A DNA stretch of 64,000 bases from Gammaproteobacteria bacterium (lineage in GTDB: Bacteria; Pseudomonadota; Gammaproteobacteria; SZUA-140). Position 1 is the first letter of the stretch. Every line of letters begins with the position of its first letter. Made by a program: the position numbers and the translations under genes. Where the stretch lies: the NCBI GenBank assembly GCA_015491865.1, contig WFVD01000009.1, forward strand, positions 1 through 64,000, in the 5' to 3' direction. This document shows, piece after piece, positions 1 through 64,000 of the stretch. The notes below the pieces were generated by a model. It made no database searches, had not been told where the DNA came from, and saw nothing but the letters and a program-made list of their open reading frames with translations.

Positions 1-740
1 AGGTTCATCTTGGCGAGGCGAATGGTGGTCGGGTTTTTCTCCACGCCGTAGAAAGTGGCTACGTCTTGCGGGTTCTTGTGCATCTTCTCGATAAAGTGAG
101 CACTTTGTACAAACATACCACCGGAACCGCAAGCGGGGTCAATCACCGAGCCGTGATCCGGCTCGATAAAGTTCACTATCATCTGCACCAGTGAAACTGG
201 GGTGAAGAACTCACCGCCATCATGGGCGCTTTGATTGGCAAACTGGGTAAGGAAGTATTCATAGATACGCCCGAAAATATCGCCCGTGGCTTTTTTAAGG
301 GCGGGGTCGTTAAAGGTGCGCAGCAAATTACCCAGCACGTCGTTATCCAGTTCCTGGTATTCGCTCTTTGGCAGCACACCCTTTAATGTTTCGTAATCTT
401 CCTCAATCGCCTCCATGGCGTCGATCACCGCCTGGGCACGGTCATCGGCATCAGTGAGATTGACCAGGTAATCAAACTGGGCTTTTTCCTGAAGGAAGAT
501 CGCGCCTTTACTGGAGAAGTCTTCCCTGGTGAGTGGTCGGGTAACACCGCCACGAGACGGTAAGGATGCCTCGATATCTGGTTTTACCGCGAGATAGCGG
601 CTATAGGCATGACGTAGGAAGATCAGCCCCATAACGGGCATAAAATATTCATTACTGGCGTAGTTGCTGTTTGCACGCAGGTTATCCGCACTGCCCCAAA
701 GACGTTTTTCAATTGCTTCGATATTTTCTAGCTGTGCCAT
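1..740 (-). CDS. hsdM: Type I restriction-modification DNA methylase subunit (HsdM), 5' part, runs off the left edge
   Basis: HsdM is the SAM-dependent adenine N6-methyltransferase subunit of a type I restriction-modification complex. The first 246 codons are visible, reading leftwards from an ATG at 740. Residues 1-150 match the helical HsdM N-terminal domain. A GGEFFTP motif lies near residues 175-181, and the SAM-binding motif I (DPACGSGG) at 201-208. The catalytic NPPF/Y motif would lie beyond the left edge and cannot be checked. The gene starts 7 nt after the stop of a small HTH gene, so the two are probably co-transcribed. hsdS and hsdR are not visible and would be expected further left. 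The frame is intact over the visible part. Confidence 0.93.
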   Translation of the reverse strand, partial: MAQLENIEAIEKRLWGSADNLRANSNYASNEYFMPVMGLIFLRHAYSRYLAVKPDIEASLPSRGGVTRPLTREDFSSKGAIFLQEKAQFDYLVNLTDADDRAQAVIDAMEAIEEDYETLKGVLPKSEYQELDNDVLGNLLRTFNDPALKKATGDIFGRIYEYFLTQFANQSAHDGGEFFTPVSLVQMIVNFIEPDHGSVIDPACGSGGMFVQSAHFIEKMHKNPQDVATFYGVEKNPTTIRLAKMN

Positions 741-747
741 GCGGCAA

Positions 748-930
748 TTACTCCGTATCTCGTTTCTTTTTTTCTTCTATCCAGCGCTCTATATCCTTTG
801 CCTTAAACCGCCAGCTTCCACCGACTTTAAAACCCGGTAATTTGCCCTCTGCGGCGAGTTTGTAGGCGGTTTTTTCAGCGAGCTTCAGGTAGGTCGCCAC
901 CTCTTTCAAGGTCAAAATTTGATCAGTCAT
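748..930 (-). CDS. Small excisionase/MerR-type helix-turn-helix DNA-binding protein
   Basis: This 60-residue protein starts MTDQILTLKEVATYLKL and ends WIEEKKKRDTE. It has the layout of the excisionase-family HTH: an HTH (LTLKEVATYLKLAEKTAYKLA), a short wing (FKVGGSWRFK), then a final helix (DIERWIEE). I chose the ATG at 930 over the in-frame ATG at 987 because the conserved domain begins there and a GAGGG ribosome-binding sequence sits 11 nt upstream. The stop lies 7 nt before hsdM. Such proteins sit at the head of many type I R-M operons, where a role in controlling methylase expression is plausible but unproven. Confidence 0.8.
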   Translation of the reverse strand: MTDQILTLKEVATYLKLAEKTAYKLAAEGKLPGFKVGGSWRFKAKDIERWIEEKKKRDTE

Positions 931-958
931 AGCATTTATTGCCCTCATAAATATGGAG

Positions 959-987
959 AGAATAGAGGAAAATATAGGAAACGACAA
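959..987 (-). promoter_or_regulatory. Candidate sigma70 promoter for the HTH-hsdM operon
   Basis: On the minus strand TTGTCG (987-982) is followed after exactly 17 nt by TATTCT (964-959). The start codon of the HTH gene is about 30 nt further on. Each hexamer matches four of six consensus positions, so this is plausible but not strong. Confidence 0.4.
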
Positions 988-1473
988 CCGAATATGTGAT
1001 AAGCAAGCATCTTTTTAATATTGCATTCAAGGGCTTCCCTTGGTCGTCATCCACTGGCGAAACAGTGGTCGTGATTAAACAGCGAAATGTTTACGGCATC
1101 CAAACCGCGCAGGGTTGGTCTTGATGAAATCATCGAGGGTTCCAAGGGGCTATGAAATGTCCTTTGGTCATGGGGTGTCGGGGAGCAGGAACGCTCCTTG
1201 ACTGGTGATTAAACGGCCATCCGTTTACTGGTGCTGGAATGGCTCAACTCCGTAAAAACACCACATCCGCTCTTGCATGAGAATAAAATTCGAAGCTTAG
1301 AGCGGCCCAGAGGGTGCACGGGAGAACGGCAGTGATCTCCCTGCCAAGATGGTATGAACGTAGTACATACACATCTTGCCGTCGTCCTTTCTGCACCGAA
1401 CAAGAGCAAGGCTCCGCGCCTGTTGATGGCGCAGATGCGCAGGACGAACGATTAAAACCGAATGGAGGAATAC
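988..1473. other. Non-coding stretch between the R-M operon and the recombinase remnant
   Basis: I see no convincing gene here. Open frames on the minus strand (1209-1409 and 1297-1572) have no recognisable composition and the second overlaps the recombinase remnant. The stretch holds two inverted repeats upstream of the recombinase: GGGAGA (1320-1325) with TCTCCC (1336-1341), and the longer one at 1345-1378. It probably carries the leader of the former mobile element. Confidence 0.5.
1345..1378. repeat. Imperfect inverted repeat upstream of the serine recombinase
   Basis: CAAGATG-GTATG (1345-1356) pairs with CATAC-A-CATCTTG (1366-1378) across a 9-nt centre. Twelve base pairs form with one bulged A. 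It lies about 95 nt before the recombinase start, where large serine recombinases often keep their attachment site. It could equally be a regulatory operator or chance. Confidence 0.45.
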
Positions 1474-2281
1474 ATGACGACTAACGCACAAAAGGCTGTC
1501 ATTTATTGCCGTGTATCCAATAAGACCCAAACGATGCGGGGTGATGCACCGCAAAAACCCGCGTGTGGCCATTATTGACGATATATCCAGGCTGGCCCGT
1601 GGGCTTGATGCTCACCTCCAGCTTCGAGGTGCTATCGCCAAGGCGGGCGCGACGCTGGAATCGCCCTCGATAGAGTTTGGTGACGACTCAGACAGTGTTC
1701 TGGTTGAGAACCTGCTGGCCAGCGTATCCCAGCACCAGCGCCAGAAAAACTCAGAACAAACGCTCAACCGTATGAAATCCCGCCTCAAGAATGGTTATTG
1801 GGTGTTTCAGGCTCCTGTGGGCTACCGCTACCAGAAGACCTCCGGCAACGGCAAAATACTGGTAAGGGATGAACCTAACGCCAGCATCATTCAGGAAGCC
1901 CTGGAAGGCTATGCGTCTGGCCGCTTCCAATTGCAGGTTGAGGTTAAGCGCTTCCTTGAATCCTTTCCCAACTTCCCGAGAGACCGCAAGGGCGAAGTCC
2001 GAAATCAGCGTGTGACCGACCTGCTCAACAAGGTGTTGTATGCCGGATACGTTGAATCTGATGACTGGGAGGTTAGCCTGCGCCCTGGACGGCATGAAGG
2101 GCTTATCACCCTGGAGACGTATAAAAAGATACAAGACCGTCTGAAGGGCAATGCCTATGCTCCGGCCCACAAGGATATTAACCTGGACTTTCCTCTGCGG
2201 GGATTCGTGTCCTGCGGTGATTGCGGTCATAACCTGACGGCTTGCTGGTCAAAGGGCAGTACGGCCAAGCATCCTTACTAG
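1474..2281 (+). pseudogene. Serine site-specific recombinase, internally deleted and 3'-truncated
   Basis: The ATG at 1474, preceded by GGAGG, starts a typical resolvase N-terminus (AVIYCRVSNKTQTMRGD) that includes the catalytic serine. This frame stops shortly afterwards. The homology resumes in another frame near 1555 with RVAIIDDISRLARGLDAHLQLRGA, so roughly 60 family residues are missing together with the frame. The rest follows family order: the end of the catalytic domain, the recombinase domain (about 1780-2150), and the start of the zinc-ribbon (CGDCGHNLTACWSKGST). The zinc-ribbon is cut at a stop at 2279-2281, directly before IS66 sequence. The gene cannot encode a working recombinase. 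It was probably the integrase of a lost prophage or integrative element. Confidence 0.85.
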
Positions 2282-3104
2282 AAGATGCCTCCACCACGGT
2301 GGCAGCACACAATCGCCAAAAAACAGGGCGTAAGAAGCTACCGAATAGCCTGCCCCGCATCGAGGTGATCCACACACTGAGCGACGACGAACGCATCTGT
2401 GCAAACAATACGCCTGTGATGGTGGTCAGTGCATCAAGACCGCAGCACGACCACCACAGCCAATCCCGAAAAGCATGGCCTCACCGGGCCTGTTAGCCCA
2501 TATTACGGTCTCGAAGTACCAAGATGGACTGCCCCTGTATCGGCAAGAGACAATCCTTAATCGCATTGGCATTCAGTTACCTCGCGCAACACTGGCCAAC
2601 TGGACGATTCAGGCAGGCACCTTGATTCAGCCCGTCATTAACCTGCTACGTGATCGCCTGCTGGCTTATGACATTATTCAGATGGACGAGGCACCAGTAC
2701 AGGTACTCAAGGAGCCGGGAAAAACCGCGCAATCGAAATCTTACCTGTGGCTGCAACGTGGAGGACCACCTGATCAAGTTGAGAAGCGCGTTCGCCCGTT
2801 AATGCCAGATGAGCGTGACCAACAACGCCAGCAAGAGGCTCAGCCGATTCTGGATAGATTACGGGTCTGGTTGGATGATGTCTTACCCCAGGTGCCCCCG
2901 GCAAGGGCCACTGGCAAAGCGTTGAACTACCTGCACAACGAATGGGATAAGCTGATTCGCTACCTGGACGATGGTTGCCTGGAGATCGACAATAATGGTG
3001 CCGAAAATGCCATTCGGCCGTTTGTGGTTGGGCGTAAAAACTGGTTGTTTAGTGCTTCGGTCAAGGGCGTCAAGGCCAGTGCCAATCTGTACTCACTCAT
3101 TTGA
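2282..3104 (+). pseudogene. IS66-family transposase (TnpC) remnant with two internal deletions
   Basis: The fragment begins within TnpC at GRKKLPNSLPRIEVIH in one frame (to about 2401). It continues in another frame from about 2403 (KQYACDGG), with part of the zinc-finger region missing between them. The long open part from MASPGLLAHITVSKYQDGLP includes the catalytic-core start IIQMDEAPVQVLKE. After LQRGGPPDQ it jumps straight to VEKRVRPLMPDERD, so a block of the DDE core is lost. The C-terminal part (GCLEIDNNGAENAIRPFVVG) is present but ends at SANLYSLI, short of the usual end. No terminal repeats or tnpA/tnpB are visible. The 5' junction lies directly on the recombinase remnant. Confidence 0.85.
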
Positions 3105-3210
3105 AGCGCTCTTGCCGGGTACTATCAATAAAGATCAGATGACTCGGTGATGTGCAATGCTGTGGTTTGTTTTTCGCTTACGGCGTTATGTGTAAAAAAG
3201 GAACGAAACC
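3105..3210. other. Short spacer between the IS66 remnant and the DUF3800 fragment
   Basis: About 100 nt without a recognisable gene. The last bases contain AAGGAACG, a plausible ribosome-binding sequence for the TTG start at 3211. Confidence 0.4.
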
Positions 3211-3379
3211 TTGAAGTTCTGCTATTGTGATGAAACTGGTACAGGCGAAGAGCCATTCGCTGTGCTTGTAGGGATTGTAGTTGACGCAACAAGAATGGGT
3301 GTCACAAAAAAGAATGGGCATCTTTGCTTTCTATTTTATCTGAAATGTCAGGTAAACAGTTTGATGAGTTGCATACTAG
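3211..3379 (+). pseudogene. DUF3800 protein, frameshifted N-terminal fragment
   Basis: From a TTG start the reading MKFCYCDETGTGEEPFAVLVGIVVDATRM matches the N-terminus of DUF3800 proteins, which have an RNase H-like fold with an early acidic residue (CDE). A one-base slip in the A-run near 3306-3313 breaks the frame. In the corrected frame the homology goes on (EWASLLSILSEMSGKQFDELHTR) until it is cut at 3379 by an IS5-type element. The rest of the gene is not found downstream. The fragment is non-functional. DUF3800 genes are often found on mobile elements and near defence genes. Confidence 0.75.
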
Positions 3380-3746
3380 GAACTGTTAACAATTACAGCG
3401 ATTTGACTTAGAATTTCAGTCAAATGTACTGAATTAAAAGAGAACGAAGTTGCCAAGAAAAATTCTACGAGAAGACCAATGGAACCGAATAGAGCTTTTG
3501 CTATCAGGAAAAGCCAGCGATTGCGGGGTGACGCCTGTGATTCCGCCGAGAGGCAACCGCAAGGTTCTTCGTGAATATGATAAGCGTTTGTATCAAGGAA
3601 CGGGACTTGGTTGAGCGTTTGTTCCAGAAACTTAAAAACTTTCGTCGCATAGCGACGCGCTACGAAAAGCTAAAATGAAATTATCAAGCCATGCTCTATC
3701 TGGGCGCTTCGATGGTATGGCTCACTTGATGATTGTTAACAGCCCC
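3380..3746 (+). mobile_element. Internally deleted IS5 (IS427/IS1031-like) element, 367 bp, with terminal repeats and CTAG flanks
   Basis: The left end reads GAACTGTTAACAAT and the right end, read on the opposite strand, GGGGCTGTTAACAAT. Both are flanked by CTAG (3376-3379 and 3747-3750), the target typical of this IS5 subgroup. Inside, a TTG at 3450 starts the usual transposase N-terminus (PRKILREDQWNRIELLLSGK). After SDCGVT this fuses in frame to the far C-terminus (VIPPRGNRKVLREYDKRLYQ). One extra G near 3600 shifts the frame; in the corrected frame ERDLVERLFQKLKNFRRIATRYEKLK and GASMVWLT follow, with a TGA inside. About half of the transposase is gone. The structure is that of a MITE-like, non-autonomous derivative. 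Confidence 0.8.
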
Positions 3747-3750
3747 CTAG

Positions 3751-4278
3751 GGAGTCTCTGATGTATTCGAGAATTGGTTCATAATAGCGTCAAACGATTT
3801 AAGTGGTCAGGAGAGCAACAGAGTGCGCCAACAGAGTCTCGCTGATGAGGGTTTTGAACGTGACCGCAAGCCAACCCGTCGAGATCAGTTTCTTGACGAG
3901 ATGGATACGGTGATTCCGTGGAAACAGCTGTGCAAGGTTATCAAGCCCTTTTATCCAAAGCCAAAGGGCGCAGGCCGGCCCCCAGTCGGTTTGGAGAGAA
4001 TGCTGCGAATTCACTTTCTCCAGCACTGGTTTAACCTGTCTGATCCTGCTGTGGAAGAGGCCCTATATGACTCCCGGGCTATGCGCCGTTTCGTAGGCAT
4101 TGATCTCGGACGTGAACCGGCCCCTGATGAGAGCACGGTCTGCAAATTCCGGCATCGGCTTGAAGCCCATAATTTGGGGGATAGATTGTTTGCATTGATT
4201 AACGACTATCTCCAGGAAAACGGTCTTGCCGTCAACACCGGCACGATTGTGGATGCGCCCAGCTCAACCAAGAACTAA
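3751..4278 (+). mobile_element. 5' half of a second IS5-type insertion sequence
   Basis: This element starts directly after the CTAG at 3747-3750 and carries a leader of about 70 nt and the 5' part of an IS5-group transposase gene. No right end is visible. Homology stops at about 4278, where sequence of the downstream glycosyltransferase begins. Its left boundary shares the CTAG that flanks the neighbouring 367-bp element, so one of the two probably inserted at the border of the other. Confidence 0.75.
3823..4278 (+). pseudogene. IS5-group transposase, N-terminal 151 residues
   Basis: The reading MRQQSLADEGFERDRKPTRRDQFLDEMD, then GRPPVGLERMLRIHFLQHWFNLSDPAVEEALYD, matches the N-terminal domain of IS5-group transposases (about 320 residues when complete). 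Near the end, family members read VDATIIxAPSSTKN. Here it is VDAPSSTKN, so the TIIxA stretch after the first catalytic Asp has been lost in frame, possibly by recombination between two GCG triplets. Translation stops at TAA 4276-4278. The second and third catalytic residues are absent, so no activity is expected. Confidence 0.85.
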
Positions 4279-4301
4279 TAGAAACAGCAGGAATTAAAAT
4301 A

Positions 4302-8302
<4,001 letters not shown>

Positions 8303-9193
8303 TTATAGCGCCTGCTGTTGCAGCAGATTGGCCTTGATTTCCATGATATCGAATGACTCCACTTTTTCAAACTCCTTTTCACGCATAATATTATCAAGCG
8401 TCATCACTAGCGTATCATCATGTTGCCGAATCACTTTGCCCTGGATCACACGCACCTCGGTGCTTTTTGGTAGATCAAAAGATAATGTGATCACCGACCC
8501 CTCACGATAGTTTGACGCGGCCTCTTCATGCTGAACAATTCGAGCCGCCTGATCTGAAAAGTCAACCATCGTGCAGCGCTGTGACTCCTGATTAAGCCGA
8601 TTCTGAATCTTTCCGGGCACATCGGTCTTCAGACGAACATGGCGACGCTGTTCAAGCAAACGAAACGCGGCGGGATCTACGTCAAGAATAGCAACCCGAT
8701 GACCAATATAATGCCCCTCCTTCAGCTCTACCTGCTTTCTCACTGTGGTATCGATCACTGGCAGGCGTCCATCACTCTGCACACCTTTTAATGTGATGTT
8801 GTTTCCCCTGACAAAACCACCATTTTTTCCCAGTTGCTCTCTACGCACATAGTCGAGTCCCTCTTCACTGCGGCTGGCAGTAGGCATAATAAAGCAGAAG
8901 CTCTTTATCTTTTTCAGCGGCTTACCATCCAGGTAAATCTGCGTTTTCTTCGCCTCCTCTTTCCAGCTAATCTCACCATTTGAATAGACCAGCTCATTAT
9001 TAATCGCATAGGCAATGATCGTGGTGGTCAGCGTCAACTCCTTTTTAAATTCCGGGTAGTAACTAAACTTTTTTCCGATAGGGTAATAAGGGAGCAGTGC
9101 GATCAGCGCATCACGGTCCAGCTCGAGTGCTGGCGTCAACCGTTCATCAGCAGCGGGCTGTTTTCTGGCAATCTTATTAAATATTCCCAACAT
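8303..9193 (-). CDS. PilZ-like domain protein, putative cyclic-di-GMP effector
   Basis: This 296-residue soluble protein has two parts. Residues about 35-165 form an N-terminal domain rich in beta strands, similar in layout to YcgR-type proteins. Residues about 180-285 are PilZ-like. The arginine-rich c-di-GMP loop is present (RRHVRLK). The second canonical motif, normally DxSxxG, reads DFSDQAAR and lacks the glycine, so ligand binding is uncertain. The gene is separated from its neighbours and has an exact TATAAT about 60 nt upstream of the start. A role in surface behaviour or motility control is inferred from family membership only. Confidence 0.65.
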   Translation of the reverse strand: MLGIFNKIARKQPAADERLTPALELDRDALIALLPYYPIGKKFSYYPEFKKELTLTTTIIAYAINNELVYSNGEISWKEEAKKTQIYLDGKPLKKIKSFCFIMPTASRSEEGLDYVRREQLGKNGGFVRGNNITLKGVQSDGRLPVIDTTVRKQVELKEGHYIGHRVAILDVDPAAFRLLEQRRHVRLKTDVPGKIQNRLNQESQRCTMVDFSDQAARIVQHEEAASNYREGSVITLSFDLPKSTEVRVIQGKVIRQHDDTLVMTLDNIMREKEFEKVESFDIMEIKANLLQQQAL

Positions 9194-9252
9194 GGTTAAA
9201 CTCTTCTATATCAGATAAGACGAATGGTCATTCTAACTCAATAGAGAGCATA

Positions 9253-9258
9253 ATTATA
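9253..9258 (-). promoter_or_regulatory. Exact -10 hexamer upstream of the PilZ-like gene
   Basis: TATAAT on the minus strand, about 60 nt before the start at 9193. The region 17-18 nt upstream has no good -35 hexamer, so support is limited. Confidence 0.35.
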
Positions 9259-9316
9259 CGCCACCATAAACAGATAACCATATGATTTTATTAGAGTACC
9301 TGAACTAGCGAAAGAA

Positions 9317-10579
9317 TCAGGCAATCTGTCCAACCCCTTCGGGGCGCCACGATGGTGCTATCACACTTGGCATGCTGGAGCGCTTCAACAAGCGCATCGG
9401 GGTCAGGGTAAACTCGCCATAGCGCTCATTCACCTGATCCATCACCACATTAACCTCGCGGCCATGCGCCTCAACTTTGGGAGAGAAAAGTTCAATCTGG
9501 TGATTAGCGATACGTGGATTTAACGCTGTCACCTGCACTTGGCTCACCGCCTCGCCGTACCAGTGGGTGTTCAACATATCACGACAGAGTCTCATGATCT
9601 CCTGACCACCATCTAGCGTAACGTCTGACTGATACTTGCCACCAATCCAGCCACTTTTTGTACGCAGACCAATAAAGAATCGCCCGGCCTGCATCTTATG
9701 GCGACGCAGGCGAGTCGCCAGCTTTTCACTCATGTGGAGCAGATAGGTCTCGATCACATCGATATCGGTAGTATTGGGCGGCATTACCTTACCATGCCCC
9801 ATCGACTTCGGCGGCTGCGTCTCGATACTCACCCTGTCTGGATCGCTGCCCTGACACATGTGCCAGATACGCCGCCCCTGGTTCCCGAAACGGCGCGCCA
9901 GAACACTGATAGGTATCTGCCTTATATCGCCACATTTATATACGCCGTATTGCGCCAGGAAATCTCCGATACCTTTAGCGATACCGCATAACGCCGTTAC
10001 AGGTAGCTCTTTTAGACGCTGCTCCGCCTCCCACGGTGGGATCACGGTAAGACCGTTAGGTTTTTCCAGCTTCGCGGCAAACTTGGCCGTGGTCTTATCA
10101 CCACTCACACCGATTGAGCAGTGAATGCCCGAGACCTCAAACACCTTCTGCTGCACCATACGGGCAATCCGTAGTGGTGTACCGTGCAGCTTCTGGCAAC
10201 GGGTCACATCCAGAAAGGCCTCATCCACTGAAAACACCTCAACATCAGGGGTAATGTCATGCAGTGCGCGCATAATCTCCTGAGAGACCCGGGCATAGCG
10301 CTTAGGGTCCGCCGGACATTGAATCAGCTCGGGGCAGAGACGCCGCGCCTCACGCAGCCGCATGCCGGTATGAACCCCATAGCCGCGCGCCTCATATGAG
10401 CAGGTGATGATGCAGGTGCCCTGCTCACCGTTTGTAATTGCGACTGGCTTACCCTGCCATTGCGGACGGTCTCGCTGTTCAATTGAAGCGAAAAAGGCGT
10501 TCATATCGACCAGGATAATGGCGCGCGGCCAGTGCACAGGGCTACGGTCTTGCTGATTTTTTTTGGTGATGATTTCCAT
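9317..10579 (-). CDS. Y-family translesion DNA polymerase (DinB/Pol IV-like)
   Basis: This enzyme copies past damaged bases with low fidelity. The 420 residues show the Y-family palm and fingers: LVDMNAFFASIEQRD (metal-binding Asp25) and VFSVDEAFLDVT (Asp119, Glu120). Then follow thumb helix-hairpin-helix segments (LCGIAKGIGDFLAQYGVYKCGDI) and a little-finger domain. VDMN in place of VDMD resembles UmuC, but the length and lack of the UmuC C-terminal domain favour DinB. QIELF near residue 365 fits the beta-clamp binding motif QxxLF. The gene lies 154 nt downstream of lexA on the same strand. A copy of a dispersed repeat with a hairpin fills the gap, so it is unclear whether lexA transcription reaches it. 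No LexA-type site of its own was seen. Confidence 0.88.
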   Translation of the reverse strand: MEIITKKNQQDRSPVHWPRAIILVDMNAFFASIEQRDRPQWQGKPVAITNGEQGTCIITCSYEARGYGVHTGMRLREARRLCPELIQCPADPKRYARVSQEIMRALHDITPDVEVFSVDEAFLDVTRCQKLHGTPLRIARMVQQKVFEVSGIHCSIGVSGDKTTAKFAAKLEKPNGLTVIPPWEAEQRLKELPVTALCGIAKGIGDFLAQYGVYKCGDIRQIPISVLARRFGNQGRRIWHMCQGSDPDRVSIETQPPKSMGHGKVMPPNTTDIDVIETYLLHMSEKLATRLRRHKMQAGRFFIGLRTKSGWIGGKYQSDVTLDGGQEIMRLCRDMLNTHWYGEAVSQVQVTALNPRIANHQIELFSPKVEAHGREVNVVMDQVNERYGEFTLTPMRLLKRSSMPSVIAPSWRPEGVGQIA

Positions 10580-10615
10580 TTATCTTTTCCCCGCTTTAGC
10601 TTGCTTTAGGAACCG

Positions 10616-10736
10616 CTGATTAATTGCCTTGCCTCTCATGGCGAGCAAAGCGTGACGGACTGGCAGTCCAGATTTTCCAGGGCGACCATCTCGATGCTCA
10701 ATGAATCATTAAGTTAAGCGATGACTTCGTCGCTTA
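10616..10736. repeat. Dispersed repeat, copy A (121 bp), between lexA and the Y-family polymerase gene
   Basis: The segment from CTGATTAAT (10616) to GTCGCTTA (10736) has a second copy at 41494-41614 of the same length. About 48 of the first 56 bases match, the middle differs, and the last 22 bases are identical. Its right end overlaps the lexA stop codon. No open frame is shared. It looks like a family of small non-coding repeats. Confidence 0.75.
10715..10736 (-). terminator. Hairpin at the lexA stop codon, part of the dispersed repeat
   Basis: TAAGCGA (10715-10721) pairs perfectly with TCGCTTA (10730-10736) over an 8-nt loop. In lexA orientation the stop TAA is the first three bases of the stem. 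No long T-run follows, so it may protect the mRNA 3' end or only weaken read-through. Confidence 0.4.
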
Positions 10737-11336
10737 TTGGTAGCTACGCATCTGCCCAACCAGCACCCCCTGAATACGCACCCGATGCGCTGCATAAACA
10801 AAAGGCTGCATGGTGCTATTTTCAGGGATCAATTTAACGCGCCCATCGGGCAGATATTTCAGTCGCTTCAACGTCGCCTCTTCACCATCGATCAGAGCCA
10901 CTACAATCTCACCGCTATACGCCTGCTGAGCATGACGGATCACCACCATGTCACCATCAAGGATGCCGACATCGATCATCGAATCCCCAACGACTTTCAG
11001 AATAAAGCGACCAGGCCCCATAAAGAAGTCCATCAGGTTAAGCTTGTCATGCCCTGGAATCGCTTCGATCGGCAGGCCCGCGGCAATCTGCCCCAATAGC
11101 GGCAGACTACCACTCTCCTCCGCCCTCTCTTCTTCGACCAGTTGCAAACCACGCCAGCCGGCATGGTTACGCACGAGGTGCCCTTTATCGATCAACCCCT
11201 GCACATAGCGGTGCAGTGTCCCTTTCGATGCCACCCCCACCGCAGCGCCAATTTCAATCAGTGTCGGTGAACACCGCTGCTGTGAGATGTGAAACCTGAT
11301 CGCATCCAGGATGCGCTGTTCGAGTTCAGTTAACAT
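10734..11336 (-). CDS. lexA: LexA SOS repressor
   Basis: LexA represses DNA-damage genes and cleaves itself when RecA filaments form. The 200-residue protein has an N-terminal winged HTH (PTLIEIGAAVGVASKGTLHRYVQGLIDKGHL) and a C-terminal peptidase. The cleavage bond is Ala86-Gly87 (GQIAAGLPIEA), with catalytic Ser119 (GDSM) and Lys157 (ATLKRLK). All key residues are intact. The recognition helix (SKGTLHRYVQ) differs from that of E. coli LexA (SPNAAEEHLK), in line with the different operator seen upstream. A Y-family polymerase gene follows on the same strand. Confidence 0.96.
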   Translation of the reverse strand: MLTELEQRILDAIRFHISQQRCSPTLIEIGAAVGVASKGTLHRYVQGLIDKGHLVRNHAGWRGLQLVEEERAEESGSLPLLGQIAAGLPIEAIPGHDKLNLMDFFMGPGRFILKVVGDSMIDVGILDGDMVVIRHAQQAYSGEIVVALIDGEEATLKRLKYLPDGRVKLIPENSTMQPFVYAAHRVRIQGVLVGQMRSYQ

Positions 11337-11374
11337 AAACCGTGCCCTCGCCTTAACTAATCAACTTGAAACAG

Positions 11375-11403
11375 ACTATAGAGAACTTTTAGAGAACTTT
11401 CAA
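11375..11403 (-). promoter_or_regulatory. lexA promoter with a direct-repeat LexA-type operator filling the spacer
   Basis: On the minus strand TTGAAA (11403-11398) and TATAGT (11380-11375) are spaced by exactly 17 nt. That spacer contains GTTC-N7-GTTC (GTTC at 11397-11394 and 11386-11383). The site arises from two tandem copies of an 11-bp unit, AAAGTTCTCTA. The pattern equals the alphaproteobacterial SOS box and not the CTGT-N8-ACAG palindrome of enterics. It lies about 40 nt before lexA, where autorepression is expected. Confidence 0.72.
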
Positions 11404-11853
11404 GTGGGGCGATAAAAATAACACCTGCGGCAATCAAACCGACGCTTCAACCCTTTCGATTAATCTCTGCAGATAACAGCCAGCTCCATACCAACTCAGT
11501 TACAAAGAAAGCATCCGATTGAAGGTATATCAAGAGAGTCGCCTGCATAATCTACTCGCTATCAACCACCATTTTCTGGTTTCACCGTTAATCAGATTTG
11601 CTACTGGCTGCCTTCGTCAAGGAAGAGGGCGATGGAAGCATAAGGATCATAAACTCAAATTTTACTGTATTAAATTTATAGCTTAACTGCCTTCAATTAA
11701 GGTGATGAATAGCTTATTGCAACGTCAATTCTTTGTCCTTGTGCCCCATTTAATAACTGATTATTCTTGTGCCATTATTTTTATAAGCAGCGATGTCCCA
11801 ACAAATAGCTGGCATCCAAATTTATAATAATCCCGATAAAAAAGGACTTCTCA
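11404..11853. other. Divergent intergenic region between lexA and the di-heme cytochrome gene
   Basis: About 450 AT-rich bases without a convincing gene. The last 25 nt hold an AAAAAAGGAC ribosome-binding sequence for the cytochrome gene. Promoter elements for that gene must lie here but no hexamer pair stands out. Confidence 0.5.
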
Positions 11854-13761
11854 ATGAAACCGATCTACACCATTGCCGCTGCAGTTATCGCAGGCTCACT
11901 GGCCGGTTGTACCTACACCTCTCAGGGGCTGGTTGTCAGTAAAGACCGTTATGCTGAGGCGCTTCAGGAGGATCACTTTGGTGACACTGCTGAAAAAATC
12001 GTCTACCTCGACCAGAACTGGGATCGCTGGGATAGCCTGTGGTTTTACAACACCACCCAGGGTTCGAACTTTCTGCCTTACGATATCTTTGTCAATCTGG
12101 AGCAGAAGGATAACAAGACGCTCTTCAGAGAGAGCACGAACATGAGCAGGTACCGTTACCTGCCACAGCGTGATAGCTGGGATAACCCCGATGGTCTGCC
12201 GGTTGGCCTGGTCAAGGATAGCTATCAGGGCAAGGAGTATGTCGGCTTTACCTGCGCAGCCTGCCATACCACTCAGATCAATTATGAAGGTACTGGCATC
12301 CGTATCGATGGCGGCCCGGCACTAGCTGACATGGATAGCATGCTGCTGGCACTTAATGAGGCGCTAATCGCTACCCAGAATGATGAAGAGAAACTGCAGC
12401 GCATGGCAACACGAATCGCCAAGGACCGTGAGGCTGTACGGCAGGAGCTAGTCGCAACCACCGAGAAGCTGACACGCTATAATGACATCAACCGCCCGAC
12501 CAATGGTGAACAGACCGTCCACTACGGCTATGGACGGCTCGACGCTTTTGGCCGCATCTATAACCGAATACTGGGGCACCTGACACCGGGTAATGAAAGC
12601 AGTAATTTTAACCCTCCCAACGCCCCGGTGAGCTACCCCTTTCTCTGGGACACACCGCAGCATGATTTTGTTCAGTGGAATGGCGTCGCCGATAATAACG
12701 ACGGCACGCCTGCCGGTTTCCTTGGCCCGCTAGGGCGCAATACTGGCGAAGTACTCGGTGTGTTTGCCACGTTCAGCCTGGAAAAACAGAAGCACCACCT
12801 GGGCTACAAGGCGTCTGTTGATAAACGCAACCTGTTACGACTTGAACGACACCTGACGTCACTGGAATCACCTTTATGGCCCGAAGAGATTCTGCCTGAA
12901 ATTGATCGCACACTGGCAAAAAAAGGTGAGGAGCTCTTTCAGACCTACCGCTGCCAGCTGTGCCATAGTGATGATGATGAGTTTATCCGTAATAATCCAA
13001 AACGCCAGGTCACAGCACAGTTTGCCAGTGTCGATATCATCGGTACCGATAAGCAGATGGCGAGCAACGCCATCTCATACACAGGAAAAAGTGGGCTATT
13101 TGAGGGTGAGCCTGTTGCGCTAGACCCCAGAGAGACCATTGCTGCAGAAACACCTGTTGTGGTTGCGCTCACCAAATCTGTTCAAGGGGTTATTATCGCG
13201 CGAGACCCCGATAAATCATGGTTACGCGGACGCGCAGAGTGGCTTTACGATATTATCGCCGCACTGTTCAACAACCCAAGACGAGAGGGATCGACACGTT
13301 ACGTCGACTTTGAAGAGAACGACGCCTTTCCTGAAAGCCTTTACGCCTACAAGGCACGACCACTCAACGGTATCTGGGCAACAGCGCCTTACCTGCATAA
13401 TGGTTCGGTACCGAGCCTTTATGAAATGCTGTTACCAAGCTGCAGCGATGGAGAGGTTGCAGCAGGTAAAAAATGTCGCCCTAACCGGTTCACGCTAGCC
13501 AACCGTGAATTTGACCCCATAAAGGTCGGCTTTAAACAGCATGAGACCAGCGATTACCCGGACCTGTTCGAGTTCGACACATCGCTACCGGCCAACCATA
13601 ACACCGGGCATGAGTACGCCGTCGGCAAGACACCCGTCATCAAGGTCGATGCCAACGGGGTAGCCATCCGCAATGCGGACGGCTCTTTTGCGATGGAGAC
13701 CCTGCCACCCATCAGCGACGAAGAGCGCTGGGCACTGGTAGAGTATCTGAAAACGCTGTAA
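11854..13761 (+). CDS. Lipoprotein di-heme cytochrome c, RoxA-like family
   Basis: This 635-residue protein has a lipoprotein signal (lipobox LAGC, Cys19), so it should be anchored in a membrane facing the periplasm or outside. Two c-type heme sites are present, CAACH (134-138) and CQLCH (367-371). Segments SYPFLWDTPQHDFVQWNG and GIWATAPYLHNGSVPSLYEML are hallmarks of the RoxA/cytochrome-c-peroxidase-like family. RoxA cleaves rubber oxidatively, but most relatives have no assigned substrate, so I do not name one. The gene stands alone on the plus strand, converges on a cytochrome P450 gene, and shares a bidirectional terminator with it. Confidence 0.82.
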   Translation: MKPIYTIAAAVIAGSLAGCTYTSQGLVVSKDRYAEALQEDHFGDTAEKIVYLDQNWDRWDSLWFYNTTQGSNFLPYDIFVNLEQKDNKTLFRESTNMSRYRYLPQRDSWDNPDGLPVGLVKDSYQGKEYVGFTCAACHTTQINYEGTGIRIDGGPALADMDSMLLALNEALIATQNDEEKLQRMATRIAKDREAVRQELVATTEKLTRYNDINRPTNGEQTVHYGYGRLDAFGRIYNRILGHLTPGNESSNFNPPNAPVSYPFLWDTPQHDFVQWNGVADNNDGTPAGFLGPLGRNTGEVLGVFATFSLEKQKHHLGYKASVDKRNLLRLERHLTSLESPLWPEEILPEIDRTLAKKGEELFQTYRCQLCHSDDDEFIRNNPKRQVTAQFASVDIIGTDKQMASNAISYTGKSGLFEGEPVALDPRETIAAETPVVVALTKSVQGVIIARDPDKSWLRGRAEWLYDIIAALFNNPRREGSTRYVDFEENDAFPESLYAYKARPLNGIWATAPYLHNGSVPSLYEMLLPSCSDGEVAAGKKCRPNRFTLANREFDPIKVGFKQHETSDYPDLFEFDTSLPANHNTGHEYAVGKTPVIKVDANGVAIRNADGSFAMETLPPISDEERWALVEYLKTL

Positions 13762-13788
13762 CAACAGCCGTTGGTTAACCGCAGTAAA

Positions 13789-13816
13789 AAAGGCTCTGTG
13801 TTACCACAGAGCCTTT
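13789..13816. terminator. Bidirectional terminator between the cytochrome c and P450 genes
   Basis: AAAGGCTCTGTG (13789-13800) pairs perfectly with CACAGAGCCTTT (13805-13816) around a TTAC loop. A T-rich tract follows on the right and an A-run precedes it on the left, so it can stop transcription from both sides. Confidence 0.85.
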
Positions 13817-13846
13817 TCTTTGTTTCATTAAGCCTGTCCGCTATCG

Positions 13847-15148
13847 CTATGCTTTCCACTTAAGCAGGTAATGCTCTGGTACTGCACCACCATCTTTATC
13901 GATGGAACCCAGCGCCCGAATCTCAGGGCGCAACAGCACCTGTTTTACCATCTCCGGAATCATCACCCGCCCGATCTCTTTCCCCATACATTCATGCAGA
14001 CCAGAACCGAAATGGAAGCTGTTGCCATAGGGACGCGCAGGGTTAAAGGTCTCGGGATCATCAAACGCAGCGGAGTCAAACATCGCCGACAGCATTAGCG
14101 GTAAAACGGTCTCCCCTTTAGTGATTGTCGTTTCGCGCGCTGTTCCCTTCGCGAGGGTGTAATCTTCCGCTGCGGTACGGAACATGTATTTAAAGGCGGG
14201 ATTGAAGCGCAACGCCTCCCACACAATCGGGTCAAAGGTTTCATTATCACCCTCTTTGGCTGCCGCCTGCGCCAGAGCAAATACCTCAGGCCGACTCAGA
14301 ATGCCTTCGACCGCCTGGCTCACCGCCATTGAGGTTGTCTCTACAGCACCGATCAACAGACCACCCGCATTGATTCCCTGACGTAATATATTGAACTTTA
14401 CCCCCTCAGGCGGTTCTACCTGCAAGATGCGATAAACCACATCATCTTTCGATTTACCTAATTTATTCATCACCCACTTACGCGCGATCAGAACGCCAAT
14501 ATAGAGACCGAGCCAACGATTGGAACGCTTTCTATTTTGAATGATCGCCTCAGGGTCAGGCTCGTTATGAAAAAACTGATTATGAAACGTATCGTACTGA
14601 TTCCAGTAAGACCATTTAATAAGATATTTAGGGTCGATGCCATCCAGCCCAAAGTGTTCCTGCACCATCGCTGTGGGTACGGTACGGCCGTAATTGGGCA
14701 CCAGGTCGATCTCGCCATTGGCACAATCCAGCGTCTCTTTTGCCCGTGTCGCGACCAGCTCACGAATCTTCGGCAGGTCTTCACGTTTTAGTAGCGACAT
14801 CATGAGCGCCTTCTCATTATTGTGCATCGGAGTGTCATCTTCAGCCATCAGATAATCACCCATCTTCGGTTTGTAGAGTGCCACGGTAAATGTGTTGGGA
14901 ATACTCACCGCCTCATTGAAATCATCAAAACGGGCGATTAAGGTGCAAACAGGCGTTCTGAGTATCGGACGGCTCTCCCGCAACTCTTTGAAAAAAGGGA
15001 TGGGGTAGTTGTTAATCCAGCTACGCACCAGTGGCCACTGCTCCGCTTCAGGTGTGCTATCAAAACGTTCAAGAAAACTACCGCTTTGTAAAGCCTCTCC
15101 CTCACTACGGCTCGCCTCTTCGGCTAATGATCCTTGCGTTGCGCTCAT
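13847..15148 (-). CDS. Cytochrome P450
   Basis: This is a soluble heme-thiolate monooxygenase of 433 residues. I chose the ATG at 15148 because AAGGAGAGC lies just upstream; the longer frame to 15262 lacks P450 sequence. The hallmarks are present: I-helix acid-alcohol pair in GAVETT (Glu270-Thr271), ExxR (EALR, 311-314), and the heme loop FGSGLHECMG with Cys387. No ferredoxin or ferredoxin reductase gene is nearby, so electrons come from elsewhere. The substrate is unknown. The gene faces a di-heme cytochrome c gene. An inverted repeat about 140 nt upstream of the start is a candidate operator. Confidence 0.93.
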   Translation of the reverse strand: MSATQGSLAEEASRSEGEALQSGSFLERFDSTPEAEQWPLVRSWINNYPIPFFKELRESRPILRTPVCTLIARFDDFNEAVSIPNTFTVALYKPKMGDYLMAEDDTPMHNNEKALMMSLLKREDLPKIRELVATRAKETLDCANGEIDLVPNYGRTVPTAMVQEHFGLDGIDPKYLIKWSYWNQYDTFHNQFFHNEPDPEAIIQNRKRSNRWLGLYIGVLIARKWVMNKLGKSKDDVVYRILQVEPPEGVKFNILRQGINAGGLLIGAVETTSMAVSQAVEGILSRPEVFALAQAAAKEGDNETFDPIVWEALRFNPAFKYMFRTAAEDYTLAKGTARETTITKGETVLPLMLSAMFDSAAFDDPETFNPARPYGNSFHFGSGLHECMGKEIGRVMIPEMVKQVLLRPEIRALGSIDKDGGAVPEHYLLKWKA

Positions 15149-15284
15149 GATGCTCTCCTTAAGATTTTTTCTGAAAAGATGCCACCCAGGTTTACCCACA
15201 GCCAGGCGCGAATGGAAACAGCCCTCTAATAACCAGAGAGCGATTATCTTTAATATCCCCATTATTGTCTACGCCGACAAATCA

Positions 15285-15313
15285 TTGACGTTACACCCCA
15301 ATGTAACACTAAT
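15285..15313 (+). promoter_or_regulatory. Inverted repeat GTTACA-N6-TGTAAC inside a candidate promoter
   Basis: GTTACA (15290-15295) and TGTAAC (15302-15307) form a perfect 6-6-6 palindrome. It almost fills the 17-nt space between TTGACG (15285-15290) and ACTAAT (15308-15313) on the plus strand. It sits between the divergent P450 gene and the small genes at 15342 and 15480. A TetR- or similar dimeric regulator could bind here; no such regulator gene is in the window. Confidence 0.45.
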
Positions 15314-15341
15314 AACGGCCTGTATATCAGAGGTCAATGAA

Positions 15342-15434
15342 ATGATTTCAGAAAACGCTAAACTATTGTCACACCCTGCCGCCAACGGTGCTATGAGTGA
15401 TGCTGAAACAGAGGCGCCCTCACTTCTGCAATGA
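15342..15434 (+). CDS. Possible 30-residue small ORF
   Basis: The ATG at 15342 is preceded by AGAGG at 8 nt spacing and lies about 30 nt after the candidate promoter at 15285-15313. The product (MISENAKLLSHPAANGAMSD...) has no recognised family. It could be a leader peptide or an artefact of chance. Confidence 0.2.
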   Translation: MISENAKLLSHPAANGAMSDAETEAPSLLQ

Positions 15435-15479
15435 ACATCGAAGTGTCAATCTCCATTCAAAATAACCAGGGACAGGTTT

Positions 15480-15707
15480 ATGGCATCCAGCAATTATAGT
15501 CATGCAAAATGTGGTCAATGCGCCTACTGGAAAGTTAGCAGGAATCCGCTAGGAACATGCCGACTCGACCCCGAATACCAGACTACCATCGGTCGATACG
15601 GCAAAGCCTGCGGCGCTTTTGAAGCAGAAATTATTCTCCGACACTCCCCGCTAATAACGACATCCCCACCAGCTTACACAGGTTCTGATTCTACAAAACC
15701 CTGTTAA
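15480..15707 (+). CDS. Small four-cysteine protein of unknown function
   Basis: The 75-residue product has CGQCAYW (residues 11-17), then GTCRLDP and GKACGAFE. This spacing of four cysteines plus conserved-looking aromatic residues suggests a small zinc- or metal-binding fold. Residues after about 50 (RHSPLITTSPPAYTGSD...) look unstructured. GGGACAGG lies just upstream of the ATG. It is followed, with a 4-nt overlap of ends, by a convergent large gene. I do not recognise a named family. The P450 gene lies divergently upstream, but no functional link is shown. Confidence 0.6.
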   Translation: MASSNYSHAKCGQCAYWKVSRNPLGTCRLDPEYQTTIGRYGKACGAFEAEIILRHSPLITTSPPAYTGSDSTKPC

Positions 15708-17533
15708 AGTGAGCGCCGATCATGGTCAATCTTTGCTCTAAGGTTAATCCCCATTGCCGGTTTATCTATCTCTTCAAATGAGAATTGATTGTAGCTGGAA
15801 CTATTGTTAAGCAGCTCAGTCAACACAATATACTTTAGTGCCTCCTGGGTGACCACACTTAGCACTGTATTGGTACTATAGACAACGGCAGGTACAATCA
15901 CACTTGCAGGGTAGTCATCCTCTGCCGGGATCATGAGGGCGCGTAAATATTCACTGTTTTCCCCTGCTCCCTTGATCGATCGGGTCGCAATGGTCTCAGC
16001 ACAAGCGGAGAGGGTCTGAATACCGCAGCGAATATCGCTGTTTAATGACATCACCAGCCAGCGCACAACCCCGATCTGCCATCGTCCCTCTTTATCATTG
16101 CCAGCAACCGCTACCACTTTGCCGACAGCAAGTGATGCGCCGATTTGATCACCACGGCAGACAATGGCCATGCCGCCAGAACTGGTATCAACCTGCACAC
16201 AGTCGGTCACTATCAATGGAGCTGACTCCCGTTTTAACCGCCCCATCTCCGCCATTTGGTTTGCATAGATCTTTTCCCATGCGTCCTGTTTTTTCTGTTC
16301 ATCAAACTGAGAGATGCGGCGGCTGCTAAAGTTTGATGCCACACGCGCTTCAATTTCATCCTTTACCCATGGATTTTCATCTTCTGGTACCAGGGATAGT
16401 TCGTCCAGTCTCTTTACCGTATCATCAACTCTGTTCCATTCGGGGTCGAGGCGCAGTTCATCGTGTTCAGGGTTAAAATGAGCATCGGCACTTAGCCCAC
16501 GATGACAGTCATGCAGCCCTGAAATCAACTTCACTGGTTTATTGATTGCGTCGCGTGTCGCCCCCCGTTCGCAACGCGTCCCCCAAGTGAAATGCAGACG
16601 AATATACATCGCCTGCTTTGCGCGTGCACTTAGCATGTTGCTACCTCTCTGCCCCTGCTCCGTAAGGAGATCTATCTGTTCATCCATGAACGTGAGCAAA
16701 CGAGAAATATCAAACAGTCGTCCATTAATAAATTTAAGTGGCTTCTCAGAAAAGAGATGGTTTGCAGGGGCATCAATACCAAGGTCAACCACGATCCCCT
16801 CTCGAAAGTTGTCATCAAGGGGAGAGAGCGAGGTCAGTGTTGACCACATTGTCAGCTGCTTATACAGCTTTTCCGCCTCACCACTCATCAGGCGTGAAAA
16901 ATCAGCTAATGAGAGTAAAAGTATCTTTTTATAGAGCCCACTAATCGTAATAGCGGCTTCACCTTTTACTGCACTACCACTAGTCGCAATATTGAGGATC
17001 CCCATCTGTTCCGAGACCGCATAGAGTTTATGAAAATCTTGCCAGGTGCCATCTAACGGCGGACGATAGGACAAAAATCGCTCAACCAGCTCTAGCGACA
17101 TATAGTGCATCGCTTTGACTATCGATAAAAACAGCGCCTTTTTATGTTTCACCAGTAGCTTCCTGTTTTCCACTAAATCCGCAACAACAATCTTATGGCC
17201 GATGGCACATTCTGATAATAATGAGAGTGAGCGTTGCTTTGATTCGAGCTGTTTTTCTGATGGCGGTAGCGAATCATTATCAAAATTTCGTGGTGTTAAC
17301 TTATGAAGCTTATCCACTCGGTTCGATAACAGTGTCATCGCCTTAAAGCGCGGCACAACATCTATTTGATGGCGATTAATATGACTCAACACCCCCGTTA
17401 CCTGCTCACAACCATACTCATAATCCATCAACGGCAGCGCCTCAACCCAGCTGTTGAGGGATTTTTCACGCACATCAATTTCAGTTACTCCTGATGCACT
17501 TCGTGATGGGATATTAAATAATGGTTTTTTCAT
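15704..17533 (-). CDS. Large protein with C-terminal PilZ-like domain, putative c-di-GMP receptor of unknown function
   Basis: I place the start at the ATG at 17533 (MKKPLFNIPSRSASGVTEIDV, 609 residues). A longer frame reaches 17701, within 2 nt of purE, and would cover the purE promoter. Residues near 25-35 read SWVEALPLMD, a feature of large gammaproteobacterial proteins annotated as atypical cyclic-di-GMP receptors. The middle is mostly helical. Residues about 480-560 look PilZ-like: VDTSSGGMAIVCRG resembles DxSxxG, followed by EGRWQIGVVRWL. An RxxxR loop is not obvious, so ligand binding is uncertain. The gene is divergent from purE. Family naming is from memory of sequence style and is tentative. 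Confidence 0.5.
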   Translation of the reverse strand: MKKPLFNIPSRSASGVTEIDVREKSLNSWVEALPLMDYEYGCEQVTGVLSHINRHQIDVVPRFKAMTLLSNRVDKLHKLTPRNFDNDSLPPSEKQLESKQRSLSLLSECAIGHKIVVADLVENRKLLVKHKKALFLSIVKAMHYMSLELVERFLSYRPPLDGTWQDFHKLYAVSEQMGILNIATSGSAVKGEAAITISGLYKKILLLSLADFSRLMSGEAEKLYKQLTMWSTLTSLSPLDDNFREGIVVDLGIDAPANHLFSEKPLKFINGRLFDISRLLTFMDEQIDLLTEQGQRGSNMLSARAKQAMYIRLHFTWGTRCERGATRDAINKPVKLISGLHDCHRGLSADAHFNPEHDELRLDPEWNRVDDTVKRLDELSLVPEDENPWVKDEIEARVASNFSSRRISQFDEQKKQDAWEKIYANQMAEMGRLKRESAPLIVTDCVQVDTSSGGMAIVCRGDQIGASLAVGKVVAVAGNDKEGRWQIGVVRWLVMSLNSDIRCGIQTLSACAETIATRSIKGAGENSEYLRALMIPAEDDYPASVIVPAVVYSTNTVLSVVTQEALKYIVLTELLNNSSSYNQFSFEEIDKPAMGINLRAKIDHDRRSL

Positions 17534-17633
17534 TCTGATTCGTGCATTTTCATTGCATATAAAACTCCTTGTCCTCAAACGTAGCGGCATTAAAGTCTGT
17601 GACCTGAAGGGGGAGCCCAACCTTAAAAGCGGC

Positions 17634-17663
17634 CTGCCACAGCCTCGCCGCATCAGGTATAAT
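17634..17663 (+). promoter_or_regulatory. Candidate purE promoter
   Basis: An exact TATAAT (17658-17663) lies about 40 nt before the purE ATG. CTGCCA (17634-17639) is 18 nt upstream as a -35 with four matches to consensus. Confidence 0.5.
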
Positions 17664-17703
17664 ATCGACCATTCAATTAGATACGCGCTTAAGTGAGGCA
17701 TTC

Positions 17704-18204
17704 ATGCAACAACATCAGGTTCAGGTAGCGATCGTCATGGGCAGTAATAGCGACTGGCCAGTGATGCGTCAGGCCGCCGAAGCGCTGGCCGAGTTCGGTA
17801 TTGCCTATGAGGCGCAGGTGGTCTCAGCCCACCGCACACCCGAGTTGATGTTCGAGTTTGCTGACAAAGCCCAGGCACGCGGCATCAAGGTCATCATCGC
17901 CGGTGCAGGAGGCGCGGCCCACCTGCCAGGCATGATCGCCGCGAAAACCACCCTGCCGGTGCTCGGTGTACCAGTTCCCTCCCGATATCTCAAAGGGCAG
18001 GATTCACTGCTGTCGATTGTCCAGATGCCCAAAGGCGTTCCGGTCGCAACATTTGCTATTGGTGAAGCGGGTGCGGCCAATGCCGGGCTGTTTGCGATCT
18101 CAATGCTCGCCATTGAGGCGCCTACGCTAGCGCAGAAACTGGCTGATTTTCGCGAGACGCAGAAAGCACGAGTCTTTGCGATGGCGCTCGACGACAAGCC
18201 ATGA
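17704..18204 (+). CDS. purE: N5-carboxyaminoimidazole ribonucleotide mutase PurE
   Basis: PurE moves the carboxyl group of N5-CAIR to give CAIR in purine synthesis. The 166 residues are typical for class I PurE. Family motifs are present: [11 protein letters not shown] at the substrate phosphate site, [11 protein letters not shown] with the catalytic-site His, and [13 protein letters not shown]. The stop overlaps the purK start by 4 nt (ATGA), so the two form a translationally coupled operon. This supports the bacterial two-step route through N5-CAIR. Confidence 0.97.
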
Positions 18205-19346
18205 AACCGTCACCCATCATCCCACCGGCAACACTTGCGCTACTCGGTGGTGGTCAACTCGGCCGTTTTTTTGTACATGCAGCGCATGAACTGGGCTATA
18301 AAGTGATAGTGCTCGACCCCGATGCCGATGCCCCCGCAGGCAAGATTGCCGACAGCCATATTATGGCCAGTTATGATGATCAGGATGCGCTGTTACAGCT
18401 GAGTCAGCAGTGTGCAGCGGCCACGACCGAATTTGAGAATGTACCCGCCACCGTGCTCGAACAGCTGGCGCAGACGATGCCGGTCTCTCCCACAGCCGAC
18501 ACCGTATCGATTGCGCAGGATCGCATCCGTGAAAAAGAGTTCCTGCGTGATAATGGTTTTAACACCGCGCCATTTATCCCGGTCGAAAATGAGCGTGATC
18601 TCGACAACGCGACGGACGATCTATTTCCCGCCATTCTCAAAACCGCACGTTTTGGTTACGATGGTAAAGGCCAGGCCAGAGTCGCTTCAATCGATGAAGC
18701 CAAAGCCGCACAGCGTGAGTTTGATATGCCTTGTGTACTCGAAAAAATGTTGCCGCTCGACCTTGAAGTCTCAGTGGTACTTGCACGCAGTGCCACTGGT
18801 GAATGCAGCTGTTTTCCACTGGCCGAAAACAGCCACAGCAACGGCATACTTGATGTCACCGTGGTACCGGCGCGCACTACGCCTGAATTGCGCCAGCAAG
18901 CAGAACAGATGGCAAGCGAACTCGCCGCCAAACTTGGTTATATCGGCGTGCTGGCAGTTGAATTTTTTATTAGTGGCGGTCAACTGTTGATCAACGAGAT
19001 CGCACCACGCCCACACAACAGCGGCCATTACACCGTCGATGGCTGCATCACCAGTCAATACGAACAACAACTGCGCGCGCTCTGCGGTCTGCCACTTGGT
19101 GCAGCATCGCTACATAGCAACTCGGTGATGGTCAACCTGCTGGGTGAGCTGTGGTTGCAAGGTGAAAACAGCAGTGAACCCAGCTGGCAGTTGCTCCATC
19201 AGATTCCGAATCTGAAACTGCACCTTTATGGCAAGGCATCCGCCCGCCCCGCCCGTAAAATGGGCCATTTTACAGTGCTCGACCAGGATCCTGACGCAGC
19301 CATTACCACAGCGATGGCTGCACGCAGGGCGATAGGCATTCACTAA
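18201..19346 (+). CDS. purK: N5-carboxyaminoimidazole ribonucleotide synthase PurK
   Basis: PurK uses ATP and bicarbonate to carboxylate AIR to N5-CAIR, which PurE then rearranges. The 381-residue ATP-grasp protein has the N-terminal Rossmann start [11 protein letters not shown], the central ATP-grasp domain ([12 protein letters not shown]), and [14 protein letters not shown] near residue 275 at the metal/ATP site. The start overlaps the purE stop by 4 nt. No other purine gene follows. Confidence 0.97.
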
Positions 19347-19442
19347 ACCCTGATGCTGTTTTCCGTCACGATTTACATGCCACAAGCGATCAATATAGTA
19401 TGTCTTCTGTAAAACCGACTATGACCTGAACAGGACTACAAC

Positions 19443-20720
19443 ATGCATCGATTATGCGCGGGAACGATCTTCTGGAAAAATGTGGCTCGGCGGCTACATT
19501 ACACCACCCTTATCACGGCCCTTGCCGGCAGCATGTCGAGCGCAATTGCCGCCGACCCTCACCCGCTCATTAGCCAGAGTAACGAGCGTGATAACAGCTG
19601 CATAGCACCCAACCAGTGGTACAACCCAGCCGACATGGCGCTGCTCGATACGAATAAGTTCCTTAGAAAGGCGGCCCAAAGTCGCGTTGTTTTACTCGGC
19701 GAACATCACGCACAGGGGGACCATCAACGCTGGGAGCTGCACACCCTGGTCGCACTGCATACACTCAACCCTGGTATGGCGATCGGCTTCGAGATGTTTC
19801 CACGCCAGGTACAACCGATACTGGATAGCTGGATTGCCGGTGAGCTAAGCGAAGCCGCATTTCTGGAACAGACTGGCTGGCAGCAGTACTGGAATTTTGA
19901 TGCCAAATATTACATGCCACTATTTCACTTCGCTCGCATGAATCAGGTGCCGATCTATGCACTTAATGTGAGCCGAGAACTGGTTAAAAAGGTTCGTGAG
20001 CAGGGGTGGCAGAATATCAGTGAAGCGGATCGAGAAGGTGTTACCGACCCTGCACCGCCGGGTGAAGGTTACAAAAACCTGCTGATCTCTATCTATCAAC
20101 AACACAGTGCCCATAAACCCGGGGCGAAGAAAGGTGAAAAAGATACCGGGGCAGATCTTGAAAGCCCCGGTTTTAAACGCTTTCTGCAAGGGCAGACGCT
20201 GTGGGATGCTGCAATGGCACAGGTTATCTTTCGTGAAGTAGAAAAAGACCCTTCTCTACTCTTTGTCGGCGTGATGGGCAGTGGCCATGTGGTCAACGAT
20301 TACGGAATCCCGGACCAGCTTAAATCGCTTGGCCTGAAGGATATCACCACCATGATTGCGTGGCATGATGACTTCGGCTGCGAAGGGATCGATAGCCAGT
20401 TCGCTGATGCGGTGGTCGGCATGACCATGCAGGAGGAGACAGCGCAGCAGAAACCCAAACTCGGCGTCTATCTTGAAGCAGATGCAGACAAAGTCAGCAT
20501 CGCCAAGGTTGTTAAAGGGAGTATTGCCGAAAGTATTGGCCTGCAGAAGGAGGATATCTTTGTAAAGGCTGGCGGTAAAAAAATCACCCGTATGACTCAG
20601 GTGATCGCCATCGTTCAGCGCACCCCGCACGGCACCTGGTTGCCACTCCTGATGAAACGTGGCGGTAAAACGTTTGAGGTTGTCGCTAAATTTAAGGCTA
20701 TAGAGGATTCAACTCAATAA
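19443..20720 (+). CDS. ChaN-type (haem-binding uptake, Tiki superfamily) protein with C-terminal PDZ domain
   Basis: The 425-residue protein begins with a signal peptide (hydrophobic segment about 20-36, likely cut after SSAIAA), so it is exported. Residues about 75-325 are the ChaN/Cofac_haem_bdg domain (PF04187), starting at VVLLGEHHAQGDHQRWE and including IGFEMFPRQVQPILDSW. A PDZ domain follows at about 335-415 (GVYLEADADKVSIAKVVKGSIAESIGL). ChaN of Campylobacter binds haem, and the superfamily also contains metallopeptidases, so iron/haem handling or envelope proteolysis are both possible. The gene follows purK by about 95 nt, probably with its own promoter. The fusion to PDZ suggests it recognises peptide tails. 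Confidence 0.8.
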   Translation: MHRLCAGTIFWKNVARRLHYTTLITALAGSMSSAIAADPHPLISQSNERDNSCIAPNQWYNPADMALLDTNKFLRKAAQSRVVLLGEHHAQGDHQRWELHTLVALHTLNPGMAIGFEMFPRQVQPILDSWIAGELSEAAFLEQTGWQQYWNFDAKYYMPLFHFARMNQVPIYALNVSRELVKKVREQGWQNISEADREGVTDPAPPGEGYKNLLISIYQQHSAHKPGAKKGEKDTGADLESPGFKRFLQGQTLWDAAMAQVIFREVEKDPSLLFVGVMGSGHVVNDYGIPDQLKSLGLKDITTMIAWHDDFGCEGIDSQFADAVVGMTMQEETAQQKPKLGVYLEADADKVSIAKVVKGSIAESIGLQKEDIFVKAGGKKITRMTQVIAIVQRTPHGTWLPLLMKRGGKTFEVVAKFKAIEDSTQ

Positions 20721-20760
20721 CCCGTCGGATTGCCACTCACTGCTAAACTGTATGCCGTTT

Positions 20761-20803
20761 ACAGCCTCTCAGGGAGGAGCCATTACGCTGGGCGAGAGGC
20801 TGT
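20761..20803. repeat. Perfect 10-bp inverted repeat between converging genes
   Basis: ACAGCCTCTC (20761-20770) pairs with GAGAGGCTGT (20794-20803) over a 23-nt loop. The right arm lies inside the last codons of the methyltransferase gene. It may serve as a shared terminator although the loop is long and no T-run follows closely. Confidence 0.4.
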
Positions 20804-21550
20804 ATATTCGCTAAACACACCAAACTGAACGTTCCGTTTCACCTTTTCGAAACCGGCAGCTTCCAGCGCCTCCAGGATCATCTGCGGCGGCACACATTGC
20901 TCGATCGTATCCCAGTAATAGGTCATCAATAGCTGGGCATTTTTGTCCCTGACACCGAGGCGAGTAATCAATGGAATAAGATGCTTCATATAAAACTTAA
21001 TTAACTGATAACCGATGCGCGAGGCTGGCGGTGAAATCTCCAGCAGTAACACCGTGCCACCAGGTTTCAATACGCGATAGTATTCCGAAAACGCTTCACC
21101 GAGATCGACCACGTGGCGTAAGGCGTAACCCATACTGATAAAGTCAAACTGCTGATCCTGCAGTGGCAAACATTCTCCGCGCCCCATCGTCACCCGCTCA
21201 ACGCCACGACCCTGCGCCTGCTGTAACATACCAAAACTGGGATCAACCCCCAGAACAGCGCCATCTGGCCCGACAAGATCGATCTCATGTCGCGCCAGCA
21301 CACCTGTCCCACAACCGATATCCAGCACAGACTGCCCCTTCCCGAGCCCTGCCCGCTCCAGCGCTTCATAGCGATAGCGTTCCCCGGTACCAAAGCTCAT
21401 CACCTTGTTTATCCAGTCGTAATGGCTGGCAGTCGAGTCAAACAGCTGCTTTACCATCTTCTTTCTTTCGCCTTCATCCCGATAGTAGTCATTCAGAAGT
21501 GGATGAGGGGGAAGCGAATATTTTGACTCAACTTTAGGCATTTTAAACAC
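20783..21550 (-). CDS. UbiE/COQ5-family SAM-dependent methyltransferase
   Basis: The 255-residue class I methyltransferase carries motif I VLDIGCGTGVLA, an acidic motif II (GVDPSFGML), and post-I motifs (FDFISMGYALRHV, RVLKPGGTVLLLEISPP). Overall length and the opening VKQLFDSTASHYDWINKVMSFG are those of UbiE, which C-methylates ubiquinone and menaquinone precursors. The sequence departs from classical UbiE in several family-typical places, so it may be a paralogue acting on another quinone-like or lipid substrate. It stands alone on the minus strand downstream of rluB. Confidence 0.78.
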   Translation of the reverse strand: MFKMPKVESKYSLPPHPLLNDYYRDEGERKKMVKQLFDSTASHYDWINKVMSFGTGERYRYEALERAGLGKGQSVLDIGCGTGVLARHEIDLVGPDGAVLGVDPSFGMLQQAQGRGVERVTMGRGECLPLQDQQFDFISMGYALRHVVDLGEAFSEYYRVLKPGGTVLLLEISPPASRIGYQLIKFYMKHLIPLITRLGVRDKNAQLLMTYYWDTIEQCVPPQMILEALEAAGFEKVKRNVQFGVFSEYTASRPA

Positions 21551-21685
21551 AGTCCTCTGGAACGCTAATAGTTAGAATTGCCAACATCTCATCTGTGGCT
21601 GAAAACCACATAATGTCGTTAATATAATCTAGCACATCCCTGTTTGCTATGTCATTCATGACCAGAATAGAGACGACCTGCCGCA

Positions 21686-22570
21686 TCACCTCTTTTTAGC
21701 CGGTTTTTTACGCCGTGCAACCGGTGTATAACCTTTCGGTTTTGAACGTTTCCGGCTCTTTGGCTTCTCACCCAGCTTCGGTTTCGCGCTTATTTTTGTG
21801 CGAGCATCACGACGACCCTGTTTCTTTTCAATCGCGGGCATACCAACGGTTCGCAGTAATTTATTGAGGCTCACCATATCCAGGTCAACAAACTTGCCGG
21901 CAACCAGCCCACGTGGCAGCACAATATCACCAAAACGGACACGAATCAGACGGCTCACGGTAACCCCCTGCGACTCCCACAGGCGACGCACTTCACGCTT
22001 GCGCCCTTCTTTGAGAATCACGTGATACCAGTGGTTGGCGCCCTGTCCTCCGGCATCGCGAATGGAGTCAAAGGCGGCCTTCCCATCGTCAAGCTCCACC
22101 CCTTCACGCATGCTTTTAAGCATGTCACGACCAACCTCACCCAGCACACGCACGGCGTACTCTCTTTCGATACCGCTCGATGGATGCATCAGCTTATTGG
22201 CCAGCTCACCGCTGGTGGTCAGTAACAGCAGGCCACTGGTATTCACATCAAGACGGCCCACCGCAACCCAGCGCCCACCGCGCAGTTTTGGCAGGTTGTC
22301 ATAAATCGTGGCGCGTTTTTCCGGGTCGTTACGGGTGCAGATCTCACCCACCGGCTTGTGATAGATGATCACCTTAAGTGGCAGTTCCTGCTTGAATTTC
22401 AGGCGCAGCTGTTTGCCATCAAGCAGCACTTTATCGTCTTCAGTAACAGGAACGCCCAGTGTCGCTACTTTACCATTGACGGTGATGCGCCCTTCCTGCA
22501 CCCACGCCTCAACCTGACGACGTGAACCGTGGCCAGCCTGCGCCAGCGCCTTTTGAATTCGCTCACTCAT
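21686..22570 (-). CDS. rluB: 23S rRNA pseudouridine synthase RluB
   Basis: RluB makes pseudouridine at position 2605 of 23S rRNA. The 294 residues comprise an S4 RNA-binding domain (about 1-60, RIQKALAQAGHGSRRQVEAWV), and an RsuA-type catalytic domain with GRLDVNTSGLLLLT, whose Asp is the catalytic residue. A lysine/arginine-rich tail from about residue 245 probably helps bind rRNA. It starts 8 nt after scpB ends, in the run trpS-scpA-scpB-rluB, an arrangement often seen in gammaproteobacteria. Confidence 0.94.
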   Translation of the reverse strand: MSERIQKALAQAGHGSRRQVEAWVQEGRITVNGKVATLGVPVTEDDKVLLDGKQLRLKFKQELPLKVIIYHKPVGEICTRNDPEKRATIYDNLPKLRGGRWVAVGRLDVNTSGLLLLTTSGELANKLMHPSSGIEREYAVRVLGEVGRDMLKSMREGVELDDGKAAFDSIRDAGGQGANHWYHVILKEGRKREVRRLWESQGVTVSRLIRVRFGDIVLPRGLVAGKFVDLDMVSLNKLLRTVGMPAIEKKQGRRDARTKISAKPKLGEKPKSRKRSKPKGYTPVARRKKPAKKR

Positions 22571-22578
22571 CGATTATC

Positions 22579-23433
22579 TCAACCCGCTCTGGCAGCGAGT
22601 GGATCTTTACCATCCTCAGTTTCATCGATCACTGATGTGGTTTCGACCGCTGTAGCAGCCGCGTCAGTCCGCTGCTCATCACCGTTAGCAGCACTATCTG
22701 GCGCGACAGGCTCGCCCTCTATCTGTTCGCTTTCGGCTTCGGCCGCGCCCTCTTCAGAGAGGTTATCACCCTCGCGATCTGTCACCTTCTCAGCAGCATC
22801 ACCCTCTTCCCCGGCGCTCGGCTCGCCATCGATCGACTCAGCATTGGCCGCCTCACCCTCAGCACCAATACCCGCTACCTTCAGTTCAAGTTCGTTCTGA
22901 ATTGAATCCAGACTGCGAATCTCAGCCAGCGGTGGTAATTCACTGAGGCTCTTAAGATTGAAGTAGTCGAGAAACTGGCGCGTAGTGCCATACAGTGCAG
23001 GCTTTCCCGGCACATCACGGTGGCCGACAACACGCACCCATTCACGCTCCAGCAGGGTTTTGATAATGGATGAGCTGACGGCGACACCTCGCACATCTTC
23101 GATCTCGGCGCGTGTGACCGGCTGACGATAGACAATTAGCGAAAGCGTCTCCAACAGCGCGCGTGAGTAACGTGATGGGCGCTCTACATCAAGGCGTGAA
23201 AGCCAGCTGGTTAGTGACTGCTTCGCCTGATAGCGGTAGCCGCTCGCCACCTGCTTCAGCTCAACACCGCGCGTTTCGCACTCCGCTTCCAGCTCAGCTA
23301 ACACTGCGTTGATCTCTTCGCGGCCGATCTGCTCCTCTTCGGTGAAGATGCGCAGCAGGTAGTCCATTGAGGCGGGGGTATTCGCAGTCATAATTGCCGC
23401 CTCAATGATATTTTTAAGCTGTGTGTGATTCAT
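22579..23433 (-). CDS. scpB: Segregation and condensation protein B (ScpB)
   Basis: ScpB dimerises and binds ScpA in the SMC condensin complex that compacts and separates chromosomes. Two winged-helix domains occupy about residues 1-175 (LKNIIEAAIMTANTPASMDYLLRIF; SRALLETLSLIVYRQPVTRAEIEDVRGV). The start may be the ATG at 23433 (MNHTQLKN) or the one at 23448, which adds five residues; both overlap the end of scpA, implying coupling. From about residue 190 to the end the protein is an acidic Ala/Glu/Asp-rich, probably disordered tail of about 100 residues. Confidence 0.92.
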   Translation of the reverse strand: MNHTQLKNIIEAAIMTANTPASMDYLLRIFTEEEQIGREEINAVLAELEAECETRGVELKQVASGYRYQAKQSLTSWLSRLDVERPSRYSRALLETLSLIVYRQPVTRAEIEDVRGVAVSSSIIKTLLEREWVRVVGHRDVPGKPALYGTTRQFLDYFNLKSLSELPPLAEIRSLDSIQNELELKVAGIGAEGEAANAESIDGEPSAGEEGDAAEKVTDREGDNLSEEGAAEAESEQIEGEPVAPDSAANGDEQRTDAAATAVETTSVIDETEDGKDPLAARAG

Positions 23434-24286
23434 CTGGCTCGTGAACATTTTGTGGTGCCTTTACGTAGATGGGGCCATAGTTTTCAGTTTGTACCAGTTC
23501 AAGCAGCGACTCTTTCACCAGCTCCAGAATCGCCAGGAGTGAAACAACCACCCCCATGCGCCCCTCTTCCGGGGTGAACAGCGCTGAAAAATCGGTAAAT
23601 TTTTCGGTATCGATGAGATCAAGCACTTCAGTCATCCGCTCACGTACCGACAGCGGTTCCATCTTGATCTGGTGATGAGTGTACATATCTGCGCGCGCCA
23701 TGATCTCCTGAAAGGCGAGCAAGATCTCCGACAGCTCTACCTTCGCCTCCAGCCTCACGACGTTGCTTGCGGGTGCCTTGATCGAAACCGGAAAGATGTC
23801 GCGATCGACACGTGGCATCGCCTCAATCTCCTCAGCAGACTGTTTGAAACGTTCGTACTCCTGCAGGCGTCGAATCAGCTCGGCGCGCGGGTCATCCTCT
23901 TCCCCCACCTCAACCGGACGTGGCAGCAACATGCGCGACTTGATCTCCGCCAGCATCGCCGCCATCACCAGATATTCCGCCGCCAGCTCAAGCTGTAACT
24001 CTTTCATCAACTCGACGTACGCCATGTACTGGCGCGTGATTTCGGCAATCGGAATATTGAGAATATCGAGATTCTGGCGTTTGATCAGATAGAGCAGAAG
24101 ATCAAGCGGCCCTTCAAAGGCCTCCAGAAAGACTTCCAGCGCATCGGGTGGAATGTAGAGGTCCTGCGGCGGCTCACTGATGCTCTTGCCCTGAACAATG
24201 GCAAAGGGCATCTCCTGCTGGGTTGGCAGCTGCACCACCTCCTCAGACTCCTCCGTACCAACATTCGGCTTAAATTCAGAAACCAT
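23414..24286 (-). CDS. scpA: Segregation and condensation protein A (ScpA)
   Basis: ScpA is the kleisin that bridges the SMC heads. The 290 residues include the family start FEGPLDLLLYLIKRQNLDILNIPIAEITRQYM at about 54-85, a middle helical region, and the C-terminal winged helix (about 215-275). An N-terminal extension of about 45 residues precedes the domain. It begins 27 nt after trpS and overlaps scpB, so the three are co-transcribed. Confidence 0.94.
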   Translation of the reverse strand: MVSEFKPNVGTEESEEVVQLPTQQEMPFAIVQGKSISEPPQDLYIPPDALEVFLEAFEGPLDLLLYLIKRQNLDILNIPIAEITRQYMAYVELMKELQLELAAEYLVMAAMLAEIKSRMLLPRPVEVGEEDDPRAELIRRLQEYERFKQSAEEIEAMPRVDRDIFPVSIKAPASNVVRLEAKVELSEILLAFQEIMARADMYTHHQIKMEPLSVRERMTEVLDLIDTEKFTDFSALFTPEEGRMGVVVSLLAILELVKESLLELVQTENYGPIYVKAPQNVHEPDESHTA

Positions 24287-24313
24287 AATTCACTAAAACC
24301 CCTGGCGTACTGA

Positions 24314-25534
24314 TTAATGGTTGTCTGCAAGCCCCATCACCTGCCTCACTTCATCCAGCGTTTCGCGTGCCACTTCACGTGCACGCTCACTGCCCTCGGC
24401 AATAATATTGCGTACCAGATTGGGGTTTTCGATATATTCCATCGCCCGCTCATGAATTGGTGCCTGCTCTGCGATTACAGCATCGATCACCGGTTGTTTG
24501 CAATCAATACAGCCGATGCCGGCACTGCGACACCCTTCGACCACCCACTTGCGGGTCTCATCGCTGGAGTAGATCTGATGAAACCCCCACACCGGGCAGA
24601 CCTCGGGATTGCCGGGGTCGGTGCGACGCACACGGGCCGGATCGGTCTGCATGGTGCGCATTTTCTTCTCAACCAGATCCGGTGCTTCGCGCAGACCGAT
24701 GGTGTTGCCGTATGACTTCGACATTTTCTGCCCATCCAGCCCTGGCATCTTCGAGGTGGGGGTCAATAGCGCCTGCGGCTCCGGCAGGATGATCTTACCT
24801 CCCCCTTCGAGATAACCAAAGAGGCGCTCGCGGTCGCCCAGCGTGATATTCTGCTGGCTTTCTAACAGCGCACGCGCCTTCTCCAGCGCCTCATGATCAC
24901 CCTGCTCCTGATACTCCTTACGCAACCCCTTGTAAAGCTTAGAATTTTTCTTTCCGATCTTTTTGATCGCCTCTTCTGCCCGCTCGACAAAATCTGCTTC
25001 ACGACCATACTGATGATTAAAACGGCGCGCCACTTCACGGGTCAGCTCGACATGCGCCACCTGGTCTTCACCCACCGGCACCTGCCCCGCTTTGTAGATC
25101 AAAATATCGGCGCTTTGCAGGAGTGGGTAACCGAGAAAACCGTAGGTATCGAGCTCCTTCTCTTTCAGCTTCTCCTGCTGATCTTTGTAGGTTGGCACAC
25201 GTTCCAGCCAGCCCAGCGGTGTGATCATCGAGAGCAGCAGATGTAACTCGGCATGCTCCGGCACACGCGACTGGATAAAAAGGCTTGCCGCACCGGGATT
25301 GACGCCAGCCGCTAGCCAGTCGACCACCATCTCCCAGATACTGTCACCAATGGCGGCGGTATTGTCGTAATCCGTGGTCAACGCATGCCAGTCTGCGACG
25401 AAGAAAAAGCACTCATATTCATGCTGTAACTTCACCCAGTTTTTCAAAACTCCGTGGTAATGGCCCAGGTGCAGCCTGCCTGTCGGGCGCATTCCCGAGA
25501 GCACACGATTCTTTTGAGAAGCCGTAGTAATCAA
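24314..25534 (-). CDS. trpS: Tryptophanyl-tRNA synthetase
   Basis: TrpS charges tRNA-Trp. The class I signatures are present: the HIGH-like site HLGHY in GRLHLGHYHGVLKNW and the KMSKS loop in LDGQKMSKSYGN. The protein has 406 residues, longer than E. coli TrpS (334) because of an insert of roughly 60 residues between the two signatures (around ALLESQQNITLGDRERLFGYLEGG). This longer form occurs in many non-enteric gammaproteobacteria. CxxC-like residues appear near SAGIGCIDCKQP. It lies 37 nt after an M50 protease gene and 27 nt before scpA. Confidence 0.96.
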   Translation of the reverse strand: MITTASQKNRVLSGMRPTGRLHLGHYHGVLKNWVKLQHEYECFFFVADWHALTTDYDNTAAIGDSIWEMVVDWLAAGVNPGAASLFIQSRVPEHAELHLLLSMITPLGWLERVPTYKDQQEKLKEKELDTYGFLGYPLLQSADILIYKAGQVPVGEDQVAHVELTREVARRFNHQYGREADFVERAEEAIKKIGKKNSKLYKGLRKEYQEQGDHEALEKARALLESQQNITLGDRERLFGYLEGGGKIILPEPQALLTPTSKMPGLDGQKMSKSYGNTIGLREAPDLVEKKMRTMQTDPARVRRTDPGNPEVCPVWGFHQIYSSDETRKWVVEGCRSAGIGCIDCKQPVIDAVIAEQAPIHERAMEYIENPNLVRNIIAEGSERAREVARETLDEVRQVMGLADNH

Positions 25535-25571
25535 TCAGTTATCCTCTTAACTTAAATAAAGACTTTATCTT

Positions 25572-26231
25572 TTACAGGCCGAACAATATAAATATCTGGC
25601 TCTGTAGATAGTTGATAGGTGGCCACAACACCTTGCCTAATATGCCCATCACCATCAACCCCAGCAGGATCACAAATCCCCAGCGCTCAAGGCGGTTGAA
25701 CTGCCACGAGAGTTTGTCGGGCAGCAGCGAGGCGACAATCCGCCCACCATCCAGCGGCGGCATCGGCAGCAGGTTCAGCACCATCAATATCAGGTTAATC
25801 GTGATCCCGGCGCCCCCCATATAGACAAGTGGTAACGCAACCGTTTCTGCGTTACCTGCAATCGCCAGCAGCAGCCCTATCTTCAATATGGCCGCCCAAA
25901 TCAGCGCCATCAACAGGTTACTCATCGGCCCCGCTAACGCGACGAGCGCCATATCACGCTTCGGGTTACGTAAATTTTCCCAGGTCACCGGTACCGGCTT
26001 CGCCCAGCCAAAGATAAACCCGCCCATCACCAGCAGCAGGCCGGGGACTAACAGGGTACCGATGGGATCGATATGTTTGACCGGGTTCAGCGTCAGCCGC
26101 CCCAGCATCTTCGCTGTGCTATCCCCCAGCTTGAGTGCCACCCAGCCGTGCGCCACCTCATGCACCGTAATCGCTAATATCACCGGCATCGCCCAGACAG
26201 CAACACGTTGCAGAACGCTCAATTCATCCAT
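25572..26231 (-). CDS. Site-2 protease-like M50 membrane metallopeptidase
   Basis: The 219-residue protein has about five hydrophobic segments. Zinc ligands are in HEVAH (HExxH, residues 24-28) near the N-terminus and in LPMPPLDGGR near residue 155, the paired motif of intramembrane M50 peptidases. Such short proteins (YwhC type) have few known substrates. It lies between the YciO-like and trpS genes on the minus strand, with gaps of 51 and 37 nt. Confidence 0.88.
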   Translation of the reverse strand: MDELSVLQRVAVWAMPVILAITVHEVAHGWVALKLGDSTAKMLGRLTLNPVKHIDPIGTLLVPGLLLVMGGFIFGWAKPVPVTWENLRNPKRDMALVALAGPMSNLLMALIWAAILKIGLLLAIAGNAETVALPLVYMGGAGITINLILMVLNLLPMPPLDGGRIVASLLPDKLSWQFNRLERWGFVILLGLMVMGILGKVLWPPINYLQSQIFILFGL

Positions 26232-26282
26232 CGGGCGATTATAACCTTATTAGTGCAATGATTTTCATCATTTAAAGTGAGA

Positions 26283-26903
26283 TCACCCTTCTACCACAGA
26301 TGGATCACCAACCCCACGGCGCACCACCCGGGGCAGACTGCCGGTCAGATCAATCACCGTGCTGGGCTCATAGCCACCCCAGCCGCCATCGATCAACAGA
26401 TCGACCCGCTTGTCAAGCTGCATCGCAATCTCCTCCGGATCGGCCAGCGGCTCTGCTTCTCCCGGCAGGGCCAGTGTGACACTCATCATCGGCCCATCCA
26501 GCGCTTCCAGTAACGCCTGTGCAATCGGGTGCTCCAGCACTCGCAGCCCAATACTCTTGCGTTTGGGGTGCTGGAGACGGCGTGGCACTTCTCGCGAAGC
26601 CTCAAGAATAAAGGTGTACGGCCCGGGGGTGAGGGATTTCAGGCGACGAAAGACCTGATTATCGACCCTGGCGTAGCTCGATAACTCGGAGAGATCGCGA
26701 CAAATCAGGGTAAAATTGTGATCATCACCCAGCTCACGAATGCGCCGAATGCGCTCCATCGCGGGTTTATTGCCGATCTCACATCCCAGCGCATAGCAGG
26801 AGTCCGTCGGATAGATGACCACCCCACCACCACGGATAATCGCTACCGCCTGATTGATCAATCGCAGCTGTGGGTTTTCAGGGTGAACTCGGAAATGTCT
26901 CAT
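26283..26903 (-). CDS. YciO/Sua5/YrdC-family protein
   Basis: The 206-residue protein has the Sua5-YciO-YrdC fold: GGVVIYPTDSCYALGCEI at the nucleotide site, RIRELGDDHNFTLICRDLSELSSYA, and LTPGPYTFILEA. TsaC/Sua5 makes threonylcarbamoyl-AMP for tRNA t6A37. The sequence is closer to YciO, whose own function is less clear. The neighbouring PHP protein (YciV/RNase AM type) is a common partner gene. Confidence 0.9.
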   Translation of the reverse strand: MRHFRVHPENPQLRLINQAVAIIRGGGVVIYPTDSCYALGCEIGNKPAMERIRRIRELGDDHNFTLICRDLSELSSYARVDNQVFRRLKSLTPGPYTFILEASREVPRRLQHPKRKSIGLRVLEHPIAQALLEALDGPMMSVTLALPGEAEPLADPEEIAMQLDKRVDLLIDGGWGGYEPSTVIDLTGSLPRVVRRGVGDPSVVEG

Positions 26904-26946
26904 TAAAACAAAAACCTGCTAAACAGTTATTAGATAAAATAGAGGA

Positions 26947-27792
26947 TTACCAGCTCTGCCAGATAGGCCGACAACCTTCAGGCAGTGCCTGTACATAGCC
27001 CAGCCTGGCCCAGTTATTATGCGGCGAATGGAAATCAGAACCCACCGATGCGAACAGCTCCAGTGCCTCGGCATACTTTGCCATCTGCCGCATCTCTTCA
27101 CTATTATGGCTGCTGCAGGCCACCTCAATCCCCACCCCGCCCAGCGCCTTGAAATCCTCCAGAAATGCCTGAAACAGCGTGCGACTCATTTTGTAGCGTG
27201 CGGGATGGGCCACAACTGCCTGCCCACCAGCGCCATGAATCCACGCCAGGGCATCCTCCAACGAAGCCCATTCACAGCCGACGTAGCAGCGCTTCCCCTT
27301 AAGCAGATATTTTTTAAAGGCCTGCTGAACATCTTTCACCACCCCCTGCTCAACAAGGTACATCGCAAAATGGGAGCGGCTGACAACACCCCTTGCCAGC
27401 GCACACGCCCCGCCATAGACATCCGGCATCCCGATTTTCTCGAACTTGACCCCGATCGCCTCCGCACGCAGCTGGCGTCTAGCACGCAGCTCCACCAGCC
27501 CGGCCTGCATCGCACCATATTCGCCATCCACATGAAGGCCGACGATATGAATCAAACGTTTGCGCCAGCTGACTGAGAGCTCAATCCCGGGAACAAATTG
27601 AACGCCAGTCTCTGTGGCCGCAACTGCCGCCTCAGCATGGCCGTCAGTGCAGTCATGATCAGTCAATGCCAGCACATCGACCCCACTTCTGGCGGCAAGC
27701 TGCATCAGTTCGGTTGGACTCAACACCCCATCTGAGGCGGTTGAATGGCTGTGGAGATCGTAACAAATAGCGCTCAAAGCGTTGTTTCCCAT
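26947..27792 (-). CDS. PHP-domain phosphoesterase (YciV / RNase AM-like)
   Basis: The 281 residues begin with the PHP metal-binding signature YDLHSHSTASDGVLSP, followed by LALTDHDCTDG, VPGIELSV, VVAHPARY and VGSDFHSPHN, which supply the His/Asp ligands of a trinuclear metal site. Relatives act as 3',5'-nucleotide bisphosphate phosphatases and as the 5'-3' exonuclease RNase AM that matures rRNA 5' ends. It is the first gene of a minus-strand run reaching rluB and is divergent from yciB. Confidence 0.9.
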   Translation of the reverse strand: MGNNALSAICYDLHSHSTASDGVLSPTELMQLAARSGVDVLALTDHDCTDGHAEAAVAATETGVQFVPGIELSVSWRKRLIHIVGLHVDGEYGAMQAGLVELRARRQLRAEAIGVKFEKIGMPDVYGGACALARGVVSRSHFAMYLVEQGVVKDVQQAFKKYLLKGKRCYVGCEWASLEDALAWIHGAGGQAVVAHPARYKMSRTLFQAFLEDFKALGGVGIEVACSSHNSEEMRQMAKYAEALELFASVGSDFHSPHNNWARLGYVQALPEGCRPIWQSW

Positions 27793-27904
27793 ATTCGCGT
27801 GTTATACTCGTCTTCAACAGAATATTATGACACGTCTACCCACAACAGGCCGACTATCATTTTAACTTGCTCACTCAAAATCTGATAAATACCAAATAAC
27901 GACT

Positions 27905-28462
27905 ATGAAATTTCTCGCCGACTTCTTCCCGGTTTTACTCTTTTTTGTTGCTTACAAGCTCTACGACATCTACATTGCAACGGCTGTTGCAATTGTCGCC
28001 TCTTTTCTACAGGTCGGCATTCACTGGTATAAACACCGCCGCTTCGAAAACATGCACCTGGTAACGTTGGCGATCATGGTCTTCTTTGGCGGTGCCACGC
28101 TGCTACTGCAGGATGAGATGTTCATCAAATGGAAGCCAACCGTGATCAACTGGATCTTTGGCGCGGTCTTCCTCGGCAGCCACTTTATCGGACAGAAAAC
28201 CATTATTCAGCGCATGATGGGGCAGGCGATGACACTGCCTGACGCCATCTGGGTAAAGCTCAATATCAGCTGGGTGCTGTTTTTCGTCATTATCGGTTTC
28301 GTCAATCTCTATGTTGTCTATAATTTTGATACGGACACCTGGGTTAACTTCAAGCTGTTTGGCCTCATGGGACTCACCTTCGCCTTTGTGATACTTCAGA
28401 TCCCGTTTCTCACCAGACACATCAAGAGTGACGAGCATGAAAACAGTGGAGAAAAACCGTAA
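27905..28462 (+). CDS. yciB: Inner-membrane septation protein A (YciB)
   Basis: The 185-residue protein starts [28 protein letters not shown], the family signature, and has five predicted membrane helices. YciB (also called IspZ/IspA) affects cell-envelope synthesis and division. It is divergent from the PHP gene and its stop overlaps the start of the next gene by one base, so the two are coupled. Confidence 0.94.
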
Positions 28463-28761
28463 TGCTTTATGCCATTATCGCGGAAGATAGTGTCGATTCA
28501 CTAGAGAAAAGGCTGGCGACCCGCCCGGCGCATATAGAAAGGCTCAATGCGCTCAAAGATGCTGGCCGACTGGTGCTGGCCGGGCCACATCCCGCAATCG
28601 ATAGTGAGACACCCGGCAGCGCAGGGTTTAGCGGCAGCCTGATTATCGCTGAATTCCCCTCAATGGAGGATGCCCAGAGATGGGCCGACCAGGACCCTTA
28701 CGTTGCGGCGGCTGTTTACAAAAAAGTAACTGTTAAGCCTTTTAAAAAGGTTTTACCGTAA
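28462..28761 (+). CDS. yciI: YciI-like protein
   Basis: The 99 residues have the YciI ferredoxin-like fold: [40 protein letters not shown], a family His, and [22 protein letters not shown]. No enzyme activity is firmly established. It is transcribed with yciB. Confidence 0.92.
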
Positions 28762-28851
28762 TGAGCGACACTTGAACAGGTAGCCCCATCGGTTGTAGCA
28801 TCACAAACACCATAAGCAGCACCCAATAAACTAGCGCGGAAGGAAGCGGTT

Positions 28852-29652
28852 ATGAAACCATTCAAATACCTGGCCACCATTTTACTTTCGGTATCGCTGC
28901 TGTCGTTCTCGGTAGTGCATGCGGAAGAGGATTCAACCGTCGTCACTATTGACGGAAAATCAATTGATAGTGAGACCTTTAATCGCTACATCGAGATGCG
29001 AGCGAGACAGGTTAATCTCAAAGGCCCTGTTAGCGATGAACAGCGCAAGCTACTGCTAGAAGAGTATATCAATAGCGAGCTCCTTTATAACGCAGCGATA
29101 AAGGCGGGTGTCGACAAACTTCCTGAGGTCAGGGCTGAGATTGAAGCGCAGACAAGAACAGCCATCATCAATAATGGCCTCAAACAGCACCTCAACAAAG
29201 CGCTCACAGAAGCGGCGCTGATGGAGATGTACAAAGCACAGTATGGTGATGGCACAATCGAGTATCACATTCGCCACATACTGGTTGATAATGAAGTCGA
29301 TGCCAATAATATTCTGGCCGCGCTGAAACGTGGTGAAGATTTCGGGAAACTTGCAGCGATCAGCTCAACTGATCCCTCAAGCAGTGAAGGTGGCGATCTG
29401 GGGTGGCTCGATACCGATCAGATGCCAGAAGCGTTTACCAGTGTCGTCACCACCTTAAAACCGGGTGAATACAGCAACATGCCGGTGCAGAGCCGATTTG
29501 GCTGGCACATCATCAAGCTTGATGAAAAGCGCACGATTGATCCACCTGCGATTGAGGTCGTTGCTAAAGAGCTGGCCGATGAACTGCAAAGCAAAGTTGT
29601 TATAGAGTACATTGATGGCTTGCGAAAAGATGCGGTGATTGAGATCAAATAG
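28852..29652 (+). CDS. Exported parvulin-type peptidyl-prolyl isomerase
   Basis: A signal peptide (about residues 1-24, cut near VVHA) sends this 266-residue protein to the periplasm. An N-terminal SurA-like helical segment (about 30-125) precedes a parvulin domain (about 133-225) with HIRHILVDNE, SSEGGDLGWLDTDQM and FGWHIIKLDEKR. It should help fold outer-membrane or periplasmic proteins. A ribosome-binding GGAAG lies before the ATG. It follows yciI by 90 nt. Confidence 0.92.
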   Translation: MKPFKYLATILLSVSLLSFSVVHAEEDSTVVTIDGKSIDSETFNRYIEMRARQVNLKGPVSDEQRKLLLEEYINSELLYNAAIKAGVDKLPEVRAEIEAQTRTAIINNGLKQHLNKALTEAALMEMYKAQYGDGTIEYHIRHILVDNEVDANNILAALKRGEDFGKLAAISSTDPSSSEGGDLGWLDTDQMPEAFTSVVTTLKPGEYSNMPVQSRFGWHIIKLDEKRTIDPPAIEVVAKELADELQSKVVIEYIDGLRKDAVIEIK

Positions 29653-29739
29653 CGCGCCACTGGCACTGGCAATTACAGAACAAGCAGCATCGGCTCAGTA
29701 ACGCTCGCCTGCTCAGAAAGCTGCTGCTTAAATCATCGT

Positions 29740-30747
29740 CTACGTCGATCGACAATGTAGCCGAGCATAAGCGATAGCGCCGTGCAGACCGCCCCCCTCA
29801 TCGATAATTAACCTGATCGGTACCCTCCGCAGGTTGCGCTGCATCGCCCCTTTATGGCTAAAACAGGTGGCAAATTCATCCTGCTTAGCGAGCAGAAGGG
29901 TCTGTATCTTTGGCGCAATACCACCAGCAAGATAGACGGCATTGACTGGAAAATAGTGCAATGTAATATCGCCAGCCGCAGCGGCATAGATATCAATAAA
30001 ACAGCTCAGCGTCTGCTCAGATAACAGATCATCACCAGCCACAGCATGCTCACTGATAATTTGTGCGGCATCACCCCGCTGCAGCGCTGCGCGAACCGAG
30101 CGGCTCTCAGCCACCCCGACAACATCACGAAAAAAACGGTAAAGCGCGACAATACCACGCCCTGAAACAAGCATTTCGACACTGACGTAGCCATATTGCT
30201 GCTGCAACCACTCAAGCAACCGCAGCTGCATCTTGTTCGCCGGTGAAAAGGCGGCATGCCCCGCCTCACTGCTCAAGACGCGCTGCTGCTCTCCAGCTGA
30301 TACCAGGTGCGCTGCCCCTAGTCCGGTCCCTGCACCAATCACAACGGCACTCGTTATCGGCTCGTGCTCCCCTTTTTTACCGGGCTGGAGAACAAGCAAC
30401 GCCTCTTCAGGGAGATAAGGAAGAGCATAGCCAACGGCAACAAGGTCGTTAATTAAGTAGCTATTTTCCGTCTGCAGCAGCAGGCGCAGCTCTTTTTCAC
30501 AAACACGCCACGGTAAATTGGTGAGCGACGCGCAACCAGAAACAACAGGGCCGGCTACCGCCAGACAGACACTATCCAGCGCTCTCTGAATCGCATGATC
30601 GACCAGAAAATGTTCGATGATCTCGATGAGAGAGTCATAGTCGGCACTCGCATAGATTTTTTCATGCCGAATGGCAGACTCGCTGTCGTCCTGTAGATAA
30701 ACAAGCCGCGCATGGGTGCCACCGATATCACCCGCCAAGATACGCAT
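29740..30747 (-). CDS. glk: Glucokinase
   Basis: Glk phosphorylates glucose to glucose-6-P with ATP. The 335 residues show the Glk fold: LAGDIGGTHARLVYL (phosphate 1), GAGTGLGAAHLV, SSEAGHAAFSP at the sugar site, and YLAGGIAPKI (adenosine site). It begins 8 nt after pgi ends, so the two form an operon that turns glucose to fructose-6-P. It can also feed glucose freed by malQ into the pool. Confidence 0.93.
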   Translation of the reverse strand: MRILAGDIGGTHARLVYLQDDSESAIRHEKIYASADYDSLIEIIEHFLVDHAIQRALDSVCLAVAGPVVSGCASLTNLPWRVCEKELRLLLQTENSYLINDLVAVGYALPYLPEEALLVLQPGKKGEHEPITSAVVIGAGTGLGAAHLVSAGEQQRVLSSEAGHAAFSPANKMQLRLLEWLQQQYGYVSVEMLVSGRGIVALYRFFRDVVGVAESRSVRAALQRGDAAQIISEHAVAGDDLLSEQTLSCFIDIYAAAAGDITLHYFPVNAVYLAGGIAPKIQTLLLAKQDEFATCFSHKGAMQRNLRRVPIRLIIDEGGGLHGAIAYARLHCRST

Positions 30748-30755
30748 CTTATGCC

Positions 30756-32423
30756 TTACGACTTTGCGAGCGCCTTAGAGGGCGGGCGGCGCTGTTTATA
30801 ATAGTTGATTAACCCATTTGTTGAGCTGTCGTGGCTATCAATCAGCGCCCCATCACTCAGCTCATTTTCAATTGTAGCTGCGAGCTGTTTTCCTAGTTCA
30901 ACCCCCCACTGGTCAAACGAGTTAATATCCCATATCACTCCCTGTACAAACACCTTGTGTTCGTACATCGCAATCAGGGATCCGAGCGTTTCAGGGGTCA
31001 GCGTGTCAAATAGAAAGGTGCTGGTAGGTCGATTGCCAGGGAAGGTCTTATAGGGCAGCAGTGCTGCTATCGCCTCTTCATCCAGCCCCTGTTTCTGTAA
31101 CTCAGCCCTCACCTCATCTTCTCGCTTACCTCGCATCAGCGCTTCTGTCTGTGCAAATACATTCGACATCAGCGCCCGATGATGTCTGGGAATACAGCGA
31201 AAACTAAAGATAGGCGCCAGAATATCTGCCGGTACTAACTTGGTACCCTGGTGCAGTAGCTGAAAAAAGGCGTGCTGTCCTGAGATCCCAATCTCACCAA
31301 AAAGCACGGGGCCCGTTGAGTAATCAACGGGCTGACCAGTCCGGTCAACGTACTTGCCATTACTCTCCATATCAACCTGCTGCATATATGCAGCGAAACG
31401 GTGAAGATGCTGATCATATGGCAACACAGCTATCGACTGCGCATCAAAAAAATTGTTATACCAGATGCCTAGCAACGCCATGATCACTGGAATGTTCTTC
31501 TCCAGCGGGGTATTCCTGAAGTGTTGATCCACTTTGTAGGCCCCTGTCAATAACGCCTCAAAGTGCTCTTCACCGATGGCGATCATCGTCGCCAGTCCAA
31601 TGGAAGACCATAGCGAAAAACGCCCACCCACCCAGTCACTCATGTGAAAAATATTTTCATCCGCAATGCCGAACTCTCTTGCCAGCGCGGTATTTGCGGT
31701 CACTGCGGAGAAGTGGCGATGGAGCTTGGTGTCACTACCAATACCATTGAGATACCACTGCCGGGCGGTTTCAGCATTGACCATCGTATCCTGAGTTTTA
31801 AAGCTCTTGGAGGCGATGATGAAGAAGGTTGTTTTCGGGTCCAGGTATTCGAGCGTGCCGTTGATGTGATTTTCATCAAGGTTTGAGACAAAATGGACCT
31901 TCAGATCATGTAGCGAATAGGGGCGTAAAGCCTCATTCACCATCAGTGGTCCAAGGTTCGAACCACCAATACCGATGTTCACCACATCCGTGATCGCCTG
32001 TTCTGTTACTCCGATCCACTCCCGGCTTCGAATCTTTCTGGCAAGCACCTTAACGCGCTCCCTTTCCGCTTTAATCTGAGGCGCGAGATCAACGCCATCC
32101 AGCATAACAGGAGCATCACCTCTATCTCGCAGAGCCGTATGTAGCACCGCACGATTTTCTGTGTGGTTGATCTTCTCGCCATTAAAGAGTCGTTCAATCC
32201 ATGCTGGCAAATCGACCTCATGAGCGAGCGCCAGCAGTAGCGCCATGGTTTCATCAGTGACACGGTTCTTGGAGTAGTCATAAAGAATGTCGTTAAGCTG
32301 AAGCGAAAAACGGTCAAACCGCGCCGGGTCTTTATCAAACAGATCTCGCATGTGGAGCTGTTTAGTCGCTTCGTAATGCTGTGTTAGTGCTAGCCACGCC
32401 TGCGTCTGTTTTAATCGAGACAT
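30756..32423 (-). CDS. pgi: Glucose-6-phosphate isomerase
   Basis: Pgi interconverts glucose-6-P and fructose-6-P. The 555-residue length is typical. Signatures include NIGIGGSNLGPLMVNEAL, FIIASKSFKTQDT, SDWVGGRFSLWSSIGL, and the C-terminal GVELGKQLA. It is the first gene of pgi-glk. A promoter with an internal palindrome is visible about 120 nt upstream. Confidence 0.97.
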   Translation of the reverse strand: MSRLKQTQAWLALTQHYEATKQLHMRDLFDKDPARFDRFSLQLNDILYDYSKNRVTDETMALLLALAHEVDLPAWIERLFNGEKINHTENRAVLHTALRDRGDAPVMLDGVDLAPQIKAERERVKVLARKIRSREWIGVTEQAITDVVNIGIGGSNLGPLMVNEALRPYSLHDLKVHFVSNLDENHINGTLEYLDPKTTFFIIASKSFKTQDTMVNAETARQWYLNGIGSDTKLHRHFSAVTANTALAREFGIADENIFHMSDWVGGRFSLWSSIGLATMIAIGEEHFEALLTGAYKVDQHFRNTPLEKNIPVIMALLGIWYNNFFDAQSIAVLPYDQHLHRFAAYMQQVDMESNGKYVDRTGQPVDYSTGPVLFGEIGISGQHAFFQLLHQGTKLVPADILAPIFSFRCIPRHHRALMSNVFAQTEALMRGKREDEVRAELQKQGLDEEAIAALLPYKTFPGNRPTSTFLFDTLTPETLGSLIAMYEHKVFVQGVIWDINSFDQWGVELGKQLAATIENELSDGALIDSHDSSTNGLINYYKQRRPPSKALAKS

Positions 32424-32541
32424 ATTTAACCACCCTTACTATTCAGTCGATGACATGCCATAAAACGGCACCATCAGAACCAATGCCATCACTCACACCA
32501 GACAGTATTGATGGATGATAACGCACATACTTTTAGACTAA

Positions 32542-32569
32542 TCTATACTACTTTTAGTATTCATCTCAA
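32542..32569 (-). promoter_or_regulatory. pgi promoter with an ATACTA/TAGTAT palindrome in its spacer
   Basis: On the minus strand TTGAGA (32569-32564) and TATAGA (32547-32542) are 16 nt apart. The palindrome ATACTA-N4-TAGTAT (32545-32560) fills most of the spacer and touches the -10. Its position suggests an operator for a dimeric repressor. The regulator is unknown. Confidence 0.5.
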
Positions 32570-34431
<1,862 letters not shown>

Positions 34432-34447
34432 CACCGGCTAACACCGC

Positions 34448-36961
34448 CTACGTTAACCGCCAGATATCGCTATTATACTGGCCGATTGTGCGGTCAGTTG
34501 AGAAGTGGCCGCTACAGGCGGTGTTATTGATACTCATCTCCAGCCATCTCTCCCGCTCTCGGTAGGCTGCAGAAGCCTGCTCCTGTGCGTCGATATAACT
34601 TCTAAAATCGGCCAGCGTCAGCCACGGATCGTTAGGTGACAACAGTGAGCCTATTATTCCATCAAAGATATGTGGTTCAACCGCATTAAAGTGGCCAGAC
34701 TGCAATAGATGCATCACACGTCTGAGGTCTTCATCCTGCTCAACGAGTGCGTTCGGCTGATAATGGTGACGCATCGCCTCAACTTCCTCGGCACGAAGGC
34801 CGAAGAGGAAAAAGTTCTCTTCGCCAACCGCTTCCAGTATTTCGATGTTAGCGCCATCATAGGTACCAATTGTTACAGCACCATTCATCATGAATTTCAT
34901 ATTCCCGGTGCCCGAGGCCTCTTTGCCAGCCGTTGATATCTGCTCTGAGAGATCAGTGCCTGGACAGATTATCTCCATCTTTGACACCCCATAATTCGGA
35001 ATAAAGGCCAGCTTTAATCGGTCACCCACATCGGGATCATTATTAACCACTTCTGCAACATTATTTACAAGTTTGATGATCATCTTCGCCATGTAATAGC
35101 CCGGCGCAGCCTTGCCGCCCATCAACACACAGCGGTTGGTCCACGGGACGCTATCTCCCCGTTTGATTCGATCATAAAGGTGAATAACATGTAGCAGGTT
35201 TAGTAGCTGACGCTTGTATTCATGAATGCGCTTTACCTGTACATCAAACATGGCATCAACATTAAAGTCGACATTACACTGTGCTTTGACCAGCTCCGCA
35301 AGTTGCTTTTTATTGAAGCGCTTTGCCCTATCCCACTGTTGAGCAAAATCTCTGTCTGTATGGAAATGCTTTAGCTTGCTTATCTGTGAAAAGTCAGAGA
35401 GCCATGTATTGCCAATTTTCTGCTCAATTAACCGGCTCATAGCGAGGTTTGCATGTGCAACCCAGCGCCTTGGTGTCACCCCATTCGTCTTATTATTAAA
35501 GCGTTCGGGCCACAGCTCATAAAAATCCCTGAACAGCCCATGTACCAACAGCTCTGAATGGAGTGCGGCCACACCGTTAACAGAAAAGCTACCGGCAATC
35601 GCCAGGTAAGCCATCCGTACCTGCTTTACAGCGCCCTCTTCAATAATCGACATTCGAATCTGGCGTGCAATATCACCCGGCCACTTCCTTGCAACCAGCT
35701 TAAGGAAACGGGCATTGATCTCATAAATAATCTGTAACAGGCGTGGCAGCAAGCTCTCAAAGAGGTGAACCGGCCATTTTTCAAGCGCTTCAGGTAACAG
35801 GGTATGGTTAGTGTAGGCCATGGTCTGACTGGTGATCTTCCACGCCTCGTCCCACGACAACTTTTTTTCATCCATAAGAAGGCGCATCAACTCAGCCACT
35901 GCGATAGTAGGGTGGGTATCATTCATCTGAAAAACGTTCTGTTCAGCAAACTTGCTGTAATCACAACCTTCATTGATCTCCCACTGGCGTAACACATCCT
36001 GCAGACTGGCGGAGGCAAGGAAATACTGCTGTTTGAGGCGCAACACCTTGCCGTTCTCACTGGCATCATTGGGATAGAGCACCATGGTGATATGCTCTGC
36101 TTCGTTCTTTGCTTCAACCGCTTCAGGATAACTACCGGCATTAAACTCCTCCAGGCTAAAAACACTGGTGGCGCTGGCAGACCAGAGGCGCAGGGTGTTA
36201 ACAGTGTCATTTTTATAACCGGAGATAGGTACATCGTATGGAATCGCCAGCACATCGTCGGTATCCTGCCAGCGACAGTGCATAGTGCCGTCACCCTCAC
36301 GAATAAATTCCACTCGACCGCCAAATTTAATCTGTTGAGTGAATTCCGGGCGCTCTAACTCCCACGGGTTTCCATCACGCAGCCAGTGATCGGGTTTCTC
36401 AAGCTGGTAACCATTTTCAATCTCCTGTTTAAACATGCCATATTCATAGCGAATGCCATACCCCACTACGGGTAGTTGTAACGTTGCGCAGCTATCCATA
36501 AAACAGGCAGCTAGTCGCCCCAGACCACCATTACCTAAACCTGCATCGATCTCGGCACTGGTAATCTCCTCCATATCAAGCGCAAATTTGTGCATCGCCT
36601 CTGTCGTCTCATCATTCAAACCGAGGTTTAAAATATGATTCCCAAGAGAACGACCAATCAGAAATTCAAGTGACATATAGTAGGCCTTTCTACGGCCAGG
36701 CGTTTCATGGGCGCGCAAGGTCTTTTGCCAATCGGCCATCACACGATCCCGAATGGTAAAAGAGAGCGCCTCGTAAAGATAATATGGCATACACCCCAGG
36801 CAGCGTCCCAGATGGCTAGATAGGTAACGATGAAAATCGCACGCCAACGCCTCACTATCAGATGCGAGCTTTTCGACAGGGGGCATGATCAGGCTACACT
36901 TCTTTGTCTTGCTGGAGGCCTCTGAATTTTTTTCAGCCTCTGTTTTTTTTATGTTGGACAT
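34448..36961 (-). CDS. glgP: Glycogen phosphorylase
   Basis: GlgP removes glucose-1-P from the non-reducing ends of glycogen. The 837-residue protein is full length. The PLP-binding lysine is Lys689 in EASGTGNMKFMMNG, and YYMSLEFLIGRSLGNHILNLG and AACFMDSCATLQLPVVGYGIRYEYGMFKQ mark the N-terminal half. An N-terminal tail of about 35 Lys/Glu/Ser-rich residues precedes the catalytic fold. It is the last gene of glgC-GH57-malQ-glgP and starts 3 nt after malQ ends. Confidence 0.97.
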   Translation of the reverse strand: MSNIKKTEAEKNSEASSKTKKCSLIMPPVEKLASDSEALACDFHRYLSSHLGRCLGCMPYYLYEALSFTIRDRVMADWQKTLRAHETPGRRKAYYMSLEFLIGRSLGNHILNLGLNDETTEAMHKFALDMEEITSAEIDAGLGNGGLGRLAACFMDSCATLQLPVVGYGIRYEYGMFKQEIENGYQLEKPDHWLRDGNPWELERPEFTQQIKFGGRVEFIREGDGTMHCRWQDTDDVLAIPYDVPISGYKNDTVNTLRLWSASATSVFSLEEFNAGSYPEAVEAKNEAEHITMVLYPNDASENGKVLRLKQQYFLASASLQDVLRQWEINEGCDYSKFAEQNVFQMNDTHPTIAVAELMRLLMDEKKLSWDEAWKITSQTMAYTNHTLLPEALEKWPVHLFESLLPRLLQIIYEINARFLKLVARKWPGDIARQIRMSIIEEGAVKQVRMAYLAIAGSFSVNGVAALHSELLVHGLFRDFYELWPERFNNKTNGVTPRRWVAHANLAMSRLIEQKIGNTWLSDFSQISKLKHFHTDRDFAQQWDRAKRFNKKQLAELVKAQCNVDFNVDAMFDVQVKRIHEYKRQLLNLLHVIHLYDRIKRGDSVPWTNRCVLMGGKAAPGYYMAKMIIKLVNNVAEVVNNDPDVGDRLKLAFIPNYGVSKMEIICPGTDLSEQISTAGKEASGTGNMKFMMNGAVTIGTYDGANIEILEAVGEENFFLFGLRAEEVEAMRHHYQPNALVEQDEDLRRVMHLLQSGHFNAVEPHIFDGIIGSLLSPNDPWLTLADFRSYIDAQEQASAAYRERERWLEMSINNTACSGHFSTDRTIGQYNSDIWRLT

Positions 36962-36964
36962 AAC

Positions 36965-38455
36965 TTACCTTTGGTACAAATAGATATAATGTTTAACTGT
37001 TTCTAGCAGCTCTGGTCTCACCTGCTGCCATTCAAACCGCCATTGCCAGTTATCACCGACAGTACCGGGGGTGTTCATTCTCGCCTCGGTGTCCAGCATC
37101 AATAGATCCTGCATCGGTATTACACATAAGAAAGATACTGATGCGATCGCCATGCGTATCAGCGCGATCGCCTTCTCTTCGGGTAACATGCCATCACAGG
37201 CGGCATAAGCATTAAAAAAGTCCCGATTATAGCCGTGCTCACTGTTAATCCAGCCCAGCGTTGTATCGTTATCATGCGTTCCAGTATAAAGCAGATCGTG
37301 ACAGTAACAGTGGTGCGGTAAATGGGGGTTGCTGGTATTGCCATCAAAGGCAAACTGCAACACCTTCATGCCCGGCAGGTGAAATTTGTTTTTAAGTTGC
37401 ACCACCTCGTCGGTGATTACACCCAGGTCTTCGGCTACTAGCGGCAGGTGAGGAAAAGACTCAAATAGTGCGTTTAACATCGCCTCCCCAGGCACCTTCT
37501 GCCAGCGACCATTCATCGCCGTCTCCTCAGTAGCCGGGATCATCCAGCACGCCTCAAGCCCCCGAAAATGGTCGATACGAATCAGGTCAAACAGTGCAAG
37601 CTGGGTTGTTATACGCCCCTTCCACCAGTCGAAGCGATCCCCACTCATGTAGGTCCAGTCATAAAGCGGGTTTCCCCAGCGCTGCCCTGTGTCAGAAAAT
37701 GCATCGGGTGGGACCCCTGCTGTATAAGACATCTCTCCCTGCTCATTGAGCAGAAAGTTGTCACGCCGGGCCCACACATCCGCGCTGTCGTGCGCGACAA
37801 AGATCGGCATGTCACCAAAGAGCGCTACATCATGGCGGGTGGCGTATTCACGCACCTCCTGCCACTGAGTAAAAAAAATAAATTGTTCAAAGATCACCTG
37901 CGCAACCTCTTCACTTAGCTGTTCACCACACTCAGTGATGGCCTCAGGCAGGCGCTGGGCCAGTTTTTGTGGCCATTCATACCAGGGCTGGCCGTGGTAT
38001 TTCTGCTTTAATGCGACATAGAGTGCATAGTCATCAAGCCATTCCTGGTGTCTCTCTCTAAATGAATCCAGTCGCGTTAACCACTGTTTGTCGGCCAGCC
38101 GGTCAAATCCTTCTTTTGCTTTAACAAGGCCTCTGCTTCGATATTGCGAATCTGTCGGCTCAAGCTCAACATCAGCAAGGTTGAGCCAGCCGTGGTCAAC
38201 CAGCCAATCAAGACTAATCAGCATCGGGTTACCGGCATGTACTGATAGAGATTGATAGGGGGATCTATCCTCATGCGTTGGCCCCAGCGGTAACATCTGC
38301 CACACCTTAATCCCGCAGTGATGCAGTAGCTCGATAAAGCGGTAGGCGCTGTGACCCATGTCACCACTTGAACACGGCCCAGGCAGAGAGGTTGGGTGGA
38401 GCAAGATGCCGGCGCTGCGTCGATTAAAGATGGGAGTGGCTTCGGGAGTTTTCAC
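36965..38455 (-). CDS. malQ: 4-alpha-glucanotransferase (amylomaltase)
   Basis: MalQ (GH77) moves alpha-1,4-glucan segments between chains and releases glucose, which complements phosphorylase. The 496 residues begin RRSAGILLHPTSLPGPCSSGDMG and carry DMPIFVAHDSADVWA, the nucleophile region LIRIDHFRGLEACWMIP, EDLGVITDEV and TGTHDNDTTLGW. It sits between the GH57 gene (9 nt gap) and glgP (3 nt gap). Confidence 0.95.
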   Translation of the reverse strand: MKTPEATPIFNRRSAGILLHPTSLPGPCSSGDMGHSAYRFIELLHHCGIKVWQMLPLGPTHEDRSPYQSLSVHAGNPMLISLDWLVDHGWLNLADVELEPTDSQYRSRGLVKAKEGFDRLADKQWLTRLDSFRERHQEWLDDYALYVALKQKYHGQPWYEWPQKLAQRLPEAITECGEQLSEEVAQVIFEQFIFFTQWQEVREYATRHDVALFGDMPIFVAHDSADVWARRDNFLLNEQGEMSYTAGVPPDAFSDTGQRWGNPLYDWTYMSGDRFDWWKGRITTQLALFDLIRIDHFRGLEACWMIPATEETAMNGRWQKVPGEAMLNALFESFPHLPLVAEDLGVITDEVVQLKNKFHLPGMKVLQFAFDGNTSNPHLPHHCYCHDLLYTGTHDNDTTLGWINSEHGYNRDFFNAYAACDGMLPEEKAIALIRMAIASVSFLCVIPMQDLLMLDTEARMNTPGTVGDNWQWRFEWQQVRPELLETVKHYIYLYQR

Positions 38456-38464
38456 CTTGCCTGT

Positions 38465-40195
38465 CTACTGCTGCTGGCCGGGCAACATTGCACCACCCAT
38501 GGCCGGAGTGCCACTGCCAAATGAGAACGCTTTGGCTAGATACTCGGGCGGTGTGACCCCCAGTATCTGGTAGAGATTTCCGAGATGCATGCGGAACTGT
38601 TCATCAAAGGATGCGACTGACTCAGCCGAGTTATACTCCCCCATCCACCAGAACCAGTCTGAGCTTTCACAGGTGGCCAGCTGCGTCGTTGCTCGCTGCA
38701 ATTGCTGCCTGTCGAGCCGCCTCTCGGCAACGGTGCGATCATAGGCCTGTTTTGCGTCGACCAGCATGTCCCAGGCGCGGTTCTTATCCGCTTCACCAAT
38801 CCAGGTAGAGAGTGTGCCATAAACCCAGCTACCCGCCACAATCTCATCTACTCGCGCCTGCTCCCTGGGTACAGAGAGATATTCGCTATAAGTGGTTAGC
38901 TGAATGCCTTCGTGTTGAACCAGCTTTTCATACAGCGCAGAGAGAAAATAGTAGCCATTCTCAGGGTAATATTCCCACGCGTTTTCACCATCAAGAATAA
39001 TCGAAACCAGCCGGTCAGGCTGACCAGCGCAACTTTCAGAAACATTCTCAAGATGATGGATTAGATTCGCCACCGCATCGTCGGCGTGCCAGTCAGCGTA
39101 TTTAAACCCGATCAGATCAGAAAGGCCGTCGTCACGAAAGAAACAGGTCACGGCCCTGTCTCGGTATTGATACGCCTTCTGAATGCATTCACCATTTTTA
39201 TCCTCATCGCCCACTGATTTTTGCAGTGAATTTCGCAGTACTGTCTCTCCGCTGGCCAACCATTTCAGCCCCATCTCATCAATGAGTTCAATAGTCTCGC
39301 TGCTGACAGCCCCTTCTGAAGGCCAGCAACCTGCAGGCGTCAAACCAAAGATCTGCTGGAACACCTCAATCCCTTTCTGCATATGCCAGCGGCTCCGCTC
39401 AAGACCGTCGGGATAAGCTGGCGATAGTGGCATCTCGACACCCGGCATCGCCTGCTGAGCACTGTTAAAATCGATCAACAAAGGGATAATAGGGTGGGCA
39501 TAAGGTGTCATCGACAGCTCAATCCTGCCCGCCTCCGCCAGCGCCTTATAGCGACCGAGGACACCACTGATCAACTCATCAATCACCTCAACCAGGCAGT
39601 GGCGATCACAGATAGTAAAGCGTGTCTCACGCGCCATCAACGCCTTAATCCGCCCATCACGCTTGCGAACCGTCTCACCAATCCAGCTCAGGTGATACCA
39701 GACGAGCAGATCGATAAAAAACTGTTCCGAGTAGTATGGCAGTTTTTCCGGCTGCTCGATTACCAGTTCAGCCATCTCCGCCAGCGTCTTAAAGGGTTCA
39801 AAGCGCTCTATCAAACGTTGTCGATTGGCCCGTAAACAGGCCTTTACTAACGTTAGACGCGCATCGCTATCGAGATGCAGAACTGGATCAGCCAGTGCTG
39901 CAAGGAGCGGATCACGCAGCGCCTTGCCACCCTTCAAATGCTCTTTAAGTTGCAGTGAATAGTCCTGGATCTGCTCCAGCAAAACAGGGGCAAAATTAAC
40001 AACAGCCCTGGCACCCGGCTGATTCTCCAGGTGCGCGGCCATATCCACATAATCCTTAATTGTGTGCAGGTAGGTCCAGGGAAGGTGGTAGTGGCCATTA
40101 CGAAGGTCACGATAATCCGGCTGGTGCATATGCCAGTAGAGCACAACATTCAACGGCTGTTTGCGCTCACCACTATCGGACATGGTGTAGTCCAT
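38465..40195 (-). CDS. Glycoside hydrolase family 57 enzyme (alpha-amylase / glucanotransferase / branching type)
   Basis: GH57 enzymes act on alpha-glucans by a retaining mechanism. The 576 residues contain the five family motifs: HMHQPD (22-27), then [20 protein letters not shown] with nucleophile Glu294, [13 protein letters not shown] with the acid/base Asp region (about 355-356), and [14 protein letters not shown]. The start overlaps glgC by 23 nt (by 11 nt if the inner ATG at 40183 is used), so translation is coupled. Placement between ADP-glucose synthesis and malQ-glgP points to glycogen remodelling. Which of the GH57 activities it has cannot be told from sequence alone. Confidence 0.9.
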
Positions 40196-41444
40196 GCCCC
40201 AGCATATCTGATGTTACCAGTACAATACCTTTCGGTGATACATGGTATTTCTCTTTATCCTCCTCCATGTTCTCACCAATAATCGTACCATCTGGAATAA
40301 CACAGCCTTTATCGATAATCGTTCGGGTAATGCGGCAGTGCTTGCCAATCTTCACATCGGGCAGAACCACCGACGCTTCAACCTCACTATAGTCATCCAC
40401 CGTCACGTTAGAAAACAGCAGGGTATGACGCACCACGGCACCCGAAATAATACAACCACCCGAAACCATGGAATCAACCGCCATGCCACGCCGATTATCA
40501 TCATCGAAGATAAATTTTGCCGGTGGCAACTGCTCCTGGTGAGTCCAGATAGGCCAGTCATTATCATACAGATTCAATTCAGGTGTCACGCCGATCAGCT
40601 CCTGATTTGCTTCCCACAGAGCATCAACTGTCCCCACATCACGCCAGTAAGACTGCACCCCTGTATCAGAGTTCTTAAATGGATAGGCAAACACTCGATA
40701 ATTTTTGATCGCATCGGGAATAAGGTCTTTACCAAAATCGTGGCTGGATCTTGGCGTATCGGCATCGCGGATTAACTGTTCGAACAGGAAGTCTTTATTA
40801 AAGATATAGATCCCCATTGAACAGAGTGAGTGCGTATCATCACCCGGCATGGGTGCAGGTTCTGCCGGCTTTTCAACGAATGTTTTGATCCGCATACTAG
40901 CCTCAACCCCCATCACCCCAAAGGCCGATGCCTGTTTGCGGTCCACCTCAATGCAACCGATGGTGAGATCCGCCTCAGATTCCACATGCTTTGCGAGCAT
41001 CGCGCCATAATCCATTTTATAGATATGGTCACCGGCCAGAATCAGTACATACTCAGGATTGTGGTCACGAATAATATCAAGGTTCTGATAGATAGAATCA
41101 GCCGTCCCAGTATACCAGGAGGTCTCATTAACACGTTGCTGTGCCGGTAGCAGTTCAACAAACTCACCAAACTCACCACGTAAATGGCCCCAGCCGTGCT
41201 GAATATGCAAATTCAGTGAATGGGATTTATATTGAGTCAACACACCAATACGGCGTATTCCTGAATTGATACAGTTTGATAGTGGGAAGTCGATAATCCG
41301 AAATTTACCACCAAATGGTACCGCAGGTTTGGCACGCCATGCAGTCAGATCCTTGAGACGTGAACCGCGTCCACCCGCCATGATCAAGGCCAGCGTATTC
41401 CTGGTCAGGTTACTAATAAAACGTGGTGATTTTTCTGCATTCAT
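40173..41444 (-). CDS. glgC: Glucose-1-phosphate adenylyltransferase (ADP-glucose pyrophosphorylase)
   Basis: GlgC makes ADP-glucose from glucose-1-P and ATP, the committed step of glycogen synthesis. The 423 residues show the nucleotidyl-transferase start [37 protein letters not shown], the sugar-phosphate site FVEKP, and a C-terminal left-handed beta helix that carries the allosteric site. It is the first gene of glgC-GH57-malQ-glgP. An exact -10 hexamer lies about 210 nt upstream, beyond a dispersed repeat. Confidence 0.97.
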
Positions 41445-41493
41445 CCGACACTTACCCTCTTAATACGTACCTCAGCACTGCCCTGAGAAATCT

Positions 41494-41614
41494 CTGATTA
41501 ATCACCTTGTCTCTCATTGCGAACAAAACGTGACGGACTTGAACTCCAGCGCCTACAGGGCGGCAGCCACAACGCGAGCTGAAGCGGCACATTAAGCGAT
41601 GACTTCGTCGCTTA
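41494..41614. repeat. Dispersed repeat, copy B (121 bp), in the glgC-glgB intergenic region
   Basis: The same length as the copy at 10616-10736, with a conserved left part (CTGATTAAT, then CTCTCAT, then CGTGACGGACT) and an identical 22-base right end. The hairpin TAAGCGA (41593-41599) / TCGCTTA (41608-41614) with loop TGACTTCG is perfectly kept. If glgC is transcribed from the TATAAT at 41654-41659, the repeat lies within its 5' leader. Confidence 0.75.
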
Positions 41615-41868
41615 ACTCCTCGTCATGGCACTTAAGTCAGAGGCCACCAGAATTATATACCTTTTTCACAAGACTAAAAACTCACTAAAACGTTAAAGCC
41701 TGCCCGTTCACTATAAAAGATAATGCTGTAAAATGCAGTGAAATACTCATAACTGTTTTATAATCAGCACTCAACCCATGTCATGAGACCGCACACTCAA
41801 GGTTCGGCTTTCTATCGGAAACAAATGGTGTATGCTTAATCATAGCTAAAGAAGGAAACCCCCTGTCG
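41615..41868. other. Remainder of the glgC/glgB divergent control region
   Basis: No gene is visible. The stretch is AT-rich and should contain the promoters of both glg operons. AAGGAAA lies shortly before the glgB ATG. TATGCT near 41831 could be a glgB -10 but has no clear -35. Confidence 0.4.
41654..41659 (-). promoter_or_regulatory. Candidate -10 hexamer of glgC
   Basis: Exact TATAAT on the minus strand, about 210 nt upstream of the glgC ATG, with a weak -35 (TTTTTA) 17 nt before it. If used, the leader would carry the dispersed repeat and its hairpin. Confidence 0.35.
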
Positions 41869-44076
41869 ATGCCCGTAGAACCCGCTAAACAGCATACGCG
41901 AGAATCCCTGCTCAAGGCACTTCAGGGTGAGATGGAGAGGATTGCCCAGGCGACACACCACGATCCCGCCTCGATTCTCGGAAGGCGTGCCGGGAGTAGC
42001 GCTACATACATCCTGTTTTACGCCCCCGATACCGTCACACTACATCTGAATGATCTCGACACTACAGTTGAGCGCATCCCTGGCTCCGACTTCTTTATCT
42101 ATGACGGCAGTCTCGATGCGCTGCCAGAACACTATTCGCTACACCGCGTTGATCAGCATAATCAACACCACGACTACTACGACCCCTACAGCTTTGCTGT
42201 GCAGATCAGCGATTACGACCTGCACCTGTTTTCAGAAGGGCGTCACTTTCACATCTATAACATTCTCGGTGGCCATATAAGGGAGATCGACGGTATCAGC
42301 GGTGTCCATTTCGCTACGTGGGCGCCCAGCGCCGAACGGGTGAGTGTAATCGGAGATTTTAATGGCTGGGACGGCCGCTGCCACCCGATGAACTCGCGCG
42401 GAGGTAATGGCGTCTGGGAGCTGTTCATCCCAGGCCTGGTGGAGCGCACGCTCTACAAATTTGAGATTCGTAACCGTGATAGCGGTGAGATTCAGAGTAA
42501 AACGGATCCTTATGCACAACAGATGGAGATGCGCCCACGCACCGCATCGGTGATCAGCGCCAGCAGCAGGTATGAGTGGCAAGATGCGCAATGGTTAAGA
42601 CAACGCAGCGATCACGACTGGCTGCATACACCGATGTCGATCTATGAGTGCCATCTCGGCTCCTGGCAGCGCGATGAGCACAACCAGTTTCTTAACTACC
42701 GTGAACTTGCCCACCGTCTGGTCGCCTACCTACAGGAGACCGGTTTTACCCATATTGAACTGATGCCGATCACCGAGCACCCCCTGGATGCCTCCTGGGG
42801 TTACCAGACCACCGGCTACTTCGCACCTACCCGCCGTTTTGGTAATGCGGACGATTTCCGTTACTTTGTTGACCACTGCCATCGTCACGGCATCGGTGTA
42901 CTGCTTGACTGGGTGCCGGCCCACTTTCCAAAAGATGAACATGGCCTCGCCCGCTTTGATGGTAGCGCCCTTTATGAGCATGAGGACCCACGCCGTGGCG
43001 AACATCGTGACTGGGGTACATTGATCTATAATTATGGTCGGAACGAGGTTAAAAACTTCCTTATCGCCAATGCGCTGTTCTGGATTGAAGCGTTCCATAT
43101 TGATGGCCTGCGCGTTGATGCCGTCGCCTCGATGCTCTATCTCGACTACTCCCGTGAAGAAAATGACTGGATACCTAATCAGCATGGTGGCAATGAAAAT
43201 CTCGAAGCGATCGCCTTTATGCGTGAATTAAATAGCGCCACACATGAGCGCCACCCCGGCACGGTCATCATGGCAGAAGAGTCTACCGCCTGGCCACAGG
43301 TGACACGCCCGGTTGATATCGGCGGGCTAGGCTTTAGCATGAAGTGGAATATGGGGTGGATGCATGACACCCTGAGTTATATGAGCAGAGACCCGGTACA
43401 TCGTCACTACCATCACGACAAACTCACCTTTGGTCTGCTCTATCTCTTTAGCGAGAATTTTATCCTCCCCTTTTCACATGATGAAGTGGTGCATGGCAAA
43501 GGCTCCATGCTCAACAAGATGCCCGGCGATGAGTGGCAGCGCTTTGCCAACCTGCGCCTGCTCTACACCTATATGTTTACCTATCCTGGTAAAAAGCTCC
43601 TCTTTATGGGGTGTGAGTTCGCTCAGGGGGATGAATGGAACCATGACCAGGGGCTCGCATGGGAGCTGCTACAGTACCCGTTGCATAGCGGTATTAAACA
43701 GCTGGTGGGCGACCTGAACCGGCTATACAGAGCCCAGCCTGCGCTCTACCACTATGACTTTGATCACGAAGGCTTTGAGTGGATAAGCTGTAATGACACC
43801 GACCAGTCGGTGCTTGCCTATCTGAGAAAAGATGAGCATGAAACGATCATCGTTATCCTGAACTTCACTCCGGTGGTGCGCCACAACTACCGTATCGGCG
43901 TTCCTGCGGCGGGTGAATATGAAGTGCTCCTGAATTCCGATTCCTACCACTACGCGGGCAGCAATGCCGGTAGTGACGCCACGCTGATCGCAAACAGCAG
44001 CCGCTGGATGGAGCGCCCCGCATCACTCGCCCTTGAGCTGCCACCGCTAGCGGCACTGGTACTTATCAAAAAATGA
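41869..44076 (+). CDS. glgB: 1,4-alpha-glucan branching enzyme
   Basis: GlgB (GH13) creates alpha-1,6 branches in glycogen. The 735 residues comprise two N-terminal CBM48-type modules (the second with [19 protein letters not shown]), the (beta/alpha)8 barrel with [15 protein letters not shown] (nucleophile Asp), [16 protein letters not shown] (acid/base Glu) and [16 protein letters not shown], and a C-terminal beta domain. Its stop overlaps the glgA start by 4 nt. It is divergent from glgC. Confidence 0.97.
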
Positions 44077-45536
44077 GTAAGACTTTATTGGTCAGCAGTG
44101 AGGCCTACCCACTCATCAAGACCGGCGGACTTGGCGACGTTGCCGGCAGTCTGCCTCTTGCCCTCTCTGCCCTTGGAGAAGAGACCCATCTGCTGCTACC
44201 GGCCTACCCACAGGTAAAAAAGCAGGTAACAAACATTAAACAGCTCGCCAGCAGCCGTTATTATGGTCTTGAGGTTTCGCTACTGGAGACTCACCTGCCA
44301 GAGAGCAAGGTACCGGTATGGCTGGTTGACTGCCCGGCCGCGTATGATCGCCCCGGTGGCCCATACCTGGATAATAACGGCCAGCCATGGCATGACAACG
44401 CGCTGCGTTTCGCCCTGTTCTGCAAAGTGGCTGTCGATATCGCGCTGGCAAAACTTGATCTGCAATGGCAACCCGATGTTGTGCACTGCAACGACTGGCA
44501 GACAGGGCTTATCCCTGCACTTCTGCATCCGTTTAAAGAGCGCCCGGCCACCCTCTTTACCATTCATAACCTCGCCTATCAGGGGCTATTTGACCATCAG
44601 ACCTTTCTCGACCTGGCATTACCACCGGCGCTCTGGCACCCGGACTATCTGGAGTTTTACAACCAGCTCTCATTTATCAAAGGCGGGCTGGCCTTTGCTG
44701 ATCGCATCAATGCCGTTAGCCCAACTTATGCCAGAGAGATCCTGCAACCGGAGTTTGGCAACGGTATTGACGGCCTGTTACGCCATCGCCAGGAACGGCT
44801 CTCCGGCATTCTTAACGGCATTAATCAAACCGTATGGAACCCGGCCACCGACCCACACCTTGCCGCCAACTATGATTCAACCACGCTATCACAGAAGAGA
44901 GAGAATAAAACGGCACTGCAACAGCAGCTCGGCCTGCCCGTCAATGCAGAAGTGCCACTCATCGGTATGGTGAGCCGACTGGTAGAACAGAAAGGTCTCG
45001 ATATTATTCTGGCCGGCATGGCGGAGATGGTTAAGCGACCACTACAGCTCGTCATACTTGGCAGCGGCGATGTGCACTATGAGTTGCAGCTGATCGAATG
45101 GGCCAACCGCCATCCCGACAAGCTCCATGTCGTTATCGGTTATAACGAAACGCTCTCTCACCAGATTGAGGCTGGCAGTGACCTCTTCCTGATGCCCTCT
45201 ACCTTTGAGCCCTGCGGGCTGAACCAGCTCTACAGCCTGCGGTACGCGACATTACCCATCGTCAGAAACGTTGGTGGACTGGCAGATAGTGTGATCGACA
45301 CCAACAGTAGTACTCTTGCCAATAAAAGTGCCAACGGCTTTGTCATCACAGAACACAATACCCATGCGATGCTCACAACGATAGAAAGAGCATTAAGACT
45401 CTACGAAAACAGCAAGGTGTGGCGACAGCTACAGCACACTGCAATGGCTGCCGACTTCTCCTGGCAGCGCAGCGCCGCACAATATATTGCGCTTTATCGA
45501 CAGGCGCTCAGGGAGCGTGACCAGGATGCAGCCTAA
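44073..45536 (+). CDS. glgA: Glycogen synthase (ADP-glucose type)
   Basis: GlgA (GT5) extends alpha-1,4-glucan from ADP-glucose. The 487 residues have [16 protein letters not shown] at the N-terminus (Lys16 region at the ADP-glucose site), [39 protein letters not shown], and [34 protein letters not shown], whose FEPCG segment holds the catalytic Glu. It is translationally coupled to glgB and its stop overlaps that of a small convergent gene. Confidence 0.97.
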
Positions 45537-45739
45537 TGTTTGCGCCGTTTTTTTGCGGCGGGCAAGCAGTCCTCACGCCACCGGCATTGCAGTTGATCAC
45601 ACTCACCATTGAGAGCCGATGCAAAGCAGTCAAAGTTACCCTCATTCAACTGAATGGTACGGATAAGCGTCATTTTGTTCAAACGACCACTTTTAAGCCC
45701 CATGCTCCTGGCTACCTCACGTATTTCCTGCATCTTCAT
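45533..45739 (-). CDS. Small SAP-domain protein
   Basis: The 68-residue product has a SAP helix-extended-helix motif (MQEIREVARSMGLKSGRLNKMTLIRTIQ) in its first half, which usually binds nucleic acid. A cysteine-containing segment follows (NFDCFASALNGECDQLQCRWREDCL), with four cysteines that could bind a metal, then a basic tail. AAGGAGATG precedes the ATG. Similar small proteins are scattered through proteobacteria without known function. It lies about 90 nt downstream of pgl on the same strand. Confidence 0.75.
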   Translation of the reverse strand: MKMQEIREVARSMGLKSGRLNKMTLIRTIQLNEGNFDCFASALNGECDQLQCRWREDCLPAAKKRRKH

Positions 45740-45826
45740 TAGTTCATCTCCTTGTTAGATCAAAATGGCTGTGCTGATATGGTTTTACGCCCAGACCTGA
45801 AATAGAGCGCAGCCTTCTGATCACCA

Positions 45827-46504
45827 TCAGACTGGTTCATCGACATTTGAGAGCGCCGCCTCATCAACAAACCAGTGTATGTCGCCTATCAGGTTAACCG
45901 GTAACGGCTCGCCCGCGCAAATTCGCGCCATGATCGCCGCCTTTGAAGCACCACCAGCCAGAACCACGCGCGAACGCGCCTCACGTAGCTGAGACAGTGT
46001 GAGGCTCACTCGATCGGCTGGCGGCTTGGGGGCGTCATGCACCGCCACAACGGACGCCCTCTCCGCCAGTGCGGGATGACCAGGAAAGAGGCTGGCGGTG
46101 TGACCATCCTCCCCCATGCCGACAAAGGCGATATCAAAGGCGTCGATGGCATCGACAACGGTACGATACTTTTTTGCCGCCTGTTCGGCACCAAGCTCGG
46201 CAGGGATCGGGTGGAAATGGATCGCGGGCAGGCGCGATAGCAGGTGAGTACGAATCATCACATCGTTTCGCCCACTGTGGCCCGCTTCGTAACAGCGTTC
46301 ATCGCCAGGATAGCAGTGCAGCTGCTCCCACGGAAGAGAGTTCTCGGCCAGCGCCGCAAAACTGCCCGCCGGGGTGTTACCACCCGGCACGATCATGTGG
46401 CAGACACCACGAGCGGCAATACTCGCCTCTATCTGCTTCGCGATGAAATCAGCGGCCCCCTTCGCGGCACTATCGAGAGAGGAGTAAACGGCCCAGTGGT
46501 GCAT
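45827..46504 (-). CDS. pgl: 6-phosphogluconolactonase
   Basis: Pgl hydrolyses 6-phosphogluconolactone, the product of Zwf. The 225 residues belong to the NagB/DevB type: IVPGGNTPAGSFAAL, CYPGDERCYEAGHSGRNDVMI and IAFVGMGEDGHTASLFPGHPAL with the active-site residues. It starts 9 nt after zwf ends, so zwf-pgl is an operon giving the oxidative pentose-phosphate entry and NADPH. Confidence 0.95.
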   Translation of the reverse strand: MHHWAVYSSLDSAAKGAADFIAKQIEASIAARGVCHMIVPGGNTPAGSFAALAENSLPWEQLHCYPGDERCYEAGHSGRNDVMIRTHLLSRLPAIHFHPIPAELGAEQAAKKYRTVVDAIDAFDIAFVGMGEDGHTASLFPGHPALAERASVVAVHDAPKPPADRVSLTLSQLREARSRVVLAGGASKAAIMARICAGEPLPVNLIGDIHWFVDEAALSNVDEPV

Positions 46505-46513
46505 ATCAGACGC

Positions 46514-48013
46514 TTAGTGTGCCGGCTTATGCCAGCCAAGCTCACAGCCAGTAAAAAGCTCATCCATCCCTTCGATATCCCAGCTGCCCGCCTGATAGCG
46601 GTGAATAGAGAGCTTGTTTTCCCAGGCCTTTAAGATAGGGTCGATGATCTCCCACGACTCTTCCACCTCATCCGCACGTGAAAAGAGAGTCGCATCGCCA
46701 TTCAACACATCATGCAACAGCACCTCATAGGCATCCGCAATGTCACCACTCTCATCCGAGTAGGGTGCGCGCATCACACTACGCTGAATGTCGGTGGTCA
46801 GCCCCGGCTGTTTTGCATTCATCCGCAGCGATATACCTTCATCCGGATGAACACGAAACACCAGCGCATTGGCCAATGGCGGGTTACCCTCGACATCAAA
46901 CAGATTAAATGGCGGCTTGCGAAAGCGAATCACAATTTCAGAGACACGCCGCGGCAGGCGCTTTCCGGTCCAGAGCACAAACGGCACCCCCTGCCAGCGC
47001 CAATTATCAATATAAAAGCGCGCGGCTACAAAGGTCTCGGTGGCTGACTCGGGTGCAACACCCTCTTCAGCAACGTAAGCCTTAACCGGCTCACCATCAA
47101 TCTCACCTGCGCCATATTGTGCAGCAACGGTCTGGTTTTTAATATTCTCAGGCTCAAAGGGACGCACTGCGCGGAGTACTTTTATCTTCTCATCACGCAC
47201 AGCATCAGCAGTAAACTCAACCGGTGGTTCCATCGCTACCAGCGTCATCACCTGCATCAAATGGCTCTGAATCATGTCACGCAACGCACCGGATTTTTCG
47301 TAGTAATTGGCGCGATACTCAATCCCGATCGACTCCGCTGCCGAGATCTGAATATGGTCAATAAAATTGCGATTCCACAACGGTTCAAGAATACTGTTAG
47401 AGAAGCGGTAGACTAGCAGGTTCTGTACACTCTCTTTACCAAGGTAGTGATCGATGCGATAGATTTGCGACTCATCAAAAGAGAGCTGCAGTTCGTTGTT
47501 AAGAACCCTGGCACTCTCGAGATCCATACCAAACGGTTTTTCAATCACCACGCGACGAAAACCGGCGCTCTCATTGGTCAGGCCAACATTACTCAAACCC
47601 GCCGCAATCGTCGTGTACCAGTTTGGTGGCACTGCACAATAGAACATCGCATTACAGCGACCTTCAATCGTCTCCAGGGCCTCACTCAACGCAGCGTAGG
47701 TGCTCGCCTCTTTTAAGTCACCAGCGACCATCTTGCACATCGCGGTGAAATGGTTCCATTGCGCGTCGCTCATGCCGATATCGGGAGAAAACGAGCGCAA
47801 CCCCTGATAGAGCGAAGCGAGCCACTCCTCTTCACTGCGCCCCTTCAGAACACCGATGATGCGGCTCTTCGGATGTAACAGACCGCAGCGCAACATCTTC
47901 ACCAGCGAGGGCAGCAGTTTACGCCTGGTCAGGTCGCCCCCGGCACCAAAAATCACAATATTTGCAGGCTCAGTCGGCTCACCCAGGCAGCGTTTAGTTG
48001 TTGTCTCTGGCAT
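46514..48013 (-). CDS. zwf: Glucose-6-phosphate 1-dehydrogenase
   Basis: Zwf oxidises glucose-6-P and makes NADPH. The 499 residues contain the nucleotide-binding start VIFGAGGDLTRRKLLPSL, the substrate-binding RIDHYLGKE with the catalytic-region Lys and His, and WNRNFIDHIQISAAESIGIE. It is first in zwf-pgl and draws on the glucose-6-P made by the adjacent glk and pgm genes. Confidence 0.97.
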   Translation of the reverse strand: MPETTTKRCLGEPTEPANIVIFGAGGDLTRRKLLPSLVKMLRCGLLHPKSRIIGVLKGRSEEEWLASLYQGLRSFSPDIGMSDAQWNHFTAMCKMVAGDLKEASTYAALSEALETIEGRCNAMFYCAVPPNWYTTIAAGLSNVGLTNESAGFRRVVIEKPFGMDLESARVLNNELQLSFDESQIYRIDHYLGKESVQNLLVYRFSNSILEPLWNRNFIDHIQISAAESIGIEYRANYYEKSGALRDMIQSHLMQVMTLVAMEPPVEFTADAVRDEKIKVLRAVRPFEPENIKNQTVAAQYGAGEIDGEPVKAYVAEEGVAPESATETFVAARFYIDNWRWQGVPFVLWTGKRLPRRVSEIVIRFRKPPFNLFDVEGNPPLANALVFRVHPDEGISLRMNAKQPGLTTDIQRSVMRAPYSDESGDIADAYEVLLHDVLNGDATLFSRADEVEESWEIIDPILKAWENKLSIHRYQAGSWDIEGMDELFTGCELGWHKPAH

Positions 48014-48052
48014 GCTTACTTAGCTCCTGTCAGGGATTTAGAGTACTTCCAA

Positions 48053-48526
48053 TTAACTGCGACGGCGTAGACCCAGTGCAACCAGGGCCAGCCCCAGTAG
48101 AGACATCACGAAATAGAGCCCTGAAGAGATGCCGTGGAGGCGACCAAAGGTGGCGGCAAGCTCAGAGCCGGGAATGACGGACCCCTGCGATTTAAGGTCG
48201 GCCATCATCGGCTGCACCACAAACAGCATCGATACAACAATGGCCAGGATAGCGACCATCGCCCAGCCGCGCCATTGACGCAACCACGCACTACCCTCTG
48301 CGACCAGACAGGCGACTGTCAGGGTCACACCAATGACAAGCCCGATCCAACTGATCGCCGAGAACATTTTACCGGCCAGCATCCCGGCCAGCTGGCGATC
48401 CTCCAGGGTGGCAAAGAGAATGGGTGCAACCAGGTAGCCCACAATACAGACGCCGCCAATCCAGAGCGCCATCAGTAGCCGTTCGACCATATCGAATCGT
48501 GGAGCCGTTAAAATAGCCTTTGTCAT
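48053..48526 (-). CDS. DUF4149-domain membrane protein
   Basis: The 157-residue protein has four hydrophobic segments (about 15-35, 50-72, 85-105 and 130-152) and a basic end. FDMVERLLMALWIGGVCIVGYLVAPILFATLEDRQLAGMLAG is the DUF4149/TMEM205-like signature. It follows greA by 20 nt and completes carA-carB-greA-DUF4149, an order seen in several gammaproteobacteria. The function is unknown. Confidence 0.85.
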   Translation of the reverse strand: MTKAILTAPRFDMVERLLMALWIGGVCIVGYLVAPILFATLEDRQLAGMLAGKMFSAISWIGLVIGVTLTVACLVAEGSAWLRQWRGWAMVAILAIVVSMLFVVQPMMADLKSQGSVIPGSELAATFGRLHGISSGLYFVMSLLGLALVALGLRRRS

Positions 48527-48546
48527 GCTGTGATCACTTATATTAA

Positions 48547-49023
48547 TCAGATATACCTGATTGAGAGAATTTCGTACTCTTTAACGCCACCAGGCGCCTG
48601 AACCGTCGCAATATCTTCAACCTCTTTACCGATCAAAGCACGTGCGATTGGCGAACTTACAGAGATCTTGTTGAGTTTGATATCGGCCTCATCAACACCG
48701 ACGATCTGGTAAGTCACCTCTTCGCCATTCTCTTCATTACAGAGTGTCACCGTGGCGCCAAAGACAATTTTTCCGCCCGCATTCAGTTTGGTGACATCGA
48801 TAATTTCAGCGTTACTCAGCTTCCCATCGATATCATTGATGCGTCCTTCGATAAAACTCTGCTGCTCTTTCGCCGCATGATATTCGGCATTCTCTTTCAG
48901 ATCACCGTGGGCGCGCGCCTCGGCAATCGCTTCGATCACACGCGGACGGGCAACTGTCTTTAACTCTTCTAATTCCTTTCGCAGGCTTTCGGCACCCGCC
49001 AGCGTCAAAGGGACTTTATTCAT
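48547..49023 (-). CDS. greA: Transcription elongation factor GreA
   Basis: GreA rescues backtracked RNA polymerase by stimulating transcript cleavage. The 158 residues have the N-terminal coiled coil with the acidic tip ([20 protein letters not shown]) and a C-terminal FKBP-like domain ([36 protein letters not shown]). Its start overlaps the carB stop by 4 nt. Confidence 0.97.
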
Positions 49024-52000
49024 CCGTTTAGCTCCTTGTGGAGGTCTTGTAAATTATTAACACTATCCTGGTCGATCTGTTGCAGTGCCATCGCTGTAAC
49101 ATGGGCACCCGCAATCGTCGTCGTATAGGTCAGCTTATGTTGCAGTGCTGCACGGCGTATCTGGCTGGAGTCAGAAACAGCTCGTTTTCCAGAGGTGGTG
49201 TTGATAATAAAATTCACCTCGCCGTTTTTAATCATATCGACAATGTGAGGCCGCCCTTCAGCCACCTTATTAACCGCCTCACACGCAATGCCCGCCTGCT
49301 TCAGTGTCTCTTTAGTGCCGCGCGTGGCAACGATCTCAAAACCCATCTCGCTCAACATCCGCGCCACTTCAATTGCGCGCGGCTTGTCGCTATCGCGCAC
49401 GCTGATAAAGACGCGCCCACCCCGAGGCAGTATAACACCAGCACCCAGTTGCGCTTTGGCAAAGGCCTCTGCGAAGGTGCGGCCTACACCCATCACTTCA
49501 CCGGTCGACTTCATCTCTGGTCCCAGCAGGGTATCGACACCGGGAAACTTTGCAAACGGGAAGACCGCCTCTTTAACAGCGTAGTAGTCCGGTACGATCT
49601 CGCGGCTCACTCCCTGCTCAGCAAGTGAGGTGCCCGCCATACAGCGCGCGCCGATCTGTGCCAGCGAAATACCGCACGCCTTGGAGACAAACGGCACGGT
49701 ACGAGAGGCGCGTGGGTTGACCTCAATCACATAAATATCGTTACCCTTCACCGCGAACTGCACATTCATCAACCCTTTAACCTTAAGGCCAAGGGCTAGC
49801 TGCTTCGTCTGTTCACGCACACGCTCGACAATCGCAGGATCAAGACTATAGGTTGGCAGAGAGCATGCGGAATCACCCGAGTGAATCCCCGCCTGTTCGA
49901 TATGCTCCATGATGCCGCCAATCACCACCTCGCTGCCGTCACAGACCGCATCGACATCAAGCTCAATCGCATCACTCAGGAAATGGTCCAGTAACACCGG
50001 GGAGTCATTTGAGACACGCACCGCTTCCGTCATGTACCGTTTCAGGTCATCCTCATGATGGACAATCTCCATCGCTCGACCACCCAGCACATAGGAAGGG
50101 CGTACCACCAGCGGAAAACCGATCGCCTGTGCCAGCTCAAGCGCCTGTGCCTGGGTACGCGCGGTGGCATTCGGTGGCTGCTTAAGATTCAGTTCCTGAA
50201 TCAGTTGCTGAAAGCGTTCGCGATCTTCGGCAAGGTCGATCGCATCGGGCGATGTCCCGATGATTGGCGTGCCGGCCGCTTCCAGCGCACGCGCCAGTTT
50301 CAGTGGCGTCTGCCCACCGTAGTGAACAATCACCCCCTTCGGTTTTTCAACGGCGATAATTTCCAGCACATCTTCCAGCGTCAATGGTTCAAAATAGAGG
50401 CGATCAGAGGTGTCGTAATCGGTTGAGACCGTTTCAGGGTTACAGTTCACCATGATGGTCTCATAACCGTCGGCACGCATCGCAAAGGCCGCCTGCACAC
50501 AGCAGTAGTCAAATTCAATCCCCTGCCCGATCCGGTTCGGGCCGCCGCCCAACACCATGATTTTATCGCGTGTCGAAGGGGCGGATTCACACGCCGCTTC
50601 ATAGGTTGAATAGAGATAGGCGGTGGTGGAGGCAAACTCTGCCGCACAGGAGTCAACCCGTTTATAAACCGGGTGAACATCGAGCTTATGGCGCAGTGCC
50701 CGCAGCTGCGCTTCGTGAACGCCGAGCAGTGTTGCCATGCGACGATCAGAAAAACCTTTACGCTTAAGGGCGTAGAGTTCATCTCGCGTAAAGCTCTCCA
50801 GCTCACGCCCCTTGATCCCCTTCTCCAGCTCAACAAGGTTCTCTACCTGCACCAGAAACCAGGGGTCAACCATACAGAGTTCAAAGACCTCTTCAACCGA
50901 CAGCCCATAACGGAAGGCATCGGCGATATACCAGATACGATCCGGCCCGGGTGATCTCAGCTCCTGCTGAATAATCTCAAACGCCTCTTCAGACTCAGGG
51001 TTGATCATCTCATTGAGACCATCCATCCCGGTCTCCAGTCCGCGCAGCGCTTTCTGTAACGACTCCTGAAAGGTGCGCCCGATCGCCATCACTTCACCGA
51101 CCGATTTCATCTGCGTGGTCAGGCGAGAGTCTGCCTTCGGGAATTTCTCAAAGGTAAAGCGCGGCACCTTTGTCACGATGTAGTCGATGGTTGGTTCAAA
51201 TGATGCGGGGGTTTTACCACCGGTAATCTCATTGCTCAGCTCATCAAGGGTGTAGCCGATCGCCAGTTTTGCCGCCACCCGCGCAATCGGAAAACCGGTC
51301 GCTTTTGAAGCCAGCGCCGATGAGCGTGAGACACGCGGGTTCATCTCAATGATAATGAGACGGCCATCTTTGGGGTTAAGACCAAACTGTACGTTAGAGC
51401 CGCCGGTCTCAACGCCGACCTTGCGCAGTACCGCCAGTGAGGCGTTACGCAGCACCTGATACTCTTTATCGGTCAGTGTTAGCGCCGGTGCAATGGTGAT
51501 CGAGTCACCCGTGTGCACCCCCATCGGATCAAAATTTTCAATCGAACAGATGATGATGCAGTTGTCGTTACGATCGCGCACCACTTCCATCTCATACTCT
51601 TTCCACCCCACCAGCGACTCTTCGATCAGCAGCTCATTGGTTGGTGAAAGGTCGAGCCCACGTTCACAGATCTCGACAAACTCTTCACGGTTATAAGCGA
51701 TACCACCACCGCTGCCACCGAGAGTAAACGATGGGCGAATCACGGTTGGAAAGCCGACCTTCTTCTGCACCTGAAACGCCTCTTCCATGCTATGTGCAAT
51801 GCTTGAACGTGGTGACTCAAGGCCGATCTCATCCATCGCCTTGCGAAAGCGGTCACGATCTTCCGCCATGTCGATCGCATCGTTGGAGGCACCGATCATC
51901 TGTACACCAAATTTCTCCAGCACCCCTTCACGCGCAAGATCGAGCGCGCAGTTCAGCGCCGTCTGCCCACCCATGGTCGGCAGCAGCGCATCAGGGCGCT

Positions 52001-52241
52001 CTTTTTCGATGATTTTGGCAACCGTCTGCCAGCAGACCGGTTCAATGTAGGTGGCGTCCGCCATCTCGGGATCGGTCATGATCGTGGCGGGATTGGAATT
52101 CACCAGCACCACACGATACCCCTCTTCGCGCAGCGCTTTACACGCCTGCGCACCAGAATAGTCAAACTCACACGCCTGGCCGATGATAATCGGGCCTGCG
52201 CCAATCACTAGAACACTGTTTATATCTGTACGTTTTGGCAT
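49020..52241 (-). CDS. carB: Carbamoyl-phosphate synthase large subunit
   Basis: CarB makes carbamoyl phosphate for arginine and pyrimidine synthesis from ammonia delivered by CarA. The 1073 residues have two tandem ATP-grasp halves, starting [21 protein letters not shown] and [21 protein letters not shown], and a C-terminal MGS-like regulatory domain (about 935-1073, beginning [21 protein letters not shown]). It lies between carA (51 nt gap) and greA (4 nt overlap). Confidence 0.98.
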
Positions 52242-52292
52242 TTTTTAGTTCTGAAGAAGGTCGCAATAAAGGTTCACGTAATATTTAATCAC

Positions 52293-53438
52293 TCAGGCTG
52301 AGCAGCGCTGCTGCATCAGGTCGATAAAGTGATCAAACAGAAAGGCGGCATCCTGTGGCCCCGGACTCGCCTCAGGGTGCCCCTGAAAACCGAACGCCGG
52401 TTTTTCGGTGTGATGTATCCCCTGTAGCGACTGGTCAAAGAGCGAGCGGTGTGTTGCCCGTAGCGTCGCGGGCAGGCTCGCCTCAGCCACGGCAAAACCG
52501 TGGTTCTGGCTGGTGATCATCACTGCGCCACTCGTAAGGTCCTGCACCGGATGGTTGGCACCATGGTGGCCAAACTTCATCTTCTCGGTCTCGGCACCAC
52601 AGGCAAGTGCCAGTAGCTGATGGCCAAGGCAGATGCCAAACATCGGAATCTCTGTGCTCTCCAGAATCGCCCTGATCGCATCGATGGCGTAATCACACGG
52701 CGCGGGATCACCCGGCCCGTTGGATAGAAAGATCCCATCAGGTTGCATCGCAAGCACTTCGCTCGCCGCAGTCTGCGCTGGAACAACGGTCACGTTACAG
52801 CCACGCTCAACCAGAATACGAAGGATATTTCTTTTGACACCAAAGTCGTAGGCCACCACATTAAAACGGTGGCCATCTGCTGCGTGTTTGATTGGTGACG
52901 TTGACCAGCGACCCACCCCCTGCGCCCACGGATAGGTCTGATGCGTGCTGACCTCTTTTGCCAGATCCATCCCCTTTAACCCTGGAAAGGCTTTTGCGGC
53001 TTCAATGGCTACCGCTTCATCGATGATACCCATCCCTGTTACGATACAGCCGTTCTGCGCCCCTTTATCGCGCAGAATACGGGTGAGGCGACGTGTGTCG
53101 ATATCGGCAATGCCGATCACGTTGTGGCGTTCGAGATAAGTTGCCAACGACTCTTCTGCGCGCCAGTTGCTATGGGTCAGCGGTAGATCACGAATCACCA
53201 GGCCGCTGGCGGCAACCCCGCCTGACTCTTCATCTTCGCTATTGACACCAACGTTGCCGATATGCGGCTGGGTCAGGGTGACGATCTGTTTTGAATAGGA
53301 GGGGTCGGTAAGAATTTCTTGGTAACCAGTAATGGAGGTGTTGAAGACCACCTCGCCTGTCGTCTCACCTGCTGCACCAATGGCCGTCCCCCAAAACAAG
53401 CTTCCATCTTCAAGGGCTAACAAGGCAGGTTGTGACAC
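52293..53438 (-). CDS. carA: Carbamoyl-phosphate synthase small subunit
   Basis: CarA is the glutaminase that feeds ammonia to CarB. The 381 residues comprise the small-subunit N-terminal domain ([39 protein letters not shown]) and a class I glutamine amidotransferase domain with the nucleophile cysteine in [13 protein letters not shown] and the His of [12 protein letters not shown]. It is separated from dapB by about 190 nt containing a dapB terminator, so carA probably has its own promoter. Confidence 0.98.
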
Positions 53439-53610
53439 ATTCTTCTCCGGCAGATAGACAAAACGGGAGGAGCGATGTACTCATCCCGCCAATAGATAGA
53501 TACTCGGTTATTATTTTGGGTGTCTTGCCAGCCAGGATCGTGCTGTTCAGACGACAGGATTCTACCCTATCTGGCCACAGGGTGTCCATCCAGCATCACT
53601 GTAGAATAAA

Positions 53611-54465
<855 letters not shown>

Positions 54466-55608
54466 CTAAATCTTCAGGTCTTCAAAAAACTTCTTCACCC
54501 CACCAAACCATGTGTGAGATTTAGGGCTATGTTTGCTGCCCGCATCGGTGAGCGTATCTTCAAAGTTTTCCAGAATCTCTTTCTGCTGCGCACTCAGATT
54601 AACCGGGGTTTCAACGATCACTTTGCAGAGCAGGTCTCCAGTCGCACCACCATGCACCGACTTCACCCCTTTTTCACGCAGACGGAAGACACGTCCTGTT
54701 TGCGTTTCCGGCGGGATCTTCAATTTCACACGACCAGTGAGTGTCGGCACATCAAGCTCCCCACCTAATGCAGCAGTGACAAAGCTGATCGGCATCTCAC
54801 AGTAGAGATTGCTCCCATCGCGTGAAAAAATCGAGTGCGAACGTACCCGCACCTGTACATAAAGATCACCCGCAGGGCCTCCACTTTCACCCGCTTCACC
54901 TTCACCCGAAAGACGAATTCGATCACCACTATCCACACCTGCCGGGATCTTCACCGACAGTGTCTTCTGTTCCAGCTTGCGTCCTTCACCATGGCAATCG
55001 CCACAGGGAGAAGAGATCGTCTTACCCTTGCCCTTACACTTCGGACACGCCTGCTGGATTGAGAAAAACCCCTGCTGCATCCGCACCTGACCCTGACCAT
55101 TACAGGTAGCACAGACCTTTGGTGTGCTCCCCTTCTTTGCACCGCTACCACTACATGTTTCACACTTGACCTTCGTTGGCAGACGGATCTTAACGGTCGT
55201 CCCCTGCACGGCATCTTCGAGACTCAGATCAAGATCGTAACGTAGATCAGCGCCACGATAGGCCTGATTCGGCCCGCCACCGCCACCACGTGCGCCACCA
55301 AAGATGTCGCCAAAGACATCATCGAAGATATCACTAAAGTTACCACTGCCACCTCGGCTACCACCAAAACCACCTGCAGAGGGGTCAACACCTGCGTGAC
55401 CAAATTGATCGTACGCCGCTCGCTTCTGTGGATCGGCCAGTGTCTCGTAGGCCTCTTTGGCCTCCTTAAACTGCTCTTCAGAACCCTGGTTACCAGGATT
55501 GCGATCTGGATGATGCTTCATTGCCAGGCGTCGGTAAGCCTTTTTCAACTCAGCATCCGAGGCGTTCTTCGCCACCCCAAGCACTTCGTAGTAATCCCTC
55601 TTCGCCAT
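54466..55608 (-). CDS. dnaJ: Chaperone DnaJ
   Basis: DnaJ delivers unfolded proteins to DnaK and triggers its ATPase. The 380 residues have the J domain with HPD (about 33-35), a Gly/Phe-rich linker (about 75-115), four zinc-binding repeats ([32 protein letters not shown]), and two C-terminal substrate-binding domains. It follows dnaK with an intervening GC-rich hairpin. Confidence 0.98.
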
Positions 55609-55669
55609 ATTCTTTGCCTAACTCTCTCAATTCTTAGTTAAAAAACGACCAACATACCAAACATAAAGA

Positions 55670-55689
55670 CGCGGGGCATAAACCCCGCG
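55670..55689 (-). terminator. GC-rich hairpin between dnaK and dnaJ
   Basis: CGCGGGG (55670-55676) pairs perfectly with CCCCGCG (55683-55689) over a 6-nt loop. On the minus strand TCTTTATG follows, so it may cause partial termination and lower dnaJ relative to dnaK, or mark an mRNA processing site. Confidence 0.5.
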
Positions 55690-55795
55690 CCTTTAACAAC
55701 CTGCCTGTTCAAGTGAGCCAACCATACATCACCTTACTCGCTACCATATGCAAAACGAGTGACCACTGTATGAAGCCCATTTCATCATAAGCGGA

Positions 55796-57757
55796 CTACT
55801 TTTTATCGTCCTTAACTTCTTCAAACTCGGCGTCGACAACGTTGTCATTGCCAGCACCACTCTCTGTTGAAGCCTTATCTTGCGCGGCATCTGCAGCAGT
55901 ATCGGCGGCTGTTGCTCCCGCACTATCTGCACCACCAGACTGCTGTGCATAGGCCTTTTCAGCAATCTTTGCAGAAGCCTCGGTCAGCACTTTAGTCTTC
56001 TCTTCGATAGCCGCCAGATCATCGCCCTTCAATGCGCCCTTAAGGTCTTCGATCGCTGCTTCGATTTTACGCTTCTCATCAGCATCAACCTGATCACCCA
56101 GTTCTTCGATAGACTTGTTTACCGCGTGAATCATGTTGTCGCCCTGGTTACGTGCGGCGACCAGCTCATGGAACTTACGATCTTCTTCCGCATGCGTCTC
56201 GGCATCCTTGACCATCTTTTCAACTTCTTCGTCCGACAGGCCGCTTGAGGCTTTGATCACAATCGACTGCTCTTTTCCAGTTGCCTTATCTTTGGCCGAG
56301 ACATTCAGGATACCGTTGGCATCAATGTCGAAGCTCACTTCAATCTGTGGCACTCCACGCTGTGCTGGTGGAATATCAGTCAGATCAAACCGCCCCAGTG
56401 ATTTATTCGCGGAGGCCATTTCTCGTTCGCCCTGCAGGACATGAACAGTAACGGCCGTCTGATTATCATCAGCGGTTGAGAACACCTGGCTCGCCTTGGT
56501 TGGGATGGTGGTATTTTTCTCGATCAGCTTGGTCATAACACCACCCATGGTTTCGATACCGAGCGAGAGTGGAGTAACATCAAGCAGCAGTACGTCTTTA
56601 ACATCACCGCCCAGCACACCGCCCTGAATTGCAGCGCCAACAGCAACCGCTTCATCCGGGTTAACGTCTCTGCGTGGTTCGCGACCGAAGAACTCTTCAA
56701 CCGCTTTCTGCACCATCGGCATACGGGTCTGGCCACCAACCAGAATCACATCATTAATCTCAGAAGCGCTCAGCCCTGCATCTTTCAGTGCAAGCTTGCA
56801 CGGTTCAATCGTACGCTTCACCAGATCTTCTACTAGCGACTCCAGTTTGGCACGGGTCATCTTGATATTGAGGTGCTTCGGCCCACTCGCATCAGCCGTG
56901 ATGTACGGCAGGTTAATATCTGTCTGCTGACTTGATGAGAGTTCGATCTTCGCCTTCTCAGCCGCCTCTTTCAGGCGCTGCAATGCGAGCGGATCATTGT
57001 GAAGATCAACACCCGAGTCTTTTTTGAACTCTTCTGTAAGATAGTCGATCAGGCGGGTATCAAAATCTTCACCACCGAGAAAGGTATCACCATTGGTTGA
57101 TAACACCTCAAACTGATGCTCGCCTTCTATCTCGGCAATCTCAATAATCGAGATATCGAAGGTACCACCACCGAGATCATACACGGCAACTTTGGAATCA
57201 CCACGACTCTTGTCCATACCGTAAGCGAGTGCTGCCGCTGTCGGCTCATTAATGATGCGCTTAACATCCAGGCCAGCGATCTTACCCGCATCCTTGGTCG
57301 CCTGGCGCTGCGAATCATTAAAGTAGGCCGGAACGGTGATCACAGCTTCTGTCACCTCTTCACCGAGAAAATCTTCGGCTGTTTTTTTCATCTTCATCAG
57401 TACACGAGCGGATACCTCGGGCGCTGCCATTTTATTACCATTGGCTTCAACCCATGCATCACCGTTATCTGCCTTAACAATTTTATAAGGGACCAGTTTA
57501 ATATCGCGCTGCACCACCTCTTCATCAAAACGGCGGCCGATCAGGCGCTTGATTGCAAACAGCGTATTGGTTGGATTGGTGACTGCCTGGCGCTTGGCAG
57601 ACATACCTACCAGGATTTCATTATCTTCAGTGTAGGCAACAACAGATGGCGTAGTACGGTTGCCTTCACTGTTCTCCAGTACGCGAGGCTTGTCACCATC
57701 CATGACTGCCACACATGAGTTTGTGGTACCCAGGTCAATACCAATAATTTTTCCCAT
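55796..57757 (-). CDS. dnaK: Chaperone DnaK (Hsp70)
   Basis: DnaK is the ATP-driven Hsp70. The 653 residues start [21 protein letters not shown] and carry the other Hsp70 signatures ([15 protein letters not shown] and [16 protein letters not shown]), the linker region around [13 protein letters not shown], the substrate domain, and a C-terminal Ala/Gly-rich tail ending EEVKDDKK. It is part of hrcA-grpE-dnaK-dnaJ. A sigma32-like promoter lies in the 100-nt gap before it. Confidence 0.99.
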
Positions 57758-57816
57758 TTCCAGAATCTCCGTAGTTTGTTACTTATTTTATTTTTAATGC
57801 TTAGCTTGTATCTCTA

Positions 57817-57844
57817 CATAGAGGCCGTTATTCGACTTTTCAAG
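57817..57844 (-). promoter_or_regulatory. Sigma32-like heat-shock promoter upstream of dnaK
   Basis: On the minus strand CTTGAA (57844-57839) is followed after 14 nt by CCTCTATG (57824-57817), close to the consensus CTTGAA with CCCCATnT. It lies about 60 nt before dnaK. Confidence 0.6.
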
Positions 57845-57859
57845 CCATCTCTATCAATA

Positions 57860-58441
57860 TTATTCTGCGGGTGATGGTGACTTTGAAACCACTACCATAG
57901 CCGGCCTAATCAAGCGCTCATTTAACACATACCCCTTTTGAAATACGGTAATTACCGTATTCGGAGCGAGTTCAGTAGACTCCTGCATCGACATCGCCTG
58001 ATGAAAGTCAGGATCAAATTTCTCCCCCTGAGGGTCGATCTCTTTAATGCCAAATTTCTCCAGTACACCAGTGAACATCTGCAGTGTCAGTACCATTCCT
58101 TCACGCACTTTATCTAGTGATTCCCCCTCATCCACTGCTGCCAGCCCCATCTCCATGCTATCTTTAACCGGGATCAGCTCCAGCACCAGCTTCTCAATAC
58201 CAAACTTATGGGCATTCGCCAGATCTCGTTCAGCGCGTCGCTGTGCATTGGAAAGGTCTGCGCGCGCCATCAACAGCTGATTCCAGTATTCATCCGCCTT
58301 TGCCTGTGCATCCTGCAGTGTCAGCAATAGCTCTTCATGCGGCATCGCTTCTGCGTTAGAAGTTGGGGCTCCAGTCTCCTCAATTTGAGATTCCGCAGTG
58401 TTATTTTCTGCGCCTGCTTCCTTTTCTTCATTACTCATCAT
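57860..58441 (-). CDS. grpE: Nucleotide exchange factor GrpE
   Basis: GrpE releases ADP from DnaK. The 193 residues have an acidic N-terminal tail, a long helix (about 38-90), and the C-terminal beta domain with FGIKEIDPQGEKFDPDFHQAMS and VFQKGYVLNERLIRPAMVVVSK. It is located between hrcA (49 nt) and dnaK. Confidence 0.97.
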   Translation of the reverse strand: MMSNEEKEAGAENNTAESQIEETGAPTSNAEAMPHEELLLTLQDAQAKADEYWNQLLMARADLSNAQRRAERDLANAHKFGIEKLVLELIPVKDSMEMGLAAVDEGESLDKVREGMVLTLQMFTGVLEKFGIKEIDPQGEKFDPDFHQAMSMQESTELAPNTVITVFQKGYVLNERLIRPAMVVVSKSPSPAE

Positions 58442-58481
58442 CGACCTCTCTCCAGCAATATCGTAAAAATAATTCTGTTAT

Positions 58482-58509
58482 ATATAGGGGCTATTTTGAC
58501 TGAGCCAAG
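58482..58509 (-). promoter_or_regulatory. Sigma32-like heat-shock promoter upstream of grpE
   Basis: On the minus strand CTTGGC (58509-58504, inside the last codons of hrcA) and CCCCTATAT (58490-58482) are 13 nt apart. The -10 is close to the sigma32 CCCCATnT. It lies about 40 nt before grpE. Confidence 0.55.
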
Positions 58510-59540
58510 GCGGCACTCACCATTTTTGCCGTAATATCGACAATAGGGATCACTCGCTCATAGGCCATTCTTGTTGGGCCGATCACACCCAGAATACCCA
58601 GTACCTCGCCATCAACCTGATAGCTCGAGGTTACCATGCTACATTCATCCAGCACGCCATATCCTGACTCTTCGCCGATAAAGATCTGAACTCCATCACC
58701 GTCAAGACAGCGATCCAGCAGCTGCAATATCTGCTGCTTTTCGTTGAAGGCCTCAAAAAGGCCGCGTAATTTCTCTATATTTGAGAGCTCATCAAAGCCC
58801 ATCAAACGGGTCTGCCCACTCAATACAAAATCATCACTATCCGCTTCCGACTCCGGTTTTACAAACAGCTGTTCCGCCATGCTGATCGCCTGATGCATCA
58901 TCTGCTCCATGCCATCTTTCGTCTCACGCAGCTCCTTTAAAATACGGTGGCGTACATCAAATAGCTCATGACCCGCCAGCTCGTTATTCAGAAAATTGGC
59001 GGCCTGTTGTAACTCGGCCGACGTATACTGACGATCAACCTTGATCACCGTGTTCTGCACATCCTTTTCGTTAATGACCAGAATCGCCAGAATGCGGCGA
59101 CCAGAAAGCGGCATAAACTCAATATGTCGCAGCGACGAACGCTTGGCGGTACGCGGAATCATCACCATCCCCGCCATCTCCGTCATCCCGGCGAGATAAT
59201 CCGACACCGATGTTGCCAGCTCCTGGTTCGAACCATCCACCCCCAGCTGGCCACTCAGGGTGATAATTTCTCGTTCACTGAGCGGCTTAACCGTCAGCAG
59301 CGAATCAACAAACATGCGGTAGCCTCTATTTGTCGGCACGCGCCCCGCCGAGGTGTGCGGTGAACTCACCATGCCGAGCTCTTCCAGATCTGCCATCGCA
59401 TTCCGCACCGTCGCCGCGCTCACATCCAGTCCCGAGTCGCGCGCCAATGCACGCGAACCAACCGGTTGCCCGCTGCGAATATAGCTCTCTACCAACACCT
59501 TAAGCAGATGCTGAGCGCGATCTCCAATTTCTTCTGCCAC
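58491..59540 (-). CDS. hrcA: Heat-inducible transcription repressor HrcA
   Basis: HrcA binds CIRCE elements and represses chaperone genes until GroE is titrated by unfolded protein. The 349 residues have an N-terminal winged helix (SGLDVSAATVRNAMADLEELGMVSSPHTSAGRVPT) and a GAF-like C-terminal domain (about 90-340). It is the first gene of the cluster and has a perfect CIRCE in its own promoter. Confidence 0.97.
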   Translation of the reverse strand: MAEEIGDRAQHLLKVLVESYIRSGQPVGSRALARDSGLDVSAATVRNAMADLEELGMVSSPHTSAGRVPTNRGYRMFVDSLLTVKPLSEREIITLSGQLGVDGSNQELATSVSDYLAGMTEMAGMVMIPRTAKRSSLRHIEFMPLSGRRILAILVINEKDVQNTVIKVDRQYTSAELQQAANFLNNELAGHELFDVRHRILKELRETKDGMEQMMHQAISMAEQLFVKPESEADSDDFVLSGQTRLMGFDELSNIEKLRGLFEAFNEKQQILQLLDRCLDGDGVQIFIGEESGYGVLDECSMVTSSYQVDGEVLGILGVIGPTRMAYERVIPIVDITAKMVSAALAQSK

Positions 59541-59620
59541 TGCGTCTCTCGAACGTTAAAAGAACTGTGTTAATTTAATGGTGACGGGGATGGCAAGATG
59601 CAAGCAGCTCCTCTGTCAAT

Positions 59621-59647
59621 TTAGCACTCGCAATCTTAGAGTGCTAA
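59621..59647. promoter_or_regulatory. CIRCE operator (HrcA binding site)
   Basis: TTAGCACTC (59621-59629), 9-nt spacer, GAGTGCTAA (59639-59647). This matches the CIRCE consensus exactly. It lies about 80 nt before hrcA and about 108 nt before nadK, overlapping the predicted hrcA promoter. Confidence 0.97.
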
Positions 59648-59661
59648 ACCGGAATTTGCAA
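59633..59661 (-). promoter_or_regulatory. Candidate sigma70 promoter of hrcA, overlapping CIRCE
   Basis: On the minus strand TTGCAA (59661-59656) and TAAGAT (59638-59633) are 17 nt apart. The CIRCE covers the end of the spacer and the -10, so HrcA binding would block polymerase. Confidence 0.6.
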
Positions 59662-59754
59662 GTCATTGATAAAATGAAGTTATTGGCGATTTGCACTCGC
59701 CGTGTTACTTTCGCAACAGAGTCACGTGGAAACACCTGAGAAGCAGAAAAAACA

Positions 59755-60636
59755 ATGACACAACAGACATTTAAAACCATCGGCCTGATCGGTAAACAGA
59801 ATGATCCTCGGGTTGGCGAGGCGCTTGAAACCCTGAGCGGCTATTTACTGGAGAAAGGGTTCGCTGTCTACCTCGATGAGGTCAATACCGATGCTGTTTC
59901 AAATAGTTCGCTGGATATCTGTAGTCGCAATGCGATTGGGGAGCGTTGCGACCTGGCAATCGTCATCGGTGGCGATGGTACCCTGCTGAACGCTGCGCGC
60001 GCACTGGCCGATCACAACGTGCCGTTAGCGGGGGTCAACTTGGGACGCCTCGGCTTTCTGACCGACATCTCGCACGACAATATGCTCGAATATCTTGGCG
60101 ATATTCTGGCTGGCCACTACATCACCGAAGAGCGCTTTCTACTGAACAGCCGCATTATTCGGCAAGGCGAGACGCTGAATGAAGCGAGCGCCTTCAACGA
60201 TGTGGTGATCCACAAATGGAACATCGCCCGTATGATTGAGCTGGAGACCTACATCAACGGTAAGCTGGTCAATCAGCAGCGCTCAGACGGCCTGATCATC
60301 GCGACCCCAACCGGCTCTACCGCCTACGCCCTCTCCGCCGGGGGGCCGATTATCGATCCAGCACTCAATGCACTGCTTCTGGTACCGGTCTGCCCTCACA
60401 CCATGAGCAATCGCCCCATCGTGGTGAGCGGTGACAATGAGGTGGAGGTGGTGATCTGCGAGCGTAACCACGACAACGCGCAGGTCACCTGCGATGGTCA
60501 GATCAGCTTCGGGCTCTCTTCCGGTGACCGTATCCGGATCAAAAAGAAGGAGCAGCTGATCCACCTGATCCACCCGTCACAACATGACCACTACGAAGTT
60601 CTCAGGGCCAAACTGCACTGGGCTGAAACCTCCTAA
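59755..60636 (+). CDS. nadK: NAD kinase
   Basis: NadK phosphorylates NAD to NADP. The 293 residues contain the GGDGTLL catalytic signature in IVIGGDGTLLNAAR, GVNLGRLGFLTDI and TPTGSTAYALSAGGPI at the substrate site. It is divergent from hrcA and followed by recN after 14 nt, a pairing common in gammaproteobacteria. Confidence 0.97.
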   Translation: MTQQTFKTIGLIGKQNDPRVGEALETLSGYLLEKGFAVYLDEVNTDAVSNSSLDICSRNAIGERCDLAIVIGGDGTLLNAARALADHNVPLAGVNLGRLGFLTDISHDNMLEYLGDILAGHYITEERFLLNSRIIRQGETLNEASAFNDVVIHKWNIARMIELETYINGKLVNQQRSDGLIIATPTGSTAYALSAGGPIIDPALNALLLVPVCPHTMSNRPIVVSGDNEVEVVICERNHDNAQVTCDGQISFGLSSGDRIRIKKKEQLIHLIHPSQHDHYEVLRAKLHWAETS

Positions 60637-60650
60637 ACCACTCGCGCACC

Positions 60651-62336
60651 ATGTTAAGTCATCTTCATATCCGCAACTTTGCCATCGTCGATCAACTCAA
60701 TCTCGATTTTAATACTGGCCTTTCTGTGCTCACTGGTGAAACCGGCACCGGCAAATCGATCCTGATCGATGCGCTGGGACTGGTGCTTGGTGACCGCGCC
60801 GATAGCGACATGGTGCGCCACGGCAGTGCGCGCGCTGAGATCTGCGCCACCTTTGAGCTCGGTGATGCCACGCAGGCGGCTAACTGGCTACAGACCCACG
60901 AACTGGATGATGAACATAACCGCGACGAATGCCAGCTGCGCCGTACTATTACCAGAGAGGGGCGCTCAAAAGCCTATATCAATGGTCGCCCCACTACACT
61001 GCAGATGCTGCGCGAACTCGGCGAGCAGCTGGTCGATATTCACGGCCAGCACGAACATCAGTCGCTGGTAAAGCGTGATGAACAGCGCCGCCTGCTCGAC
61101 CATTTCGCCGACCATAAAACGCTGATCAGCGAAGTGGCCGCCACTTTTCGGCAGTGGCAGAAGCTCAGCCATGAATTGACCACCCTCAATGAGGCGGCTC
61201 GTTCACGCGATCAGCAGATGGCACTGCTCCGCCATCAGGCCGAGGAGCTACAGGCGCTCAACCTGACCACCCGCGGTTTACAGAAACTGGAAGATGAACA
61301 TAAACGCCTCGTCAACGCAGAGCAGCTGATCAACACCTATCAAGAGGCGCTGACTACATTAGATGCGGATGACCATGCAATTGCACCAAAGCTCCACCAC
61401 GTCACCGCGCAGCTAGAGCCACTGGTCGAGAGTGACCAGCAGCTCGCCGCCGTGGTGGCGATGATCAATGATGCCACTATCCAGATTAGTGAAGCGACCG
61501 ATGAGCTGCGGCGGCAGCTCGATTCACTCGACCTCGACCCGCAACGGCTCAGTGAAGTGGATCAACGGCTCAGTGATATCCATGATGCAGCGCGCAGACA
61601 TCGCGTGCGCCCGGATGAACTGCCCGACCACTATCAATTACTGTGCGATGAGCTCGCCTCGCTCGACAACGCCGACGCGACAATCGAACAACTCGAGAAA
61701 GCGATCGAAGCAAAAACCGTGCAGTACCAGAAGCTCGCCAGTCAACTGCACAACAGACGTTGCGCCGCTGCCAGTAAATTGAGCCAGCGGGTCAGTGACA
61801 ATATGCAGAGGCTCGGTATGCCGGGTGGCGAATTCGAGGTCACCATCACACCACATGAGGGTGGTAAATTCACCACACACGGGACAGAGAAGATCGAATT
61901 CCGGGTCAAAACCAACCCCAGTCAAAACGCTAAATTACTCGGCAAGATCGCCTCCGGTGGCGAGCTATCGCGCATCAGCCTTGCCATTCAGGAGATCACA
62001 TCACAGCAGGGGGGTACCCCTACCCTCATATTCGATGAGGTCGATGTCGGCATTGGTGGTCGTGTCGCCGAAATCGTGGGTCAGAAGCTGCGCGACCTGG
62101 GCCGATCACGCCAGGTGTTATGCGTAACCCACCTGCCCCAGGTAGCGGCCCAGGGCCACCATCACCTGGAGGTTAAAAAAGCTCTCTCCGACCAGCATGT
62201 CGAGACACAGGTGCGATCGCTGAATGGGGATGAGCGCAATGAAGAGATCGCCCGGATGCTCGGCGGAATCGATATCACAGCACAGACCCGTGCCCATGCA
62301 GATGAAATGATCAACAAAGCGCAACAACGGCCGTAA
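60651..62336 (+). CDS. recN: DNA repair protein RecN
   Basis: RecN is an SMC-like ATPase that acts at double-strand breaks. The 561 residues have Walker A LTGETGTGKSIL near the start, a central coiled coil (about 160-380), the signature IASGGELSRISLAIQE, and Walker B TLIFDEVDVGIGG. In many bacteria recN is SOS controlled. No GTTC-N7-GTTC or CTGT-N8-ACAG site was seen in the short nadK-recN gap. Confidence 0.97.
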   Translation: MLSHLHIRNFAIVDQLNLDFNTGLSVLTGETGTGKSILIDALGLVLGDRADSDMVRHGSARAEICATFELGDATQAANWLQTHELDDEHNRDECQLRRTITREGRSKAYINGRPTTLQMLRELGEQLVDIHGQHEHQSLVKRDEQRRLLDHFADHKTLISEVAATFRQWQKLSHELTTLNEAARSRDQQMALLRHQAEELQALNLTTRGLQKLEDEHKRLVNAEQLINTYQEALTTLDADDHAIAPKLHHVTAQLEPLVESDQQLAAVVAMINDATIQISEATDELRRQLDSLDLDPQRLSEVDQRLSDIHDAARRHRVRPDELPDHYQLLCDELASLDNADATIEQLEKAIEAKTVQYQKLASQLHNRRCAAASKLSQRVSDNMQRLGMPGGEFEVTITPHEGGKFTTHGTEKIEFRVKTNPSQNAKLLGKIASGGELSRISLAIQEITSQQGGTPTLIFDEVDVGIGGRVAEIVGQKLRDLGRSRQVLCVTHLPQVAAQGHHHLEVKKALSDQHVETQVRSLNGDERNEEIARMLGGIDITAQTRAHADEMINKAQQRP

Positions 62337-62385
62337 TAGAGAAAAACCGGGCAACTTTCACTCAACACCACAGGAGAGAATAGAG

Positions 62386-62682
62386 ATGGATACCGAACAG
62401 CGCCGTTTTCCACGTACCCCCATCAACGAAGAGACCCTCTATTTTTCACATCTTGATAAAGAGAATAAAAGCGAGCGCACCTACTCCCCTGCCGTCATTA
62501 CCGATATCAGCAGGGGTGGAGTTGGTATGCAGGTAGGCATTCCACATGAGATCGATGATGAGCTCTGGCTGGAAGGGCTGGAAGGCTTTACCGTCGCACA
62601 GCCGGCCCGTGTTAAGTGGGTTAAAGAGAGTAGCGGCCGTGATGATACCTTCTCAATTGGCGTCGAATTTGGAAGCGTATAA
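62386..62682 (+). CDS. Single-domain PilZ protein
   Basis: The 98 residues are almost entirely one PilZ domain. The c-di-GMP-binding parts are present: an arginine-rich start (QRRFPRTPI) and DISRGGVGM, which fits DxSxxG. It is likely a c-di-GMP adaptor, as for stand-alone PilZ proteins that control pili or motility. AGGAGAGAATAG lies before the ATG. It follows recN by 49 nt. Confidence 0.88.
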   Translation: MDTEQRRFPRTPINEETLYFSHLDKENKSERTYSPAVITDISRGGVGMQVGIPHEIDDELWLEGLEGFTVAQPARVKWVKESSGRDDTFSIGVEFGSV

Positions 62683-62859
62683 CTCAATCGCTCTTTAGCG
62701 GTAAACACTCATCAGCAGCAAACTAAGATTTTTATATGGGATTTCCATCAACAATCCCGATCCCAGTTAAAACAAGCGATACTCAGCATCGGTAAAATCA
62801 TGATATTATAGGACAAATATAAACAATAACGTGCCCTTCAGCCAAGTGACTAAAACCCC
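62683..62859 (+). other. Intergenic region before the DUF3581 gene
   Basis: About 175 nt without a gene. TATTAT near 62811 could be a -10, without a convincing -35. Confidence 0.3.
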
Positions 62860-63567
62860 ATGCTGCTAGAAAATTTTTATAGTGAAGCCTCCAACAAAAT
62901 TCACTTCACTCGTAAACAGGCCAGTGATTTCGCTAAACAGATCGCCGGTGATTTCAATCCGATTCATGATGAAGCGTCCAAACGTTTTTGCGTCCCTGGC
63001 GACCTGCTGTTTGCGCTGCTGCTCGATAAATATGGCGTCAGTCAGAAGATGCGTGTCACCTTTTCCGGTATGGTCTCGGATGGTGTGGCACTCCACTTTA
63101 ACGATTCGACTGGCGACAATATCGCCATTGTTGATGACAAAGATAAAGAGTATCTCCGCCTGACTCGCAGCGGCCAAACCGTGAATAACACAGTGTTGAT
63201 CGACAATCTCACTCGCCGTTATGTCGAGTTCTCAGGGCAGACATTCCCCCACATTCTGGTACCCCTGATGAAGGCTCACCAGGTGATGATCAATCCCGTT
63301 CGTCCGCTAGTCATTTATGAAAGCATGGTGATCGATATTGATGATCTCGATATCGAAGAACCGCAGCTTGAACTCAGTAACTCATCACTGGTTGCAGAGG
63401 GGAAGCGCGGTGCTGTCTGCCTGAAATTCAACCTGCTGTCGAACGGCAAGGTGATCGGTAAAGGGGAGAAAAACATGGTGCTGAGTGGGCTGCGCCCATA
63501 CGATGAAGAACAGATACAGCAACTCGTCAACGGCTATGATGCGCAAAAATCTGCAGCAACGGCTTAA
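62860..63567 (+). CDS. DUF3581 family protein
   Basis: The 235 residues match DUF3581, a family found mainly in gammaproteobacteria. The segment FAKQIAGDFNPIHDEASKRFCVPGDLLFALLL resembles the hotdog-fold dehydratase motif (D-NPIH), so a MaoC/hotdog-like fold is plausible, although the function is unknown. No signal peptide. It converges on selO. Confidence 0.85.
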   Translation: MLLENFYSEASNKIHFTRKQASDFAKQIAGDFNPIHDEASKRFCVPGDLLFALLLDKYGVSQKMRVTFSGMVSDGVALHFNDSTGDNIAIVDDKDKEYLRLTRSGQTVNNTVLIDNLTRRYVEFSGQTFPHILVPLMKAHQVMINPVRPLVIYESMVIDIDDLDIEEPQLELSNSSLVAEGKRGAVCLKFNLLSNGKVIGKGEKNMVLSGLRPYDEEQIQQLVNGYDAQKSAATA

Positions 63568-63616
63568 GCTCTGTTAACAGTCATAACAGCATCGCAAAGG
63601 TACCCTTCGGGTTGCA

Positions 63617-64000
63617 TTATGATGAGCAGCTAAGCTGTATTCCCTGCGCCCATTCAGGAGATGGCCTTGCGTACGCATCCATCTCCACCTGCTCACTAAA
63701 CGGATCGTGTAGCAGCGCCAACAAGCGATCAATTTCACTATAATCACCCTCCTCTTCTGCCTTTCGAATGGCAGATTCCGCCATCGCATTACGTAGAATA
63801 TATTTTGGATTGACCCCATTCATCGCATCTCGACGTACCTCATCACTGCGCCCTTCACGTCCTAGCCGCTGGCGATATTCATAGATCCAGAGATCAAAGC
63901 TCTGTAAATCAGAAAATGCCTCTCGCTGCGGATGATGCGCTAACTGAGATAACGGAATCGTACCCAGTTCACGTAGAAAAATGGTGTAGTCAACCTGCCC
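63617..64000 (-). CDS. selO: SelO-type protein adenylyltransferase, 3' end only, runs off the right edge
   Basis: SelO is a pseudokinase that transfers AMP to proteins and responds to redox stress. Only the last 127 codons are visible; the frame is open from 64000 down to the stop at 63617. The segment DAMNGVNPKYILRNAMAE, the run to HDPFSEQVEMDAYARPSPEWAQ, and the terminal LSCSS are typical of the family. The terminal CSS fits the usual position where some homologues carry selenocysteine; here it is cysteine. The catalytic region is outside the window. Confidence 0.93.
   Translation of the reverse strand, partial: GQVDYTIFLRELGTIPLSQLAHHPQREAFSDLQSFDLWIYEYRQRLGREGRSDEVRRDAMNGVNPKYILRNAMAESAIRKAEEEGDYSEIDRLLALLHDPFSEQVEMDAYARPSPEWAQGIQLSCSS

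Follow-up and report, generated by a model that had tools for sequence, protein, structure and literature searches.

The window, the whole stretch of 64,000 nucleotides analysed here, carries on its minus strand a lexA gene followed by a dinB-type gene, and the promoter in front of lexA is overlapped by a direct repeat. The features, from the promoter downstream, are:

11375 to 11403, minus strand: sigma-70-like promoter TTGAAA-17-TATAGT, overlapped by the operator (promoter scan; equal architecture in relatives)
11379 to 11400, minus strand: predicted operator, AAAGTTCTCTA twice, core GTTCTC-N5-GTTCTC (direct reading; conserved in other genera; sole confident match in the genome)
10734 to 11336, minus strand: lexA, 200 aa, winged helix-turn-helix (wHTH) and S24 protease domains, A86-G87, S119/K157, helix SKGTLHRYVQ (domain matches, alignment)
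10580 to 10733, minus strand: gap of 154 bp between lexA and dinB (neither promoter nor terminator found by scanning)
9317 to 10579, minus strand: dinB-type Y-family polymerase, 420 aa, second gene of the presumed operon (domain matches; catalytic motif SVDEAF read directly)

The lexA gene was identified by TIGR00498 (152.7 bits, with the cut-off at 110.95), and its wHTH domain LexA_DNA_bind and S24 domain both score above their curated cut-offs. Cleavage site A86-G87 and the Ser/Lys dyad S119/K157 are intact. The window's genome (2.54 Mb, estimated to be 99.99% complete) has one LexA DNA-binding domain, that of the lexA at 10734-11336, and one Y-family polymerase was found in it, the dinB at 9317-10579, which judged from its sequence is apparently active.

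The lexA promoter and its direct repeat

On the minus strand the lexA promoter region reads CACTTGAAAGTTCTCTAAAAGTTCTCTATAGT. It contains a -35-like TTGAAA (11403-11398) and a -10-like TATAGT (11380-11375) with a 17-nt spacer, the complete promoter from 11403 to 11375 being TTGAAA-GTTCTCTAAAAGTTCTC-TATAGT, and this is the sole sigma-70-like promoter that was found by scanning 10550-11500. The spacer (11397-11381) corresponds exactly to GTTCTC-N5-GTTCTC, which is equal to GTTC-N7-GTTC, and forms part of a perfect tandem repeat of two 11-bp units AAAGTTCTCTA at 11379-11400, minus strand. The original prediction had the repeat fill the 17-nt spacer; this is exact for the GTTCTC pair, but the perfect repeat of 2 x 11 bp measures 22 bp and thus reaches into both hexamers. 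The repeat is far beyond chance. The full 22-mer has a single occurrence in the 2.54-Mb genome when up to three mismatches are allowed, and a weight matrix, the training set of which includes this site, scores it at 33.7 as compared to 13.1 for the next best site of the window. An 8-bp inverted repeat (ACTTGAAA/TTTCAAGT) that flanks the operator was discarded as a candidate element, since it is not retained in most sister genomes.

Among 17 reported LexA motifs, GTTC-N7-GTTC is assigned to Alphaproteobacteria and CTGT-N8-ACAG to most beta- and gammaproteobacteria (PMC8565304; PMC3323433). What is found upstream of the window's lexA is the alphaproteobacterial type of box, a direct GTTC repeat with a 7-nt gap; the window LexA has neither the CTGT-N8-ACAG operator nor the helix of canonical gamma/beta LexA.

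Conservation among lexA promoters

The element, TTGAAAGTTCTCNNNAAGTTCTCTAT, is conserved nearly letter for letter in the window's genus and family, while the flanking DNA diverges. Next, 24 promoters in front of non-canonical LexA genes were compared, the sources being Gammaproteobacteria plus a single betaproteobacterial MAG; much of the comparison set was picked by similarity to the window LexA, which does not apply to the class-wide search described below. With at most two mismatches, a direct GTTCTC pair at N5 is present in 23 of the 24, as compared to 1-6 for other spacings, 0-3 for inverted or everted arrangements and an average of 0.17 for shuffles. As a positive control, the spacing calculation recovered GTTC-N7-GTTC in 25 of 28 alphaproteobacterial lexA promoters. 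In six canonical lexA promoters the direct repeat was not found (at least four mismatches); two of these have an exact CTGT-N8-ACAG and three more have it within one mismatch.

The promoters of relatives repeat the architecture of the window, with the box within the -35/-10 region, and TTGAAA/TATNNT is kept along with the repeat. Given this and the overlap of the repeat with both hexamers, one could envisage that it has been kept merely as promoter sequence, i.e. -35 and -10 hexamers with an AT-rich spacer, or that it is a chance duplication. This is extremely improbable, since the half-sites in the spacer are conserved to the same degree as the hexamers, since an additional copy in inverted orientation occurs outside the promoter in many relatives, about 24-38 bp downstream and often adjoining the ribosome-binding site (L088, L092, L210, L206, L013 and L016 among others), and since the blind search described below is specific. 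The window's genus is without this second, inverted copy.

Class-wide pattern search

Pattern GTTCTCNNNNNGTTCTCTAT was used to search 369 genomes drawn evenly from Gammaproteobacteria, lexA not being considered. It matched in 30 genomes from 22 families, hence an exact copy of the switch is found in roughly 8% of the sampled genomes, whereas the reversed control pattern gave 0 matches. Upon reading, 28 of the 30 loci, covering 20 families, appeared to be at lexA or dinB: 23 at lexA (two divergent), four at dinB alone and one at a LexA-like stub plus dinB. The remaining two concern a contig end and a locus without assignment. The stub (L246) is a 146-aa LexA-like protein with an S24 domain and no DNA-binding domain, encoded under the box and followed by dinB, and represents either a UmuD-like stub or a decayed lexA. 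Its genome, G294, also has the box at recA.

It is very improbable that the repeat is the operator of some regulator other than LexA, given that the motif tracks non-canonical lexA and SOS genes and no other gene class, and that canonical lexA promoters lack it. The repeat is very likely the SOS box, or LexA operator, used by a gammaproteobacterial LexA lineage of non-canonical type, through which LexA would repress its own lexA-dinB operon. The existence of a direct-repeat LexA lineage in a gammaproteobacterium, as originally predicted, is supported by the conservation across genera, by the blind search and by the recurrence of the box at dinB, recA and umuDC.

Regulon in the window's genome and in relatives

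Models built from 10 and from 29 sites yielded one confident match in the window's genome, the lexA promoter, in a scan that scored 150 first-look candidates per genome and that degenerate sites could escape; the sole other match (E 1.8) falls within a gene. Inspection and matrix scoring of recA promoters of the window's genus, in the window's genome and in relatives, revealed no direct-repeat box. A relaxed GTTCTC-N5-GTTCTC with two mismatches was tried as well and gave 131 places as compared to 118 for the reversed control, which is little or no excess. With a lone confident site, a boxless recA and this lack of clear excess, the detectable regulon is the lexA-dinB operon, and LexA would control a single operon with its own gene and that of the only Y-family polymerase. 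The motif had been expected at recA, ruvCAB, uvrA and imuAB, but such a broad regulon is not visible, the lexA-dinB promoter being the sole confident site. As the window's own genome shows no second damage-response promoter with the motif, the regulon argument depends on relatives.

Bare GTTC-N7-GTTC was rejected as a regulon finder, since it is unspecific, with 42 places in the genome, most of them within genes; GTTCTC-N5-GTTCTC is the informative form. A second exact match in the genome (C29:73536) is located inside a 691-aa open frame that we take to be cheA-like. Within the window, a weak box-like site (59546-59568, minus strand, matrix score 11.9) is found just upstream of open frame 58491-59540, which reads like heat-shock repressor HrcA; this site is probably due to chance. 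The recA promoters of the window's genus (L061-L069) have a common conserved block around GCTAGGATGG-TGGTATCTATGTGATAATTTG, without a LexA box.

In G003 and G006, both from the window's family, the dinB ortholog is located away from lexA and has its own copy of the element at an equal position relative to -35/-10 (L184, L183). Related genomes G028 and G294 have the element just upstream of recA (L213, L268), where the sites score 29.1; the scores of twelve further recA promoters, mostly from the window's genus or family, range from -9.8 to 7.3. In G239 the element is found at the start of the umuDC operon (L269). Weak model matches in relatives, with E above about 0.06, are mostly within genes or at unrelated genes and were set aside, save for side observations such as the one that follows.

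Integron integrases are known elsewhere as a type of LexA-controlled gene. A weaker box candidate in G378 (L283:594-615, E 0.49) is located 30 bp upstream of an integron integrase gene (TIGR02249, 446 bits) and, if true, would place integron recombination under the direct-repeat LexA type. In three genomes (L239, L259, L266) a box is found between or near an SRGS-type lexA and a divergent DEAD-box helicase gene; the helicase of L266, the one scanned, shows a weak HRQ1-type winged-helix match.

Proposed mechanism

The sequence evidence makes an operator very likely; binding, cleavage and induction we infer from the protein family. LexA, probably dimeric, would bind the two GTTCTC half-sites, 11 bp apart on one face of the helix. 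Bound LexA would cover the spacer and parts of both hexamers, by which RNA polymerase would be blocked and lexA-dinB kept off. Upon DNA damage, RecA filaments would stimulate self-cleavage of LexA at A86-G87 and the promoter would open. Error-prone DinB would then be made for translesion synthesis, alongside fresh LexA that resets the switch. Relatives with the same box may have placed recA or umuDC under LexA as well. For the window's genus this points to a minimal damage response, with LexA governing only itself and the sole polymerase of its kind.

Recognition helix and phylogeny of LexA

All 19 window-type proteins have S37, G39, H42 and R43, and 18 of them have K or R at position 38. The SKGTLHRYVQ helix is indeed unlike the canonical one, as had been noted before: canonical gamma/beta LexA is acidic (E/D) at positions 42 and 43, where the window LexA has H42/R43. 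Window-type and alphaproteobacterial direct-repeat LexA have [KR]xxxH[RK] in common; the alphaproteobacterial helix is mostly S-K-S-G-I-H-R and that of Firmicutes S-S-S-T-V-H-G. In a second gammaproteobacterial subfamily, the one with SRGSLHK (Sedimenticola, Thiodiazotropha and others), the same box recurs in four out of five members. Both LexA types coexist in several genomes, namely from Granulosicoccaceae, a Lamellibrachia symbiont, an Ectothiorhodospiraceae MAG and a betaproteobacterial MAG. The Lamellibrachia symbiont (G035) has three LexA genes in total, two direct-repeat lexA at about 6 kb from each other on one contig (L204, L210) and a canonical LexA elsewhere.

Since half-site and spacing match those of alphaproteobacterial promoters (25 of 28 with GTTC-N7-GTTC) and the [KR]xxxH[RK] helix is common to both, the lineage might stem from alphaproteobacterial LexA by lateral transfer, with box and protein both imported. 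According to the title of a paper cited in PMC3323433, a precedent exists in a lateral transfer that involved Acidobacterium and a lexA of alphaproteobacterial type, and an AU test does not reject a single clade of direct-repeat gamma and alphaproteobacterial LexA (p-AU 0.083). However, in the maximum-likelihood tree alphaproteobacterial LexA forms a separate group (100/99) and the gamma direct-repeat groups cluster with canonical gamma/beta LexA (96/87), and protein identity to alphaproteobacterial LexA is only 33-39%. We consider lateral transfer unlikely and do not favour an alphaproteobacterial origin of the protein.

Tentatively, and as a possible rather than a probable course of events, we propose that a widespread gammaproteobacterial LexA lineage reached the direct-repeat operator independently of Alphaproteobacteria. 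It would have begun as a switch dedicated to a single translesion polymerase, alongside canonical LexA, and would in some lineages have become the sole LexA, either with a one-operon SOS response, as in the window's genus, or by gaining recA and umuDC. If this course of events is true, steps of the proposed duplicate-diverge-replace model would be visible in living genomes. The published LexA-replacement model becomes directly testable in genomes that have both LexA types or, apparently, the direct-repeat type alone, and comparison with alphaproteobacterial LexA can reveal which residues determine the identity of the half-site and which determine the orientation of the repeat.

Our search of the open-access literature turned up no account of such a direct-repeat LexA lineage within Gammaproteobacteria; it is apparently a branch of the SOS response not previously described. 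Most gammaproteobacteria have been taken to use CTGT-N8-ACAG as their SOS box, hence annotation based on this motif would overlook the direct-repeat switch, the box of which is found at lexA and an error-prone polymerase gene in about 20 gammaproteobacterial families.

Comparison with known systems

In lexA2-imuA-imuB-dnaE2 cassettes a second lexA is linked to translesion synthesis genes. The lexA linkage of this type of cassette has been noted (PMC6511836) and is shared by the window, where lexA is, however, partnered by a DinB that is apparently active, and no further gene of the cassette is present. Geobacter sulfurreducens has an autoregulated lexA-imuB-C-polY operon and a LexA that does not bind the recA promoter (Jara 2003, as cited in PMC6511836). 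It thereby resembles what is predicted for the window, with an autoregulated LexA and a Y-family polymerase in one operon and recA outside the regulon, but it belongs to a different class, its operon includes imuB-C and its operator is the palindromic GGTT-N10-AACC (PMC8565304).

With the alphaproteobacterial system the gammaproteobacterial one shares the GTTC half-site, the direct orientation, the 11-bp period and a basic residue plus H[RK] in the helix. It differs in that both halves of the gamma sites are longer, GTTCTC, and lie in the -35/-10 spacer, in that the best tree places direct-repeat gamma LexA outside of the alphaproteobacterial clade and in that the window's predicted regulon is very small. 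Canonical gamma/beta LexA is alike in protein family and in the residues of the cleavage mechanism, whereas the window's operator is direct rather than inverted, the helix residues differ and the two types coexist in several genomes.
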